DNA of 64,000 nt from Burkholderia ubonensis subsp. mesacidophila. Its GTDB lineage: Bacteria; Pseudomonadota; Gammaproteobacteria; Burkholderiales; Burkholderiaceae. Of this stretch, positions 1 through 64,000 are shown in pieces. Made by a program: the position numbers and the translations under genes. The notes beneath the pieces were generated by a model. It worked only from the letters and a program-made list of their open reading frames with translations. It ran no database searches and was not told the origin of the DNA. How positions within the stretch are numbered: position 1 is the stretch's first letter; every line of letters begins with the position of its first letter. The stretch spans positions 3,224,001 to 3,288,000 of the forward strand of contig NZ_CP020737.1 in NCBI RefSeq assembly GCF_002097715.1. The letters run 5' to 3'.

Positions 1-2
1 AA

Positions 3-32
3 GAAAGCAAAAAGAAGGCGCGCACGACCTGA
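3..32 (+). CDS. possible C-terminal tail of an upstream gene
   Basis: The first bases read in one frame as a lysine-rich tail (ESKKKARTT) followed by TGA. This would fit the end of a gene entering from the left edge. Only nine codons are visible, so neither the reading frame nor the product can be confirmed. Another frame also stays open here. Confidence 0.3.
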   Translation, partial: ESKKKARTT

Positions 33-94
33 GGCCGACTGCCGCGTGCCCCGATCGGCGGAACCGGCATGCGCGCACGATGGCCGCGTTTGCG

Positions 95-385
95 CTACAT
101 CTTCGCGATGATTTCACCGACCTCGGTGCTCGTGAATGCGCGCAGCGTCTGCGTGCGGACGTTGCCCGCCGAGCCGAGCGCGAAGCCGAATGCGGTGAGG
201 CTCTGCTCGTCCGGCGCTTCGATGATCGTGACGATGTCGAATGCGCCGAGCGTCCAGTACACCTCCTTCATGGTGCAGCCGAACGTCCGGGCCATTTCCG
301 CGACCTGCCCCGCGCGCTGCCGCGTGCTCTTGATCGTGCGGATGCCCTGATCCGTGAAGTTTGCGAGAACCACGTAAGTCGCCAT
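95..385 (-). CDS. GYD domain-containing protein
   Basis: A 96-residue cytoplasmic protein of the GYD family, a group of small ferredoxin-fold proteins with no settled function. The core reads GAFDIVTIIEAPDE near residues 47-60, so the family's name motif appears here as G-A-F-D. The start ATG is preceded by a purine-rich AGGGGGAA sequence, which supports it over longer in-frame extensions. There is no signal peptide or membrane segment. It is transcribed in the same direction as the glycosyltransferase next to it, but a 143-base gap separates them, so it may be an independent gene. Family assignment is fairly sure; role unknown. Confidence 0.8.
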   Translation of the reverse strand: MATYVVLANFTDQGIRTIKSTRQRAGQVAEMARTFGCTMKEVYWTLGAFDIVTIIEAPDEQSLTAFGFALGSAGNVRTQTLRAFTSTEVGEIIAKM

Positions 386-528
386 GACTATTCCCCCTAC
401 GATTGAACCGTGTCGGAATTGCCTGCGCGCGAGCGGTTTCGCCCATGATTTTGCGACTGCGCCGGCGGCGCCGCGTCGCGCGTAACTGGATTCTAGGCAG
501 CGGGATCGGGAGGGAAAGACGATCTGGA

Positions 529-1314
529 TCAACCGCGGTGCGCGTGCGGACGCCGCGCGAGCCGGCGCGCGACCAGCAGCGGCAGCCGCAGCACGAAGCC
601 CGCGATCAGCCGCAGGTGCATCCACGTGAGCAGCACGTTGTCGCGCCCGTAATGGAAGTGCGACACGCCGCCCTCGTTCTCGCGGAAATAGCGCACGGGC
701 GCGTCGATGCGGATCGGGCGCACGCCGGCCCAGCACAGCCGCACCGCGGCTTCGGGATCGAAGTCGAAGCCGCGCATCCACATCTGCCGGTGCATGATCG
801 CCGCGAGCGGCGCGACCGGATACACGCGAAAGCCGTACAGAGAATCGCCGATGCCGGCCCACAGCGTCTCGACGTCGGCCCACAGGTTCGACAGTCGCCG
901 CCCCTGCACGCGCAACCGCGGCGCGTCGGCGTCGAACTTCGGCATCCCGAGCACCATCGCGTCGGGCGCGGCCTGCGACTCCGCCATGAACGCGGGAATC
1001 AGGTGGGCCGGATGCTGGCCGTCGGAGTCCATCGTCAGCACGTGCGTGAAGCCGCGCGCGGCGGCCGCGTCGAGCCCCGCGAGCACCGCCGCGCCCTTGC
1101 CGCGGTTCTCCGGCAGCACGATCACGTGCAGCCCCGGATCGCGCTCGGCCAGCGCCTGCAGGCGCTCGGCGCTGCCGTCGGTGCTGCCGTCCACGACCAC
1201 CCACACCGGATTCCACTGCGCGCGGGCGCTGCGCACGGTCGCATCGACCCTGAGGCCCGGGTTGTAGCTCGGAATCAGCACGAGATGGGTGGACGAAGCG
1301 CGCGGCGAGGACAT
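529..1314 (-). CDS. family 2 glycosyltransferase of the aryl-polyene-like cluster
   Basis: Predicted 261-residue GT-A fold enzyme that transfers a sugar from a nucleotide-sugar donor to an acceptor. The N-terminal nucleotide-binding region reads LVLIPSYNPG, then VVVDGSTDGS, and the metal-binding DxD-like motif is TMDSDGQH near residue 100. The C-terminal end is rich in Arg and Leu and could lie against the membrane. The start at MSSPRASS was chosen because longer frames run into the neighbouring reductase. Family 2 glycosyltransferases recur in aryl-polyene and xanthomonadin clusters, where they modify the lipid acceptor. The acceptor here is not known. It lies 89 bases downstream of the ketoreductase gene, probably in one operon with it. 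Confidence 0.85.
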   Translation of the reverse strand: MSSPRASSTHLVLIPSYNPGLRVDATVRSARAQWNPVWVVVDGSTDGSAERLQALAERDPGLHVIVLPENRGKGAAVLAGLDAAAARGFTHVLTMDSDGQHPAHLIPAFMAESQAAPDAMVLGMPKFDADAPRLRVQGRRLSNLWADVETLWAGIGDSLYGFRVYPVAPLAAIMHRQMWMRGFDFDPEAAVRLCWAGVRPIRIDAPVRYFRENEGGVSHFHYGRDNVLLTWMHLRLIAGFVLRLPLLVARRLARRPHAHRG

Positions 1315-1403
1315 GGGCACGGCCAAGGTCGAAGACGGGGATCCTGACGGAATTTTATGACCTGCCGACGACCCGCGGCATCGGGTTTCCACGTCCGGCA
1401 TCG

Positions 1404-2120
1404 TCATGCGAGGCCGCCGTTGACCGACAGCACCTGCCCCGTCACGTAGGCCGCCGCATCCGACACGAGATACGCGACCATGCCCGCGACTTCGTCGGGC
1501 CGGCCCGCGCGCTGCGCGGGCACGAGCTGCTTGATGCGTTCGGCGGGAAACGCGTGTTCGGCCATCGGCGACGCGATGATGCCGGGCGCGACCGCGTTCA
1601 CGGTGATGCCGCGCGATGCGAGCTCGAGCGACAGCGACCGGGTCGCGCCGATCAGCCCGGCCTTCGCGGCCGCATAGTTGACCTGCCCGCGGTTGCCGGT
1701 CACGCCCGCGACCGACGCGATGTTGACGATCCGCCCCCAGCGCGTGCGGATCATCGGCAGCAGCAGCGGCTGCGTGACGTTGAAGAAGCCGTTCAGCGAC
1801 ACGTCGATCACGCTGCGCCATTGCTGCCGCGACATGCCGGCCATCGGCGCGTCGGCGTGGATGCCCGCGTTGTTGACGAGGATCTGCACCGGCGCGTCGT
1901 CGACGAGCCGCGCGAGCGCGGCGTCGACCGCGTCGGCGTCGGTCACGTCGAACGCGATCGCATGCGCGGCGCCGCCTGCCGCGACGATCCGCTGCGCGAC
2001 CGCCTCCGCCTGCGCGAGATGGCGGTTCGCGTGCACCCAGACTTCATGGCCGGCCAGCGCCAGCGCTTCGCAGATCGCCTGCCCGAGCGCGCCGCTGCCG
2101 CCCGTCACGAGCGCGCGCAT
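1404..2120 (-). CDS. 3-oxoacyl-ACP reductase (FabG-like ketoreductase)
   Basis: A 238-residue short-chain dehydrogenase that would reduce 3-oxoacyl chains on an acyl carrier protein with NADPH. Visible motifs are the cofactor loop TGGSGALG (6-13), NNAG (83-86), catalytic Asn110, Ser136 and the Y149-x3-K153 pair. The length is slightly shorter than housekeeping FabG. Its position between an ACP gene and a glycosyltransferase gene, divergent from ketosynthase and dehydratase genes, points to a dedicated secondary pathway rather than primary fatty acid synthesis. It corresponds in role to the ketoreductase of aryl-polyene clusters. Exact substrate is inferred from context only. Confidence 0.88.
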   Translation of the reverse strand: MRALVTGGSGALGQAICEALALAGHEVWVHANRHLAQAEAVAQRIVAAGGAAHAIAFDVTDADAVDAALARLVDDAPVQILVNNAGIHADAPMAGMSRQQWRSVIDVSLNGFFNVTQPLLLPMIRTRWGRIVNIASVAGVTGNRGQVNYAAAKAGLIGATRSLSLELASRGITVNAVAPGIIASPMAEHAFPAERIKQLVPAQRAGRPDEVAGMVAYLVSDAAAYVTGQVLSVNGGLA

Positions 2121-2236
2121 CGACCGTCTCCTTCCATGTGCGTTTCACTCCGATCGACGCGGCGGCGGCGAAGCGCCTGCTTCGCATCCGGCCGCGTGCC
2201 GTTGTCACCGATTTCGCGCCGAAGCGGCGCGCGACG

Positions 2237-2500
2237 TCATTTCGCGCGATGCGCGGCGACGTAGTCGGCGAGCGCGCCGAGCGTCGCGAAGATCCTTTCG
2301 TTATCCGGATTGTCCGAGCGCAGCTCGAAGCCGTACTTCTTCGAGATCAGCAGCGCGATTTCCAGGATGTCGATGGAGTCGAGCCCGAATCCTTCCCCAT
2401 ACAACGGAGTGTCGGCGGTCACTGCGTCGAGCGACACGTCTTCGAGATTCAGTTCGCCGATGATCAGCGCGGCGAGCTCTTGTTCCAGTGCGTTCATCAT
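2237..2500 (-). CDS. acyl carrier protein
   Basis: An 87-residue acidic carrier protein. The phosphopantetheine attachment motif is GLDSIDILE with Ser42 as the modified residue, counting from the first of two adjacent ATG codons; the second would shorten the protein by one residue. It would carry the growing acyl chain for the ketosynthase, reductase and dehydratases encoded in this cluster. Well-studied aryl-polyene clusters usually have two carrier proteins; only one is seen here. It is the first gene of the leftward operon, facing a 547-base divergent control region. Confidence 0.9.
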   Translation of the reverse strand: MMNALEQELAALIIGELNLEDVSLDAVTADTPLYGEGFGLDSIDILEIALLISKKYGFELRSDNPDNERIFATLGALADYVAAHRAK

Positions 2501-3047
2501 GCTTGCAAACAGGCAGCGCACGGCAGCGGGAGCGCACGGGAACGGCGGTCTCGCCATTCCTCCGGCGTCCGCCGGCCACCCCGCCCGTGTTTTTGGGGAT
2601 CGTTTGGTAAAAGTTACGCGGATTCTAGTCGACGGGTATCGGGGCGTATACGGTGAAAGGGTTACAGACGTGCGGGCCCGCGCCGCCCGCATTTCGGGAC
2701 GCGAACCCACGGGACGCTTGAGCCGCTTTGGATGGAAATGGATCGGCCGCGCGGCGGGCTGCGCGCGGCGCCATACAATCGGTTACAAAACCCCTTCCCG
2801 CCCACCCGAAAGTCCACCGTCAGGCACCCTAAAATGTGCGTGCCATGACAGTCGGCCGGCCCCTTGCCCCGGCCGCCATTCCTAAGACAATTGACGGCCC
2901 GACTCTCGCGTCGCGCCCCCGACCCGTATCGACGCACCCAGCCATGCCGTGCCCACCCGTTCGCCGCATTTTTGCGCCTGTTCCGATCCGCTGCCGCGCT
3001 GCCGCCGCACGCGCCGGCGGCGCGCGCCATGCGCCCGGAGCCGCGCA
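2501..3047. promoter_or_regulatory. divergent intergenic region between ACP and membrane-protein genes
   Basis: A 547-base stretch between oppositely transcribed operons, long for this genome and likely to hold both promoters. A TACAAT element occurs at 2774-2779, but I found no matching -35 at normal spacing. A short open frame (2844-3051) overlaps the next start codon as ATGA; its Arg/Ala/Pro-rich translation looks like GC-rich noise, so I do not call it a gene. No terminator or RNA gene was recognised. Confidence 0.45.
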
Positions 3048-3704
3048 ATGAGCACGCCGGAGCGCATCGCGCGCGGCACGCTCGCCGTCGGCGCGGTGGT
3101 CGCGTACCAGGCCGGCGCGCATTACGCTGCCGCGACGCCGGGCGCGCATGGCTTCGGCCTCGCGATGGCGCTCGTGCCGCCGCTCTTGCTCGCGCTCGGC
3201 GCGGCGCTGCGCTCGCCGCGCCGAGCGTGGCTCGTGCCGGCCTGGGCGCTCGCCGCCGCCGCGCTGTGGATGGCGCGCGAACCGCTCGCGCGGCATTTCG
3301 GCTGGGGTCTGTATCTCGAGCACGTGAGCTTCAACCTCGCGATGGCGCTGCTGTTCGGCCGCACGCTGGCGGCCGGGCAGACGCCGCTCTGCTCACGCTT
3401 CGCAGCGATGATCCACGGCGCGCTCACGCCGGCCGTCGCGCGCTACACGCGGCAGATCACCGTCGCGTGGACGCTGTTCTTCGTCGCGATCGCCGCCGTG
3501 TCGACGCTGCTGTTCGCGACCGCGCCGATCGTCGCGTGGTCGACGTTCGCGAACTACCTGTCGCTGCCGCTCGTCGCCGTGATGTTCGCCGCCGAGCATG
3601 CGTGCCGGCGCTTCGCGCTGCCGCACGAGCCGCGGCCGCGCATGCTCGACGCGGTGCGCGCGTACCGGCAGTCGACCGGGGCCCGCGCCAGCCATGCGCG
3701 CTGA
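3048..3704 (+). CDS. predicted inner-membrane protein (COG4648-like)
   Basis: A 218-residue hydrophobic protein with about five or six membrane segments, for example around residues 9-24, 38-56, 60-76, 136-160 and 165-180. It resembles the small COG4648 membrane proteins found as a regular member of aryl-polyene gene clusters, whose biochemical role is not established. The ATG at MSTPERIARG was chosen because the upstream in-frame extension is low-quality Arg-rich sequence. It is the first gene of the long rightward operon and lies 58 bases before the acyl-activating enzyme gene. Family assignment is by resemblance, not search. Confidence 0.7.
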   Translation: MSTPERIARGTLAVGAVVAYQAGAHYAAATPGAHGFGLAMALVPPLLLALGAALRSPRRAWLVPAWALAAAALWMAREPLARHFGWGLYLEHVSFNLAMALLFGRTLAAGQTPLCSRFAAMIHGALTPAVARYTRQITVAWTLFFVAIAAVSTLLFATAPIVAWSTFANYLSLPLVAVMFAAEHACRRFALPHEPRPRMLDAVRAYRQSTGARASHAR

Positions 3705-3762
3705 ATTCACGGCCGGCGCCGCGTGGCGGCCGCGCCGGCCCCGCTTTCATTGCCGCTGATTT

Positions 3763-5523
3763 ATGCCGACTTATCCGCTGGTTTTCCATTCGTCCCCGGA
3801 GCAGACGATCGCATGGCGCGACGGCGCGCGCGTGACCGTGCGCGCCTTCCTCGCCGACGTCGCGCGCGTGGCCGCCGCGCTGCCCGCGGGCGGCCACGTG
3901 CTCAACGTGTGCCGCGATCGCTACCGCTTCGCCGTCGGCCTGTGCGCGGCGCTCGTCGCCGGCAAGGTCAGCCTGCTGCCGTCCACGCTGACGCCGGAAA
4001 CGGTCCGCCAGCTCGCGTCGTTCGCGCCCGATGCGTTCTGCCTGCACGACGCGCCCGGCTGCACGATCGACCTGCCGCGCTTCGCGTATCCCGACGCCGC
4101 GCCGGCGAACGGCGTGGGCGATGCGGACGATGCGCCGTTCGCCGTCCCGCGGATCGATGCGTCGCGGTTGATGGCCTATGTGTTCACGTCCGGCTCGACC
4201 GGCGCACCGGTGCCGCACCGCAAGACCTGGGGCAGCCTGGTCGGCTGCCTGCGCGCATCGACCGAGCGCCTCGGGCTGCTCGACGGCCGCGCGTACACGC
4301 TGGTCGGCACGGTGCCCGCGCAGCACATGTACGGCTTCGAAGCGACGGTGCTACTCGCGCTGGTCGGCGGGTTCGCGTTCAGCAACCGCCTGCCGTTCTA
4401 CCCGCTCGACATCCGCGCGGCGCTCGACGCGGTGCCGCAGCCGCGCGTGCTCGTCGCGTCGCCGATCCACCTGCGCGCGCTGCTGTCGTCCGCGCACGCG
4501 CTGCCGCGCGCCGCACTCGTGCTGTCGGCGACCGCGCCGCTCGCGGCCGCGCTCGCGCGCGAAGCCGAGGCCGCGCTCGACGCGCCGCTCGTCGAGATCT
4601 ACGGCAGCACCGAGACCGGCCAGATCGCGACGCGCCGCACCGCGCGGGACGCGACCTGGCAACTGTTTCCGGGCATCCGCGTCGATGCGCGCGCAAGCGC
4701 CGACGATGACGGCGAGCCGACCGTGTGGATCTCCGGCGCGCACGTCGACGCGCCCGTGCCGATGGGCGACGCGCTCGAACTGCTCGGCGACGGCCGCTTC
4801 CTGCTGCACGGCCGCAAGGCGGACCTCGTCAACATCGCGGGCAAGCGCACGTCGCTCGCATACCTGAATCATCAGCTCAATGCGATCCCCGGTGTCGCCG
4901 ACGGCGTGTTCTTCATGCCCGACGACGCGCCGCACGCCGGCCGCGCGGCGGGCGTCGAACCCGTCACGCGACTCGTCGCGCTCGTCGTCGCGCCGACGCT
5001 GACGGCCGCCGGCCTGCAACGCGCGCTGCGCGAGCGGATCGACCCCGCGTTCATGCCGCGCCCGCTCGTGTTCGTCGACGCGCTGCCGCGCAACGACACC
5101 GGCAAGCTGCCGCGCGACGTGCTCGCGGCGCTGGTCGCCCGGCATACGCACGCCGCGCCGTCGCCCGCGCCCGCGCCCGCGCCCGATCGCGACGCCGACG
5201 CGGCGAACGCGCTCGCGTTCACGATCCCCGCCGACCATCCGGCGCTGCCCGGCCACTTCCCCGGCCATCCGATCGTGCCCGGCGTCGTGCTGCTCGATCA
5301 CGCGATCACCGCGATCGGCGCGGCGCTGAACCGCCCGCTGCACGCGTGGCGGCTCGGCTCCGCGAAATTCCTGAGCCCGGCCGCGCCCGGCGAGCCGCTC
5401 GACCTCGCGTTCGACGCGGCGGCCAGCGGCGCGATCCGCTTCACCGTGCGCGCCGGGCGCCGCGACATCGCGACCGGCGTGCTGTCCGCGCCGCCGGCCG
5501 CGCGGGAGGCGACGCCCGCATGA
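3763..5523 (+). CDS. acyl-activating enzyme fused to a hot-dog dehydratase domain
   Basis: A 586-residue two-domain protein. Residues 1-460 form an AMP-binding (ANL) ligase with FTSGSTG at 141-147, YGSTETG near 280, a GRKADLVNIAGK hinge near 350 and an RNDTGK lysine loop near 445; it should activate a carboxylic acid and load it onto the carrier protein. A Pro/Ala linker follows. The last 110 residues contain HPALPGHFPGHPIVPGV, the signature of FabZ/ApeI-type 3-hydroxyacyl-ACP dehydratases. In the E. coli aryl-polyene cluster these activities are separate genes, so the fusion is notable. The gene overlaps the acyltransferase gene by ATGA, indicating translational coupling. Confidence 0.85.
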   Translation: MPTYPLVFHSSPEQTIAWRDGARVTVRAFLADVARVAAALPAGGHVLNVCRDRYRFAVGLCAALVAGKVSLLPSTLTPETVRQLASFAPDAFCLHDAPGCTIDLPRFAYPDAAPANGVGDADDAPFAVPRIDASRLMAYVFTSGSTGAPVPHRKTWGSLVGCLRASTERLGLLDGRAYTLVGTVPAQHMYGFEATVLLALVGGFAFSNRLPFYPLDIRAALDAVPQPRVLVASPIHLRALLSSAHALPRAALVLSATAPLAAALAREAEAALDAPLVEIYGSTETGQIATRRTARDATWQLFPGIRVDARASADDDGEPTVWISGAHVDAPVPMGDALELLGDGRFLLHGRKADLVNIAGKRTSLAYLNHQLNAIPGVADGVFFMPDDAPHAGRAAGVEPVTRLVALVVAPTLTAAGLQRALRERIDPAFMPRPLVFVDALPRNDTGKLPRDVLAALVARHTHAAPSPAPAPAPDRDADAANALAFTIPADHPALPGHFPGHPIVPGVVLLDHAITAIGAALNRPLHAWRLGSAKFLSPAAPGEPLDLAFDAAASGAIRFTVRAGRRDIATGVLSAPPAAREATPA

Positions 5524-6494
5524 AGCGCACCGCATGGGCCCGGCGCCAGGAGCGCAGCAACACGCCGCTGCTGCGCGCGATGACGTGGATCTCGCTGCGG
5601 TTCGGGCGGCGCGCCGCGCGCGTCGTGCTGCATCTCGTCGCGACCTACTTCGTGCTGTTCTCGCCGTGCGCGTGCGCGGCGTCGCGCGGCTACCTGCGCC
5701 GCGCGCTCGGCCGGCCCGCGCGCTGGCGCGACGTGTACCGGCACGTGTTCACGTTCGCTTCGACGATCCACGACCGCGTGTACCTGATGAACGGGCGCTT
5801 CGACCTGTTCGACGTCCGCCTGCACGGCGAGGCGCACGTCGTCGCCGCGCTCGCGGGCGGACGCGGCGCGTTCCTGATCGGCGCGCACCTCGGCAGCTTC
5901 GAGGTCGTGCGCGCGCTTGGCCGCACGCAGCCGGACCTGCGCGTCGCCGTCACGATGTATGAGGAAAACGCGCGCAAGATCAACGCGACGCTGGCCGCCG
6001 TGAATCCCGCCGCGAAGCCGGACGTGATTCCGCTCGGGCAGGTCGATTCGATGCTGAAGGTGCGCGAGCGCCTCGACGCGAACTGCATGGTCGGCATGCT
6101 CGCCGACCGCACGCTGCGCGACGACGCCGCCGCGTCGACCCGGCGGCTCGACCTGCTCGGCGCGCCGGCCGCGTTCCCGCTCGGGCCGCTGTACATGGCC
6201 GCGATGCTCGGGCGCCCGGTGATCTTCATGACCGGCCTCTATCGCGACGGCAACCGCTACGACGTCCACTTCGAGCCGCTCGCCGATTTCTCCGGCGTGC
6301 GCCGCGACGCGCGCGCGGCCGCCGTCGACGCGGCGCTCGCGCGCTACGTCGCGCTGCTCGACCAGTACTGCCGCACCGCGCCGTACAACTGGTTCAACTT
6401 CTTCGACTTCTGGCAGGACGGCGACGCCCCCGCCGCGCATCGCGACGACGCGCCGGTGCGCGCCGCCGGCCTGTCCGCCACAAGGGATTCCTGA
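5520..6494 (+). CDS. LpxL/HtrB-like lipid acyltransferase
   Basis: A 324-residue lysophospholipid/lipid A-type acyltransferase. The catalytic HX4E motif is in GAHLGSFE (His123, Glu128), after a hydrophobic N-terminal segment near residues 31-50 that would anchor it at the inner membrane. It would transfer an acyl group, plausibly the cluster's own product from its carrier protein, to a lipid or glycolipid acceptor. Such acyltransferases are standard in aryl-polyene clusters, sometimes fused to a glycosyltransferase; here the glycosyltransferase is a separate gene in the divergent operon. It overlaps the previous gene by four bases and is three bases from the next. Confidence 0.85.
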   Translation: MKRTAWARRQERSNTPLLRAMTWISLRFGRRAARVVLHLVATYFVLFSPCACAASRGYLRRALGRPARWRDVYRHVFTFASTIHDRVYLMNGRFDLFDVRLHGEAHVVAALAGGRGAFLIGAHLGSFEVVRALGRTQPDLRVAVTMYEENARKINATLAAVNPAAKPDVIPLGQVDSMLKVRERLDANCMVGMLADRTLRDDAAASTRRLDLLGAPAAFPLGPLYMAAMLGRPVIFMTGLYRDGNRYDVHFEPLADFSGVRRDARAAAVDAALARYVALLDQYCRTAPYNWFNFFDFWQDGDAPAAHRDDAPVRAAGLSATRDS

Positions 6495-6497
6495 CGC

Positions 6498-7106
6498 ATG
6501 GCCGCATTCCGCCGCTTCCCGTTCACCGCCGCCGTTGCCAGCCTCGCTGCCGCCGTCGCGCTGGCCGCGCCCGCGCGCGCGGCGGACGCCGGCGCGCCGT
6601 GGAGCCTCGACCGGCTGATGTCGACGCTCGCGCAGCACAAGTCCGGCCGCGCGACGTTCACCGAGACGAAAAACCTGTCGATCGCCGCGCAGCCGGTCGA
6701 GTCGTCCGGCGAGCTCGTGTTCGTCGCGCCCGATCATCTCGAGAAGCACACGCTGAGCCCGAAGCCCGAACACCTCGTGGTCGACGGCGACATGCTGACC
6801 GTCGAGCGCAACAACCGCAAATACACGCTCGCGCTCGACCGCTATCCGGAGCTCGGCGCGTTCATCGACAGCATTCGCGCGACGCTCTCCGGCAACCGCT
6901 TCGCGCTCGAGCGGGTGTACAAGGTCGCGCTGTCGGGGCGCGGCGACGACTGGACGCTGACCCTCACGCCGCTCGACTCGCGGATGCTGAAGGTCGTCAG
7001 CACGATCACGCTCGACGGCACGCGCGACGTATTGCGCAGCGTCGCGATCCGGCAGGCCGACGGCGACCGCTCGCTGATGCGCCTGCAACCCGTTCCGGCG
7101 AACTGA
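6498..7106 (+). CDS. LolA-like outer-membrane lipid carrier protein
   Basis: A 202-residue exported protein with a clear signal peptide: a basic start, a hydrophobic core at residues 10-24 and an APARAADA cleavage region near residue 29. The mature part resembles LolA-type lipid-binding proteins of aryl-polyene clusters, with a beta-rich middle (GELVFVAPDHLEKHTL). Such proteins are thought to shuttle a hydrophobic product through the periplasm, working with the MMPL exporter encoded next. The stop codon overlaps that gene's start by one base, so the pair is probably translationally coupled. Confidence 0.8.
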   Translation: MAAFRRFPFTAAVASLAAAVALAAPARAADAGAPWSLDRLMSTLAQHKSGRATFTETKNLSIAAQPVESSGELVFVAPDHLEKHTLSPKPEHLVVDGDMLTVERNNRKYTLALDRYPELGAFIDSIRATLSGNRFALERVYKVALSGRGDDWTLTLTPLDSRMLKVVSTITLDGTRDVLRSVAIRQADGDRSLMRLQPVPAN

Positions 7107-9571
7107 TGGACGATCGCGCCCGCCACGCTCCCGTCGCCCGAGGCCTGCGCGCGCTGCGGCAGCGCGCGGTGCTCGCGTGGCTGCTGGGCCTGCTCGCCTG
7201 CGCTTTCGCGATCGGCCACGCGAGCTTCACCGCCGACCTGTCCGCGTTCCTGCCGCGCTCGCCGAGCGCCGGGCAGCGCGTGCTCGTCGACCAGCTGCGC
7301 GACGGCCTCGTGTCGCGGCTGATCCTCGTCGCGATCGACGGCGACACCGCCGCCGCGCGCGCGGCGCTGTCGCGGCGCATGGCCGCGACGCTACGCGACG
7401 ATCCGCAGTTCGCGGCGGTCAACAACGGCGAGCCGGTCAACGACGCGCGCGACCAGCAGTTCATCGTCGCGCATCGCTACCTGCTGAGCCCGGCCGTGAC
7501 GCCGCGGCGCTTCACCGCCGACGGCCTGCACCAGGCGCTCGGCGACAGCCTCGACCTGCTGAGCTCGTCGGCCGGCCTCGTCGCGAAGGCGCTGCTGCCG
7601 CACGACCCGACCGGCGAAGTCGCCGCGCTCGTCGGCCAGCTCGACAGCGGCGCGCTGCCGGCGGTGCGCAACGGCGTGTGGGCGTCGCGCGACGGCGCGC
7701 GCGCGGTGCTCGTCGTGCAGACGGCCGCCGCCGGCTCCGACACCGATGCGCAGGCGCGCGCGATCGACGCCGTGCGCCGCGCGTTCGACGCGGCGCGGCA
7801 GGCGGCGCCGGGCGCGTCGTCCTGCACGCTCGCGATGACCGGCCCCGGCGTGTTCTCGGTCGACACGCGCGACACGATCAGGCGCGACGTCGAGCGCCTG
7901 TCGACGCTGAGCGTGCTGCTGATCGTCGCGCTGCTGCTGACGCTGTACCGCTCGCCGCGCACGCTCGCGCTCGGGCTGCTGCCGGTGCTGTCGGGCATCG
8001 TGGCCGGGCTCGCGGCGGTCAGCGTCGCGTTCGGCACGGTCCACGGGCTGACGCTCGGCTTCGGCACCACGCTGATCGGCGAGGCGGTCGACTACTCGAT
8101 CTACCTGTTCGTGCAGTCGGCGCAGGCCGGCCCGCGCCCCGCGGCGCGCGCGGCCGACGCGACGCGCGCGTGGCTCGCCGCGTACTGGCCGACGATCCGG
8201 CTCGGCGTGCTGACCTCCGTCTGCGGCTTCGCGTCGATGCTGTTCTCGGGCTTCCCCGGCCTCGTGCAGCTCGGGCTGTATTCGATCGCGGGCCTGACGG
8301 CCGCCGCGCTCGTCACGCGCTTCGTGCTGCCGCCGCTGCGCGGCGAGCATGTCGCGATCCGCGACGTGTCGCGCGTCGGCGCGGCGCTCGCGCGCGCGGT
8401 CGCCGCCGCGCCACGCCTGCGCTGGCCGCTGGCCGCGCTGGTGCTCGCCGCGTGCGTGGCGCTCGCGCTGCATCGCGACGGCATGTGGAGCCGCGAGCTC
8501 GCCGCGCTGAGCCCGGTGCCCGAGCGCGCGCAGGCGCTCGACGCACGCCTGCGCGCCGACGTCGGCGCGCCCGACGTCCGCTATCTGGTCGTGATTCCCG
8601 CAGCCGGCGAACAGGCCGCGCTCGAAGGCGCGGAGCGCGTCGCCGCGCAACTGCAGCCGCTCGTCGAGCGCGGCGCGCTCGCCGGCTTCGAGAACCCCGC
8701 GCGCTACTTGCCGAGCGACGCCGCGCAACGCGCGCGGCAGGCAAGCCTGCCGGACGCCGGCACGCTCGCCGCGCGGCTGCGCGCAGCCGTCGCGCACCAG
8801 CCGATCACCGTCAGGCCGGACCTGTTCGCGCCGTTCGTCGCCGACATCGACGCCGCGCGCCACGCGCCGCTCCTGACGCGCGCGGACCTGCGCGGCACGT
8901 CGATGGCGCTCGCGGTCGATGCGCTGCTGACCGAGCGCGCGGGCCGCTGGAGCGCGATGCTGCCGCTGCGCGCGCCGGACGCCGCACGCGCGGCGCACGC
9001 GGCGCAAGCCGCGCCGAGCCTCGACTCGGCGCCGATCCGCGCGGCCGTCGCGCGCGCCGGCGTGCCCGGCGCGCTGTTCATCGACATGAAGGCCGAGGCC
9101 GACCGCCTCTACGTGGACTACGTGCGCGAGGACATCCGCCTGTCGCTCGCGGGCTTCGCGGCCATCGCGGTGCTGCTGCTGATCGCCCTGCGCTCGCCGC
9201 GGCGCGTCGTGCGCGCGCTCGCGCCGCTCGTCGCGGCCGTGCTGGTCGTGGCCGCGGGCTTCGCGGTCGCGGGCGTGCCGCTGACGATCCTGCACCTGAT
9301 CGGCATGCTGCTGATCGTCGCGGTCGGCTCGAACTACGCGCTGTTCTTCTGCAAGCGCGGCGATGCGCAACCCGTCACGCCCCACACGCTCGTGTCGCTG
9401 CTGGTCGCCAATCTCGCGACGGTCGCCGGCTTCGGGCTGCTCGCGTTGTCGCACGTGCCGCTGCTCGAAACCTTCGGCCTGACCGTCGGCCCGGGCGCGA
9501 TGCTCGCGCTCGCGTTCGCCGCGATCCTGGCGCCGCCGGCCGCCGCACCTCTGCAGGGAGGCCTCACATGA
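7106..9571 (+). CDS. MMPL/RND-family exporter
   Basis: An 821-residue inner-membrane transporter with the duplicated RND layout: one N-terminal helix (residues 20-40), a large periplasmic loop, a helix bundle at about 265-425, a second loop, then a second bundle at about 675-815. SSD-like membrane blocks read GFGTTLIGEAVDYSIYLF and IGMLLIVAVGSNYALFF, with acidic or polar residues at the proton-relay positions. Relatives in aryl-polyene and flexirubin clusters are believed to export the finished lipid. Exact cargo is inferred. The gene overlaps the deacetylase gene by ATGA. Confidence 0.88.
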   Translation: MDDRARHAPVARGLRALRQRAVLAWLLGLLACAFAIGHASFTADLSAFLPRSPSAGQRVLVDQLRDGLVSRLILVAIDGDTAAARAALSRRMAATLRDDPQFAAVNNGEPVNDARDQQFIVAHRYLLSPAVTPRRFTADGLHQALGDSLDLLSSSAGLVAKALLPHDPTGEVAALVGQLDSGALPAVRNGVWASRDGARAVLVVQTAAAGSDTDAQARAIDAVRRAFDAARQAAPGASSCTLAMTGPGVFSVDTRDTIRRDVERLSTLSVLLIVALLLTLYRSPRTLALGLLPVLSGIVAGLAAVSVAFGTVHGLTLGFGTTLIGEAVDYSIYLFVQSAQAGPRPAARAADATRAWLAAYWPTIRLGVLTSVCGFASMLFSGFPGLVQLGLYSIAGLTAAALVTRFVLPPLRGEHVAIRDVSRVGAALARAVAAAPRLRWPLAALVLAACVALALHRDGMWSRELAALSPVPERAQALDARLRADVGAPDVRYLVVIPAAGEQAALEGAERVAAQLQPLVERGALAGFENPARYLPSDAAQRARQASLPDAGTLAARLRAAVAHQPITVRPDLFAPFVADIDAARHAPLLTRADLRGTSMALAVDALLTERAGRWSAMLPLRAPDAARAAHAAQAAPSLDSAPIRAAVARAGVPGALFIDMKAEADRLYVDYVREDIRLSLAGFAAIAVLLLIALRSPRRVVRALAPLVAAVLVVAAGFAVAGVPLTILHLIGMLLIVAVGSNYALFFCKRGDAQPVTPHTLVSLLVANLATVAGFGLLALSHVPLLETFGLTVGPGAMLALAFAAILAPPAAAPLQGGLT

Positions 9572-10446
9572 ATGCGCCGTCATCCACACCGTCATCCGTG
9601 CCGCGCCCCGGCGACGCGCGCCGCTGGAAGCCGACGCCGCTCGTCGCGGGCGCGGCCGCGCTGCACGCGGGCGCGGCCGCGGCCGTCGTCGCGCAGCCGG
9701 CGAGCTGGCCGTGGGCGGCCGGCGGCGTGGTCGCGTCGCACCTCGTGCTGACGGCGGCGGGCCTGTGGCCGAAGAGCGCGCTGCTCGGCCCGAACTGGAC
9801 GCGCCTGCCGGACAGCGCCGGCCAACGGATCGCGCTGACGATCGACGACGGCCCCGACCCGGACATCACGCCGCGCGTGCTCGACCTGCTCGACCGCTAC
9901 GACGCGCAGGCGACGTTCTTCTGCATCGGCGAGCTCGCGCGCCGGCATCCGCGGTGGATCGAAGCGATCGTCGCGCGCGGCCATGCGGTCGAGAATCACA
10001 GCCAGCGGCACCGGCACACGTTCTCGCTGTCGGGCCCGCGCGCGCTGCGGCGCGAGATCGAGGCCGCGCAGCGCACGCTGACCGAGCTCAGCGGCACGCG
10101 CCCGCTGTTCTTCCGCGCGCCCGCAGGCCTGCGCAACCCGTTCCTCGAGCCGGTGCTGTGCGAGCTCGGCCTGCAGCTCGCGAGCTGGACGCGGCGCGGC
10201 TTCGACACACGCGAGCGCGATGCCGGCGTGGTCACGCGCCGCCTGCTGCACAGGCTCGCGCCGCGCGACATCCTGCTCGTGCACGACGGCCATGCGGCGC
10301 GCGACGCGCGCGGCGAACCGGTCGTGCTCGACGTGCTGCCGGCCGTGCTGCGCGCGGCCGCCGACGCGCAATTGCGCTGGACGACGCTGCGCGCCGCGCT
10401 CGAGCCGGAACCGCCCGCAGCGGCCGGCCAGACAGCACCTGTTTGA
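9568..10446 (+). CDS. NodB-type polysaccharide deacetylase, membrane-anchored
   Basis: A 292-residue carbohydrate esterase family 4 protein. The NodB motifs are complete: TIDDGPD (91-97) with the catalytic Asp93 and metal-binding Asp94, metal ligands His144 and His148 in HSQRH, RAPAG (183-187), and LLVHDGH (236-242). Two hydrophobic segments at about 26-42 and 50-66 suggest membrane anchoring. It should remove an N- or O-acetyl group from a sugar, possibly the one added by the cluster's glycosyltransferase. A deacetylase is not part of the E. coli-type aryl-polyene gene set I know, so it is a distinguishing feature here. Confidence 0.87.
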   Translation: MNAPSSTPSSVPRPGDARRWKPTPLVAGAAALHAGAAAAVVAQPASWPWAAGGVVASHLVLTAAGLWPKSALLGPNWTRLPDSAGQRIALTIDDGPDPDITPRVLDLLDRYDAQATFFCIGELARRHPRWIEAIVARGHAVENHSQRHRHTFSLSGPRALRREIEAAQRTLTELSGTRPLFFRAPAGLRNPFLEPVLCELGLQLASWTRRGFDTRERDAGVVTRRLLHRLAPRDILLVHDGHAARDARGEPVVLDVLPAVLRAAADAQLRWTTLRAALEPEPPAAAGQTAPV

Positions 10447-10452
10447 TAAAAT
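10444..10452 (+). promoter_or_regulatory. possible internal extended -10 promoter before the ketosynthase gene
   Basis: The sequence TGATAAAAT fits an extended -10 element (TGnTAnAAT) and lies 75 bases before the ketosynthase start, in one of the few real gaps of this operon. Its TGA is also the deacetylase stop codon. No good -35 was seen, so it may be chance. Confidence 0.3.
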
Positions 10453-10526
10453 TCAATGGCTATCGGCGCGCCGCGCGGCCTCATCCCGCACCGCGGCGCC
10501 CGGTCCGGCAACCGGATTCGACCCTC

Positions 10527-11750
10527 GTGAACCCTCTCCTGCTTTCGCATTTCACGGCCACCAGCTGCATCGGGCGCGGACTCGACGCGACCGTCGCCGC
10601 GCTGCGCGGCGCGCGCGGCGGACTCGCGCGATGCGACTTCGAGCGCGCGCACCTCGACACGTGGATCGGCGCGGTGGACGGCGTCGACGCGCAGCCGGTG
10701 CGCGCCGACCTGAGCGACTTCGAATGCCGCAACAACCGTCTCGCGCAGCTCGGCCTCACCCAGGACGGCTTCGCCGAACGCGTCGCGGCCGCCGTGGCGC
10801 GCTACGGCGCGGAACGTGTCGGCGTGTTCGTCGGCACCAGCACGGCCGGCATCCTCGAGACCGAGCACGCGTACCGGCGCCGCGACCCGCAAAGCGGCGC
10901 GCTGCCGGCCGGCTTCCACTATGCGCAGACCCACAACCCGTATTCGCCCGCCGCGTTCGTGCGCGCGTACTTCGCGCTGCGCGGCCCGGCGCTGGCGGTG
11001 TCGTCCGCGTGCTCGTCGGGCGCGAAGGTGTTCGGCTCCGCGCGCCGCATGCTCGCCGCGGGCCTGATCGATGCGGCGGTCGTCGGCGGCGTCGATTCGC
11101 TGTGCCTCACGACGCTGTACGGCTTCAATTCGCTCGAACTGCTGTCGCGCCGGCCGTGCCGGCCGTTCGACGTCGCGCGCGACGGGATCTCGATCGGCGA
11201 GGCCGCCGCGTTCGCGCTCGTCGAGCGCGTGCCCGCGTCGCCCGATACGCTCGACGACGACGCGATCCTGCTGCTCGGCATCGGCGAGTCGAGCGACGCG
11301 CATCACATGTCGTCGCCGCATCCGGACGGGCTCGGCGCGCGCGCCGCGATCGAGCAGGCGCTGGCGTCGGCCGGCCTCGGCGCGGCCGACATCGACTACA
11401 TCAACCTGCACGGCACCGCGACGCCGAGCAACGACGCCGCGGAAAGCCGCGCGGTCGGCGCGCTGTTCGCGCAGACGCCGTGCAGCTCGACCAAGGGCGC
11501 GACCGGCCACACGCTCGGCGCAGCCGGCGCGCTCGAAGCGGTCGTCGCCGCCGTCGCGCTGCGCGGCCAGTTCGTGCCGGCCGGCGTCAACACGACGCAC
11601 CCCGACCCGGCGCTCGCCACCGACTACGTGCTCGCGAGCCGCGACGCGCGCGTGCGCGCCGTGCTCAGCAATGCGTTCGGCTTCGGCGGCACCAACTGCA
11701 GCCTGATCCTCGGCCGCGCCGACTACGCGCGCCGCCGGCAACCGACATGA
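10527..11750 (+). CDS. beta-ketoacyl-ACP synthase (FabF-like)
   Basis: A 407-residue elongating ketosynthase with an intact catalytic triad: Cys162 in SSACSSGAK, His295 in NLHGTATPSND and His328 in GATGHTLGAAG. It would condense malonyl-ACP with the growing chain on the cluster carrier protein. No suitable ATG exists near the N-terminus; the GTG used here gives the usual family length and start (VNPLLLSHFTATSCIGRG), though the ribosome-binding site is weak. It overlaps the chain-length-factor gene by ATGA, suggesting the two proteins form a heterodimer, as in type II polyene and polyketide systems. Confidence 0.88.
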   Translation: MNPLLLSHFTATSCIGRGLDATVAALRGARGGLARCDFERAHLDTWIGAVDGVDAQPVRADLSDFECRNNRLAQLGLTQDGFAERVAAAVARYGAERVGVFVGTSTAGILETEHAYRRRDPQSGALPAGFHYAQTHNPYSPAAFVRAYFALRGPALAVSSACSSGAKVFGSARRMLAAGLIDAAVVGGVDSLCLTTLYGFNSLELLSRRPCRPFDVARDGISIGEAAAFALVERVPASPDTLDDDAILLLGIGESSDAHHMSSPHPDGLGARAAIEQALASAGLGAADIDYINLHGTATPSNDAAESRAVGALFAQTPCSSTKGATGHTLGAAGALEAVVAAVALRGQFVPAGVNTTHPDPALATDYVLASRDARVRAVLSNAFGFGGTNCSLILGRADYARRRQPT

Positions 11751-12565
11751 CACTCAGCGCCTACATCGAGAGCATCGGCCTCATCGGGCCGGGATTGAAC
11801 GACTGGCCGCACGCCGCCGACGTGCTCGCCGGCCGCGCGGCCTATGCGAGCGCGCGCACCGCGCTGCCGCCGCCGGCCGGCCTGCCGAGCGCCGAGCGGC
11901 GGCGCACCGGCCCCGTCGTGCGGGTCGCGCTCGCGGTCGGCCGCGAAGCGGTTGCCGCCAGCGGACGCGACGCCGCGACGCTCGCGACCGTGTTCAGCGC
12001 GTCCGGCGGCGACGGCCAGAACTGCCACGTGATCTGCGAAACGCTCGCGGGCGACGACCGGCTGCTGTCGCCCACGCGCTTCCACAACTCCGTGCACAAC
12101 GCGCCGGCCGGTTACTGGAGCATCGCGACGGGCTCGACGGCCGCGTCGAACGTGCTGTGCGCGCACGACGGCAGCTTCGCCGCCGGCCTGCTCGAAAGCG
12201 TCTGCCAGGTTGCGGTCGATCGCGTGCCGTGCCTGCTGATCGCGTACGACACCGACTATCCGGAGCCGCTGCGCGCGGTGCGCCCGATCGTCGATGCGTT
12301 CGGCGTCGCGCTCGTGCTCGCGCCCGAGGCCGGCGCGGCCACGCTCGCGCGCATCGACGTGCAGCTCACCGATGCGCCCGCGACGGCGCTCGCGTCGCCC
12401 GCGCTCGAAGCGTTGCGCGTCGGCAATCCCGCCGCGCGCGCGCTGCCGCTGCTCGATGCGCTCGCCGCGCGGCGCGCCGCGCGCGTCGTGCTCGACTATC
12501 TGGCGGATCGGCGCGTGCAGGTCGACGTCGCGATGCCGGATGGCTTCGCGGAGCCTGCGCGATGA
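11747..12565 (+). CDS. ketosynthase chain-length-factor-like protein
   Basis: A 272-residue truncated thiolase-fold protein of the beta-ketoacyl synthase-like family typical of aryl-polyene clusters. The hallmark stretch NSVHNAPAGYW is present near residues 108-118. The usual active-site cysteine is missing: the corresponding nucleophile region reads GSTAASN. It is therefore unlikely to condense on its own and more likely pairs with the full ketosynthase, helping set chain length. It is well under the 400 residues of a full ketosynthase. It overlaps both neighbours by four bases, so stoichiometric expression is likely. Confidence 0.8.
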   Translation: MTLSAYIESIGLIGPGLNDWPHAADVLAGRAAYASARTALPPPAGLPSAERRRTGPVVRVALAVGREAVAASGRDAATLATVFSASGGDGQNCHVICETLAGDDRLLSPTRFHNSVHNAPAGYWSIATGSTAASNVLCAHDGSFAAGLLESVCQVAVDRVPCLLIAYDTDYPEPLRAVRPIVDAFGVALVLAPEAGAATLARIDVQLTDAPATALASPALEALRVGNPAARALPLLDALAARRAARVVLDYLADRRVQVDVAMPDGFAEPAR

Positions 12566-13053
12566 CGGCCGCCGGCACGACGCGCGATCGCGCGTGGATC
12601 GCCGCGCACATTCCGCACGACGGCGCGATGTGCCTGCTCGACACGGTCGACTTCTGGGACGACGCGCGAATCCGCTGCACGGCGACGAGCCACCGCGATC
12701 CGCGCAACCCGCTGCGCGCGCACGGTCGGCTCGCGTCGGTCTGCGGGATCGAATACGCGGCGCAGGCGATGGCCGTGCACGGCGCGCTCGTCGGCGCGCC
12801 GCGCGAGCGGCCGCGCGCCGGCTTTCTGGCAAGCGTGCGCGGCGTCGACGCGTTCGTCGAGCGCCTCGACACCTGCGACGCGCCGCTGACCGTCGAAGCC
12901 GAGCGCGTCGGCGGCGACGACGTCACGGTGCTGTACGGTTTCACGCTTCGCTGCGGCGAGCGCGTGCTGCTGAGCGGCCGCGCCGCGGTGATGCTCGATG
13001 CATCCGCGGCCGGCGCGCTTCGCCCGCCTGGCGGCGGCGCGCAATTTCGATGA
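12562..13053 (+). CDS. 3-hydroxyacyl-ACP dehydratase (ApeP-like)
   Basis: A 163-residue single hot-dog-fold protein resembling the second dehydratase of aryl-polyene clusters. An N-terminal IPHDGAMCLLD stretch (residues 17-27) and the CGIEYAAQAMAVHGAL helix (61-76) match the general layout of these proteins. Together with the dehydratase domain fused to the acyl-activating enzyme it gives the cluster two dehydratases, as expected when every ketoreduction is followed by dehydration to give a conjugated polyene. Translationally coupled to the preceding gene by an ATGA overlap; the following small gene starts 22 bases later. Confidence 0.8.
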   Translation: MTAAGTTRDRAWIAAHIPHDGAMCLLDTVDFWDDARIRCTATSHRDPRNPLRAHGRLASVCGIEYAAQAMAVHGALVGAPRERPRAGFLASVRGVDAFVERLDTCDAPLTVEAERVGGDDVTVLYGFTLRCGERVLLSGRAAVMLDASAAGALRPPGGGAQFR

Positions 13054-13075
13054 CAACGTCGGGAGGAATCAGGTT

Positions 13076-13378
13076 GTGAAAGGTCGTCAGTTCATTTTTG
13101 CCGCACTCGTGTTCGCGTCGGTTTGCCCGGCCGCGCACGCGGACCTGTCCGAGGTGAAGCAGGACATCAAGCGCGATTCGAAGGAAGCCGCGCACAAGAC
13201 CGGCGAGGCCGCGCGCAGCTTCGGCCATGCGACCGCGAGCGCCGCGAAGGCGGTCGGCCACGGCGTCGCGCATGCATCGCGCGAGGGCTGGGACGCGACC
13301 AAGCACGCGTCGCGCGAAGGCTGGGACGCGACCAAGCGCACGACGAAGCGGGTGTTCCACAAGGACGGCAGCGACTGA
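13076..13378 (+). CDS. small secreted Lys/Ala/His-rich repeat protein
   Basis: A 100-residue protein with a signal peptide (hydrophobic core about residues 6-20, cleavage after AAHA). The mature part is rich in Lys, Ala and His, predicted largely helical, and holds an exact 11-residue tandem duplication, HASREGWDATK, encoded by a 33-base repeat. The GTG start is chosen for a good Shine-Dalgarno sequence (GGGAGGA) about eight bases upstream. I do not recognise the family; composition recalls LEA-like or histone-H1-like proteins. Its position at the end of the lipid operon suggests a periplasmic accessory role, which is inference only. Confidence 0.75.
   Translation: MKGRQFIFAALVFASVCPAAHADLSEVKQDIKRDSKEAAHKTGEAARSFGHATASAAKAVGHGVAHASREGWDATKHASREGWDATKRTTKRVFHKDGSD
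13271..13336 (+). repeat. 33-base tandem duplication inside the small secreted protein gene
   Basis: Two adjacent 33-base units (13271-13303 and 13304-13336) differ at only a few bases and each encodes HASREGWDATK. The in-frame length preserves the protein. Confidence 0.9.
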
Positions 13379-13426
13379 ACGCAGTCCGCGGCGGCGCAGC
13401 GCATGGCTGCGCCGCCACGCATCCGC

Positions 13427-13624
13427 TCAGCCTGCCCGGCGCTTCGCCCTGACGCCGCCGCGCATGGCCGCTTTGCCGTATGCCGCGCGCCAGCAGTCGC
13501 GGTGGTCGAATTCGCGCAGCAAGCGCGCGCGGCGCCGCTCGAGCCAGTAGTGAACGATCGTCGCCGTCAGCGCGACGGCGAGCGCCGCCCCGCCGATCGC
13601 GAGCCCCATCGAAGTGTCACCCAT
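13427..13624 (-). CDS. small membrane protein, unknown function
   Basis: A 65-residue protein with one strongly hydrophobic N-terminal helix (about residues 6-25, GLAIGGAALAVALTATIVHYW) followed by a basic Arg/Lys-rich tail ending KRRAG. The layout suggests an inner-membrane protein with a cytoplasmic positively charged tail. Start chosen at MGDTSMG; a second in-frame ATG five codons later is also possible. It is convergent with the small secreted protein gene, 48 bases apart, and precedes nothing closely in its own direction. No family recognised; it could still be a chance frame. Confidence 0.5.
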   Translation of the reverse strand: MGDTSMGLAIGGAALAVALTATIVHYWLERRRARLLREFDHRDCWRAAYGKAAMRGGVRAKRRAG

Positions 13625-13803
13625 GCCTGCTCCGGAATGTGAAGCCGCGGCGACGCGTCGGGCGGACGACGGCGAGCGGCCCGCCGGACGCGTGGGAACG
13701 GGCCCGTGTCCGTCATCGTCATCGCACCCGCGTGCTGCCCCGGCGCGGGATACCGCTGGAGCACGGCCCGGGCGCGCGACCGCGCAGCCCGGGCCGCCGC
13801 GCG

Positions 13804-14547
13804 TCAATGCATGTGCTGCCCGCCGTTGATCGCGATGTTGGAGCCGGTCACGAAGCCCGCCTCCTCGGAGCACAGGTACGCGACGAGCCCCGCGACCTCG
13901 TCCGGCTTGCCGAGCCGGCCGGCCGGAATCTGCGGCAGGATCTTGCTGTCGAGGACGTCCTGCGGAATCGCCGTCACCATCTTCGTCGCGAGATAGCCGG
14001 GCGACACGGTGTTCACCGTCACGCCCTTGCGCGCGACTTCCAGCGCGAGCGATTTCGTGAAGCCGTGCATGCCGGCCTTCGCGGCCGCGTAGTTGGTCTG
14101 GCCGACCGAACCCTTCGAGCCGTTGACCGACGAGATGTTGACGATCCGCCCCCAGCCGCGCTCGACCATCCCTTCGCACACCGGCTTGGTCATGTTGAAC
14201 ACGGAATCGAGGTTGGTGCGGATCACCGCGTCCCAGTTGACCTTGTCGAGCTTGCGGAACGTCATGTCGCGCGTGATGCCCGCGTTGTTCACCAGCACGT
14301 CGATCGGCCCGACGTCCTGCACGATCTTCGCCACGCATTGCTGGCACGAGTCGTGATCGGCCACGTCCACCGGATACGCGTGGAATTCGCGGCCCGCGGC
14401 GTGCATTTCGGTCAACCAGCGGTCGACGCCATTGTTGTTCGGCGAATACGTGACGACAACCCGGTAGCCCGCGTCGTGCAACCGGATGCTGATTGCCTCG
14501 CCGAGACCGCCCATTCCACCTGTCACAACTGCAATTCGCTTAGTCAT
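13804..14547 (-). CDS. phaB: acetoacetyl-CoA reductase PhaB
   Basis: A 247-residue NADPH-dependent short-chain dehydrogenase reducing acetoacetyl-CoA to (R)-3-hydroxybutyryl-CoA for polyhydroxybutyrate synthesis. Motifs: GGMGGLG cofactor loop (10-16), NNAG (87-90), Ser140, Tyr153 and Lys157. The start MTKRIAVVTGG is preceded by an AGGATG-containing ribosome-binding region; a longer frame adds poor sequence. It is close in sequence style to Cupriavidus PhaB, including the MTxRIAVVTGGMGGLGEAI opening. It follows phaA by 202 bases on the same strand. Confidence 0.95.
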   Translation of the reverse strand: MTKRIAVVTGGMGGLGEAISIRLHDAGYRVVVTYSPNNNGVDRWLTEMHAAGREFHAYPVDVADHDSCQQCVAKIVQDVGPIDVLVNNAGITRDMTFRKLDKVNWDAVIRTNLDSVFNMTKPVCEGMVERGWGRIVNISSVNGSKGSVGQTNYAAAKAGMHGFTKSLALEVARKGVTVNTVSPGYLATKMVTAIPQDVLDSKILPQIPAGRLGKPDEVAGLVAYLCSEEAGFVTGSNIAINGGQHMH

Positions 14548-14749
14548 CCTATTAAGAGTACCGACAAGAAGAGTAATCGTTGATGTGGCGCGGCGACCTG
14601 GCACTGGTTGCCGCCCACACCGCTGCGATGCGCGATGCGCATCGTCGAATCGCGCGTCTCTTTGTGAACTGCCTGTCCGGCGCGCAAGCCGTCACGCGCC
14701 GCCGTGGTGCAGGCCTGCACCGCGACGGCGCCGTATCTTCACAAACCGC

Positions 14750-15931
14750 TCAACCGCGCTCGACCGCGAGCGCGACGCCCATCCCGCCGCCGATGCACAG
14801 CGACGCCAGCCCGCGCTTCGCGTCGCGCTTGACCATCTCGTGCAGCAGCGTCACCAGGATCCGGCAGCCCGACGCCCCGATCGGATGACCGATCGCGATC
14901 GCCCCGCCGTTCACGTTCACCTTCGACGTGTCCCAGCCCATCTGCTTGTGCACCGCCAGCGCCTGCGCCGCGAACGCCTCGTTGATCTCCATCAGGTCCA
15001 GGTCGCCCGGCGTCCAGCCCGCGCGCTCCAGGCACCGCCGCGACGCCGGCACCGGGCCCATCCCCATCACGCTCGGGTCCACGCCCGCGTTCGCGTACGC
15101 CTTGATCCGCGCCAGCGGCGTGAGACCCAGCGCCGCCGCCTTCTGCGCCGACATCACCAGCACCGCCGCCGCGCCGTCGTTGAGCCCCGACGCGTTCGCC
15201 GCCGTCACCGTGCCGTCCTTCGCGAACGCCGGCTTCAGCCCCGCCAGCGCGTCCGCCGTCACGCCGTGACGCACGAACTCGTCGGTCGCGAACTGCAGCG
15301 GCTCACCCTTCTTCTGCGGGATCGCCACCGGCACGATCTCGTCGTTAAAGCGGCCCGCCTTCTGCGCCGCTTCCGCCTTGTTCTGCGACAGCGCCGCAAA
15401 TGCGTCCTGCTCCTCGCGCGTGATCCCGTATTCCTTCGCGACGTTCTCCGCCGTGATTCCCATGTGGTACTGGTTGTACACGTCCCACAGCCCGTCTACG
15501 ATCATCGTGTCGACCAGCTTCGCGTCGCCCATCCGGAACCCGTCGCGCGAGCCCGGCAGCACGTGCGGCGCCGCGCTCATGTTCTCCTGCCCGCCCGCGA
15601 TCACGATGTCCGCCTCGCCGGCAATGATCGCGTTCGCCGCCAGCATCACCGCCTTCAGGCCCGACCCGCACACCTTGTTGATCGTCATCCCCGGCACCGC
15701 GCTCGGCAGCCCGGCCTTGATCAGCGACTGGCGCGCCGGGTTCTGGCCCGAGCCGGCCGCCAGCACCTGGCCCAGGATCACTTCGCTCACCTGCTCCGGC
15801 TTCACGCCGGCGCGCTCCAGCACCGCGCGGATCACCGTCGCGCCCAGCTCCGGCGCCGCGATCTTCGCGAGCGTGCCGCCGAATTTGCCGACCGCGGTTC
15901 GCGCGGCCGATACGATCACCACATCCGTCAT
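14750..15931 (-). CDS. phaA: acetyl-CoA acetyltransferase PhaA (beta-ketothiolase)
   Basis: A 393-residue thiolase condensing two acetyl-CoA into acetoacetyl-CoA, the first step of polyhydroxybutyrate synthesis and also reversible in butyrate/acetoacetate use. Catalytic residues are visible: Cys88 in [12 protein letters not shown], His349 in [10 protein letters not shown] and Cys379 in CIGGGMG. The start [17 protein letters not shown] gives the family's usual length. It lies between the phasin gene (229 bases upstream) and phaB. No polymer synthase (phaC) gene is in this block. Confidence 0.95.
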
Positions 15932-16160
15932 GTTCGATTCCTGCATCAGAGTCACATTGCTGTTGTGCCGCCGGCGTGCGCCGGACCGGCATCGGTTGCC
16001 GCAAGATCCGCACCGGGCGTCGGCGCGGCACCTTGCACGGGCCGGCGGCCGCTACGCGGCACGGCGGCCGGCGAACCTCGCCGTCAGGCTCCGCGTGGCA
16101 CACGCGGCGTCCGGCAGCGGGTCGCGTCATCGATGCGTCGCGCGAGCGCGCGACGCGAAC

Positions 16161-16739
16161 TCAGGCCGCCGTTTCGCGCGCGCCCGCGTCCTTGCGTGCG
16201 CCGCCCGCCGCCGGCTTGCCGTTGCGCGCGGATGCGCCGACGGCGTCGAGGCCGTTCTGCGCCGCCTCGATCACCTGGCCCGTCGCCGCGCGCACCGATT
16301 CCGCCGCCGCGCTGGCCGCCGACAGCGCCGAGCTGAAGGCGGCCACCACCGGCGCCGTACCGGCCGGCGCGTGCTTCGTCAGCTCGCTGATCGCGTCCTT
16401 CAGGCGCTTGTCGTTCTGCTCGTACTGCGCTTGCGCAACCTTCGCCCACTCGGCCTGGGTCGCCGTCGCGATGTCGAGCAGATGACGGCCATACGACGCC
16501 GCCTTGGTGACCGTCTGCTGCGACGCGCCCAGTTGATGCGTGATGAAGTCGGCCGGGCTGGTGCCGCTGAAGGCGCCCTTCAGGCTGTCTTCGTATTCCG
16601 TCAGCGCGGCCTTGGTCGCCTGCAGGTTGAGGTCGACCACGGCCTCGTAACCGCGCAGCGCCGGATGAGCGACGGCAAACCAGGCAGCGACGCCGGATTG
16701 ATAATCGGCAATAAGCTTCTCGGGGGCAAAAAAGGACAT
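16161..16739 (-). CDS. phaP: phasin, polyhydroxyalkanoate granule-associated protein
   Basis: A 192-residue amphipathic helical protein of the PhaP phasin family, which coats polyhydroxybutyrate granules and controls their size and number. It opens MSFFAPEKLIADYQSGVAAW and is rich in Ala, Gln, Lys and Glu, with a low-complexity Ala/Gly C-terminus; no signal peptide is present. A clear AGGAG ribosome-binding site lies upstream of the ATG. The long AT-rich leader upstream with an inverted repeat suggests it has its own strongly regulated promoter, as phasin genes typically do (PhaR repression in relatives). Upstream of phaA on the same strand. Confidence 0.9.
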   Translation of the reverse strand: MSFFAPEKLIADYQSGVAAWFAVAHPALRGYEAVVDLNLQATKAALTEYEDSLKGAFSGTSPADFITHQLGASQQTVTKAASYGRHLLDIATATQAEWAKVAQAQYEQNDKRLKDAISELTKHAPAGTAPVVAAFSSALSAASAAAESVRAATGQVIEAAQNGLDAVGASARNGKPAAGGARKDAGARETAA

Positions 16740-16788
16740 CGGGCACGCTCCTGTTTACAATGCGAGAGTTTATGTAAGAAGGACAAAT

Positions 16789-16807
16789 ACCGAACATTTC
16801 GTTCGGT
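16789..16807. promoter_or_regulatory. inverted repeat, possible operator of the phasin gene
   Basis: Perfect seven-base arms ACCGAAC and GTTCGGT are separated by five bases and centred about 59 bases upstream of the phasin start codon, where a repressor site such as PhaR's could sit. Protein identity is inference. Confidence 0.45.
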
Positions 16808-16982
16808 TTCTTATTTATCGCACATCATACATTGATTGCGCGAAGTTTAGAGTGTCCACTCTACGACGATTAATTGTCAATCGAATGGCATCAATACTAC
16901 GGACAAACCCTGATTCGTAAACAGCCCCGCCAATCGGGTCGGGCGGCAATTTATTTCAGGGACATGTCGCAAACGCCCGCCT

Positions 16983-16997
16983 GAAAACGATTTTCAC
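16983..16997 (-). repeat. AAATCGTTTT-type motif, copy 1 (inverted)
   Basis: On the reverse strand this reads GTGAAAATCGTTTTC. It shares the core AAATCGTTTT with two other copies 120-160 bases away in the same non-coding region. Confidence 0.5.
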
Positions 16998-17112
16998 TTT
17001 TTTACACATTTTTCGCAAAACTATCGAGCAAGATTTACGCTCTAATTATTATGACGAATGTAAATTAGTGCGCGCTCATACACCGATCTTTTACAGATGA
17101 ATCCCGCACGAT

Positions 17113-17126
17113 GAAATCGTTTTTTC
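17113..17126 (+). repeat. AAATCGTTTT-type motif, copy 2
   Basis: Reads GAAATCGTTTTTTC, matching the core shared by copies 1 and 3. Confidence 0.5.
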
Positions 17127-17136
17127 TGATTTCCAT

Positions 17137-17151
17137 CAAAATCGTTTTCAC
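17137..17151 (+). repeat. AAATCGTTTT-type motif, copy 3
   Basis: Reads CAAAATCGTTTTCAC, nearly identical to the reverse strand of copy 1 over 14 bases. Confidence 0.5.
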
Positions 17152-17278
17152 GATTATTTTCCAAAAACCGGAATAAGGCGGGACGCCTTGCCCCTGCAAC
17201 GAGAAATGGCGAGAGCGGGCGCCGCGCACGAGTGCGCGGACGCGGAATGACGGGGATCAGGGCAGCGCGGCGGCGGCG

Positions 17279-18043
17279 TCAGCCGGCCAGTTCCTGGTGC
17301 AGCGCGCGGAATTCCAGCGCGAGCTTGTGGCCCGGTTCGAGATGAATGACGGGGGTCGCACGCTGATGTGATTCGCGGATCTTCACCGACGACGACAGCC
17401 GCGACGCGAGCACGGGCAGCCCTTCGCCGACGAGTTCGTCGACGAGCTGCTGCGGCAGGCTCGCGCGCGGCTGGAACTGGTTGATCACGATCCCTTCGAC
17501 TTCGAGCCCCGCGTTGTGGTCCTGCTGGATCTCCTTCACGTTCTCGAGCAGCGTGTACAGCGCGCGGCGCGAGAAGTCGTCGCAGTCGAACGGGATCAGG
17601 CAGCGCTCGACCGCGATCAGCGCGGACCGCGTGTAGAAATTGAGCGCGGGCGGTGTGTCGATGTAGACCGCGTCATACGCGTCGAGCTCGTTCAGCGCGT
17701 CGCGCAGCTTGTAGATCTTGTAGCGGGATTCGAGCTTGCCGTGCAGCGCATCGAGATCCGGATGCGCGGGCATCACGTCGAGGTTCTCGAACGGGGTCGG
17801 ATGGATGTACGACGCTGCGTCGACCGGCCGGAAGTTGAACGTCAGCGCGGTTTCGAAGAAGTCGGCGACGGTCGGCGCGGTGTCCGCGGCGCGCTCGCCG
17901 AGCAGGTACTGGGTCGAGTTCGCCTGCGCGTCCAGATCGATCACCAGCGTGCGCAGCCCTTCGCTCGCGCTGATCGCGGCGAGATTGCAGACGATCGTCG
18001 ATTTGCCTACGCCGCCCTTCTGGTTGAACACGACACGCCGCAT
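17279..18043 (-). CDS. ParA/MinD-family ATPase (orphan)
   Basis: A 254-residue Walker-type positioning ATPase. The deviant Walker A motif KGGVGKST starts at Lys9, with its signature lysine, and DLDAQANSTQ and AVYIDTPPALNF supply the later nucleotide-site motifs. ParA proteins use ATP-dependent, non-specific DNA binding to position plasmids, chromosomes or protein cargo. No parB-like gene or obvious parS sites are adjacent, so this is an orphan. The start MRRVVFNQKGG was preferred to a longer frame because ParA N-termini begin just before the Walker motif. It lies upstream of the phasin gene on the same strand; a granule-positioning role is possible but unproven. Confidence 0.88.
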   Translation of the reverse strand: MRRVVFNQKGGVGKSTIVCNLAAISASEGLRTLVIDLDAQANSTQYLLGERAADTAPTVADFFETALTFNFRPVDAASYIHPTPFENLDVMPAHPDLDALHGKLESRYKIYKLRDALNELDAYDAVYIDTPPALNFYTRSALIAVERCLIPFDCDDFSRRALYTLLENVKEIQQDHNAGLEVEGIVINQFQPRASLPQQLVDELVGEGLPVLASRLSSSVKIRESHQRATPVIHLEPGHKLALEFRALHQELAG

Positions 18044-18119
18044 GGTCCCCTCTCGATCGAAGCGCCAAAGGAGCCAGCATAGCCGAACATTCGTGGCGGC
18101 GTCGTGACGCGCCACAAAT

Positions 18120-18149
18120 GCCCCGGCCGCGACGAAGCGCGGCCGGGGC
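18120..18149 (-). terminator. strong hairpin at the end of the nar operon
   Basis: A 12-base perfect GC-rich stem (GCCCCGGCCGCG and its complement) with a six-base loop lies 47 bases past the narK stop. In the direction of narK transcription only a weak T run follows (ATTTGT), so termination may be partial. Confidence 0.5.
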
Positions 18150-18195
18150 GGGAAAAACGGTGCGCGATCAACGCGCCATCAGTACCTCGGCGTCG

Positions 18196-19458
18196 TCACG
18201 CGATGATCGGCTTGCGGCGCACTTCCGACAGGTAGATCAGGATCAGCGACACCCAGACGATCCCGTACAGGAACATGAAGCAGGTGGTCCGCACGCGCAG
18301 CAGGTCGAGCAGCATGCCGAACAGGATCGGCAGCAGGAACCCGCCGAGGCCGCCCGCGAGCCCGACGATGCCGGTCACGACGCCCATGTTGTCCGGGAAA
18401 TCGTCGGCGACGTACTTGAAGGTCGACGCCATCCCGAGCGCGAACACCGCGCCGAGCACGAACGCGATCGCGACAAAGCCCGCGAGCGGCATCGCGAGAT
18501 GCAGCGCGGCGGTGCCGTCGATCGTGTGGATCACGAAGTCGGTCGCCGGATACGACAGCACGAACAGGCAGATCCACGCGACCCACAAACCCCACCACGT
18601 GACCGCGTGCGCGCCGAAGCGGTCGGACAGCGCGCCGCCGAGCGCGCGCAGCACCGAGCCCGGCAGCGAGAAGCCGGCGGCGAACGCCGACGCCGCGACG
18701 AGCGTCATCCCGTATTCGGCCTTCAGGTACTGAGGAATCCACAGCGACAGCGCGGTGAAGCCGCCGAACGTGATCGAGTAGTACTGGCACAGCCGCCACA
18801 CGCGCGGGTCGCGCAGCACCTTGAACGCATCGAGCCACGAGCCGCCCCGCTTGCCCGCGCCCGGATCCGGCGCCGACGCGAACCAGAAGATCACGGCCGT
18901 GACGAGCAGCGCGACCGCATAGACGCGCGGCACGAAGCGCCAGCCGTATGCGGAGAGCAGCAGCGGCGTGACGAACAGGTTGACCGCAGCTCCAGACGTG
19001 CCCGCGCCGAACACGCCCATCGCGAGGCCGCGCCGCTGCGGCGGGAAGAAGCGCGCGACGTACGGCGTGCCGACCGCGAACGACGCGCCGACGCAGCCGA
19101 GGAACAGGCCGATTACGAGGAACTGCCAGAGCTGCGTCGCATAGCTGACGATGTAGACCGGCACCGCGCAGACGACGAGCAGCACCGTCATCACGATGCG
19201 CCCGCCGAAGCGGTCGGTCCAGGTGCCGAGCGGCAGGCGCATCAGCGCGCCGGTGAGCACCGGCGTCGACGTCAGCAGCCCGAACTCCGTGCCGTTCAGG
19301 CCGAGATCGGTGCGCAGCTGCACGCCGAGCACGCCGAACATCATCCACACGACGAAGCACACCATGAACGCGAGCGTGCTCGCGGCGAGCACCGACCATG
19401 CGCGCAACGGCACCGCCTGCGTGTTCGCAAGCGCGCCGGTATCACTGTGAGTTGCCAT
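18196..19458 (-). CDS. narK: NarK-type nitrate/nitrite transporter
   Basis: A 420-residue major facilitator protein with about 12 membrane helices, including the two glycine-rich nitrate-signature regions (GLFLGCVGASFAVGTPYV around residue 120 and GIVGLAGGLGGFLLPI around 370) typical of nitrate/nitrite porters. It would bring nitrate in, or exchange it for nitrite, across the inner membrane. It is the last gene of the operon, 15 bases after the parvulin gene. In many proteobacteria narK genes precede narG, so the position at the operon end is different. It is more like NarK1-type proton symporters in length, but the subtype is not decided. Confidence 0.9.
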   Translation of the reverse strand: MATHSDTGALANTQAVPLRAWSVLAASTLAFMVCFVVWMMFGVLGVQLRTDLGLNGTEFGLLTSTPVLTGALMRLPLGTWTDRFGGRIVMTVLLVVCAVPVYIVSYATQLWQFLVIGLFLGCVGASFAVGTPYVARFFPPQRRGLAMGVFGAGTSGAAVNLFVTPLLLSAYGWRFVPRVYAVALLVTAVIFWFASAPDPGAGKRGGSWLDAFKVLRDPRVWRLCQYYSITFGGFTALSLWIPQYLKAEYGMTLVAASAFAAGFSLPGSVLRALGGALSDRFGAHAVTWWGLWVAWICLFVLSYPATDFVIHTIDGTAALHLAMPLAGFVAIAFVLGAVFALGMASTFKYVADDFPDNMGVVTGIVGLAGGLGGFLLPILFGMLLDLLRVRTTCFMFLYGIVWVSLILIYLSEVRRKPIIA

Positions 19459-19473
19459 TCATCACACTCCGTT

Positions 19474-20259
19474 TCATTGAACGAGCGGCCCGTTCGCACC
19501 GTCGAGCGCGATGCCTTCGACGCGCGCGCCGCCCGCGAGAATCGCCACGTACTGCCGCATCGCGTTGCGCCGCACGCGTTCCGCGAGGAACGCGGCGATG
19601 CGCGTGTCGACTTCGTCGAACGGCACGGCGTCGCCGGCCACGCGGCGCTCGATGCGCACGATGTGAAAGCCGTAGCGCGTGTTGACGAGGCGCGGCAGCA
19701 CGCCGAGCGCGTCCGTTTCGAACAGCGCCGCTTCGAATTCGGGCACCGAGTCGCCGCGCAGCAGTTGCCCGAGGCTGCCGCCGAGCGTCGCCGACGGGCA
19801 GTTCGACGATGCGCGCGCGACCGCCTCGAATGTCTCCGGCGCCGCGAGCACGCCCGCCAGCGCCGCTTCCGCACGGCCGCGCAGCGGCGCGAGCGGCACG
19901 CGGTCCGTCACCGCGAACAGGATGTGGCTCGCATAGACGATGTCGTTGCGCCGGAACCGCGCCGGGTGCTGCGCGTAATAGCGTTCGCAGTCCGCACGAT
20001 CGGGCTGGGGCAGGTGCGTCAGCTCGCGTTCGAGCAGCGCGTCGAGCGCGGCATCGTCGAGCGGCGCGCCGTCGGCGACCAGCGCGAGCGCGACCGCGCG
20101 CTGGCGCAGCAGCTCGCGTACGACGAGTGCGCGCCGCGCGGCGTCGAGCGGGTCCGGCGCGTCGCCGTGATGCGCGCGCTCGGCTTCGATCGCGTCGTCG
20201 CCGATCGCGATGCCATTGACGCTCAGCGGCGGCAGCACGGTTTCCATCAAGGCGTTCAT
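19474..20259 (-). CDS. parvulin-type peptidyl-prolyl isomerase of the nar operon
   Basis: A 261-residue protein with a C-terminal parvulin (PpiC) domain at about residues 100-215, marked by ASHILFAV near its start and LPRLVNTRYGFHIVRIERR at its end. No signal peptide is present, so it should act in the cytoplasm, like NifM, which helps mature nitrogenase iron protein. Comparable genes are found at the end of narGHJI in several proteobacteria. It lies nine bases after narI and 15 before narK, so it is part of the operon and may assist folding of the nitrate reductase subunits. Confidence 0.87.
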   Translation of the reverse strand: MNALMETVLPPLSVNGIAIGDDAIEAERAHHGDAPDPLDAARRALVVRELLRQRAVALALVADGAPLDDAALDALLERELTHLPQPDRADCERYYAQHPARFRRNDIVYASHILFAVTDRVPLAPLRGRAEAALAGVLAAPETFEAVARASSNCPSATLGGSLGQLLRGDSVPEFEAALFETDALGVLPRLVNTRYGFHIVRIERRVAGDAVPFDEVDTRIAAFLAERVRRNAMRQYVAILAGGARVEGIALDGANGPLVQ

Positions 20260-20268
20260 GCGTCCCCC

Positions 20269-20952
20269 TCAGCGCTTGCGCACGAGCTGATACGGCCGGA
20301 TCAGGTACGCGATCGACGCGATCCCGCTCCAGATGTGGACCATCCGCGTGAACGGCGACACGAGGAAGATCGTGAAGCCGAGCAGGATGTGCAGCCGGTA
20401 GGTCAGCGGCACGCCGACCAGCAGGCTCGCAATGTCCGGCCGGAACGTGACGACGCCCTTCACGTAGTCGGTGAGCTGCTCGAACATCGCGCCGTCCATG
20501 TGGCGCGTCGACAGCACGACGGTGCCGAGCCCGAGTGCGAGCTGCACCCACAGCATCAGCACGATCAGGATGTCCGACTTGCGGCTGTTGTGCCGGATGC
20601 GCGGGTCGCCGAGCCGCCGCGCGATCAGGATCGTCAGGCCGATGATCCCCGCGACGCCGGCCGCGCCGCCCGCGATCATCGCGACGAGCTGGTGCCCCGA
20701 CGCCGACAGGAACGGCGACACGAGCCAGTGCGGCGCGAGAAAGCCGCCGAAGTGCCCGAGCACGACGACAAGCACGCCCCAGTGGAACAGGTTGCTGCCG
20801 AGCCGCAGCGCGCCGTGCCGCAGCAGCTGCGACGAATCGCTCTTCCATGTGTACTGCTCGCGGTCGAAGCGGATCAGGCTGCCGACCAGCAGCACGGCGA
20901 GACAGATGTACGGATAGAGTCCGAACAGGAATTGATGCAGGTAGTCGTTCAT
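20269..20952 (-). CDS. narI: respiratory nitrate reductase gamma subunit NarI
   Basis: A 227-residue integral membrane cytochrome b with five hydrophobic helices, anchoring NarGH on the cytoplasmic face and passing electrons from quinol through two hemes b. Conserved histidines appear in FHWGVLVVVLGHFGGF (near residues 56-68) and YRLHILLGFTIF followed by RMVHIWSG (near 187-206), the expected heme-ligand regions. Length and sequence match the family. Gap of 40 bases after narJ. Confidence 0.95.
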   Translation of the reverse strand: MNDYLHQFLFGLYPYICLAVLLVGSLIRFDREQYTWKSDSSQLLRHGALRLGSNLFHWGVLVVVLGHFGGFLAPHWLVSPFLSASGHQLVAMIAGGAAGVAGIIGLTILIARRLGDPRIRHNSRKSDILIVLMLWVQLALGLGTVVLSTRHMDGAMFEQLTDYVKGVVTFRPDIASLLVGVPLTYRLHILLGFTIFLVSPFTRMVHIWSGIASIAYLIRPYQLVRKR

Positions 20953-20992
20953 GGCTTTCCCCTGGTGGGCCGGATGCGCCGCGGCACGGCAG

Positions 20993-21694
20993 TTACGCGC
21001 GGCGGGCGGGCCGTTGGTCGTAGAAGCGCACCGGCTCCTCGGCGGGCGCAGGTGTTGTAGCGCCGACGAAGCGCACCGCCTCGTCCGCATACGCGGCGTC
21101 GAGCGCGCGGTAATCGGCGGCGCCGGGCCGTTCGGCCGCCGCGTCATCGCACGGCTCGTCCGGCGCATCGACCGGTGCAATGCCGGCGAGCGGCAGCAGC
21201 GCGCCGACGACGAACCCGTAGTGGCTGCCGCGCTTCGCGAGCTGCGCGGCGAGCGCGCGCAGGATCTCGCCCGTCTCGCCGAGCAGGCCGCGCGCGTCCG
21301 GCGCGGGCAGCCGCGACAGGTACTCGAGCAGCACCGGCAGGTGATCGGGCAGCTCGCCGGGCTGCAGGTACAGGCCTTGCCGCTCGTACATCTGCAGCAG
21401 GTCGACCATCGCCTGGCCGCGGTCGCGCGATTCGCCGTGCACGTGCTCGAACAGATGCAGCGACGTCGCGCGGCCGCGATCGAACAGCGCGACGTAGTTT
21501 TCCTGCAGCGTCAGCAGGTCGCGCTCGCGCAGGTACGCGAAGAACCGTTCGAGCCCGGCGCGCGCCGGCTTCGGCAACTGCGCGCGGTCGCGCAGATGCG
21601 CCTCGATCGAATCCAGCGCATCGAGCAGCGCGTCGTCGGGATAGTCGAGCAGCGCGGACAGCGCCGCATAGGTCGGATCGGTTGCCGCGCTCAT
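20993..21694 (-). CDS. narJ: nitrate reductase assembly chaperone NarJ
   Basis: A 233-residue helical chaperone needed to insert the molybdenum cofactor into NarG before the enzyme docks on NarI; it is not part of the final enzyme. It resembles other NarJ proteins in its YPDD segment, LSALLDYPDDALLDAL (residues 12-27), and the LFEHVHGESRDRGQAMVDLL block (80-99). The C-terminal 40 residues are acidic and Ala/Pro-rich. The start codon overlaps the narH stop (TGATG), implying translational coupling. Confidence 0.93.
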   Translation of the reverse strand: MSAATDPTYAALSALLDYPDDALLDALDSIEAHLRDRAQLPKPARAGLERFFAYLRERDLLTLQENYVALFDRGRATSLHLFEHVHGESRDRGQAMVDLLQMYERQGLYLQPGELPDHLPVLLEYLSRLPAPDARGLLGETGEILRALAAQLAKRGSHYGFVVGALLPLAGIAPVDAPDEPCDDAAAERPGAADYRALDAAYADEAVRFVGATTPAPAEEPVRFYDQRPARRA

Positions 21695-23220
21695 CAGGAT
21701 GCCCCCCGGATCGGAATCGTCTTCCTGCCCTTTCGCGGGCTGAACAGGCTCGCCTCGGAGCGGCCGTCCGAGCAGCCGTTGCCGAACGAGAAGCCGCACG
21801 ACGCGCGCAGGTCGTAGGCGTTTTCCGCGTATTCGCGGTGCGTGGTCGGGACCACGAAACGGTCCTCGTAGTTCGCGATCGCGAGATAGCGGTACATCTC
21901 CTCGACCTGCGCGAGCGACAGGCCGACCTGGTCCAGCACGCCCCGCGCATCGACGCCGTCGACGTGGCGCGCGCGCATGAAGCCGCGCATCGCGAGCAGC
22001 CGTTCGAGCGCAAGCTTCACCGGCGCCTCGTCGCCCGCCGTCAGCAGGTTCGCGAGGTAGCGCAGCGGAATCCGCAGCGACTCGACGTCCGGCAGGTAGC
22101 CGTTCATCCCGAGCGCGCCGCTGTTCGCGGCCGCGTTGATCGGCGACAGCGGCGGCACGTACCAGACCATCGGCAGCGTCCGGTATTCGGGATGAAGCGG
22201 GAACGCGATCTTCCAGTCGATCGCCATCTTGTACGCCGGCGAGCGCCGCGCGGCGTCGAGCCATGCGGCCGGCACGCCGTCGCGTTCCGCCTGCGCGATC
22301 ACGGCGGGATCGTTCGGGTCGAGGAACAGCGACAGTTGCGCTTCATACAGGTCGGTTTCGTTCTCCGCGCTCGCCGCTTCGCCGATCCGGTCCGCGTCGT
22401 ACAGCAGCACGCCCAGATAGCGGATGCGCCCGACGCAGGTTTCCGAGCACACGGTCGGCTGGCCCGCCTCGATGCGCGGATAGCAGAAGATGCACTTCTC
22501 CGCCTTGCCGCTCTGCCAGTTGTAGTAGATCTTCTTGTACGGGCATCCGGACACGCACATGCGCCAGCCGCGGCACTTGTCCTGGTCGATCAGCACGATG
22601 CCGTCCTCCTCGCGCTTGTAGATCGAGCCGGACGGGCACGACGCGACGCACGCCGGGTTCAGGCAGTGCTCGCACAGGCGCGGCAGGTACATCATGAAGG
22701 TGTTCTCGAACTGCCCGTAGATCTCCTTCTGCACCGCCTCGAAGTTGGCGTCCTTCGCGCGCTTCTCGAATTCGCCGCCGAGGATTTCTTCCCAGTTCGG
22801 GCCCCACTCGATCTTCTCGAGCCGCTGGCCGCTCACCAGCGAGCGCGGCCGCGCAACCGGCATCGCGCGCGCGTCGCCCGCTTCCTGCAGGTGCGCGTAG
22901 TCGAACGTGAACGGCTCGTAGTAGTCGTCGATCTCCGGCAGGTGCGGGTTCGCGAAGATCTGCGCGAGCAGCCGCCACTTGCTGCCGAGCCGCGGCTCGA
23001 TCTTGCCGTCCGCGCGCCGCTTCCAGCCGCCGCGCCAGCGCGCCTGGTTCTCCCAGTCCTTCGGATAGCCGATGCCCGGCTTCGTCTCGACGTTGTTGAA
23101 CCACGCGTATTCCATCCCGTCGCGGCTCGTCCACACGTTCTTGCAGGTCACCGAGCAGGTATGGCAGCCGATGCACTTGTCGAGGTTCAGCACCATCGCG
23201 ATCTGTGCGCGTACCTTCAT
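21694..23220 (-). CDS. narH: respiratory nitrate reductase beta subunit NarH
   Basis: A 508-residue iron-sulfur electron-transfer subunit. Four cluster-binding groups are visible: CIGCHTCSVTC (16-26), CEHCLNPACVASC, CRGWRMCVSGC and CIFCYP with CSETC. In the third group Trp replaces the second cysteine, the known sign of a [3Fe-4S] cluster in NarH. Electrons flow from NarI hemes through these clusters to NarG. The start overlaps the end of narG by four bases (ATGA). Confidence 0.96.
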   Translation of the reverse strand: MKVRAQIAMVLNLDKCIGCHTCSVTCKNVWTSRDGMEYAWFNNVETKPGIGYPKDWENQARWRGGWKRRADGKIEPRLGSKWRLLAQIFANPHLPEIDDYYEPFTFDYAHLQEAGDARAMPVARPRSLVSGQRLEKIEWGPNWEEILGGEFEKRAKDANFEAVQKEIYGQFENTFMMYLPRLCEHCLNPACVASCPSGSIYKREEDGIVLIDQDKCRGWRMCVSGCPYKKIYYNWQSGKAEKCIFCYPRIEAGQPTVCSETCVGRIRYLGVLLYDADRIGEAASAENETDLYEAQLSLFLDPNDPAVIAQAERDGVPAAWLDAARRSPAYKMAIDWKIAFPLHPEYRTLPMVWYVPPLSPINAAANSGALGMNGYLPDVESLRIPLRYLANLLTAGDEAPVKLALERLLAMRGFMRARHVDGVDARGVLDQVGLSLAQVEEMYRYLAIANYEDRFVVPTTHREYAENAYDLRASCGFSFGNGCSDGRSEASLFSPRKGRKTIPIRGAS

Positions 23221-26200
23221 GACGTTTCTCCCGCGCGAACGCTCGGTGTTGCGGCTCCGTCGGCTTCGCCGTCGAGCCAGTCGATCCTGTTCATCTTCCG
23301 CACGATCAGGAACTCGTCGCGATTCGAGCCGACCGTCCCGTAGTAATTGAAGCCGTACGACAGCTGCGCGTAGCCGCCGATCATGTGCGTCGGCTTGAGC
23401 GCGACGCGCGTCACCGAGTTGTGAATGCCGCCGCGCGTGCCGGTGATCTCCGAGCCCGGCGTGTTCACGATCTTCTCCTGCGCGTGATACATCATCACCA
23501 TCCCGGCCGGAATCCGCTGGCTCACGACCGCCCGTGCGCACAGCGCGCCGTTCGAGTTAAAGCATTCGATCCAGTCGTTATCGGCGATGCCGATCGCCTT
23601 CGCGTCATCCTCCGACATCCACACGATCGGCCCGCCGCGCGACAGCGTCAGCATCAGCAGGTTGTCCGTGTACGTGCTGTGTATCCCCCACTTCTGGTGC
23701 GGCGTGAGGAAGTTGAGCACGCGCTCCGGGTTGCCGTTCGAGCGCTTGCCGAGCATGTGCGCGTAGCTGCCCGTATCGATCGGCGGCTTGTACACGCACA
23801 GCGATTCGCCGAACGCGCGCATCCACGGGTGGTCCTGGTAGAGCTGCTGGCGGCCCGACAGCGTGCGCCACGGCACCAGCTCATGCACGTTCACGTAGCC
23901 CGCGTTGTACGACACGTGCTCCGATTCGATCCCGCTCCAGGTCGGCGACGAGATGATCTTGCGCGGCTGCGCCTGGATGTCGCGGAAGCGGATCTTCTCG
24001 TCCGCGCGCGCGGCGGCCAGGTGCGTGTGGTCGATGCCCGTGATGCCCGACAGCGCGCGCCACGCCTTCACCGCGACTTCGCCGTTGGTCTCCGGCGCGA
24101 GCGACAGGATCACCTCGGCCGCGTCGAGCGCCGTGTCGATGCGCGGGCGGCCCTGCGTCGCCCCATCTTCGCTCACGCGATAGTTCAGCTCGCCGAGCAA
24201 CTTCACCTCGTCCTTCGTATCCCAGCCGATCCCCTTGCCGCCGTTGCCGAGCTTGTCCATCAACGGCCCCAGCGACGTGAAGCGCCGGTAGGTGTTCGGA
24301 TAGTCGCGCTCGACCACCGTCACCGCCGGCATCGTGCGGCCCGGCACCGGCTCGCACTCGCCGCGCTTCCAGTCGCGCACGTCGAACGGCTGCGCGAGCT
24401 CGGCCGGCGTGTCGTGCGCGATCGGCGCGAGCACGACGTCGCGCTCGACGCCGAGCTGCCCGTCGCACAGTTCCGAGAAGCGCTTCGCGATCCCCTTGAA
24501 GATCTCCCAGTCGCTCTTCGACTGCCATGCCGGATCGACCGCCGCCGATAGCGGATGGATGAACGGATGCATATCGGACGTGTTCATGTCGTCCTTCTCG
24601 TACCACGTCGCGGTCGGCAGCACGACGTCCGAGTACATGCAGGTCGTCGACATCCGGAAGTCGAGCGTGACGAGCAGGTCGAGCTTGCCGCGCGGCGCGT
24701 CGTCGCGCCACGTGACTTCTTCCGGACGCGCCCCGCCCGTCGCGCCGAGATCCTCGCCCTGCACGCCGTGCGTCGTGCCGAGCAGGTGCTTCAGGAAATA
24801 TTCATGCCCCTTGCCGGACGAGCCGAGCAGGTTCGAGCGCCACACGAACAGGTTGCGCGGGAAGCTCTCGGGTGCGTCGGGGTCCTCGCACGCCATCTTC
24901 AGCGTGCCCGCCTTCAGCTGCTGCGCGACATCTGCGCCCGCGCGCGCCGGGTCGGCGAGCTGCGCGCCGACCTGCAGCGGGTTCGTGCCGAGCTGCGGCG
25001 CGGACGGCAGCCAGCCCATCCGCTCCGCGCGCACGTTGTAGTCGATCGGCGAACCGTGGAACTGCGTCTTGTCCGCGAGCGGCGACAGCAGCGCGGACGG
25101 GTCCATCGTGTCGTAGCGCCACTGGTCCGTGTGCGCGTAGAAGAACGACGTCGCGTTCATCTGGCGCGGCGGGCGGTTCCAGTCGAGCGCGAACGCGAGC
25201 GCCGTCCAGCCCGTCTGCGGGCGCAGCTTCTCCTGCCCGACGTAGTGCGACCAGCCGCCGCCCGGCTTACCGACGCAGCCGCACATGATCAGCATGTTGA
25301 TGATCGCGCGGTACGACATGTCCATGTGGAACCAGTGGTTGATCCCCGCGCCGATGATCACCATCGACTTGCCCTGCGTCTTGTGCGCGTTCTCCGCGAA
25401 CTGCCGCGCGACCGAGATCACGTCGGCGCGCTTCACGCCGGTGATCGCTTCCTGCCACGCGGGCGTGTACGGCAGGTCGTCGTCGTAGCTCGTCGCGACG
25501 TCGCGCCCGCCCAGGCCCTGGTCGAGCCCGTAGTTCGCGACGAACAGGTCGTAGACGGTCGCGACCAGCATCTCGCCGTCGCGCGTCGCGACGCGGCGCA
25601 CGCCGATCCGGCGCGACAGTTCCGACTGGTGCGGCGTGTGGTTGAAGTGCGCGTGCGGCTGGTTGCCGAAATACGGGAACAGCACGTCGACGACTTCGTC
25701 GTGCGCGGCCGTGCACGACAGCCGCGGCGCGAGCGCCGCGCCCTTCGACGTCTCGGCGCGCAGGTTCCACTTGCCCTTGTCGGCTTCGTTTTGCTGCCCC
25801 CAGCGGAACCCGACCGAGCCGACCGGCACGACGAATTCGCCGGTCGCGTCGTCGATCATCACGCTCTTCCATTCCGGCAGCGCGGCCTCGCCGAGCGCAT
25901 CGTCGAAGTCGGATGCGCGCACGAGCCGCTCGGGCACGTAGCCGTCGCCGTGCGGCACGAGCCGCACGAGGCACGGCATGTCCGTGTAGCGCTTGCAGTA
26001 ATCGACGAAGTAGTCGCTTTTCCCGGCTAAATGAAACTCCTTGAGAATCACGTGCCCCATCGCGAGCGCGAGCGCCGCGTCGGTGCCCTGCTTCGGATGC
26101 AGCCACAAATCGCCGAACTTCGCGCCTTCCGAGTAATCGGGGAACACCGACACGACCTTCGTGCCGCGATAGCGCGCCTCGACGAGGAAGTGCGCGTCCG

Positions 26201-26984
26201 GGGTACGCGTCTGCGGGACGTTGGAGCCCCACATCATGATGAATGTCGAGTTGTACCAGTCGGCCGATTCGGGCACGTCGGTCTGCTCGCCCCAGGTCTG
26301 CGGCGACGCCGGCGGCAGGTCGCAATACCAGTCGTAGAAGCTGAGGCACACACCGCCGATCAGCGACAGGTAGCGCGAGCCGGCCGCGTACGACACCATC
26401 GACATCGCCGGAATCGGCGAGAAGCCGACCACGCGGTCGGGGCCGTGCCGCTTCACCGTGTAAACGTTTGCGGCGGCGACGATCTCGTTCACTTCGTCCC
26501 AGCTCGCGCGCACGAACCCGCCGAGCCCGCGCCGGCTCTGGTACGAACGCCGCGCGTCGTCGTCCTCGACGATCGCGCGCCATGCGTCGACGGGGCCGAG
26601 CGTCTTGCGGCGCTCGCGCCACAGCTTCACGAGCGCGCTGCGCACGAGCGGATACTTGAGACGGTTCGCGCTGTACAGGTACCACGAGTACGACGCGCCG
26701 CGCGAGCAGCCGCGCGGCTCATGGTTCGGCATGTCGGCGCGCGTGCGCGGATAGTCGGTCTGCTGGGTCTCCCACGTGACGATGCCGCCCTTCACGTAGA
26801 CCTTCCACGAGCACGAGCCCGTGCAGTTCACGCCATGGGTCGACCGGACGATCTTGTCGTGCTGCCAGCGTTTTCGATAGCCGTCCTCCCATTTCCGGTC
26901 CTCGTCGGTGACGACGCCGTGTCCATCGGAGTACTGAGGTCTTGTGGTCGTGAAGTAGCGCAGCCGGTCAAGGAAATGGCTCAT
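23217..26984 (-). CDS. narG: respiratory nitrate reductase alpha subunit NarG
   Basis: A 1255-residue molybdenum enzyme reducing nitrate to nitrite on the cytoplasmic side of the inner membrane. The N-terminal FS0 cluster ligands are His50, Cys54, Cys58 and Cys93, with the unusual histidine ligand typical of NarG. No twin-arginine signal is present, matching a cytoplasmic-facing enzyme. Further family blocks include VVGFSPIPAMSMVSYAAGSR and WGSNVPQTRTPDAHF. First gene of the operon; 372 bases of non-coding DNA with FNR-like sites lie upstream, consistent with oxygen control of transcription. Confidence 0.97.
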   Translation of the reverse strand: MSHFLDRLRYFTTTRPQYSDGHGVVTDEDRKWEDGYRKRWQHDKIVRSTHGVNCTGSCSWKVYVKGGIVTWETQQTDYPRTRADMPNHEPRGCSRGASYSWYLYSANRLKYPLVRSALVKLWRERRKTLGPVDAWRAIVEDDDARRSYQSRRGLGGFVRASWDEVNEIVAAANVYTVKRHGPDRVVGFSPIPAMSMVSYAAGSRYLSLIGGVCLSFYDWYCDLPPASPQTWGEQTDVPESADWYNSTFIMMWGSNVPQTRTPDAHFLVEARYRGTKVVSVFPDYSEGAKFGDLWLHPKQGTDAALALAMGHVILKEFHLAGKSDYFVDYCKRYTDMPCLVRLVPHGDGYVPERLVRASDFDDALGEAALPEWKSVMIDDATGEFVVPVGSVGFRWGQQNEADKGKWNLRAETSKGAALAPRLSCTAAHDEVVDVLFPYFGNQPHAHFNHTPHQSELSRRIGVRRVATRDGEMLVATVYDLFVANYGLDQGLGGRDVATSYDDDLPYTPAWQEAITGVKRADVISVARQFAENAHKTQGKSMVIIGAGINHWFHMDMSYRAIINMLIMCGCVGKPGGGWSHYVGQEKLRPQTGWTALAFALDWNRPPRQMNATSFFYAHTDQWRYDTMDPSALLSPLADKTQFHGSPIDYNVRAERMGWLPSAPQLGTNPLQVGAQLADPARAGADVAQQLKAGTLKMACEDPDAPESFPRNLFVWRSNLLGSSGKGHEYFLKHLLGTTHGVQGEDLGATGGARPEEVTWRDDAPRGKLDLLVTLDFRMSTTCMYSDVVLPTATWYEKDDMNTSDMHPFIHPLSAAVDPAWQSKSDWEIFKGIAKRFSELCDGQLGVERDVVLAPIAHDTPAELAQPFDVRDWKRGECEPVPGRTMPAVTVVERDYPNTYRRFTSLGPLMDKLGNGGKGIGWDTKDEVKLLGELNYRVSEDGATQGRPRIDTALDAAEVILSLAPETNGEVAVKAWRALSGITGIDHTHLAAARADEKIRFRDIQAQPRKIISSPTWSGIESEHVSYNAGYVNVHELVPWRTLSGRQQLYQDHPWMRAFGESLCVYKPPIDTGSYAHMLGKRSNGNPERVLNFLTPHQKWGIHSTYTDNLLMLTLSRGGPIVWMSEDDAKAIGIADNDWIECFNSNGALCARAVVSQRIPAGMVMMYHAQEKIVNTPGSEITGTRGGIHNSVTRVALKPTHMIGGYAQLSYGFNYYGTVGSNRDEFLIVRKMNRIDWLDGEADGAATPSVRAGETS

Positions 26985-27138
26985 GGGGATCTCGTTTCCG
27001 GTCTTTTCGGCAGACCCTGGTCATTTGAAGAAGTCGAATCGCCGTTGCAAAGGCGGATTCGATCTGCATCTTTTACGTGCTGAATTTCGATGCGGTGTAC
27101 TGACAGGTCGATTATTGCGGGCTCCGGAGAGACGGATG

Positions 27139-27152
27139 TTGATCCACGTCAG
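27139..27152. promoter_or_regulatory. weak FNR/ANR-like box
   Basis: TTGATCCACGTCAG matches the TTGAT-N4-ATCAA consensus with two mismatches, both in the right half. It is centred about 160 bases upstream of narG. Confidence 0.3.
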
Positions 27153-27308
27153 GCCGGACGGCGCGGCATTCGTCATGGCGTGAATCAACCTGCCCGGCGT
27201 TGCGCGCTTCTCGCCAGTATCGGTGCGCAACATGACGGAATCGTTGCGAATCGATCGCGATCGTCGCGGATCGCGAATGGGTCCGCGCCGGAACGGATCT
27301 CGCGTTTC

Positions 27309-27322
27309 TTGCTTCAGATCAA
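27309..27322. promoter_or_regulatory. FNR/ANR-like box
   Basis: TTGCTTCAGATCAA matches TTGAT-N4-ATCAA with one mismatch. It lies about 330 bases upstream of narG, so use would imply a long leader or looping; the stop codon of the unknown gene is close by. Confidence 0.4.
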
Positions 27323-27356
27323 GAAACGGAGCGATGAATTGAGCATAAATCGGCAA

Positions 27357-28229
27357 TCATGGCGCAGGCCGTGCACCGGTGCGCGCCGGCTCCGTGTGTC
27401 GCGTCGGCGTTTGCTCCTCGTGGTAATGCGGGCGCGTGGCCGGGGCCTGCATCAGCGCCGCATTGCCGAGGATCGTCTCGGTCAGCAACCTGTTCTCGCC
27501 GCCCTGGAACCGGCACGCCAACGCCGAATTGCGATTGCCGTGCAAATTGGCGACCGCCATCCACGCGTCATGCTTCGACGCGCCCGGAGCAAGCGGCTCG
27601 GGGAAACGTTGCGGCGGCAAGACCAGCGCATCGCCGGGTGCGAGCCACAAGTCCGCCAGACTGATCTCGTGCGCGTACGGCCGCCAGCGGGCAACGCTGA
27701 TGACCAGCGGCAAGCTGCGATGACGCGAAAAGAACACATGCGGAAAGTCGTGGTATTCGAGGTCTGTCGGGTTGTAGGTCAGCAATTCGCGCCGGCGTCC
27801 GAGCTCGAGATACGGCGACTGATAGCTTGCCCATTGACCATAGGTGTATTGCCCACATACGAGCCCGTCGTATTGGAAACGGATGCACTCGCCGGCGCGC
27901 AGCAAGGTCATGCCGAAGGCCTGTGCCGTGGCCTGCGTGGCCCAGAGCGGCTGGTACTCGACGAGCTCGGCGTGGAAATCGAATTCCTTGATCATGTACC
28001 CGCCGTCACGCGTCGGAATCCGCTTCTCGCGCCAGCCGATGCCGGCGTACTTGGCGCCCATGTCCAACTGCGGGTCTTCAGGCGCAAGCGCGATCTCGCT
28101 GCCCCGAGGCTCCGCGTACTGCTCGCATCGGCCCTGATTGTTGTAGAGGTAAGGAAACCGCTTGCAGTCGAGGCCATAGGCCTCGCCATCATCGATGAAC
28201 AGCACGGGGTCGAGATATGGCGCTGACAT
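27357..28229 (-). CDS. unrecognised 290-residue protein
   Basis: A soluble-looking protein with no signal peptide or membrane helix. It opens MSAPYLDPVLFIDDGEAYGLD and is rich in aromatic residues (many Tyr, Phe, Trp) with several Cys and His residues; the last 40 residues are Pro/Thr/His-rich and look disordered. The mean hydropathy and many short aromatic strands suggest a beta-rich globular fold. I cannot assign a family. A GAGG sequence about nine bases upstream supports the start. GC content is lower than that of neighbours by eye. It lies directly upstream of the nar control region on the same strand, but functional linkage is unknown. Confidence 0.7.
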   Translation of the reverse strand: MSAPYLDPVLFIDDGEAYGLDCKRFPYLYNNQGRCEQYAEPRGSEIALAPEDPQLDMGAKYAGIGWREKRIPTRDGGYMIKEFDFHAELVEYQPLWATQATAQAFGMTLLRAGECIRFQYDGLVCGQYTYGQWASYQSPYLELGRRRELLTYNPTDLEYHDFPHVFFSRHRSLPLVISVARWRPYAHEISLADLWLAPGDALVLPPQRFPEPLAPGASKHDAWMAVANLHGNRNSALACRFQGGENRLLTETILGNAALMQAPATRPHYHEEQTPTRHTEPARTGARPAP

Positions 28230-28385
28230 GGAAGACCTCGGGATTCAGAACCTCGATTACATCACGCAGGCCAAATAAAGTTTCACCGCCCGCTGCCGAT
28301 ATCTACGGACGGCGAGCATTCGAGCCGAATCGAAGCATACCGCCAATTAACAAGAACAACTCTGCAAAGCAAAAGACCAAATCGC

Positions 28386-28733
28386 ATGAAAAAAATTGTT
28401 GCAAGCGTGCTTGTCGCCGCCGCGGCCGGCCTGGCATTGGGCGGATGCGCCACCGGCAGCACGTCGATTACCGACGAACAGAAAATCTCGTCCATTCGAG
28501 TAGGCAAGTCGACGACACAGGACGTCGAAAGGACACTCGGCAAGCCGGGCGAGGTCCAGCTTGAAGAAAATGGCTCACAGGTCTGGACGTACCAGACGGT
28601 CAAGACCAATGCCATCGCCTTCGTCCCGATCGCGAATATGCTCGGCAAGTCGTTTCAGGAAGACAACCTCACCGTGCGCTTCAACAAGAAGGGGGTCGTC
28701 ACCGCCTTGGGCCGCGGGCAGCACAAGATGTAA
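28386..28733 (+). CDS. SmpA/BamE-like small lipoprotein
   Basis: A 115-residue lipoprotein with a type II signal peptide and lipobox LGGC (Cys21), so it should be lipid-modified and envelope-located. The mature part has the SmpA/OmlA fold pattern: ISSIRVGKSTTQDVERTLGKPGEVQ followed by beta strands (QVWTYQTV, LTVRFNKKGVVTALG). This fold occurs in BamE and in many other small lipoproteins, so a BAM-complex role is not implied. It is monocistronic, ending in a strong bidirectional terminator shared with ssb. Upstream DNA is AT-richer, and no clear Shine-Dalgarno sequence is visible. Confidence 0.85.
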   Translation: MKKIVASVLVAAAAGLALGGCATGSTSITDEQKISSIRVGKSTTQDVERTLGKPGEVQLEENGSQVWTYQTVKTNAIAFVPIANMLGKSFQEDNLTVRFNKKGVVTALGRGQHKM

Positions 28734-28761
28734 TGCCGGCACGATAGAGAATCGTAAAGCC

Positions 28762-28804
28762 AAACAAAAAGCCCGTAACCACGAGGGTTATGGGCTTTTT
28801 GTTT
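28762..28804. terminator. bidirectional terminator between lipoprotein gene and ssb
   Basis: A stem of about 19 base pairs (arms 28762-28780 and 28786-28804, one G-T pair) with a five-base loop is flanked by A and T runs on both sides. It can terminate transcription of both convergent genes. Confidence 0.9.
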
Positions 28805-28825
28805 ATGTGAAGCAGAAGCTGATCG

Positions 28826-29374
28826 TCAGAACGGAATATCGTCATCCATCTCGTCGAACCCGCCGCCGGCCGGCGCGCTCGGACGGCTCGGTGCGCCGCC
28901 ACCGCTACCGCCGCGGGCCGCGCCGCCGGCACGACCACCGCCGCCACCGCCACGCTCCATCTGCTCGCCACGGCCGCCACCGCCGCCATAGCCACCACCG
29001 TAACCGCCTTCGTCACCACCACCGCCGCCGCCCGAACCGCCGCGGCCGCCGAGCATCTGCATCTGGTCAGCGACGATTTCTGTCGAGTAACGGTCCTGGC
29101 CGTCCTGGCCTTGCCACTTGCGGGTGCGGATGCGGCCTTCGATATACACCGACGAACCCTTCTTCAGGTATTCGTTGACGATTTCCGCGAGGCGGCCGAA
29201 GAACGCGACGCGATGCCACTCGGTCATTTCCTTGAACTCGCCGCTCGCCTTGTCCTTGTAACGGTCGGTCGTCGCGAGACGGATGTTCGCAACCGCGTCG
29301 CCGCTCGGCAGGTAACGGACTTCAGGATCGGCGCCGAGATTGCCGACGAGGATGACCTTGTTGACGGATGCCAT
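28826..29374 (-). CDS. ssb: single-stranded DNA-binding protein
   Basis: A 182-residue SSB. The N-terminal OB fold (about 1-110) starts [21 protein letters not shown] and holds [17 protein letters not shown]. The middle is a long glycine-rich linker (about 113-165), and the protein ends in the acidic tip MDDDIPF, which recruits repair and replication partners. A GGAG ribosome-binding site precedes the ATG; four more upstream in-frame residues are less likely. The linker is encoded by CCACCGCC-type runs. Gene order ssb/MFS/uvrA, with uvrA divergent from the other two, is common in Burkholderia. Confidence 0.96.
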
Positions 29375-29476
29375 GTGTTTCTCCAATAAATTCGATGCCG
29401 GGCCGCTCGCGAATCACGTCGAGCCGGCCCGCCGGGCAGCCCGGCAAGCCCCGCCGATGCGAGCCCGGATAAGGGG

Positions 29477-30664
29477 TCAGGCCTTGCGCGGCGGCGCTTT
29501 CATGCTGGCCGCGATTATAAGCCACGCGGCCACGAGGCCCGAGCACGCGTAGAACACCGTGTTCGCGCCGCCATGCTTGAGCAGCCACCCGCCCACGACG
29601 CCGCCGAGCGCGAGCCCGATCGATTGCGTCGTGTTGTACACGCCGGTGGCCGCGCCCTTGCGCGAGCCCGGCGCGAGCTTCGAGACCAGCGACGGCTGCG
29701 ACGCTTCCAGGATGTTGAATCCGAGGAAATAGACGAACAGCACCGCAGCCACAATCAGGATGGTATGCGGCGTGCTGCCCAGCAGCAATTGGCCGATCAG
29801 GATAGCGAGGATGCCGCCGAGCAGCACGGGTTTCATCTTGCCCCGTTTTTCCGCGACGATGATCGCCGGCACCATCATCACGAACGCGAGCCCCATCACC
29901 GGCAGGTAGACCTTCCAGTGCGACGCGACCGGCAGCCCGCCGTCGACGAGCAGGCGCGGCACGACGAGGAACAGCGCGGTCTGCGTTGCATGCAGCACGA
30001 GCACGCCGAAATTGAGGCGCAGCAGCTCGCCGTTGTGCAGCACCTCGGCGAACGGCGCGGGCACGTGCACGGGCTTCGCCGCATTCGGCACGACCCACAG
30101 CACGACGCCGATCGCGAGGATCGACAGCACGCCGACGAGCGCGAACAGCCCGTTCATCCCGACCCAGTGGAACACGATCGGCGCGCCGACGATCGCGACC
30201 GCGAACGACACGCCGATCGAGCCGCCGACCATCGCCATCGCCTTCGTGCGGTTCTGCTCGGACGTCAGGTCCGCGATGAACGCGAGCACCGCGGACGACA
30301 CCGCGCCCATCCCCTGGATCACGCGGCCGACGATGATCCACGTGATGTCGTGCGCGAACGCGGCGACGAAGCTGCCGATCGCGAAGACCAGCAGGCCGGT
30401 CGCGATCACCGGCTTGCGGCCGAACTTGTCGGACGCCCAGCCGTAGAAGATGTAGAGCAGCGACTGCGTGACGCCGTAGGCCCCGAGCGCGATGCCGACG
30501 AGCAGCACGTTGTCGCCGCCCGGAATGGTTTTCGCGTAGACCGAGAACACCGGCATGATCATGAACAGGCCGAGCATGCGCAGCGCGAAGATGGCGGCGA
30601 GCGACGTGGTCGCGCGCAATTCGGGCGCAGTCATGCGGGAAGACGTGGCGGACGGATTGGACAT
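29477..30664 (-). CDS. major facilitator superfamily transporter (YajR-like)
   Basis: A 395-residue membrane protein with about 12 helices. The first helix, [17 protein letters not shown], and the loop [17 protein letters not shown] (MFS signature between helices 2 and 3) resemble YajR-type transporters, though the C-terminal ferredoxin-like domain of YajR is missing. Proton-driven efflux of a small compound is likely; substrate unknown. It is transcribed towards ssb (102 bases downstream) and divergently from uvrA. Confidence 0.87.
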
Positions 30665-30886
30665 CGGGAGTGAATTTCGAATGATCGGAATGTCCGCCCG
30701 GCAGCGGGCGGCGGAAGATCACGGCCGTCGGCACCGGGCGGGCGGCCGGGTGCGACGCGAGCCATCGGCAGGCCGCCCCGGCGCGCGCAAGGCCGTGCGG
30801 CGGGCAGCCGTCCCGGCGCGGGCGGCGGCCTTGCTGACAGCTGCTGCAATAGTCGGGAGCCCCGAACGACGGTCTCGAAAAGCCGT

Positions 30887-30892
30887 TATAGT
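30887..30892 (+). promoter_or_regulatory. possible uvrA -10 element
   Basis: TATAGT lies 34 bases before the uvrA start codon; no good -35 and no LexA-type palindrome were seen. Confidence 0.35.
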
Positions 30893-30926
30893 AGCAGGTT
30901 TGGTTCCCCTCCTTTTCGCCAGGTTC

Positions 30927-33812
<2,886 letters not shown>

Positions 33813-33935
33813 GCCCGCCGCACCGCGCGCGGCTAGGCGGCCGCGCGCGCCCCCTCCCCGGCCGCCGTTCGGCGCCGCTTCCCTTTCTGCGTGACACCCT
33901 GCGCCAAACGCCCGGTTGCGGCCCATAATGGCGGC

Positions 33936-33941
33936 TATACT
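33936..33941 (+). promoter_or_regulatory. possible -10 element upstream of the PerM-like gene
   Basis: TATACT lies 138 bases before the start codon in the 266-base gap after uvrA; no -35 at normal spacing was seen. Confidence 0.3.
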
Positions 33942-34078
33942 TTACGGTCGTAAGGTTTGCCATCCGCACCAATCCGGTGCAGCGAAAGGCAGACGCTGCC
34001 CGGCCGGACCCCGCACGGCACGGCGCACGACAAAGCGCTAAAGCGTCAACTCCGGCCGAGCCGACACAGGAAAACACG

Positions 34079-35164
34079 ATGGAGAAGCAACACGAGTCGC
34101 CCAGCGACGCGCAGAACAAGGAACCGCACCTGCGCAGCGTCCGGCTGACGAGCGACTTCAGCCTGCCGAAACTGTCGGCGATCGAGGTCGGCAGCTACCT
34201 GCTGGCGCTCCTCTCGATGTGGCTCGTCCTCGAGCTGAGGCTGCTCGGCGGCATGCTGGCCGGCCTGCTCGTCTACCAGCTGATCCACACGATCGCGCCC
34301 GTGATCGAACGGCACACGACGAGCATGCGGGCGCGCTGGGTCGCGGTCGTGCTGCTGTCGGTCGCGATCGTCGGCGCGCTGACGGGCCTCACGATCGGCA
34401 TCATCGAGCACTTCGAGCACGCGGTGCCGAACCTGCAGGGCCTGCTCGGCCAGCTGATGCAGATCGTCGAGCAGACCCGCGCGCGCACGCCGGCCTGGAT
34501 CGCGAACCTGCTGCCCGTCGACGTCGAGCAGATGAAGACGAAGGCGGCCGTGCTGATGCACTCGCACATGGACCAGCTCCAGCAGAGCGGCAAGAGCGTC
34601 GCGCGCGGCTTCGGCCACGTGCTGTTCGGGATGATCATCGGCGCGATGATCGCGATCGGCGTCGAGCACGGCAAGGTGCGCCGGCCGCTGTCGACCGCGC
34701 TCGTCACGCGCGTGTCGCGCTTCGCCGACGCGTTCCGCCGGATCGTGTTCGCGCAGATCAAGATCTCGGCGATCAACGCGTTCTTCACGGGCATCTACCT
34801 GCTCGTCGCGCTGCCGATCTTCCACCAGCAGTTGCCGCTGTCGAAGACGCTCGTGCTCGTCACGTTCATCGTCGGCCTGCTGCCGGTGATCGGCAACCTG
34901 ATCTCGAACACGCTGATCGTCGCGGTGTCGCTGTCGGTGAGCATGGGCACCGCGATCGCGTCGCTCGCGTTCCTCGTGGTGATCCACAAGCTCGAATACT
35001 TCCTGAATGCGAAGATCATCGGCGGCCAGATCGAGTCGCGCGCGTGGGAGCTGCTGCTCGCGATGCTCGTGATGGAAGCCGCGTTCGGGCTGCCGGGCGT
35101 GATCGCCGCGCCGATCTTCTATGCGTACGTGAAACGCGAGCTGCATACGCTGCGGCTGATCTGA
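34079..35164 (+). CDS. AI-2E/PerM-family membrane protein
   Basis: A 361-residue inner-membrane protein of the PerM/YdgG-type family with about seven or eight helices: two near the N-terminus (residues 35-70), one at about 80-105, then a soluble middle with a long helix, then GMIIGAMIAIGV (about 180) and a C-terminal bundle ending in GLPGVIAAPIFYAYV. Members include autoinducer-2 exporters and transporters of unknown substrate; function here is not known. A short AGGA sequence lies upstream of the ATG. It ends before a strong terminator shared with purU. Confidence 0.85.
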   Translation: MEKQHESPSDAQNKEPHLRSVRLTSDFSLPKLSAIEVGSYLLALLSMWLVLELRLLGGMLAGLLVYQLIHTIAPVIERHTTSMRARWVAVVLLSVAIVGALTGLTIGIIEHFEHAVPNLQGLLGQLMQIVEQTRARTPAWIANLLPVDVEQMKTKAAVLMHSHMDQLQQSGKSVARGFGHVLFGMIIGAMIAIGVEHGKVRRPLSTALVTRVSRFADAFRRIVFAQIKISAINAFFTGIYLLVALPIFHQQLPLSKTLVLVTFIVGLLPVIGNLISNTLIVAVSLSVSMGTAIASLAFLVVIHKLEYFLNAKIIGGQIESRAWELLLAMLVMEAAFGLPGVIAAPIFYAYVKRELHTLRLI

Positions 35165-35194
35165 CGCGCAAGACCCGGCTCGGTCCGCCAGAAA

Positions 35195-35226
35195 AAACGC
35201 CGCGCCCCTTGCAGGGCGCGGCGTTT
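35195..35226. terminator. bidirectional terminator between PerM-like gene and purU
   Basis: A 13-base perfect stem (AAACGCCGCGCCC and complement) with a six-base loop, flanked by A and T runs, sits between convergent genes. Confidence 0.9.
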
Positions 35227-35252
35227 CGTTTTCTGCTCAGTAGAACGGCGGC

Positions 35253-36137
35253 TCAGCGGAACACGACCGTCTTCGTCCCGTTCAGCACGATCCGGTGCTC
35301 GACGTGCCACTTCACCGCGCGCGCGAGCGTCACGCACTCGACGTCGCGGCCGATCGCGGTCAGCTGGTCCGGCGTCATGCTGTGATCGACGCGCTCCACT
35401 TCCTGCTCGATGATCGGGCCTTCGTCCAGGTCGGTCGTCACGTAGTGCGCAGTCGCGCCGATCAGCTTCACGCCGCGGTCGAACGCCTGGTAGTACGGCT
35501 TCGCGCCCTTGAAGCTCGGCAGGAACGAATGGTGGATGTTGATCGCGCGCCCGGCGAGCTGTTCGCACAGGTTCGGCGACAAGATCTGCATGTAGCGCGC
35601 CAGCACGACGAGGTCGGCCTGGTGCTCGTCGATCACTTCCAGCACGCGCGCCTCCTGCGCGGCCTTCGCGGCGTCGGTCGAGCCGCCGACGAGCGGGAAG
35701 TGATGGAACGGGATGTCGTAGCTCGCGGCGAGCTGGTAGAAATCCTTGTGGTTCGACACGATCGCCGGAATCTCGATCGGCAACTGGCCCGTGCGATAGC
35801 GGAACAACAGGTCGTTCAGGCAATGGCCGATCTTCGACACCATGATCACGACGCGCGGCTTCACCGCCGCGTCATGCAGCTCCCAGCGCATCGCGAACTG
35901 CTCGGCGAGCGGCGCGAACTGCGCGCGCAGCGCGTCGAGCGTCGCCGCGACGTCCGCGCCGCTGCCGTTCTGGTCGAAGTGCACGCGCATGAAGAATTCG
36001 CCGGTGCGGCTGTCGCCGAACTGCGCCGAATCGATGATGTTGCTGCCGCGCTCGAACAGGAAGCCCGAGACCGCGTGGACGATGCCGTGCCGGTCGGGGC
36101 ACGACAGTTTCAGGATAAAGCTGTGATCGACCGACAT
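35253..36137 (-). CDS. purU: formyltetrahydrofolate deformylase
   Basis: A 294-residue enzyme hydrolysing 10-formyltetrahydrofolate to formate and tetrahydrofolate, balancing the one-carbon pool. Residues 1-85 form an ACT domain (SCPDRHGIVHAVSGFLFE); the rest is a formyltransferase fold with the catalytic Asn-His-Asp set visible in INIHHSFLPSFKG and DLDEGPIIEQ. Length matches the family. Closest upstream gene on the strand is the Nudix gene, 104 bases away. Confidence 0.96.
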   Translation of the reverse strand: MSVDHSFILKLSCPDRHGIVHAVSGFLFERGSNIIDSAQFGDSRTGEFFMRVHFDQNGSGADVAATLDALRAQFAPLAEQFAMRWELHDAAVKPRVVIMVSKIGHCLNDLLFRYRTGQLPIEIPAIVSNHKDFYQLAASYDIPFHHFPLVGGSTDAAKAAQEARVLEVIDEHQADLVVLARYMQILSPNLCEQLAGRAINIHHSFLPSFKGAKPYYQAFDRGVKLIGATAHYVTTDLDEGPIIEQEVERVDHSMTPDQLTAIGRDVECVTLARAVKWHVEHRIVLNGTKTVVFR

Positions 36138-36241
36138 GACCGTACTCCCTTCGTTTCCGTATTCGTGAAAATGGTGGCGCGTGCAACAGGCGCGTGCAAC
36201 AGGCGCGCGCAGCGGGCGCGCGGCCGGCGCCGCGCATCGCG

Positions 36242-37099
36242 TCAGGCCGCCGGCGCGAACAGCGCGTCGATGCCCGCCGCGTCATCCGCCGCGAGCCAGC
36301 GGTGGCGCAGCAGCGTGTCGAGCATCGCGAGGCTCGCGTCGAGCGTCGCGTCGCCGTCCCGCAGCCAGCCGATCACCTCGGGCACGCCGGCCAGCAGGTG
36401 CTCGGCGACTTCGCCATCCTGGTTGTGCGGCGCGAAGTCGCGCGGCAGCGGCAGGTCGTAGACGAACAGCAGTTCGGACTGCGTGCCTTCCGGCAGCGAG
36501 CAGAGCACCTGCACCGCGCGGCCCGCGATCGCGCGCGCCGCCAGTTCGGGCGGAATGCCGGCTTCCTCCCAGCACTCCTTGGCCAGCGTCTCGTGAACGC
36601 CGAGCCCCCAGCCGATGCCGCCCGCGACGACGTTGTCGAGCATGCCGGGGTCGGTCGCCTTGGTCGCGCTGCGGCGGCCGAGCCACATCTGCGGCGCAAC
36701 CGGCGCCCCCGGCCGAGCCGCATATTCTACGATGCCATTCAGATGCACCGCATAAGTCTGCGTGCCGAAGAACCGCGACGCGGCCCGCTCGATGTACGCG
36801 AGCGGCGGATCGTCGAAGCGGTTGCGGATCGCGTAGATCTCGTCGCGCCAGCCGGGGATCGCGCCTTCGGCCGCGAGCGCGCCGATCGCGCTCGCGAGCG
36901 CCATGCTGCGCGCGTCGACCGTGTCGTAGCGCTCGGACAGCACGACGCGGTCGTCCGTCAGGTCGAACACGTCGGGCCAGCGGGTCAGCCGCGCTGCGTC
37001 CGAACGCCGCACCCAGCCTACGGCCAAGCCAGCGATCACGAAACGCAGGTGCGCGGCCGGATCGAAGCGGCGCGCGGCGGCGATGCACGGAAACGTCAT
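36242..37099 (-). CDS. Nudix hydrolase with DUF4743 N-terminal domain
   Basis: A 285-residue protein with an N-terminal DUF4743-type region (about 1-110) and a C-terminal Nudix domain. The Nudix box lies at about 162-184 as GGIGWGLGVHETLAKECWEEAGI; the first glutamate of the canonical box is replaced by Leu, a known variation in thiamine-pyrophosphokinase-associated Nudix relatives. Substrate is probably a nucleoside or thiamine diphosphate derivative, but this is not established. Ten bases separate it from the upstream LysE-type gene, so the two are likely cotranscribed. Confidence 0.85.
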   Translation of the reverse strand: MTFPCIAAARRFDPAAHLRFVIAGLAVGWVRRSDAARLTRWPDVFDLTDDRVVLSERYDTVDARSMALASAIGALAAEGAIPGWRDEIYAIRNRFDDPPLAYIERAASRFFGTQTYAVHLNGIVEYAARPGAPVAPQMWLGRRSATKATDPGMLDNVVAGGIGWGLGVHETLAKECWEEAGIPPELAARAIAGRAVQVLCSLPEGTQSELLFVYDLPLPRDFAPHNQDGEVAEHLLAGVPEVIGWLRDGDATLDASLAMLDTLLRHRWLAADDAAGIDALFAPAA

Positions 37100-37109
37100 G
37101 CGGCCCCCT

Positions 37110-37724
37110 TCAGTCCTTCAGCGCGACACGGATGCCGATCGCGATGAACGTCGCGCCGGCGAGCCGGTCGAGCCACACGCCCGCCTTCGGCCGGCGTTTC
37201 AGCCACGTGCCGATCGCGCCGGCGCACACGCCGAACAGCGAGAAGACCGCGGCCGTCTGCAGCATGAACAGCACGCCCAGCTCGAACATCTGCAGCGTCA
37301 CGCTCTGCGCGCCGTGGGCGTCGACGAACTGCGGCAGGAACACGACGAAGAACAGCGTCACCTTCGGGTTCATCAGGTTGCCGAGCACGCTCTGGCGGAA
37401 GATCGACCGCAGCGGCTGCGGCGCGCGCGTGTGCGCGGTCGCGAGGCCCTGGCTGCGCAGCGCCTTGATGCCGATCCAGATCAGGTACGCGGCGCCCGCG
37501 AGCTTCAGGATCTGGAACGCGACCGGCGACGAGCGCAGCACCGCCGCGACGCCGAGCGCGGCGAGCGTCGTGTGGAACGTCACGCCGGCGGCGAAGCCGA
37601 GCGCCGCGACGAGGCCGGCCGCGCGGCCCTGCGAGATGCCGCGCGCGAGCACCTGAAGGTTGTCCGGGCCGGGCGCGAACGTGATCGCGATCGACGTGGC
37701 GAGAAACAGCATGAAGTTCGGCAT
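37110..37724 (-). CDS. LysE/RhtB-family amino acid exporter
   Basis: A 204-residue membrane protein with about six helices. The N-terminal ITFAPGPDNLQVLARGISQGRAAG is the LysE/RhtB signature, and LGNLMNPKVTLFFVVFLPQFV (about 115-135) is the second conserved block. It would export amino acids or related metabolites; substrate unknown. The start MPNFMLFLATS gives the usual family length. Twenty-six bases separate it from apt upstream and ten from the Nudix gene downstream. Confidence 0.92.
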   Translation of the reverse strand: MPNFMLFLATSIAITFAPGPDNLQVLARGISQGRAAGLVAALGFAAGVTFHTTLAALGVAAVLRSSPVAFQILKLAGAAYLIWIGIKALRSQGLATAHTRAPQPLRSIFRQSVLGNLMNPKVTLFFVVFLPQFVDAHGAQSVTLQMFELGVLFMLQTAAVFSLFGVCAGAIGTWLKRRPKAGVWLDRLAGATFIAIGIRVALKD

Positions 37725-37750
37725 CTTGACCTCGCTGCGTAAGCCGGCGC

Positions 37751-38317
37751 TCAGTGGCCGGCGAATTCGGTGACGTTGTAGACGGGCAGCCCCGCGTTGC
37801 GCAGCAGCGCCGAGCCGCCGAGATCCGGCAGGTCGATGATCGCCGCGCCCTCGACGACGACCGCGCCGAGCCGCTGCAGCAGGTTGCGCCCCGCCATCAT
37901 CGTGCCGCCGGTCGCGATCAGGTCGTCCATGATGATCACGCGGTCGCCGGGCCGGCACGCATCCTCGTGGATCTCGACGGTCGCGCTGCCGTATTCGAGG
38001 TCGTACGACTCGCGCTGCGTCTTGTACGGCAGTTTGCCGACCTTGCGGATCGGCACGAAGCCGACGCTCAGCTCATACGCGACGATCGGCGCGATGATGA
38101 AGCCGCGCGCGTCGAGGCCCGCGACGTAGTCGAGCTTCGCGTCGACATAGCGCTCGACGAACAGGTCGACCAGCACGCGCAGCGCCTTCGGGCTTTGCAG
38201 CAGCGTCGTGATGTCGCGGAACTGCACGCCCGGCTGCGGCCAGTCGGGCACCGTGCGGATCTGGCTGTGAATGAAGGCGGCCGGATCGACCGGCGCCCCC
38301 GACGACGAATGCGGCAT
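37751..38317 (-). CDS. apt: adenine phosphoribosyltransferase
   Basis: A 188-residue purine salvage enzyme making AMP from adenine and PRPP. The PRPP-binding loop is [15 protein letters not shown] (about 125-139), and [17 protein letters not shown] forms the central block. N-terminal [20 protein letters not shown] is typical of Apt. It heads the apt-lysE-nudix run and lies 76 bases after the antiporter gene. Confidence 0.95.
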
Positions 38318-38393
38318 GAAACTCTCCGAAAAAAACGGTGCGCGACGTTTCGGGCACCGTTCAGAAAATACGGGTCAGGTTATGGATCGCCGC

Positions 38394-40400
38394 TCACACG
38401 GCGGTGGCCGGCGGCTCGCGCCGATGGCGCGACAGGCGCTCCTCCGCGAGCGCCAGCGCTTCGGGCAGCCCGCGCAGCACGACGATGTCGCTCGCGCGCA
38501 GCTTGGTCTGCGGATCCGGCTCGACGCCGCGAATCCCGTGCCGGCGGATCGCCGTGACCTCGAGCCCGAGCGCGAACAGCCCGAGCTCATCCAGCGAGCG
38601 CCCGACCGCGTCCGCGCGCGCGTCGACCGGCACCGATTGTAGCCGCACCTGCTCGTGGTCGTCGTCGTCCGCGTCGTCGGCGCCGCGGAAGTAGCCGCGC
38701 AGCAGGCTGTAGCGCTCGTCGCGCATCTCCTCGACGCGCCGCACGACCTTGCGCATCGGCACGCCGACCAGCACCAGCGTATGCGACGCGAGCATCAGGC
38801 TGCCCTCGACGATTTCCGGAATCACCTCGGTCGCGCCGGCGGCGAGCAGCTTCTCCAGGTCGGCGTCGTCGACGGTGCGCACGATCGCCGGCAGCGTCGG
38901 CTCGAGCTCGTGCACGTGATGCAGCACGCGCAGCGCCGACGGCGTGTTCGCATAGGTGATCGCGACCGCCGCCGCGCGGTGGATACCGGCCGCGAGAAGC
39001 GACTCGCGGCGCGCCGCGTCGCCGAACACGACCGATTCGCCCGCGGCCGCGGCCGCGCTCACGCGATCGGGGTCGAGGTCGAGCGCGACGTACGGAATCC
39101 CTTCCTGCTCCAACATCCGCGCCAGGTTCTGGCCCGCGCGGCCGTAGCCGCAGATGATCACGTGGCCGCGCTGCTTGAGGCTTTGCGTCGCGATCCGGGT
39201 CATCTGCAGCGACTGCTGCATCCATTCGGTCGACGACAGCCGCATCACGATCCGGTCCGCGTTCTGGATCAGGAACGGCGCGGCGAGCATCGACAGCAGC
39301 ATCGACGCGAGGATCGCCTGCAGCAGCGTCGAATCGACGAGGTGCCGGTCGAGGATCAGGTTCAGCAGCACGAAGCCGAATTCGCCGGCCTGCGCGAGGC
39401 CGATGCCGGTGCGCATCGCGACGCCCGGCGTCGCGCCGAACAGCCGTGCGAGCCCCGTGATCATCGTGCCCTTGAACAGGATCTGCCCGACGAAGAAGCC
39501 GAACACGAGCAACGGATGCTCCCAGATCACGCGCGGATCGAGCAGCATCCCGGTCGTCACGAAGAACAGGCCGAGCAGCACGTCGCGGAACGGCTTGATG
39601 TCTTCCTCGACCTGATGGCGGAACGGCGTCTCGGCAATCAGCATCCCCGCGATGAACGCGCCGAGCGCGAGCGACAGGCCGAACTTGTCGGTGAAGAACG
39701 CGGCGCCGAGCGTGACGAGCAGCAGGTTCAGCACGAACAGCTCCTGCGAGCGGCGCCGCGCGACGACGTTGAGCCAGCGGGTCATGAAGCGCTGCCCGAC
39801 GATCAGCAGCAGCGCGAGCGCGATCACGATCTTCACGGCCGCGAACCCGAGCGTGAGCATCAGGTCCTTCGACGACTCGGCGCCGAACGCGGCGATCACG
39901 ATCAGCAGCGGCACGACCGCGAGATCCTGGAACAGCAGCACGCCGAAGATGTTGCGGCCGTGCTCGGTCTCGATCTCGAGGCGCTCGGCGAGCATCTTCG
40001 ACACGATCGCGGTCGACGACATCGCGAGCGCGCCGCCGAGCGCGATGCAGCCCTGCCACGTGATATGCATCCAGCGCTCGAACAGCGCGCCGAGCACGAG
40101 CGCGAGCACGAGCGTCGCGACCACCTGCAGCAACCCGAGGCCGAACACGAGCCTCTGCATCGCCCGCAGCTTCGCGAGCGAGAACTCGAGGCCGATCGAG
40201 AACATCAGGAACACCACGCCGAATTCCGCGAGATGCTCGGCCCGCTCGAGGTCCGCCGCGACGCCGAACGCGTGCGGGCCGACCAGGATGCCGACGGTCA
40301 GGTAGCCGAGCATCGGCGGCAGGTTCAGCGAACGGAATACGACGACGCCCACCACCGAAGCCAGCAGCAGCAGGAGCGTCATTTCGAGCGGGGAAATCAC
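38394..40400 (-). CDS. KefB-type monovalent cation:proton antiporter
   Basis: A 668-residue membrane protein. The N-terminal 380 residues form a CPA2 sodium/proton-exchanger domain with about 12 helices (GVVFLMFSIGLEFS, AMSSTAIVSKML). A TrkA-N domain follows with nucleotide-binding GHVIICGYGRAGQNLARML (about 407), then a TrkA-C domain at the end. This layout gives nucleotide-gated potassium or sodium/proton exchange. The GTG start (VISPLEMTLLL) has a GAGGA sequence upstream; an ATG six codons later is also possible. Divergent from kdsD. Confidence 0.9.
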   Translation of the reverse strand: MISPLEMTLLLLLASVVGVVVFRSLNLPPMLGYLTVGILVGPHAFGVAADLERAEHLAEFGVVFLMFSIGLEFSLAKLRAMQRLVFGLGLLQVVATLVLALVLGALFERWMHITWQGCIALGGALAMSSTAIVSKMLAERLEIETEHGRNIFGVLLFQDLAVVPLLIVIAAFGAESSKDLMLTLGFAAVKIVIALALLLIVGQRFMTRWLNVVARRRSQELFVLNLLLVTLGAAFFTDKFGLSLALGAFIAGMLIAETPFRHQVEEDIKPFRDVLLGLFFVTTGMLLDPRVIWEHPLLVFGFFVGQILFKGTMITGLARLFGATPGVAMRTGIGLAQAGEFGFVLLNLILDRHLVDSTLLQAILASMLLSMLAAPFLIQNADRIVMRLSSTEWMQQSLQMTRIATQSLKQRGHVIICGYGRAGQNLARMLEQEGIPYVALDLDPDRVSAAAAAGESVVFGDAARRESLLAAGIHRAAAVAITYANTPSALRVLHHVHELEPTLPAIVRTVDDADLEKLLAAGATEVIPEIVEGSLMLASHTLVLVGVPMRKVVRRVEEMRDERYSLLRGYFRGADDADDDDHEQVRLQSVPVDARADAVGRSLDELGLFALGLEVTAIRRHGIRGVEPDPQTKLRASDIVVLRGLPEALALAEERLSRHRREPPATAV

Positions 40401-40514
40401 GGGCGAAGCGTCCTCGGTCGTCGGGGCCACGGCAAAGCAGGCGCGGCATGGTGGCGGGAGACAGGCGACATCGGACGAGTCCGAACGGCCGGCGCGGCGA
40501 ACAAACGCCTTTGC

Positions 40515-40520
40515 TATACT
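40515..40520 (+). promoter_or_regulatory. -10-like element just upstream of kdsD
   Basis: TATACT ends six bases before the kdsD ATG. If used, transcription would start at or next to the start codon. No matching -35 or Shine-Dalgarno sequence was seen. Confidence 0.35.
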
Positions 40521-40526
40521 CCGCGC

Positions 40527-41510
40527 ATGATAGCGAAAATCAATGATGATCGGGCGCTCGCGCTCGCCCGCGACGTGCTCGACATCGAGGCGGACGCCGT
40601 GCGCGCGCTGAGCGACCAGCTCGACGGCGACTTCGTCAAGGCCGTCGCGCTGCTGCTCGGCTGCGGCGGCCGCGTGGTGGTCTCCGGAATCGGCAAATCG
40701 GGGCACATCGCCCGCAAGATCGCGGCCACGCTGGCCAGCACCGGCACGCCCGCGTTCTTCGTCCATCCGGCCGAGGCCAGCCACGGCGACCTCGGGATGG
40801 TCACGGCCGACGACGTGTTCATCGGCATCTCGTACTCCGGCGAGTCGGAAGAACTCGTCGCAATCCTGCCGCTCGTGAAGCGGATCGGCGCGAAGCTGAT
40901 CGCGATCACGGGCCGCGCCGAATCCAGCCTCGGCCAGCTCGCCGACGTCAACCTGAACGCCGCGGTCGCGAAGGAAGCGTGCCCGCTCAACCTCGCGCCC
41001 ACGGCGAGCACCACCGCCGCGCTCGCGCTCGGCGACGCGCTCGCGGTCGCGGTGCTCGACGCGCGCGGCTTCGGCTCCGAGGATTTCGCGCGCTCGCACC
41101 CGGGCGGCGCGCTCGGCCGGCGCCTGCTCACCTACGTGCGCGACGTGATGCGCACCGGCGACGAGATTCCGTCCGTCGGGCTCGACGCGACGCTGTCCGA
41201 CGCGCTGTTCCAGATCACCGCGAAGCGGCTGGGGATGACGGCCGTGGTCGACGCCGACGGCAAGGTCGCCGGGATCTTCACGGACGGCGACCTGCGCCGC
41301 GTGCTCGAACGCGACGGCGACTTCCGCCGGCTGCCGATCGTCGACGTGATGACGCGCCAGCCGCGCACGATCGGGCCGGATCACCTGGCGGTCGAGGCGG
41401 TGGAACTGATGGAGCGCCACCGGATCAACCAGATGCTGGTGGTCGATGCCGGCGGCGCGCTGCTCGGCGCGCTGAACATGCACGACCTGTTCTCGAAGAA
41501 GGTGATCTGA
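40527..41510 (+). CDS. kdsD: D-arabinose 5-phosphate isomerase
   Basis: A 327-residue enzyme converting ribulose 5-phosphate to arabinose 5-phosphate, the first step of Kdo synthesis for lipopolysaccharide. An N-terminal SIS domain (about 40-175) has VVVSGIGKSGHIARKIA and the SSTGTPAFFVHPAEASHGDLGM-type block around residues 70-95; two C-terminal CBS domains follow (about 205-327), beginning VRDVMRTGDEIP. Starts one base before a tight cluster with kdsC (TGATG overlap). No Shine-Dalgarno sequence is visible before the ATG. Confidence 0.94.
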   Translation: MIAKINDDRALALARDVLDIEADAVRALSDQLDGDFVKAVALLLGCGGRVVVSGIGKSGHIARKIAATLASTGTPAFFVHPAEASHGDLGMVTADDVFIGISYSGESEELVAILPLVKRIGAKLIAITGRAESSLGQLADVNLNAAVAKEACPLNLAPTASTTAALALGDALAVAVLDARGFGSEDFARSHPGGALGRRLLTYVRDVMRTGDEIPSVGLDATLSDALFQITAKRLGMTAVVDADGKVAGIFTDGDLRRVLERDGDFRRLPIVDVMTRQPRTIGPDHLAVEAVELMERHRINQMLVVDAGGALLGALNMHDLFSKKVI

Positions 41511-42046
41511 TGACCGCTGCGCTGACCGCAGCCGAGCGCGCGAGCCGTGTGAAGCTGATGATTTTCGACGTCGACGGCGTGCTGACCGACGGCGGCCTGC
41601 TGTTCACGGCCGCCGGCGACGCGATGAAGTCATTCAATTCGCTCGACGGGCACGGCGTGAAGCTGCTCGGCGAGGCCGGCATCGCGACCGCGATCATCAC
41701 GGGCCGCAAGTCCGACATCGTCGCCGCGCGCGCGAAGGAAATGAAGATCGCGCACCTGTTCCAGGGCGTCGAGAACAAGCTCGCCGTGTTCGGCGAGCTG
41801 ACCGCGTCGCTCGGCATCGCGCCGGACGCATGCGGCTACATGGGCGACGACTGGCCCGACCTGCCGGTGATGCTGCGCAGCGGCTTCGCGGCCGCGCCGG
41901 CGAACGCGCACCCCGAGGTGATCGCCCGCGCGCACTGGGTCGCCGAGGCCCGCGGCGGCCAGGGCGCGGTGCGCGAGGTCTGCGACGCGATCCTGCGTGC
42001 GCAGCGCCGCTACGACGCGCTGCTCGCGCAAGCCTGCGGGGCCTGA
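41510..42046 (+). CDS. kdsC: Kdo 8-phosphate phosphatase
   Basis: A 178-residue HAD-family phosphatase hydrolysing Kdo 8-phosphate to Kdo. The nucleophile motif is MIFDVDGVLTDG (about 17-28), the threonine/serine motif lies in TAIITGRKSD, and GYMGDDWPDLPVM holds the acidic metal-binding motif. It belongs to the small tetrameric HAD type without a cap domain. Its start overlaps the kdsD stop, and lptC begins three bases after its end. Confidence 0.94.
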   Translation: MTAALTAAERASRVKLMIFDVDGVLTDGGLLFTAAGDAMKSFNSLDGHGVKLLGEAGIATAIITGRKSDIVAARAKEMKIAHLFQGVENKLAVFGELTASLGIAPDACGYMGDDWPDLPVMLRSGFAAAPANAHPEVIARAHWVAEARGGQGAVREVCDAILRAQRRYDALLAQACGA

Positions 42047-42049
42047 CGG

Positions 42050-42664
42050 ATGAATCCTCACTTCCGCTGGACCCAGCTGCTGCCGCTCGCCGCGGTCGCG
42101 GCGCTCGCGGGCATCACCTGGTGGCTGCTGCAGGCGACGCTGCCGCCGCCCGGCGTCGGCGCCGCGCAGCAGAAGCAGCACACGCCCGATTATTTCGCGG
42201 ACAACTTCTCGGTGACCGAGCTCGACCAGTCCGGCGCGACCCAGTACCGGCTGACCGCGGCGAAGCTGATCCACTACGAGGACACCGAGTCGAGCGACCT
42301 GACCACCCCGGCGATGCGCGCGTTCCAGCCCGGCAAGCCGATCGTGACGACCACCGCGAAGCGCGGCACCGTCAACGGCGACGTGTCGATCGTCGACCTG
42401 TACGACGACGCGCGCATCCTGCGCGCGGCGGGCGGCGGCGATCCGCAGATGCAGGCGGATTCCCAGCATTTCCGGATCTTCGTCAATGACGATGTGATCC
42501 AGACCGAAAAGCCGGTTAAACTTCAGCGCGGCCTGTCGCTCGTCAACGCGACCGACGGCATGAAGTACAACAACGTCACCCGGGTCATCGAGCTTTACGG
42601 CAACGTGCGCGGCACGATCGCCGCGTCGGACGCGTCCGGCGGCTCGAAAGGTCAACCCAAGTAA
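42050..42664 (+). CDS. lptC: lipopolysaccharide export protein LptC
   Basis: A 204-residue bitopic inner-membrane protein with one N-terminal helix (about 9-28) and a periplasmic beta-jellyroll that passes lipopolysaccharide from the LptBFG transporter to LptA. DYFADNFSVTELDQSGATQYRLTA (about 44-67) is the typical LptC opening of the domain. Located in the conserved kdsC-lptC-lptA-lptB order. Twenty bases before lptA. Confidence 0.92.
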   Translation: MNPHFRWTQLLPLAAVAALAGITWWLLQATLPPPGVGAAQQKQHTPDYFADNFSVTELDQSGATQYRLTAAKLIHYEDTESSDLTTPAMRAFQPGKPIVTTTAKRGTVNGDVSIVDLYDDARILRAAGGGDPQMQADSQHFRIFVNDDVIQTEKPVKLQRGLSLVNATDGMKYNNVTRVIELYGNVRGTIAASDASGGSKGQPK

Positions 42665-42684
42665 CTCATCCCACGCGTGACTGC

Positions 42685-43350
42685 ATGAACGAATCGTTCC
42701 CGTGTCAGATTTACGGCGGCGCCCGGCGCGCCGCCCGCGTCGCGCTCGCCGCGACGCTCGTGGCGCTCCCGCTGGCCGGGCTGGCGCCGCTCGCCCATGC
42801 CGAAAAGGCCGATCAGGGCAAGCCGATCAACGTCGAAGCGGACAACCTGACCTACGACGACCTTAAGCAGGTCACCATCGCGACCGGCAACGTCGTGATC
42901 ACGAAGGGCACGATCATCATCAAGGGTGATCGCGTCGAGGTGCGCCAGGATCCGGAAGGCTATCAGTACGCGACCTCGTACGGCAGCGGCAAGAAGCACG
43001 CGTCGTTCCGCCAGAAGCGCGAAGGGCTCGACGAATACATCGACGGCGACTCGGAACGCATCGACTACGACGGCAAGCAGGACCTGACGACCCTCACGAC
43101 CACCGCGACCGTGCGCCGCCTGCAGGGCACGTCGACGATCGCCGACACCGTGCACGGCAGCGTGATCACCTACGACGGCCAGCGCGACTTCTACACCGCG
43201 CGCGGCGGCAAGGACGTCGCGGCGCCGGGCAACCCGAACGGCCGCGTGCGCGCGATGCTGTCGCCGCGCAACGGCGGCCCCGCCCCGCTGAACGGGGCGC
43301 CGGCCAAGCTGGCGCCGTCGACCACGATCCAGGGGGCGCCGGGCCAATGA
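42685..43350 (+). CDS. lptA: lipopolysaccharide transport periplasmic protein LptA
   Basis: A 221-residue periplasmic bridge protein with a signal peptide (cleavage near AHAEKADQ, about residue 36) and an OstA beta-jellyroll carrying lipopolysaccharide towards Lpt[29 protein letters not shown] is spread over residues 47-74 and is characteristic. The C-terminus is Gly/Pro-rich, longer than in E. coli. Overlaps lptB by four bases (ATGA). Confidence 0.92.
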
Positions 43351-44123
43351 ACGCGCTACCGAACCGCCAGCCGGCCGGCACCAGCAGCTCGCTCGTCGTC
43401 CGCAACCTGAAGAAGCGCTACGGCTCGCGCACGGTGGTCAAGGACGTGTCGCTCGACGTGAAGAGCGGCGAAGTCGTCGGCCTGCTCGGCCCGAACGGCG
43501 CCGGCAAGACCACGTCGTTCTACATGATCGTCGGGCTCGTGCCGCTCGACGCGGGCGAAATCTCGCTGAACGGCAGCTCGATCAGCCTGCTGCCGATCCA
43601 CAAGCGCGCGTCGCTGGGGCTGTCGTACCTGCCGCAGGAAGCGTCGGTGTTCCGCAAGCTGACCGTCGAGGAAAACATCCGCGCGGTGCTCGAGTTGCAG
43701 CACGACGACGGCGGCAAGCGCCTGTCGAAGGACGCGATCGCGTCACGCACCGAGGCGCTGCTCGACGAGCTGCAGATCAGCCACCTGCGCGAGAATCCGG
43801 CGCTGTCGCTGTCCGGCGGCGAACGTCGCCGCGTCGAGATCGCGCGCGCGCTCGCGACCAACCCGAGCTTCATCCTGCTCGACGAGCCGTTCGCGGGCGT
43901 CGACCCGATCGCGGTGCTCGAGATTCAGAAGATCGTCAAGTTCCTGAAGCAGCGCAACATCGGCGTGCTGATCACGGACCACAACGTCCGCGAAACGCTC
44001 GGCATCTGCGACCACGCGTACATCATCAGCGACGGCTCCGTGCTCGCCGCCGGCGCGCCGAGCGAAATCATCGAGAACGAAAGCGTGCGCCGCGTCTATC
44101 TCGGCGAACACTTCCGCATGTAA
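43347..44123 (+). CDS. lptB: lipopolysaccharide export ATPase LptB
   Basis: A 258-residue ABC ATPase powering lipopolysaccharide extraction from the inner membrane with LptFG. Walker [10 protein letters not shown] (48-56), signature [17 protein letters not shown] (about 150-166), Walker [14 protein letters not shown] and switch histidine in [10 protein letters not shown]. The [12 protein letters not shown] block is LptB-specific. An N-terminal extension of about 15 residues precedes the core. It is followed by 165 non-coding bases and rpoN. Confidence 0.96.
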
Positions 44124-44288
44124 CCCGTCGTCGAGGACGCGCCCCGCCCGGTCACGCCGCGCGGGGCCGCGCCCCGTTTCACTGTCCCGTTTGCGGCCCG
44201 CTCGCGGCCGGACGGGCGCCGCGCGTAATCGCGGATGGCTCAAGGCGCCTGGGTCGTGGCAAACTGCCGGTATGACTCCCTCCCTGCC

Positions 44289-45794
44289 ATGAAAGCCAGC
44301 CTTCAACTCCGCCTGTCGCAACACTTGGCGCTGACGCCGCAACTGCAGCAGTCGATCCGGCTCCTGCAGTTGTCGACGCTCGAACTGCAACAGGAAGTGG
44401 CGATGGCGGTCGCCCAGAATCCGCTGCTCGAGAGCGACGACGAATGGATCGCGAGCCCGCTGCGCGTTGCAGCGGACGGTTCGCTGATCGCGCAGACGCC
44501 GCCCGCGTCGAACCCCGAGCCGATGGCGGCCACGAACGGCGCTGGCCAGACCGGCGAGCGCACCGAACGCGACGAGCCGGCCGCCACGGACGACTACGAC
44601 GGCTACGCCGCCGGCGACAGCGACGGCCCGCAGTGGAACCTCGACGAATTCGGCCGCGCGAGCGGCGCGTCGGACGACGACGACCTGCCGCCGCTGCAGG
44701 TCCAGGAGGCGGCGACGTCGCTGCGCGACCACCTGTCCGCGCAGTTGCGGGTCACGCAGGCCGGGCCGCGCGACCGCGCGCTCGTGATGTTCCTGATCGA
44801 ATCGCTCGACGACGACGGCTACCTGACCGCAACGCTCGACGAGGTGCTCGCCGACCTGCCGCCCGAACTCGAAGTCGACTGCGACGAACTGAACGCCGCG
44901 CTCGCGCTGCTGCACAGCTTCGACCCGGCCGGGGTCGGGGCCCGCTCGGCGTCCGAGTGCCTGAAGCTGCAACTGCTGCGGCTCGATCCGTCCCCGACGC
45001 GCACGCTCGCGCTCGAGATCGTGTCGCAGTATCTCGAACTGCTCGCCGCGCGCGACTTCACGCGCTTGCGCAAGCACCTGAAGGCGAGCGACGACGCGCT
45101 GCGCGACGCGCACGCGCTGATCCGCTCGCTGGAGCCGTTCCCCGGCGCCGCGTACGGCAAGGCCGAAGCGGACTACGTCGTGCCCGACATCATCGTGAAG
45201 AAGGTCGGCCAGGGCTGGCAGGCTGAGCTGAATCCCGAGGTCATGCCGCGCCTGCGGATCAACAACCTCTACGCGAACATCCTGCGCAACAGCCGCGGCG
45301 ATCCGTCCGCGGGTTCGCTCAAGCAGCAACTGCAGGAAGCGCGCTGGCTGATCAAAAATATCCAGCAGCGGTTCGACACGATCCTGCGTGTTGCACAGGC
45401 TATTGTCGAACGTCAGAAGAATTTCTTTGCGCACGGCGAAATCGCCATGCGCCCCTTGGTTTTGCGGGAAATAGCTGATACGCTGGGCCTACACGAGTCG
45501 ACTGTCAGCCGTGTGACAACCGGGAAGTACATGCTGACCCCGTTCGGGACGCTTGAATTTAAGTACTTCTTCGGATCTCACGTCTCGACCGACACCGGTG
45601 GCGCCGCATCGTCGACCGCCATCCGTGCCCTGATCAAGCAACTGATAGGAGCCGAAGACCCAAAATCGCCTCTTTCGGACAGCCGAATTGCCGAACTGCT
45701 GGCAGAACAAGGCTTCGTGGTCGCGCGCCGCACGGTTGCGAAATATCGCGAAGCCCTCAAGATCCCGGCAGTGAATCTGCGCAAGTCTCTTTAA
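44289..45794 (+). CDS. rpoN: RNA polymerase sigma-54 factor
   Basis: A 501-residue sigma-54. Region I is the Gln/Leu-rich N-terminus [20 protein letters not shown] (2-21), the acidic region II spans about 55-135, the core-binding region follows, and the C-terminus has a helix-turn-helix near HESTVSRVT and the RpoN box [12 protein letters not shown] (about 479-490). It directs transcription from -24/-12 promoters with activator ATPases. Position between lptB and hpf/ptsN is conserved in proteobacteria. The last 450 bases are less GC-rich than the first half. Confidence 0.97.
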
Positions 45795-45952
45795 GCCTGC
45801 TGCCTGCCCGGCGGCAGGCGTGTTCCGGCCACCGCGCATACGGGGAACAGGCCGGGCGACCTGTCCGCCAACTGCCGCACCGTGCGGCACGGGCATGTCG
45901 ACCGGAGCGCCGCCTCGATGCGGCCGCGTGGTCACTCGCTTGGAGAAGCACT

Positions 45953-46321
45953 ATGAACCTGAAGATCAGTGGACATCATCTCGAAGTCACGCCTGCAATT
46001 CGCGAATACGTGATCACCAAGCTGGACCGGGTGCTACGGCATAGCGATCAGGTGATCGATGGCACTGTGATCCTCTCGGTCGACAATCACAAGGAAAAGG
46101 ACAAGCAGCAACGCGCGGAAATCAATCTGCATCTGAAGGGCAAGGACATCTTCGTCGAAAGCGCAAACGGCAACCTGTACGCAGCAATCGACCTGCTGAT
46201 CGACAAGCTGGACCGCCAGGTCGTGAAGCACATGGAGCGCCTGCAAACGCATGCGCATGATCCGATCAAGCTTCAGCCGGCGGTCGAGCAATTCGAACAG
46301 ATCGAACTGCCGCCGCAGTAA
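45953..46321 (+). CDS. hpf: ribosome hibernation promoting factor
   Basis: A 122-residue protein of the HPF/YfiA family that inactivates or dimerises 70S ribosomes in stationary phase. It begins [20 protein letters not shown] and contains [23 protein letters not shown] spread over about residues 44-66. It is the short form, lacking the long HPF C-terminal domain. A GGAGAA ribosome-binding site precedes the start. Ends in a clear terminator. Linked here to rpoN and ptsN, as usual. Confidence 0.95.
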
Positions 46322-46344
46322 CCTGCCATAGCCGCATCGCCACG

Positions 46345-46372
46345 CCGCCCGGTTCGCCGGGCGGTTTTTTTT
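46345..46372 (+). terminator. intrinsic terminator after hpf
   Basis: Eight-base stem CCGCCCGG/CCGGGCGG with TTCG loop, followed by eight T residues. Confidence 0.95.
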
Positions 46373-46423
46373 GTGTCACGGCGCAGCGCCGCCCGCATCC
46401 GCGCCACGCTCCCGCCCGTGTTC

Positions 46424-46429
46424 TATAAT
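46424..46429 (+). promoter_or_regulatory. -10 element for the ptsN-hprK-rapZ run
   Basis: A perfect TATAAT lies just after the hpf terminator and 141 bases before ptsN. No convincing -35 at 16-18 bases upstream. Confidence 0.5.
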
Positions 46430-46569
46430 GCTTCGGTTATTGCCGGGGGGCGTTGGGTACGGTCGCCGTGCCTTGCAGGTCTCCATCGCCTAACGCCTTG
46501 ATATTGCCAAACATGGAAAATCAGTCTGCCGCCGCGAGGAGACCCCAGGCCGCCCTATCGCCTGCCAAC

Positions 46570-47025
46570 ATGAATCGCCTAGCCAAAATCCTGCCCCTAG
46601 AGAACGTCGTCATCGACCTCTCCGTCACCAGCAAGAAACGCGTCTTCGAACAAGCCGGGCTGATCTTCGAGAATCAGAACGGCATCGCCCGCAGCACCGT
46701 CACGGACAACCTGTTCGCACGCGAGCGCCTCGGTTCGACCGGGCTCGGCGAAGGCGTCGCGATTCCGCACGGGCGCATCAAGGGCCTCAAGCATCCGCTC
46801 GCCGCGTTCGTGCGGCTTGCCGAGCCGATTCCGTTCGAAGCGCCCGACGGCCAGCCCGTTGCGCTCCTGATCTTCCTGCTCGTTCCCGAGCAAGCCACCC
46901 AGCAGCACCTCGAGATCCTGTCGGAAATCGCGCAGCTGCTGTCCGACCGCGATGCGCGCGAGCGTCTGCACAATGAAACGGATCGCGCCGAGTTGCATAG
47001 CCTGCTCACTCAGTGGCAACCTTGA
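46570..47025 (+). CDS. ptsN: nitrogen-PTS enzyme IIA (PtsN)
   Basis: A 151-residue regulatory phosphocarrier of the nitrogen-related PTS. The phosphorylated histidine is His67 in GVAIPHGRIKG. It controls potassium transport, nitrogen metabolism and other processes by its phosphorylation state rather than by sugar uptake. The start MNRLAKILPLENV matches homologues; an upstream ATG would add 19 poorly conserved residues. Followed by hprK and rapZ. Confidence 0.95.
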   Translation: MNRLAKILPLENVVIDLSVTSKKRVFEQAGLIFENQNGIARSTVTDNLFARERLGSTGLGEGVAIPHGRIKGLKHPLAAFVRLAEPIPFEAPDGQPVALLIFLLVPEQATQQHLEILSEIAQLLSDRDARERLHNETDRAELHSLLTQWQP

Positions 47026-47156
47026 GTTGATCCGGGCGGTATATTTTCCCGAACGAGGCGGCACGCGCCGCCATCCCGGGCCGCCCGGCGCCGGCCCGGC
47101 GTGGCGACGAGCGTCGCCGCCACGCGCGCGCACCGGCTCATTGGAGTGACGGACTC

Positions 47157-48125
47157 ATGGATACGTCCAGCATCAACGCCCAGAGCATCTTCGACGACAA
47201 CGCCGCCACGCTGAAGCTGAGCTGGCTGACGGGGCATGAAGGCTGGGAACGCGGCTTTTCCGCGGATACCGTCGCCAATGCGACGTCGAGCGCCGACCTC
47301 GTCGGCCACCTGAACCTGATCCACCCGAACCGGATCCAGGTGCTCGGCGAAGCCGAGATCGACTACTACCAGCGGCAGACCGACGAAGACCGCTCGCGCC
47401 ACATGGCCGAGCTGATCGCCCTCGAGCCGCCGTTCCTCGTCGTCGCCGGCGGCGCCGCGGCCCCGCCCGAACTGGTGCTGCGCTGCACGCGCTCGTCGAC
47501 GCCGCTGTTCACGACGCCGATGTCCGCCGCCGCGGTGATCGACAGCCTGCGCCTCTACATGTCGCGCATCCTCGCGCCGCGCGCCACGCTGCACGGCGTG
47601 TTCCTCGACATCCTCGGGATGGGCGTGCTGCTGACGGGCGACTCGGGCCTCGGCAAGAGCGAACTCGGCCTCGAGCTGATCAGCCGCGGCCACGGCCTCG
47701 TCGCCGACGACGCGGTCGATTTCGTGCGTCTCGGCCCCGATTTCGTCGAAGGGCGCTGCCCGCCGCTGCTGCAGAACTTGCTCGAAGTGCGCGGCCTCGG
47801 CCTGCTCGACATCAAGACGATCTTCGGCGAGACCGCCGTGCGGCGGAAAATGAAGCTGAAGCTGATCGTGCAGCTGGTGCGGCGCCCCGACGGCGAGTTC
47901 CAGCGCCTGCCGCTCGAAAGCCAGACGGTCGACGTGCTCGGCCTGCCGATCAGCAAGGTCACGATCCAGGTCGCGGCCGGCCGCAACCTTGCGGTGCTGG
48001 TCGAGGCGGCGGTCCGCAACACGATCCTGCAGTTGCGCGGCATCGACACGCTGCGCGATTTCATGGATCGGCAACGACTTGCGATGCAAGATCCCGATAG
48101 CCAGTTCCCCGGCAAGCTCGTGTAA
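47157..48125 (+). CDS. hprK: HPr kinase/phosphorylase
   Basis: A 322-residue bifunctional enzyme that phosphorylates and dephosphorylates HPr on serine. Walker A is GDSGLGKSE (161-169), and the HprK signature region is [11 protein letters not shown] (about 206-216). An N-terminal domain (1-130) precedes the kinase core. In beta-proteobacteria it works with an incomplete PTS for regulation rather than sugar transport. Located 131 bases after ptsN and 76 before rapZ. Confidence 0.95.
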
Positions 48126-48201
48126 CCTGCACCGGTGCAGGCGCGCGGCGCGGGCGCGTCGTGCCGGTGCTATGATGAAACGTCAGGATTTTCTGCTTCC
48201 C

Positions 48202-49110
48202 ATGCGCATAGTTCTCATCACCGGCATTTCCGGCTCCGGCAAGTCCGTCGCGCTGAACGCGCTGGAGGACGCGGGCTACTACTGCGTCGACAACCTGCCG
48301 CCGCACGTGCTGCCCGAGCTGGCCCGCTACCTGGCCGAGGAAGGCCAGCTGCGGCTCGCGGTCGCGATCGACGCGCGTTCAAGCGCGTCGCTCGACGAAA
48401 TGCCCGGCCTGATCCGCGCGCTGTCGCGCGAGCACGATGTGCGCGTGCTGTTCCTGAACGCGAGCACCCAGGCGCTGATCCAGCGCTTCTCCGAGACGCG
48501 CCGCCGCCATCCGCTGTCCGGCTCGCCGTCGCACGACGCCGACGTCGGCCTGCTGTCGTCACTCGAAGAGGCGATCGAGCGCGAGCGCGACCTGGTCGCG
48601 CCGCTCGCCGAATTCGGCCATCAGATCGACACCAGCAACCTGCGCGCGAACGTGCTGCGCAGTTGGGTCAAGCGGTTCATCGAGCAGAAGAACGACGACC
48701 TGATGCTGATGTTCGAATCGTTCGGCTTCAAGCGCGGCGTGCCGCTCGACGCGGACCTGATGTTCGACGTGCGCGCACTGCCGAATCCGTACTACGACCA
48801 CGAGTTGCGCCCGCTCACCGGGCTCGACCAGCCGGTCATCGCGTTTCTCGACGCACTGCCGATCGTCCACCAGATGATCGACGACATCCATGCGTTTCTC
48901 ATCAAATGGCTGCCGCACTTCCGCGAAGACAATCGCAGCTACCTGACCGTCGCCATCGGCTGCACGGGCGGGCAGCATCGCTCGGTCTTCATCGCGGAAA
49001 CGCTCGCCACGCGCCTCGCGGCCGAGGCGAACGTGATCGTGCGGCATCGTGACGCACCGGTGGATGTCGGCGCGTCGTCGCGGCTCGTGACCGAGGTCGC
49101 AAGACCCTAG
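48202..49110 (+). CDS. rapZ: RNase adapter protein RapZ
   Basis: A 302-residue RapZ/YvcJ-family protein. The N-terminal nucleotide-binding motif is GISGSGKS (8-15), DNLPP follows near 32-36, and the C-terminal RNA-binding part has [15 protein letters not shown] (about 254-268). In E. coli RapZ delivers small RNAs to RNase E to regulate GlmS; the target in Burkholderia is not known. The start [11 protein letters not shown] is the conserved one. It is the end of the rpoN-associated block. Confidence 0.94.
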
Positions 49111-49136
49111 CGACGCCGCCTCCTCATCAGCGCGCC

Positions 49137-49775
49137 ATGTCCTCTCTCTCCACCACCCTGCTCGACCTGCCGCTGTTTCCGCTGCATACGGTGCTGTTTC
49201 CCGGAGGGCTGCTGCCGCTCAAGGTGTTCGAGGCGCGCTATCTCGACATGTCGCGAGCGTGTCTGCGCGACAACGCGCCGTTCGGCGTCTGCTTGCTGAA
49301 GAGCGGGCCGGAAGTCGCGCAGGAAGGTGCGGTGTCGGTACCGGAGACGATCGGCTGCATGGCCCGCATCGTCGAATGCGACACCGGCGAATTCGGGATG
49401 CTGTTTCTGCAGGCGATCGGCACGCAGCGCTTCGAGCTGCTGTCGCACCGCGTCGAGGCAAACGGGCTGCTCGTCGGCATCGCCGAGCCGCTGCCCGACG
49501 ACATTCCGCTCGAAGGCGAGCAGGCGCTCGCGCAGTTCGGCGCGTGCTCGGAGGTGCTGGAGCGCATCATCGATGCGCTGAAGCAGAAGAACGAGCCCGA
49601 CAAGCTGCCGTTCTGCGAACCGTTCCGGCTCGACGATCCGAGCTGGGTATCGAACCGTCTCGCCGAACTGCTGCCGCTCGATCTGCGCGCGCGGCAAAAG
49701 CTGATGGAGTTTCCCGACGTCGGCGCGCGCATCGACGCCGTCCATCATGTGCTGAACCGGCACGGCTGGCTCTGA
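49137..49775 (+). CDS. Lon N-terminal (substrate-binding) domain protein
   Basis: A 212-residue stand-alone LON substrate-binding domain protein, without ATPase or protease parts. LPLFPLHTVLFPGGLLPLKVFEARYLDM (spread over about 11-38) is the characteristic opening, with GCMARIVECD and LFLQAIGTQRFEL as later strands. Such proteins are common in proteobacteria and have no firmly known role. It starts 26 bases after rapZ and may be cotranscribed with it. Convergent with mutY. Confidence 0.9.
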   Translation: MSSLSTTLLDLPLFPLHTVLFPGGLLPLKVFEARYLDMSRACLRDNAPFGVCLLKSGPEVAQEGAVSVPETIGCMARIVECDTGEFGMLFLQAIGTQRFELLSHRVEANGLLVGIAEPLPDDIPLEGEQALAQFGACSEVLERIIDALKQKNEPDKLPFCEPFRLDDPSWVSNRLAELLPLDLRARQKLMEFPDVGARIDAVHHVLNRHGWL

Positions 49776-49800
49776 CCGCCCGCCGCGCGTTCCACGCGAG

Positions 49801-50907
49801 TTACAGCAGCGGCCCGCTCAACGCATCGAGCAGCTTGCGCACCGGCGCGGGCACGCCGTACGCGTCGAGTCGGCTCAGCGGCACCCATGCGGTTTGCGCA
49901 TCCTGCGCGACGACGACGCTGTCGCCACCGTCGCCCATTTCGCTCAGCCGCGGCTCGATCTCGAGCTTGAAATGCGTGAACGTGTGCGTCAGCGGCGCGA
50001 GCGGCACCGGCCCGCCGCCGCCCAGACCACGCGCGCGGTCGGCGAGCGCCGCGTCGCCGTCGGCCTCCGGCAGGCTCCACAACCCGCCCCAGATGCCCGC
50101 CGGCGGCCGCCGCTCGAGCAGCACCGCGTCGCCGTCGCGCAGCACGAGCATCCAGGTCTTGCGCGTCGGCACCTTCTTCTTCGGACGCGCCGCCGGCAAT
50201 TCGCGCTGCCGGCCGGTGGACTGCGCCACGCAATCGCCAGCGAACGGGCAGCGCGCGCAATCCGGCTTGCCGCGCACGCACAGCGTCGCGCCGAGATCCA
50301 TCAGGCCTTGCGTGTATGCGCTCACGTCGGCTGCATTCGCGGCATCGGGCAGCAGCGATTCGGCCAGCGCCCACATGTCGTTCTCGACACGCTTCTCGCC
50401 GGGGAAGCCTTCGACGCCGAACACCCGCGCGAGCACGCGCTTCACGTTGCCGTCGAGAATCGTCGCATGCGCGCCGAACGCGAACGACGCGATCGCCGCG
50501 GCGGTCGAGCGGCCGATGCCGGGAAGCTCGGCGAGCGCATCCGGCGTCGCCGGGAACGCACCGCCGTGCTCGGCGACCACCACCTGCGCGCAGCGGTGCA
50601 GGTTGCGCGCACGCGAGTAGTAGCCGAGGCCAGCCCACAGCGCCATCACGTCGTCGGCCGGCGCGGCGGCGAGCGCGGCGACGTCCGGAAAGCGGTCGAG
50701 AAAGCGCAGGTAGTACGGCACGACGGTCGACACCTGGGTCTGCTGCAGCATGATTTCCGACAGCCAGATGCGATACGGATCACGCGTGTTCTGCCACGGC
50801 AGGTCATGGCGTCCGTGCGCGCGCTGCCACGCGATCAGGCGCGTGGCGAACGTGCGGTGCAGCGGCGTGACGGGAAACGGAGCGGGGGCAATACGGGGCG
50901 GCTTCAA
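49801..50907 (-). CDS. mutY: adenine DNA glycosylase
   Basis: A 368-residue base-excision repair enzyme removing adenine opposite 8-oxoguanine. The helix-hairpin-helix is LPGIGRSTAAAIASFAFG (about 121-138), the catalytic Asp is in ILDGNVKRVL, the [4Fe-4S] cysteines are in CVRGKPDCARCPFAGDC (about 195-211), and a C-terminal Nudix-like domain recognises 8-oxoguanine. No ATG is near the N-terminus; TTG (reading LKPPRIAPAP) gives the best family length. Twenty-five bases after mutM, its functional partner. Confidence 0.94.
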   Translation of the reverse strand: MKPPRIAPAPFPVTPLHRTFATRLIAWQRAHGRHDLPWQNTRDPYRIWLSEIMLQQTQVSTVVPYYLRFLDRFPDVAALAAAPADDVMALWAGLGYYSRARNLHRCAQVVVAEHGGAFPATPDALAELPGIGRSTAAAIASFAFGAHATILDGNVKRVLARVFGVEGFPGEKRVENDMWALAESLLPDAANAADVSAYTQGLMDLGATLCVRGKPDCARCPFAGDCVAQSTGRQRELPAARPKKKVPTRKTWMLVLRDGDAVLLERRPPAGIWGGLWSLPEADGDAALADRARGLGGGGPVPLAPLTHTFTHFKLEIEPRLSEMGDGGDSVVVAQDAQTAWVPLSRLDAYGVPAPVRKLLDALSGPLL

Positions 50908-50932
50908 GATGACAAGAAAGGGGCAAAAGGTT

Positions 50933-51763
50933 TCAACGCTGGCACGTCGGACAGAAATAGGTCGACCGCTGGCCCTGCACGATCTGCCGGATCGGCGTGC
51001 CGCACACGCGGCAAGGGTGGCCCGCGCGATCATAGACGAAGCAATCGAGCTGGAAGTAGCCGCTCTCGCCGTTGCTGCCGACGAAATCGCGCAACGTGCT
51101 GCCGCCGCGCTCGATCGCGTCGGCGAGCGTCGCGCGCACGGCGTCGGCCAGCCGCTCGTAGCGCGGCAGCGACACCTTCCCGGCGGCGGTGGTCGGCCGG
51201 ATGCCGGCGCGGAACAGGCTCTCCGATGCATAGATGTTGCCGACGCCGACGACGATGTCGCCCGCGAGCAGCGCCTGCTTCACCGACACCGAGCGCCCGC
51301 GCGTGCGCGCATGGAGCAGCGCGCCGGTGAAGGCCGGCGAGAACGGTTCGACGCCGAGGCTCGCGAGCAGCGGGTGCGCGTGCACGTCGCCCGCCTCGCG
51401 CGGATGCCACAGCACGGCGCCGAAGCGGCGCGGATCGCGGTAGCGCAGCACGAATTCGTCGAAGATCCAGTCGATGTGGTCGTGCTTCGCGGCGGCGGGC
51501 GGCGCGCCGGCGGTCGGCAGCACGCGCAGCGTGCCCGTCATGCCGAGATGCACGATGAACCAGCCGGCGTCGACCTCGAACAGCAGGTACTTGCCGCGCC
51601 GCTCGACGCCGAGCACCTCGCGCGCGCGCAACTGCTCCGCGAGCCCGGCCGGCACCGGCCAGCGCAGCATCGCGGTACGGACGTCGACGCGCTCGACGCG
51701 CCGACCCGCGACAAAGGGTTCGATACCCCGGCGGGTCACTTCGACTTCTGGCAACTCTGGCAT
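50933..51763 (-). CDS. mutM: formamidopyrimidine-DNA glycosylase
   Basis: A 276-residue 8-oxoguanine glycosylase/lyase. The catalytic N-terminus is [12 protein letters not shown], with Pro2 and Glu3, and the C-terminal zinc finger is CRVCG...CPTCQ. A helix-two-turn-helix segment lies near [16 protein letters not shown]. Expression probably starts from the short divergent region shared with the TPR-protein gene. Pairs with mutY in the GO repair system, which guards against oxidative mutation. Confidence 0.96.
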
Positions 51764-51803
51764 GTTCTGGGGATCTCAAGCTGGTAGTCGTGATTGTGCG
51801 TGT

Positions 51804-51825
51804 ATTGTAGCGAGCGCGTTACAAT
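51804..51825. promoter_or_regulatory. back-to-back -10-like elements between mutM and the TPR gene
   Basis: ATTGTA and TACAAT form an inverted repeat with a ten-base spacer. Read on each strand, each arm is a TACAAT -10 box, one facing mutM and one facing the TPR gene. Matching -35 boxes are weak. Confidence 0.4.
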
Positions 51826-51850
51826 CGACCGAAACATCGAACGGATTTCC

Positions 51851-53677
51851 ATGACCCTGCCCTTGAAGCTGCTTCAGAAGCGCCCCGCCGCCGACGCGCG
51901 CGGCTTGCGCGCCTTCCCGGTCCGCCGCGTGCTTGGCGCCGCGCTGATCGCCGCATGGACTTTCGCGGCCATTCCGGCCCACGCGCAGATGCCCGCGCCG
52001 GATGACGACGAGTCGCAGGGCGCGTTCGACCATGTCTTGCCGGACGAGAAAAAGAATCTCCCGAGCGTGCCGCTGACGAGCCAGATCGTCTACCAGGTGC
52101 TCGCCGCGGAAGTCGCGCTCCAGCGCAACCAGCCCGCGCCGGCCTTCCAGACCTATCTCGCACTCGCGCGCGACACGCGCGATCCGCGCATGGCGCAGCG
52201 CGCGACCGAAATCGCGCTCGCCGCGCAGAGCCCGGCCGATGCGCTGTCCGCCGCGAACCTGTGGCGCCAGTACGCGCCGGATTCGAACCGCGCGTCGCAG
52301 GTCGACGCCGCGCTGCTGGTGCTCGCCGGCAAGCCGGCCGACGCGCAGCCGATGCTCGCGCGCGAACTTGCCCGCGCGACCGGCGACACGCGCGGCCCCG
52401 CGATCCTCGCGCTGCAGGCGCTGCTCGCGCGCGGCGCCGATCGTGTCGGCGGCCTCGCGGTGCTGCGGGACATGCTGAAGAACGACATGAATCGCCCGGA
52501 GGCGCAACTCGCGCTCGCCCGGCAGCAGCTCGCGACCGACGACAAGGACGGCGCCGCGCAATCGCTCAAGCAGGCGCTGCAGATCCGGCCGGACTACCTG
52601 CCCGCGGCGCTGATGCTGTCGCAGATGGGTCCCGCGGAGCGCGCGGCCGGCATCGCGTCGTTCGAGAAGTATGTTCAGCAGAATCCGAAGTCGCGCGACG
52701 CGCGGCTCGCGCTGTCGCAGCTGTATCTCGCGGACGAACGCCTCGACGACGCACAGAAGCAGTTCGAGACGATGCGCAAGCTCGACTCGAAGGATCCGAC
52801 GCCGCTGATGGCGCTCGCGCTGATCAAGATTCAGCAGAAGAAGCTCGACGACGCGACGTCCTACCTGAAGCAGTACGTGCAGCTCGGCGAGAAGCAGCCG
52901 AACGCCGACGTCGGCCAGGGCTACATCTACCTCGCCCAGATCGCGATCGACCAGGGCAACGACACGGCCGCGTCGCAATGGCTCGACAAGGTCGACCAGA
53001 CGAGCCAGCACTACCTGCCCGCGCAGATCACGCGCGCGCAGCTGCTGCAGAAACAGGGCAAGACCGACGAAGCGCGCAAGGTGCTCGACAACCTGCCGGT
53101 CAACGATCCGCGCGACGCCGCCGTGATCGCGCGCACCGACGCTTCGATCCTGTTCACCGCGAAGCGCTACGGCGAAGCGGAGACGCGCCTGTCGCGAGCC
53201 GTCGACGATTTCCCGGACGATCCGGACCTGCGCTACGACTACGCGATGGCGGCCGAGAAGACCGGCCACTACACGACGATGGAAAAGCAGCTGCGCGAAC
53301 TGATCCGCACGCAGCCCGACAACCCGCAGGCGTACAACGCGCTCGGCTATTCGCTCGCCGACCGCAACCAGCGCCTGCCGGAAGCCAGCAAGCTGATCGA
53401 GAAGGCCGTCGCGCTCGCGCCGAACGACGCGTACATCATGGACAGCCTCGGCTGGGTGAAATTCCGGATGGGCGACTCCGCCGGCGCGACGACGGTCCTG
53501 CGGCGCGCGTACGACCTGCAGCCGAACGCCGAAATCGGCGCGCATCTCGGCGAGGTGCTGTGGAAGAGCGGCGCGCAGGAAGAAGCGCGCACCGCGTGGC
53601 GCGCGGCGCAGAAGCTCGAACCGGACAACGACACGCTCGTGCAGACGCTCAAGCGCCTCCAGATCAACGGCCTCTGA
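51851..53677 (+). CDS. exported tetratricopeptide-repeat protein
   Basis: A 608-residue protein with a signal peptide (cleavage after AHA near residue 46) and about ten TPR units through the mature part, for example AQKQFETMRKLDSKDPTPLMAL and KAVALAPNDAYIMDSLGWVKFR in separate blocks. TPR proteins scaffold other proteins; this type, upstream of lolB and ispE, is widespread in beta-proteobacteria and may assist envelope biogenesis, which is inferred. The start MTLPLKLLQKR was chosen over an upstream ATG that would precede poor sequence. lolB starts on its stop codon (TGATG). Confidence 0.9.
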   Translation: MTLPLKLLQKRPAADARGLRAFPVRRVLGAALIAAWTFAAIPAHAQMPAPDDDESQGAFDHVLPDEKKNLPSVPLTSQIVYQVLAAEVALQRNQPAPAFQTYLALARDTRDPRMAQRATEIALAAQSPADALSAANLWRQYAPDSNRASQVDAALLVLAGKPADAQPMLARELARATGDTRGPAILALQALLARGADRVGGLAVLRDMLKNDMNRPEAQLALARQQLATDDKDGAAQSLKQALQIRPDYLPAALMLSQMGPAERAAGIASFEKYVQQNPKSRDARLALSQLYLADERLDDAQKQFETMRKLDSKDPTPLMALALIKIQQKKLDDATSYLKQYVQLGEKQPNADVGQGYIYLAQIAIDQGNDTAASQWLDKVDQTSQHYLPAQITRAQLLQKQGKTDEARKVLDNLPVNDPRDAAVIARTDASILFTAKRYGEAETRLSRAVDDFPDDPDLRYDYAMAAEKTGHYTTMEKQLRELIRTQPDNPQAYNALGYSLADRNQRLPEASKLIEKAVALAPNDAYIMDSLGWVKFRMGDSAGATTVLRRAYDLQPNAEIGAHLGEVLWKSGAQEEARTAWRAAQKLEPDNDTLVQTLKRLQINGL

Positions 53678-54297
53678 TGCGGATGGCCCGGATGTTTTCC
53701 CTGTCCTCACGTGCAGCGCGCGGCATCGCCGCGGCGGGCGCTGCGATTGCGCTCGCCGGTTGCGCGAGCACGCCGCCATCGGCGAGCGCGCCCGGCGGCG
53801 TGCTGCAGACCGCCGCGACGCACGCGTATCACGGCCGCTTCGCGGTGCAGTACAACGACCGCCTCGGCAGGCCGCAGAACGTGTACGGCAACTTCGACTG
53901 GCAGGAGCACGGCGACGACGTGTCGCTCGAGCTGCGCAGCCCGCTCGGCCAGACGCTCGCGATCGTGAAGTCGTCGCCGCGCACGGCGTCGCTCGAGTTG
54001 CCGAACCGCCAGCCGCAGTTCGCAACGGATGTCGACCTGCTGATGCAGAACACGCTCGGCTTCTCGCTGCCGCTCGCGGGGCTGCGCTACTGGCTGCAGC
54101 CGACGCCCGCGCCCGCCTCGCCGGCCGCGACCGTGCGCGACGCCGAAGAAGACGGCGCCCGCATCAAGCAGATCCGCCAGGACGGCTGGACGATCGATTA
54201 CCTCTCGTACGCGGATGCGCCGGCCACCGGCGTCAAGCGCGTGAACCTCGTGCGCGCGACGCCGCCGCTCGACATCAAGCTCGTGCTCGACCAGTGA
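53677..54297 (+). CDS. lolB: outer-membrane lipoprotein insertase LolB
   Basis: A 206-residue lipoprotein with a lipobox LAGC (Cys29), lipid-anchored in the outer membrane, receiving lipoproteins from LolA and inserting them. The mature part has the LolB opening YHGRFAVQYNDRLGRPQN and GNFDWQEHGDD. Located upstream of ispE, the conserved order in most gamma- and beta-proteobacteria. Overlaps the TPR gene by one base. Confidence 0.93.
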   Translation: MRMARMFSLSSRAARGIAAAGAAIALAGCASTPPSASAPGGVLQTAATHAYHGRFAVQYNDRLGRPQNVYGNFDWQEHGDDVSLELRSPLGQTLAIVKSSPRTASLELPNRQPQFATDVDLLMQNTLGFSLPLAGLRYWLQPTPAPASPAATVRDAEEDGARIKQIRQDGWTIDYLSYADAPATGVKRVNLVRATPPLDIKLVLDQ

Positions 54298-54328
54298 GCA
54301 CGCGCGCCTAGCCTGACACGACACCAGC

Positions 54329-55210
54329 ATGACCGACTCGACCCGCTCGCTGCGCAATTGCCTTGCGCCCGCGAAACTCAACCTGTTCCTGCACATCACC
54401 GGCCGCCGCCCGAACGGCTATCACGACCTGCAGAGCGTGTTCCAGCTGCTGAACTGGGGCGACACGCTGCACTTCACGCTGCGCGACGACGGCAAGGTCG
54501 CACGCGCAACCGACGTGCCGGGTGTGCCCGAGGAAAGCGATCTCGTCGTGCGCGCCGCCAACCTGCTGAAGGCGCACACCGGCGCGGCGGCCGGCGTCGA
54601 CATCGAGATCGACAAGCGCCTGCCGATGGGCGCGGGCCTCGGCGGCGGCAGCTCCGACGCGGCGACGACGCTGCTCGCGCTGAATCGTCTGTGGCAGCTG
54701 AATCTGCCGCGCGCGGAACTGCAATCGCTCGCAGTGAAACTCGGCGCGGACGTGCCGTTTTTTATTTTTGGAAAAAATGCGTTCGCAGAGGGTATCGGAG
54801 AAGAATTAGCTGAGGTAGAATTGCCGACTCGCTGGTTCCTGGTTGTGACGCCAAGCGTTCATGTCCCGACCGCTGAAATATTTTCAGATGAGTTGTTGAC
54901 AAGAGATTCAAAGCCAGTCACAATTACGGACTTTCTTGCACTGCAAAGCAGTGATGCAGGATGGCCAGACAGTTTCGGCCGGAATGACATGCAGCAAGTT
55001 GTGACAAGTAAGTACGCGGAAGTTGCGCAGGTGGCTAAATGGTTGTATAATGAGGCCCCCGCGAGAATGACCGGCTCCGGAGCAAGCGTGTTTGCAGTGT
55101 TTCATAGCAAGCGCGAGGCAGAAGCGGTGAAAGCCAAGCTGCCCGCCGGTTGGAACGGCGCAGTTGCCGAGAGCTTGAACGAGCATCCGCTCTTCGCTTT
55201 CGCGTCATGA
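54329..55210 (+). CDS. ispE: 4-diphosphocytidyl-2-C-methyl-D-erythritol kinase
   Basis: A 293-residue GHMP kinase of the methylerythritol phosphate pathway for isoprenoids. The ATP-binding loop is [17 protein letters not shown] (about 93-109), and MTGSGASVF (about 249-257) is the third conserved motif. The 3' half is unusually AT-rich: about 49% GC by hand count over 54781-55020, while the first half is much richer. Promoter-like elements for the downstream tRNA and prs lie in that part, as prs promoters in E. coli do within ispE. Confidence 0.96.
54896..54924 (+). promoter_or_regulatory. predicted sigma-70 promoter inside ispE
   Basis: A perfect -35 TTGACA is followed after 17 bases by CACAAT (four of six matches). 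It faces tRNA-Gln and prs. Confidence 0.5.
55023..55051 (+). promoter_or_regulatory. second predicted promoter inside ispE
   Basis: A perfect -10 TATAAT (55046-55051) with TTGCGC 17 bases upstream. It lies 212 bases before tRNA-Gln on the same strand. Confidence 0.45.
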
Positions 55211-55262
55211 AGTTTTGCTTTATCGGATGACCTACAAGTCCGGTGAAGTTTCAGTTGAGTGT

Positions 55263-55339
55263 AGGGGAGTCGCCAAGTTGGTCAAGGCACCGGATTTTGA
55301 TTCCGGCATGCGAGGGTTCGAGTCCTTCCTCCCCTGCCA
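55263..55339 (+). tRNA. tRNA-Gln (TTG anticodon)
   Basis: A 77-base cloverleaf including an encoded CCA. The seven-base acceptor stem is AGGGGAG/CTCCCCT with discriminator G, the anticodon stem CCGGA/TCCGG has loop TTTTGAT with anticodon TTG at 55297-55299, and the T-loop is TTCGAGT. It reads CAA (and CAG by wobble). It lies between ispE and prs, a known arrangement in Burkholderiales. Confidence 0.97.
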
Positions 55340-55384
55340 AAAATTTTCCCGCATTTTCCCGCCCAAGCCCGAAGCAGGTGCATG

Positions 55385-56341
55385 ATGAGCAGCCATGACG
55401 GCCTGATGGTTTTTACTGGCAACGCGAATCCCGCGCTTGCTCAGGAAGTCGTCAATATCCTTGGTATTCCCCTCGGCAAGGCAATGGTCAGCCGTTTCTC
55501 CGACGGCGAAATCCAGGTCGAGATCCAGGAAAACGTGCGCGGCAAGGACGTCTTTGTCCTGCAATCCACGTGCGCACCGACCAACGACAACCTGATGGAA
55601 CTGATGATCATGGTCGATGCGCTCAAGCGCGCATCCGCCGGCCGGATCACCGCAGCCATCCCCTACTTCGGCTACGCCCGCCAGGATCGCCGCCCGCGTT
55701 CGGCGCGCGTCGCAATCTCGGCGAAGATCGTCGCGAACATGCTGGAAATCGCCGGCGTCGAGCGGATCATCACGATGGATCTGCACGCCGACCAGATTCA
55801 GGGCTTCTTCGACATTCCGGTCGACAACATCTACGCAACGCCGATCCTGCTGGGTGACCTGCGCAAGCAGAACTACTCGGATCTGCTCGTCGTGTCGCCG
55901 GACGTCGGCGGCGTGGTCCGCGCCCGTGCGCTCGCGAAGCAGCTCAACTGCGACCTCGCGATCATCGACAAGCGTCGCCCGAAGGCGAACGTCGCCGAAG
56001 TGATGAACATCATCGGTGAAGTCGAAGGCCGCACCTGCGTGATCATGGACGACATGGTCGACACCGCCGGCACGCTCTGCAAGGCCGCGCAAGTGCTGAA
56101 GGATCGCGGCGCGAAGCAGGTGTTCGCGTATGCGACGCACCCGGTGCTGTCGGGTGGCGCCGCCGAGCGCATCGCCGCATCGGCGCTCGACGAGCTGGTC
56201 GTTACCGACACGATCCCGCTGTCCGCAGAATCGCTGGCCTGCTCGAAGATCCGCTCGCTGACGAGCGCGAGCCTCCTGGCCGAGACGTTCTCGCGGATCC
56301 GCCGCGGCGATTCGGTGATGTCGCTGTTCGCGGAATCCTGA
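55385..56341 (+). CDS. prs: ribose-phosphate pyrophosphokinase
   Basis: A 318-residue enzyme making PRPP from ribose 5-phosphate and ATP, feeding purine, pyrimidine, histidine and NAD synthesis. The PRPP-binding motif is [14 protein letters not shown] (about 219-232), with [16 protein letters not shown] (about 95-110) as the flexible loop. A second ATG codon upstream would add one Met. Followed by a strong terminator. Confidence 0.96.
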
Positions 56342-56371
56342 TCGGGATACCGACAAGCAAAGCATGCGCAG

Positions 56372-56399
56372 AAAGCGAAGCGGCAACGCTTCGCTTTTT
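56372..56399 (+). terminator. intrinsic terminator after prs
   Basis: An 11-base stem based on AGCGAAGCG/CGCTTCGCT with a GCAA tetraloop, ending in TTTTT. Confidence 0.92.
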
Positions 56400-56502
56400 G
56401 CACAATCGGCCGGGACGTACGAAACCCCGGCCGTTTCATCAGGGGCCGCCGTTTTGACGGCCCGTCTTACTGCCTGGTCGCGGGCAGCACATGGAGAATC
56501 AC

Positions 56503-57108
56503 ATGAAAGTCGTCGCTTTCGAGCGCCAACAGCAAGGTACGGGTGCGAGCCGCCGCCTGCGCAACGCTGGTAAGACCACGGGTATCGTCTACGGTGGCGA
56601 AGCAGCCCCGCAAATGATCGAACTCGATCACAACGCCCTGTGGCACGCGCTGAAGAAGGAAGCCTTCCACTCGTCGATCCTCGACCTCGAAGTGGCCGGC
56701 GCATCGCAGCAAGTCCTGCTGCGTGACGTTCAGTACCACCCGTTCAAGCAACTCGTGCTGCACGTGGACTTCCAGCGCGTCGACGCGAAGAAGAAGCTGC
56801 ACACGAAGGTGCCGCTGCACTTCCTGAACGCTGAAGTCAGCCCGGCCGTGAAGCTGTCGAGCGCGATCATCTCGCACGTCGCGACGGAAATCGAAGTTGA
56901 ATGCCTGCCGGCCGACCTGCCGGAATTCCTCGAACTCGACCTGTCGAAGATCGAAGCGGGCCAATCGCTGCACGCGAAGGACATCACGCTGCCGAAGGGC
57001 GTCGCGCTGGTCGCCCACGTCGACGCTGAAAACCCGGTCATCGCATCGGCAGCTCTGCCGGCCGGCGCCGTGTCGGACGCGGCTGAAGGCGAAACGCCGG
57101 CTGCCTAA
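56503..57108 (+). CDS. rplY: 50S ribosomal protein L25/Ctc
   Basis: A 201-residue 5S-rRNA-binding protein of the long CTC type, with an N-terminal L25 domain (1-95) and a C-terminal TL5-like domain (96-190). [21 protein letters not shown] is the opening, shown up to residue 21 in part. A GGAGAA ribosome-binding site precedes the start. Codon use is less biased than its neighbours, as expected for a highly expressed gene. Ends in a terminator before pth. Confidence 0.95.
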
Positions 57109-57145
57109 GCGCCTTTTCGATCCGTTTTTCGAAACGGTCGACGCA

Positions 57146-57180
57146 ACCCGCCGCGGCTTGCCCGGCGGGTTTTTCTTTTT
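57146..57180 (+). terminator. intrinsic terminator after rplY
   Basis: Eight-base stem ACCCGCCG/CGGCGGGT followed by a T-rich run. Confidence 0.88.
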
Positions 57181-57216
57181 TGCGCCCAGGCGGCTTGCCG
57201 CCGCTATCGAAACGTC

Positions 57217-57819
57217 ATGATCAAACTGATCGTCGGCCTCGGCAATCCCGGGGCGGAATACACCGCGACGCGCCACAACGCCGGCTTCTGGCTGATCGAC
57301 CAGCTGGCCCGCGAAGCGGGCGCCACGCTGCGCGACGAGCGCCGCTTCCACGGCTTCTACGCGAAGGCCCGCCTGCACGGCGAGGAAGTCCATCTGCTCG
57401 AACCGCAGACGTACATGAACCGCTCCGGCCAGTCGGTCGTCGCGCTCGCGCAATTCTTCAAGATCCTGCCCGACCAGATCCTCGTCGCGCACGACGAGCT
57501 CGACCTGCCGCCCGGCACCGTCAAGCTGAAGCGCGGCGGCGGCAGCGGCGGCCACAACGGCCTCAAGGACATTTCCGCGCACCTGTCGTCGCAGCAGTAC
57601 TGGCGGCTGCGGATCGGCATCGGCCATCCGCGCGACCTGATCCCCGAAAGCGCGCGCGCCGGCGCGAAGCCGGACGTCGCGAATTTCGTGCTGAAGCCGC
57701 CGCGCCGCGAAGAGCAGGACGTGATCGACGCGTCGATCGAACGTGCGCTCGCGGTGATGCCGATGGTCGTCAAGGGCGAGCTCGACCGCGCGACGATGCT
57801 GCTGCATCGCAACGGCTGA
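57217..57819 (+). CDS. pth: peptidyl-tRNA hydrolase
   Basis: A 200-residue enzyme recycling tRNA from prematurely released peptidyl-tRNA. The active region is [18 protein letters not shown] (about 8-25), with the catalytic histidine in RHNAG, and [25 protein letters not shown] carries the second conserved block. Partner of rplY in gene order across proteobacteria. Confidence 0.95.
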
Positions 57820-57877
57820 GCGCACCGCTGGCCGCGCATGAGGTAATCTCGTCGTTTTACCCGTCAGGAGCCAAGCG

Positions 57878-58945
57878 GTGAGCCGTTACTGGAGCGACGT
57901 CGTTCAGCAACTCGTGCCCTACGTGCCGGGCGAACAGCCCGCGCTCGCGCATCCGGTCAAGCTGAACACCAACGAGAATCCCTATCCGCCGTCGCCGCGC
58001 GTCGTCGCGGCGATCGCGCACGAACTCGGCGAAACCGGCGAGACGCTGCGCCGCTATCCGGATCCGCTCGCGCGCCAGCTGCGCGAGACGGTCGCCGCCC
58101 ATCACCGCATCGCGCCGGATCAGGTATTCGTCGGCAACGGCTCCGATGAAGTCCTCGCGCACACGTTCCAGGCGCTGCTCAAGCACGACCGGCCGCTGCG
58201 CTTCCCCGACATCTCGTACAGCTTCTATCCAACCTATGCGCGGCTGTACGACGTGCCCTACACGGCGCTGCCGCTCGCTGACGATTTCTCGATCCGCGTC
58301 GACGACTACCTCGACGACGCGGGCGGCGTGCTGTTCCCGAACCCGAACGCGCCGACGGGCCGCGCGCTGCCGCTCGCGGACATCGAGCGGATCGCCGCCG
58401 CGAATCCGTCGTCGGCGGTCGTCATCGACGAGGCATATGTGGATTTCGGCGCGCAGTCGGCGATCTCGCTGATCGACCGCTACCCGAACCTGCTGGTCGT
58501 CCATACGACGTCGAAGGCCCGCTCGCTCGCGGGGATGCGGGTCGGCTTCGCGTTCGGCGATGCCGGCCTGATCGACGCGCTCAACCGCGTGAAGGACAGC
58601 TTCAACTCGTACCCGCTCGACCGTCTCGCGCAGGTCGCGGCGCGCGCCGCCTACGAGGACGACGCGTACTTCGACGCGACGTGCCGGCGCGTGATCGACA
58701 GCCGCACGCGGCTCACGCAAGCGCTGGAAGCCATGGGATTCGACGTCGTGCCGTCGGCGGCGAATTTCGTGTTCGCGCGCCATCCGGCGCACGACGCGGC
58801 CACGCTGGCGACACGGCTCAAGGAGCGGGAGATTTTCGTGCGGCACTTCAAGCTGCCGCGGATCGACCAGCATCTGCGCATCACCGTCGGCACCGATGCC
58901 GAGTGCGACTCGCTCGCCGCGGCGCTGCGCGACCTGCTGGGCTGA
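57878..58945 (+). CDS. hisC: histidinol-phosphate aminotransferase
   Basis: A 355-residue class I/II PLP-dependent aminotransferase. The Schiff-base lysine is Lys213 in [14 protein letters not shown], with N-terminal [13 protein letters not shown] and GNGSDEVL. It converts imidazole acetol phosphate to histidinol phosphate, and similar enzymes can act on aromatic amino acids. It stands alone, away from any his operon, so it may be a second copy (hisC2). The GTG start has a good CAGGAG ribosome-binding site. Confidence 0.93.
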
Positions 58946-58986
58946 AATCGGCGCGGGCGGCACGCGCCGCCCGGCCCTTCATTGCG

Positions 58987-59271
<285 letters not shown>

Positions 59272-59315
59272 TCAGGCCAGCGGCCGGCTTCGGGGAGAAG
59301 CCGGCCGGCGCCGCA

Positions 59316-59897
<582 letters not shown>

Positions 59898-59954
59898 TCA
59901 GGCTCGCCGCCTGTTGCACGTCGCCCGTTGCACGCGCCTCGTTTGGAACGCGCA

Positions 59955-60578
59955 TTATTCATCATTTTCGCGTCGCAGCAAATGATAGTGCACCGCCCCC
60001 GCCTTGCCGTGCTTCGCAATCTCCCAGCCGGCGAGCGCATCGTGCGCGGCCGGGTCGAGTTCCTCCCCGGTCTCGACGTACAGCGCGCCGCCCGGCGCCA
60101 CCAGCGGCGCGGTGAGCGCGATCGCGCGCGCGAGCACGGCCGCGTCGCCGAACGGCGGGTCGAGGAACACGACGTCGAACGCGCCCGGCGCGAGGCCTGC
60201 CGCGAGCCGCAGCGCATCGGCCTCGGCGACCTCGACCGTGCGCGCGCCGAGCTTGTCCCGGATCGCGCGCAGCTGCTGCGCCGCGCGCGGATGGCGCTCG
60301 ACCATCACGACGCTCGCCGCGCCGCGCGAGGCGGCCTCGAAGCCGAGCGCGCCGGTGCCGGCGAACAGATCAAGGCAGCGCTGCCCGTCGAGGTCCTGGC
60401 CGAGCCAGTTGAACAGCGTCTCGCGGACGCGGTCGGGCGTCGGGCGCAGGCCGTCGAGATCCAGCACCGCGAGCGGCGTGCGTTTCCAGTCGCCGCCGAT
60501 GATGCGGATCGCGTGCGGCTTGCCGCGGCTGGTGGGGGCCGCGGGGCGGCCGGAGGGTGAACGGGATGAACGGGACAT
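59955..60578 (-). CDS. rsmD: 16S rRNA (guanine966-N2)-methyltransferase RsmD
   Basis: A 207-residue methyltransferase acting on 16S rRNA in 30S assembly. S-adenosylmethionine-binding motif I is DLFAGTGALGFEA (about 70-82), and the catalytic motif is FLDPPFGD (about 140). RPTPDRVRETLFNWL precedes the fold. The first 20 residues are Ser/Arg/Pro-rich and poorly conserved, so the exact start is less certain. Divergent from ftsY. Confidence 0.92.
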   Translation of the reverse strand: MSRSSRSPSGRPAAPTSRGKPHAIRIIGGDWKRTPLAVLDLDGLRPTPDRVRETLFNWLGQDLDGQRCLDLFAGTGALGFEAASRGAASVVMVERHPRAAQQLRAIRDKLGARTVEVAEADALRLAAGLAPGAFDVVFLDPPFGDAAVLARAIALTAPLVAPGGALYVETGEELDPAAHDALAGWEIAKHGKAGAVHYHLLRRENDE

Positions 60579-60685
60579 GCGGGAGGAATATCGAACGGAG
60601 GACCGGGCGCGCACGGGGCGCGCCGCCAAACAGGCGCACGTTACCACAGCGGCGGCGCGCGCTGGCGCGAGCGCCGCGCTGCGCC

Positions 60686-60694
60686 TGATAAAAT
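60686..60694 (+). promoter_or_regulatory. extended -10 element of the ftsY promoter
   Basis: TGATAAAAT matches the extended -10 consensus and lies 86 bases before ftsY in the divergent region with rsmD. Confidence 0.45.
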
Positions 60695-60780
60695 GCGAGG
60701 TTTCGGCTGTCGCGCGCGACAGCCCGCACGCAATCCGCGCCTTCAGCGACGCCGGATCGCCCTCTTTCCGACACCAGACC

Positions 60781-61953
60781 ATGTTCAGTTTCTTCAAACG
60801 ATTCAAGAAAACGCAGGAGCCGACGCCCGCGGAAGCGCCGTCGGCCGCCGAGCCGCAGGCGGACGCGCAGTCCGCCGATGCGCCCGCGCCGCAGCCGGCG
60901 CCGGCCCCGCGCGAATCCGCGCCCTCGTCCGGCGGCGCGGCGCCGCAGCTGGACACGCCCGCCGTCGTGATGACGGTCACCCCGGCCGACGGCGGCCGCG
61001 GCGAGGTCGTCGAGACGGTCGAGATCGTCCCGCCGCCCACAACGGACCCCAATGCGAAGAAGTCGTGGCTCGCGCGCCTGAAGTCCGGGCTCGCGAAGAC
61101 CAGTTCGAGCATCACCGGCGTGTTCGTCAGCACGAAGATCGACGAGGACCTGTACGAGGAGCTCGAGACCGCGCTGCTGATGTCCGACGCGGGCATCGAC
61201 GCGACCGAATACCTGCTCGACGCGCTGCGCGAGAAAGTGCGCACGAACCGGCTCACCGATCCGCAGCAGGTCAAGGGTGCGCTGCACGACCTGCTCGTCG
61301 ACCTGCTGAAGCCGCTCGAGAAATCGCTGATGCTCGGCCGCGCGCAGCCGCTCGTGATGATGATCGCGGGCGTCAACGGCGCCGGCAAGACGACCAGCAT
61401 CGGCAAGCTCGCCAAGCACCTGCAGAGCTTCGACCAGTCGGTGCTGCTGGCCGCGGGCGACACGTTCCGCGCGGCCGCCCGCGAACAGCTGACGATCTGG
61501 GGCGAGCGCAATAACGTGACGGTGGTGCAGCAGGAAAGCGGCGATCCAGCCGCGGTGATCTTCGACGCGGTCAGCGCCGCGCGCGCGCGCGGCATCGACG
61601 TGATGATGGCCGACACCGCCGGCCGCCTGCCGACGCAGCTGCACCTGATGGAAGAGCTGAAGAAGGTGAAGCGCGTGATCTCGAAGGCGCACGACGGCGC
61701 GCCGCACGAAGTGCTGCTCGTGATCGACGCGAACACGGGCCAGAACGCGCTCACGCAGGTGAAGGCGTTCGACGACGCGCTCGGCCTGACCGGCCTCATC
61801 GTCACGAAGCTCGACGGCACCGCGAAGGGCGGCATCCTCGCCGCGATCGCGCGGCAGCGCCCGGTGCCCGTCTACTTCATCGGCGTCGGCGAGAAGGTCG
61901 AGGACCTGCAGCCGTTCAGCGCAGAGGAATTCGTCGACGCGCTGCTCGGCTGA
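60781..61953 (+). CDS. ftsY: signal recognition particle receptor FtsY
   Basis: A 390-residue SRP GTPase receptor targeting membrane proteins to the Sec translocon. The N-terminal A domain (1-90) is Ala/Pro/Glu-rich and disordered, with a short basic amphipathic start (MFSFFKRFKK). The NG domain follows: [10 protein letters not shown] (P-loop), DTFRAAAREQL, DTAGR and TKLDGTAKGG. The unrelated length of the A domain is normal between species. Ends in a terminator. Confidence 0.96.
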   Translation: MFSFFKRFKKTQEPTPAEAPSAAEPQADAQSADAPAPQPAPAPRESAPSSGGAAPQLDTPAVVMTVTPADGGRGEVVETVEIVPPPTTDPNAKKSWLARLKSGLAKTSSSITGVFVSTKIDEDLYEELETALLMSDAGIDATEYLLDALREKVRTNRLTDPQQVKGALHDLLVDLLKPLEKSLMLGRAQPLVMMIAGVNGAGKTTSIGKLAKHLQSFDQSVLLAAGDTFRAAAREQLTIWGERNNVTVVQQESGDPAAVIFDAVSAARARGIDVMMADTAGRLPTQLHLMEELKKVKRVISKAHDGAPHEVLLVIDANTGQNALTQVKAFDDALGLTGLIVTKLDGTAKGGILAAIARQRPVPVYFIGVGEKVEDLQPFSAEEFVDALLG

Positions 61954-61975
61954 ACGCCGCGCACCGTCCCGCACG

Positions 61976-62000
61976 AAGGGCGCCCATGGGCGCCCTTTTT
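61976..62000 (+). terminator. intrinsic terminator after ftsY
   Basis: A ten-base stem AAGGGCGCCC/GGGCGCCCTT with a two-base centre, followed by T residues; also suited to terminate the convergent maiA. Confidence 0.9.
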
Positions 62001-62019
62001 CATGCGGCCGGCACCGACC

Positions 62020-62664
62020 TCACTCGGCGTCGGGCTGCGCGCCGGGCGCGGCCGCCTTGAACGCGTCGAGCGTCATCGCGTAATCGTAAATCCGCTGGAT
62101 CGTCGGGAAGCGCGACGTGTCGATCGCGAAGCGGTTCGCATTGAACACCTGCGGCACGACGCAGATGTCCGCAAGCGTCGGCGTATCGCCGAAGCACAGC
62201 TTGCCGGTGCGCGGATCGTTCGCAAGGCGCGCTTCCAGCGTCGTGAACCCCGCCTCGATCCAGTGGCGATACCAGTCGTTCTTCGCCTCTTCCGGCACCT
62301 GGAGCATGTGCTTCAGGTACTTCAGCACGCGCAGGTTGTTGAGCGGGTGGATCTCGCACGCGATCTGCAGCGCGATCGACCGCACGTACGCACGGTCGAG
62401 CGGCGCTTTCGGCAGCAGCGGCGGCTCGGGATGAGCCTCGTCCAGGTACTCGACGATCGCGAGCGACTGCTGCAGCGCCGCGTCGCCGTCGACGAGCGTC
62501 GGCACCAGCGAATCCGGGCTCAGCGCGCGATATTCGTCCTTCAGTTGCTGGCCGCCGTCGCGCAGCAGATGCACCGGCACGTAGTCGAACGGCAGCTGCT
62601 TCAGGTGCAGCGCGATCCGCACGCGATACGAGGCGGAACTGCGGAAATAGCTGTAAAGCTTCAT
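62020..62664 (-). CDS. maiA: maleylacetoacetate isomerase
   Basis: A 214-residue zeta-class glutathione S-transferase. The glutathione-binding catalytic motif is SYFRSSASYRVRIAL (about 5-19); the usual SSCS appears here as SSAS. It isomerises maleylacetoacetate to fumarylacetoacetate in tyrosine and homogentisate breakdown. The C-terminal helical domain includes EIHPLNNLRVLKYL. No other tyrosine-catabolic gene lies beside it here. Confidence 0.88.
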   Translation of the reverse strand: MKLYSYFRSSASYRVRIALHLKQLPFDYVPVHLLRDGGQQLKDEYRALSPDSLVPTLVDGDAALQQSLAIVEYLDEAHPEPPLLPKAPLDRAYVRSIALQIACEIHPLNNLRVLKYLKHMLQVPEEAKNDWYRHWIEAGFTTLEARLANDPRTGKLCFGDTPTLADICVVPQVFNANRFAIDTSRFPTIQRIYDYAMTLDAFKAAAPGAQPDAE

Positions 62665-62896
62665 CGGATGTCTCTCGTTGTCGTGATCGGCCGGTGAACG
62701 CGCAGGGCGGAGACCGGCATGCGCGGCATGGGCAGCGCGCAGGGAACCGGGGGCCGACGCGGGCGTCGCCGGATGCATCAGTGTAGCGCGCGGCGCCGCG
62801 CCCCCGCGCGCTTGCCGGATCCGCGCACATGCGATACTGAGAGGGTTCCTCACATCAGATGCGCGGCCCCGACGCCGGCCGCCCCACCCCGCTTCG

Positions 62897-63880
62897 ATGA
62901 CCGCTTCCCACGATCCCGCCGCCCGCCCGGCCGAGCCGTTCCACAGTGCCCGCTTCATCAAGGAAATCGGGCGCGGACCGCATGGCGCGCGCGCGCTGTC
63001 CGCCGAAGACACCTTCGAGCTGTATCGGGCGATGCTCGACGCGCGCGTGTCGGACCTCGAACTCGGCGCGATCCTGATCGCGTATCGCCTGAAGGGTGAG
63101 ACCGCCGACGAGCTGGCCGCGATGCTGGCCGCCGCACACGCGTCGTTCGAGCCCGTGCACGTGCGCGACGGCGCGTTCCGCGCGGTGTCGATCCCGAGCT
63201 ACAACGGCGCGCGCAAGCAGCCGAACCTCGTGCCGCTGCTCGCGCTCTTGCTCGCGCGCGAAGGCGTGCCGGTGCTCGTGCACGGCGTCACGCACGATCC
63301 GGGCCGCGTGACGAGCGCCGAGATCTTCGCCGCGCTGTCGATCGCGCCGTCGGCATCGCACGCCGGGATCGAGGACATGCTCGCCGAACGCCGCGTCGCG
63401 TTCGCGCCGATCGACACGCTCGCGCCGCAGCTCGCGCGCCTGCTGGCGATGCGCGGCGTGCTCGGCGTGCGCAACTCGACGCATACGCTCGTGAAGATCC
63501 TGCAGCCGTTCGCGCCCGCGGGCCTGCGGCTCGTCAACTACACGCATCCGCCGTACCGCGACAGTCTCGCGCAGCTGTTCCGCGGCCATCCTGACGCGGC
63601 GCAGGGCGGCGCGTTGCTCGCGCGCGGCACCGAAGGCGAGGCCGTTGCCGACACGCGGCGCCAGGTGCAGGTCGACTGGCTGCACGACGGCGTCTGCGAC
63701 ACGCTGATCGAAGCGGAGCGCTCGTCGGCCGACGCGCCGCCCGTCGCGCTGCCGGAATCGCGCGATGCGGCCACGACCGCGGCCTGGACGGACGCCGTGC
63801 TGCGCGGCGAGATGCCGGTGCCCGAGACGGTCGCGCGACAGGTCGAGACGATCGTGCGCGTCGTCCGCCGCGGCGCCTGA
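62897..63880 (+). CDS. ybiB: YbiB-family DNA-binding protein
   Basis: A 327-residue protein of the anthranilate-phosphoribosyltransferase-like YbiB family. FIKEIGRGPHGARALSAEDTF (about 20-39) starts an N-terminal helical domain, and the phosphoribosyltransferase-like core contains LVHGVTHDPGRVTSAEIFAAL. E. coli YbiB binds nucleic acids without known enzymatic activity, and the glycine-rich substrate loop of true TrpD enzymes is altered. Role here unknown. Begins 232 bases from divergent maiA. Confidence 0.9.
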   Translation: MTASHDPAARPAEPFHSARFIKEIGRGPHGARALSAEDTFELYRAMLDARVSDLELGAILIAYRLKGETADELAAMLAAAHASFEPVHVRDGAFRAVSIPSYNGARKQPNLVPLLALLLAREGVPVLVHGVTHDPGRVTSAEIFAALSIAPSASHAGIEDMLAERRVAFAPIDTLAPQLARLLAMRGVLGVRNSTHTLVKILQPFAPAGLRLVNYTHPPYRDSLAQLFRGHPDAAQGGALLARGTEGEAVADTRRQVQVDWLHDGVCDTLIEAERSSADAPPVALPESRDAATTAAWTDAVLRGEMPVPETVARQVETIVRVVRRGA

Positions 63881-63950
63881 GCGCGCAGCGGCGCGCCGAT
63901 CCGGCGCCGCGCGCTGTCGCTCGCGGCCCACGCCGGCCAAACCGCCCCAT

Positions 63951-63980
63951 TTGACACGCGCGGGCATCCTGGCATAGAGT
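63951..63980 (+). promoter_or_regulatory. predicted promoter of the gene at the right edge
   Basis: A perfect -35 TTGACA (63951-63956) followed after 18 bases by TAGAGT (63975-63980), eight bases before an ATG. Confidence 0.5.
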
Positions 63981-63987
63981 TGTCGCC

Positions 63988-64000
63988 ATGCGTTCCTTTC
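63988..64000 (+). CDS. 5' end of a gene cut by the window edge
   Basis: Only the start MRSF is visible, preceded by a promoter-like sequence; nothing can be said of the product. Confidence 0.4.

What the first reader, a model, noticed from the sequence alone, without database searches (positions are those of the whole stretch)
529..13378. Divergent aryl-polyene-like lipid cluster lacking recognised starter-unit genes
The sequence shows a carrier protein, ketoreductase, ketosynthase, chain-length-factor-like partner, two dehydratase domains, acyl-activating enzyme, LpxL-like acyltransferase, glycosyltransferase, LolA-like carrier and MMPL exporter, many with ATGA overlaps. Known aryl-polyene and xanthomonadin clusters share this set but also carry genes such as an aromatic ammonia-lyase, a thioesterase, a second carrier protein and an oxidoreductase, none of which is seen here. 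The pathway may therefore use a different starter and make an unknown envelope lipid.
Basis: partly seen in the sequence, partly recalled or inferred. Interest (0 to 1): 0.75.

Follow-up and report, generated by a model that had tools for sequence, protein, structure and literature searches.

The report
Pigment gene cluster missing its starter gene
This is a known kind of bacterial gene cluster for a yellow membrane pigment, but in this Burkholderia and its nearest kin the gene that usually makes the pigment's starting ring is gone, so the starting piece probably now comes from ordinary metabolism.

Summary
The cluster is real and intact: 12 biosynthetic and transport genes plus a small exported protein, of the xanthomonadin/aryl-polyene family. 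Yet a starter gene is truly missing. Most Burkholderia with the cluster have a chorismatase (XanB2/FkbO/Hyg5 family) gene, between the ketoreductase and glycosyltransferase genes wherever I could read the place. None was found in the window's genome; one relative keeps a broken remnant. Of 80 named loci, 25 carry it in this slot, 49 lack it, 6 could not be read. Of 48 lacking genomes searched, 13 have one elsewhere, 35 none, and all 48 have chorismate lyase UbiC. The tree needs at least 7 changes. The other genes remain under purifying selection. Most likely the pathway now starts from UbiC-made 4-hydroxybenzoate and still makes an aryl-polyene lipid. Ligase residue 194 drifts where the chorismatase is gone within Burkholderiaceae, but this did not replicate in 87 wider genomes. 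New variant of a known kind; a similar cluster without xanB2 was already in print for Ralstonia solanacearum.

The parts
529..1407 (-). Family-2 glycosyltransferase (GT2); true start may lie further in than 1407
   Evidence: PF00535 E=3.5e-21; next to KR or chorismatase in kin
1404..1407 (-). Junction of KR stop and GT2: the slot that holds a chorismatase gene (about 1.2-1.4 kb more) in most Burkholderia, empty here
1404..2120 (-). Ketoreductase (FabG/SDR type)
   Evidence: NF004200 351.8 bits, cut-off 273
2237..2500 (-). Acyl carrier protein with LDSID motif
   Evidence: NF006617/PRK09184 151 bits, cut-off 70; motif at residues 40-44
3051..3704 (+). Membrane protein in the position of ApeG/ArcU; family not tested; exact start uncertain
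   Evidence: two strongly hydrophobic stretches; no Pfam or NCBIfam match; conserved in kin
3763..5523 (+). AMP-dependent ligase (place of ApeH/ArcT/XanA2) fused to a C-terminal hotdog dehydratase (ApeI type)
   Evidence: PF00501 E=7.5e-19; model matches MenE, PchD, CahJ, DhbE among others; C-terminal FabZ motif GHFPG, His498; profile match to 6qsr_A E=1.6e-4
5520..6494 (+). LpxL/HtrB-type acyltransferase
   Evidence: PF03279 E=3.1e-8
6498..7106 (+). LolA-like periplasmic lipid carrier
   Evidence: PF19574 E=1.1e-21; best NCBIfam hit the flexirubin LolA2 model, below its cut-off
7106..9571 (+). MMPL/RND-type exporter
   Evidence: PF03176 E=7.4e-15; 9 hydrophobic segments
9568..10446 (+).
   Evidence: PF01522 E=2.6e-27; arcN in PMC3949708
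10527..11750 (+). Ketosynthase (ApeO type), Cys162-His295-His328
   Evidence: NF006618/PRK09185 563.8 bits, cut-off 407; best PDB sequence 6qsp_A; residues
11747..12565 (+). Ketosynthase partner / chain-length-factor type (ApeC type)
   Evidence: PF13723 E=1.5e-23; only PDB matches at E<=0.001 are 7f28_A and 6qsp_B
12562..13053 (+). Second hotdog dehydratase (ApeP type), Glu64
   Evidence: weak match to 6qsr_B, E=0.028; no Pfam or NCBIfam match; conserved place in kin
13073..13378 (+). Small protein with a signal-peptide-like start that travels with the cluster; role unknown; start codon not settled
   Evidence: one hydrophobic N-terminal stretch; HYP entries of layouts

Best explanation
It is an aryl-polyene (xanthomonadin/arcuflavin-type) pathway whose own chorismatase gene was deleted. 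Shown: the window's genes are present and open, no chorismatase is found in its genome, and the absence recurs in relatives. Inferred: 4-hydroxybenzoate made from chorismate by UbiC is adenylated and loaded on the carrier protein by the AMP-ligase. The KS/CLF pair, the ketoreductase and the two dehydratases (His498 in one, Glu64 in the other, perhaps one split site) extend it with malonyl units without enoyl reduction, giving a conjugated polyene. The LpxL-type acyltransferase joins it to an amino-sugar or glycerol lipid shaped by GT2 and the deacetylase. MMPL and the LolA-like protein move it to the outer membrane.
For: Family and closest solved relatives are the aryl-polyene KS-CLF pair and, weakly, the dehydratase pair (that 6QSP and 6QSR are aryl-polyene complexes is recalled). 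The gene set equals the published Azoarcus arc set minus chorismatase, halogenase, PlsC, MipA and a few more. The missing gene is a PF21168 chorismatase in kin, matched in 39 of 45 genus genomes with the cluster's CLF and 1 of 16 without. G000 has none (best E=0.353) but has UbiC. G221 keeps a broken remnant in the same slot. Chorismatase and cluster distances agree (Mantel r=0.982, 30 loci, 0 of 999 permutations), so absence is best read as loss. Selection on the cluster relative to flanking genes is not relaxed in the loss clade (mean dN/dS 0.341 against 0.180 in controls; with chorismatase 0.171 against 0.097). E. coli is predicted to feed the same pathway with 4-HBA from UbiC (PMC8253772).
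Against: No product is known. The genus has UbiC in 61 of 61 genomes, with or without the chorismatase, so UbiC does not show a switch. Parsimony cannot tell loss from gain on every branch, and the tree is a quick one with long branches. One of the five loss-clade loci (G230, L061) has its ketoreductase split over two frames. The genes could be silent in this strain. The evidence for DH2 and the membrane protein is weak.
Confidence: 0.6

Rival explanations
1. The pathway still starts from 3-hydroxybenzoate, obtained from another enzyme or from outside (soil or plant phenolics), so the product is unchanged and only the dedicated supply was lost.
For: Ligase residues 188-193 and 279-284 (pocket by motif) are identical in 27 loci with and 38 without chorismatase, and no ligase column shows a fixed difference. 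Azoarcus ArcT accepts 3-HBA and benzoic acids modified in 4-position (PMC3949708, section 21).
Against: No PF21168 gene in 35 of 48 searched genomes with an empty slot nor in G000; residue 194 drifts in loss lineages of Burkholderiaceae.
Confidence: 0.2
2. The pathway starts from a non-aromatic acid (for example a short fatty acid) and makes an unknown alkyl polyene lipid.
For: No dedicated aromatic starter gene is left in the cluster; residue 194 is Ala in the window clade proper and Val, Thr, Asn or His in other loss lineages.
Against: The ligase model is closest to aryl-acid adenylating enzymes such as MenE, PchD, CahJ and DhbE, though amino-acid and malonyl ligases are near-tied; the motif H-M-Y-G-F-E is unchanged.
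Confidence: 0.08
3. The cluster is decaying: loss of the starter gene ended pigment production and the rest is on its way out.
For: dN/dS of the cluster is about twice as high in the loss clade as in chorismatase-bearing Burkholderia (0.341 against 0.171); the ketoreductase of G230 is split over two frames (may be an assembly error).
Against: Flanking control genes rise by about the same factor (0.180 against 0.097); in the window, L090, L105 and L110 each cluster gene lies in one open frame over nearly all its length; many loss lineages keep the whole set.
Confidence: 0.12

Closest known systems
Arcuflavin (arc) clusters of Azoarcus sp. BH72 (PMC3949708)
   Same: KS, short KS partner, two dehydratases, KR, ACP, AMP-ligase, acyltransferase, LolA, exporter, glycosyltransferase, polysaccharide deacetylase (table)
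   Different: arc has chorismatase ArcB, a halogenase, a second acyltransferase, a MipA-type protein, a methyltransferase and regulators, in two separate loci; the window has one locus without them and a fused ligase-dehydratase
Xanthomonadin (pig/xan) clusters of Xanthomonas
   Same: Single carrier protein, hydroxybenzoate-fed type II polyketide pathway (as described in PMC8253772, PMC3949708 and PMC9542644)
   Different: Xanthomonas uses the chorismatase XanB2; none found in the window genome. I compared no Xanthomonas sequence
Aryl polyene (ape) cluster of E. coli CFT073 (PMC8253772)
   Same: 4-HBA from UbiC (predicted there), KS/CLF, KR, two dehydratases, ligase, acyltransferase, LolA-like, RND exporter
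   Different: E. coli has a second ACP, a third KS, thioesterase, methyltransferase, a second acyltransferase (ApeD), LolB-like ApeN and lipoprotein ApeA; the window has a polysaccharide deacetylase
acpP2 cluster of Ralstonia solanacearum (PMC9542644)
   Same: pig-like cluster without a xanB2 homologue; its carrier protein restores xanthomonadin in a xanC mutant (passages)
   Different: Of the nine Ralstonia-clade loci of my tree none has the chorismatase in the slot, and eight also lack the in-cluster KR that the window has; R. solanacearum itself was not among them

Membership tests
Aryl polyene biosynthetic clusters (xanthomonadin/APE/arcuflavin) | ApeO-type ketosynthase with catalytic Cys-His-His | tested here: met
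   NF006618 563.8 bits; 6qsp_A best; Cys162, His295, His328
Aryl polyene biosynthetic clusters (xanthomonadin/APE/arcuflavin) | ApeC-type chain-length-factor partner next to it | tested here: met
   PF13723; only PDB matches at E<=0.001 are 7f28_A and 6qsp_B
Aryl polyene biosynthetic clusters (xanthomonadin/APE/arcuflavin) | ApeI/ApeP dehydratase pair with split active site | tested here: inconclusive
   FabZ-like GHFPG motif in one, IEYAAQ Glu in the other; 6qsr_B E=0.028, 6qsr_A E=0.14 alone and 1.6e-4 with a profile; the split-site role of these residues in 6QSR is recalled
Aryl polyene biosynthetic clusters (xanthomonadin/APE/arcuflavin) | Aryl-acid AMP-ligase loading the carrier protein | tested here: inconclusive
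   ANL fold, top rows aryl-acid ligases but other ligases near-tied (model pLDDT 68)
Aryl polyene biosynthetic clusters (xanthomonadin/APE/arcuflavin) | MMPL/RND exporter and LolA-like carrier | tested here: met
   PF03176, PF19574
Aryl polyene biosynthetic clusters (xanthomonadin/APE/arcuflavin) | Coloured aryl-polyene product | not testable with these tools
   needs chemistry
XanB2-fed (chorismatase-bearing) subtype | PF21168 chorismatase in the cluster or genome | tested here: not met
   none in G000: family best E=0.353, no protein match at E<=0.001
UbiC-fed APE subtype (E. coli type) | Chorismate lyase UbiC in the genome | tested here: met
   G000:C1:2786377-2786856, E=2.2e-18; present in kin with and without chorismatase alike
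UbiC-fed APE subtype (E. coli type) | Third ketosynthase, second ACP and thioesterase in the cluster | tested here: not met
   not among the scanned products of the cluster; no second strong ApeO-type KS in the genome; thioesterases elsewhere not searched

The most novel reading that the evidence does not exclude
After repeated loss of the chorismatase, Burkholderiaceae aryl-polyene ligases were freed from recognising the meta-hydroxyl of 3-hydroxybenzoate, residue 194 of the pocket drifted (Ala here), and these lineages now make aryl polyenes with a different head group: a natural, repeated starter-unit switch by gene loss inside one conserved cluster.
Probability: 0.28. Interest if true: 0.62.

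Novelty: new variant of a known kind. Interest (0 to 1): 0.42.

Why it matters
[quoted passage not shown] A cluster that is otherwise constant but has lost its starter gene several times gives natural contrasts (with and without chorismatase) in which to ask what fixes the head group, and whether primary metabolism can replace a dedicated supply enzyme. It also warns that cluster calling by core genes does not tell which ring the product bears.

Tried and rejected
Ammonia-lyase as the missing starter gene: rejected; it is not in the two published tables read, and the one Lyase_aromatic gene of G000 lies far away at C1:2533410-2534786, probably a histidine ammonia-lyase (not tested).

Chorismatase moved elsewhere in G000: rejected. 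It is elsewhere in 13 Caballeronia-clade genomes and perhaps in G224, which has only a 41%-identical relative on another contig.

Second aryl-polyene cluster supplying the starter: the next best ketosynthase in G000 after the window's has E=1.0e-42 and 36% identity, and there is a single CLF match. A published antiSMASH count of 2 arylpolyene clusters plus 1 hybrid for strain ATCC 31433 (PMC5472815, passages) is not explained by this.

Relaxed selection after the loss: a first control used a wrong-frame stretch for the GYD gene; corrected, cluster and control rise together, so I do not claim relaxation. Pairs are few and not independent, GC3 differs between groups, and the KR of L061 is covered only in part because its frame is split.

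Residue 194 as a switch: in the 83-row Burkholderiaceae-centred set Ser is in 44 of 45 with a chorismatase (in the slot or elsewhere) and 12 of 38 without, the largest contrast of all columns at least 95% fixed among carriers (2430 columns scanned). But independent pairs (7, none the other way) give a median p of 0.125. In a wider set of 87 genomes (of 96; 9 dropped because the fetched stretch held no ligase or, G193, only a weak piece) Ser or Thr is in 54 of 63 against 16 of 24 (p=0.068), Ser alone in 27 of 63 against 10 of 24 (p=1.0). So it stays a lead. Its match to DhbE Ser240 and the role of that residue are recalled; the pairwise alignments printed are to malonyl-CoA synthetase, which fit the register His188+6.

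One search mapped columns wrongly and was replaced. One search stopped with an error after part of its table and was replaced. The GYD query was in the wrong frame; the right frame matches PF08734, E=5.2e-29.

Full report
WHAT IS THERE. The stretch 529-13378 holds three genes on the minus strand (GT2, ketoreductase, acyl carrier protein) and ten on the plus strand (membrane protein, ligase-dehydratase fusion, LpxL-type acyltransferase, LolA-like, MMPL, polysaccharide deacetylase, ketosynthase, CLF-type partner, second dehydratase, small exported protein), read divergently from 2501-3050. Four longer frames of the gaps match no Pfam family. Downstream lie phaB-, phaA- and phasin-type genes.

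WHAT FAMILY. The ketosynthase passes NF006618/PRK09185 (563.8 bits against a cut-off of 407), and its best solved relative by sequence is 6qsp_A; the CLF-type protein matches only 7f28_A and 6qsp_B. That 6QSP and 6QSR are the X. doucetiae ApeO:ApeC and ApeI:ApeP complexes is recalled, not in the outputs. The ligase C-terminus carries a FabZ-type GHFPG (His498) and the second dehydratase a Glu64 in a FabZ-like stretch, with a weak match to 6qsr_B. The Azoarcus arc clusters list the same functions, including a polysaccharide deacetylase (PMC3949708, section 18 read).

THE LIST OF MISSING GENES. In the E. coli table (PMC8253772, first parts of Results and Discussion read) there is no ammonia-lyase; 4-HBA is predicted to come from UbiC. 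Deletion of the second ACP or of the thioesterase leaves part of the pigment, and Xanthomonas clusters have no second ACP. So those absences alone do not make the window's cluster odd.

THE GENE THAT IS REALLY MISSING. In many relatives a gene of about 410-490 codons sits between the ketoreductase and the glycosyltransferase. It is a PF21168 chorismatase (FkbO/Hyg5-like; E=4.5e-27 in a Burkholderia and 2.3e-41 in a distant relative), the family of XanB2 and ArcB (that these two fall in PF21168 is recalled), which make 3-HBA (XanB2 also 4-HBA) from chorismate (PMC3949708, section 21). Searched over 61 genomes of the genus it matches in 40. Among the 45 genomes with the cluster's CLF 39 match; of these, one (G221) is a remnant with the middle missing, one (G224) is only a 41% relative on another contig, and one (G227) is an N-terminal piece on a short match. 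The six without any match are G000 (the window), G206, G209, G218, G230 and G254. Of 16 genomes without the CLF one matches (G231, 82% complete). G000 has no PF21168 gene (best E=0.353). Here KR and GT2 meet directly, where carriers have about 1.2-1.4 kb more (7 carrier loci compared).

HOW OFTEN IT WAS LOST. In 80 named loci (the best 80 of 526; layouts; counts) the slot holds a chorismatase in 25, lacks it in 49 and is out of reach in 6. Of the 49, 48 genomes were searched: 13, all in the Caballeronia clade, have one elsewhere; in 35 none was found (many are drafts); UbiC is in 48 of 48. On a tree of six cluster proteins (94 rows, 84 labelled for the slot) the label needs at least 7 changes, all forced by well-supported branches (shuffled mean 25.2). 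The window sits with B. ubonensis LMG 20358 and G230 (support 100), and with B. stagnalis and strain SRS-46 (99), all without it. Distances of the chorismatase and of the cluster proteins agree closely (Mantel r 0.982, 30 loci, 0 of 999). Several distant relatives keep chorismatase beside PlsC, MipA or a halogenase-type gene and GT2 (for example L050 and L053), as do L154 and L162 (halogenase-chorismatase-PlsC-GT2) and, without PlsC, L164. This, and the G221 remnant, favour loss over gain; the tree itself cannot tell. In wider samples chorismatase is the rule: 70 of 96 genomes with related ligases or CLFs.

IS IT STILL USED. In the window, L090, L105 and L110 each cluster gene lies in one open frame over nearly all its length; in L061 (G230) the ketoreductase is split over two frames, by a real frameshift or an assembly error. 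dN/dS of 11 cluster genes is 0.341 on average in 7 loss-clade pairs and 0.171 in 9 carrier pairs; flanking controls give 0.180 and 0.097. So purifying selection holds, and the higher ratio is not specific to the cluster.

HOW IT MOST LIKELY WORKS. See Best explanation. Shown: gene content, no chorismatase found, presence of UbiC, conservation. Inferred from the families: ligation of 4-HBA to the carrier protein, polyene extension, lipid attachment, export.

THE LIGASE POCKET. Residues 188-193 and 279-284 are invariant in 27 loci with and 38 without the chorismatase, and no column is a fixed difference (Caballeronia clade, distant rows and L068 set apart). Residue 194 is Ser in 44 of 45 with and 12 of 38 without a chorismatase (Ala in the window, L090 and L061; Ser in L105 and L110; Val, Thr, Asn or His elsewhere). 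It does not reach significance in independent pairs (median p 0.125) and was not reproduced in 87 wider genomes (Ser/Thr 54 of 63 against 16 of 24, p=0.068; Ser alone p=1.0). I report it as a lead.

WHO IT IS. G000 has 7,840,830 bases in 4 contigs and the window is 95.1% identical over 15.6 kb to B. ubonensis LMG 20358. 'Pseudomonas mesoacidophila' ATCC 31433 has a 7.84 Mb genome in four contigs and is closest to B. ubonensis (PMC5472815, passages). I infer that the window is from this strain; not proven.

WHAT IS IN PRINT. Aryl-polyene clusters are reported for 49 of 60 Burkholderia species (PMC8506256, passages). A pig-like cluster without xanB2 is reported for R. solanacearum (PMC9542644, passages). 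I found no paper on chorismatase presence or loss in Burkholderia clusters; searches: in the open-licence library only (listings, plus the passages named). One search, which sought the aryl-polyene lipid structure, gave one paper that I did not open.

Noticed in passing
window 2001-14000: G+C is 0.70-0.76 across the cluster against 0.68 and 0.63 in the next two 2-kb steps, and GC3 of the cluster is 0.93 in the window clade against 0.89-0.91 in the chorismatase-bearing Burkholderia compared.
   Followed up: partly
L127, L128, L129, L131, L132, L134, L137, L138, L139, L159, L166: In these 11 loci (eight of the Ralstonia clade, three Paraburkholderia) no ketoreductase is found beside the carrier protein, so a housekeeping FabG may serve.
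   Followed up: no
L068: G224's locus looks mosaic: its ends (DH2 92%, small protein 96%, GT2 90%) are close to the window clade but its core groups with the B. lata side, as if the empty slot had been imported by recombination.
   Followed up: no
L061 13977-14694: The ketoreductase of G230 is split over two frames (residues 1-61 and 60-238), frameshift or assembly error.
   Followed up: partly
L074 5510-8857: Dehydrogenase-complex E1-alpha- and E2-like genes (by eye) lie upstream of the cluster in the window, L060, L068 and L069 (E1-like also in L062) but not in several kin.
   Followed up: no
window 13073-13378: A small exported protein with two REGWDATK stretches follows the cluster in Burkholderia, most Paraburkholderia and the Ralstonia clade but was not found in the Caballeronia loci; no family.
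   Followed up: no
G229, G232 (genus genomes): Two genomes without the CLF have two chorismate-lyase matches each.
   Followed up: no
window 3763-5523: Ligase and dehydratase are one frame in the Burkholderia loci laid out but separate frames in other relatives, e.g. L040, L045, L047, L048.
   Followed up: partly
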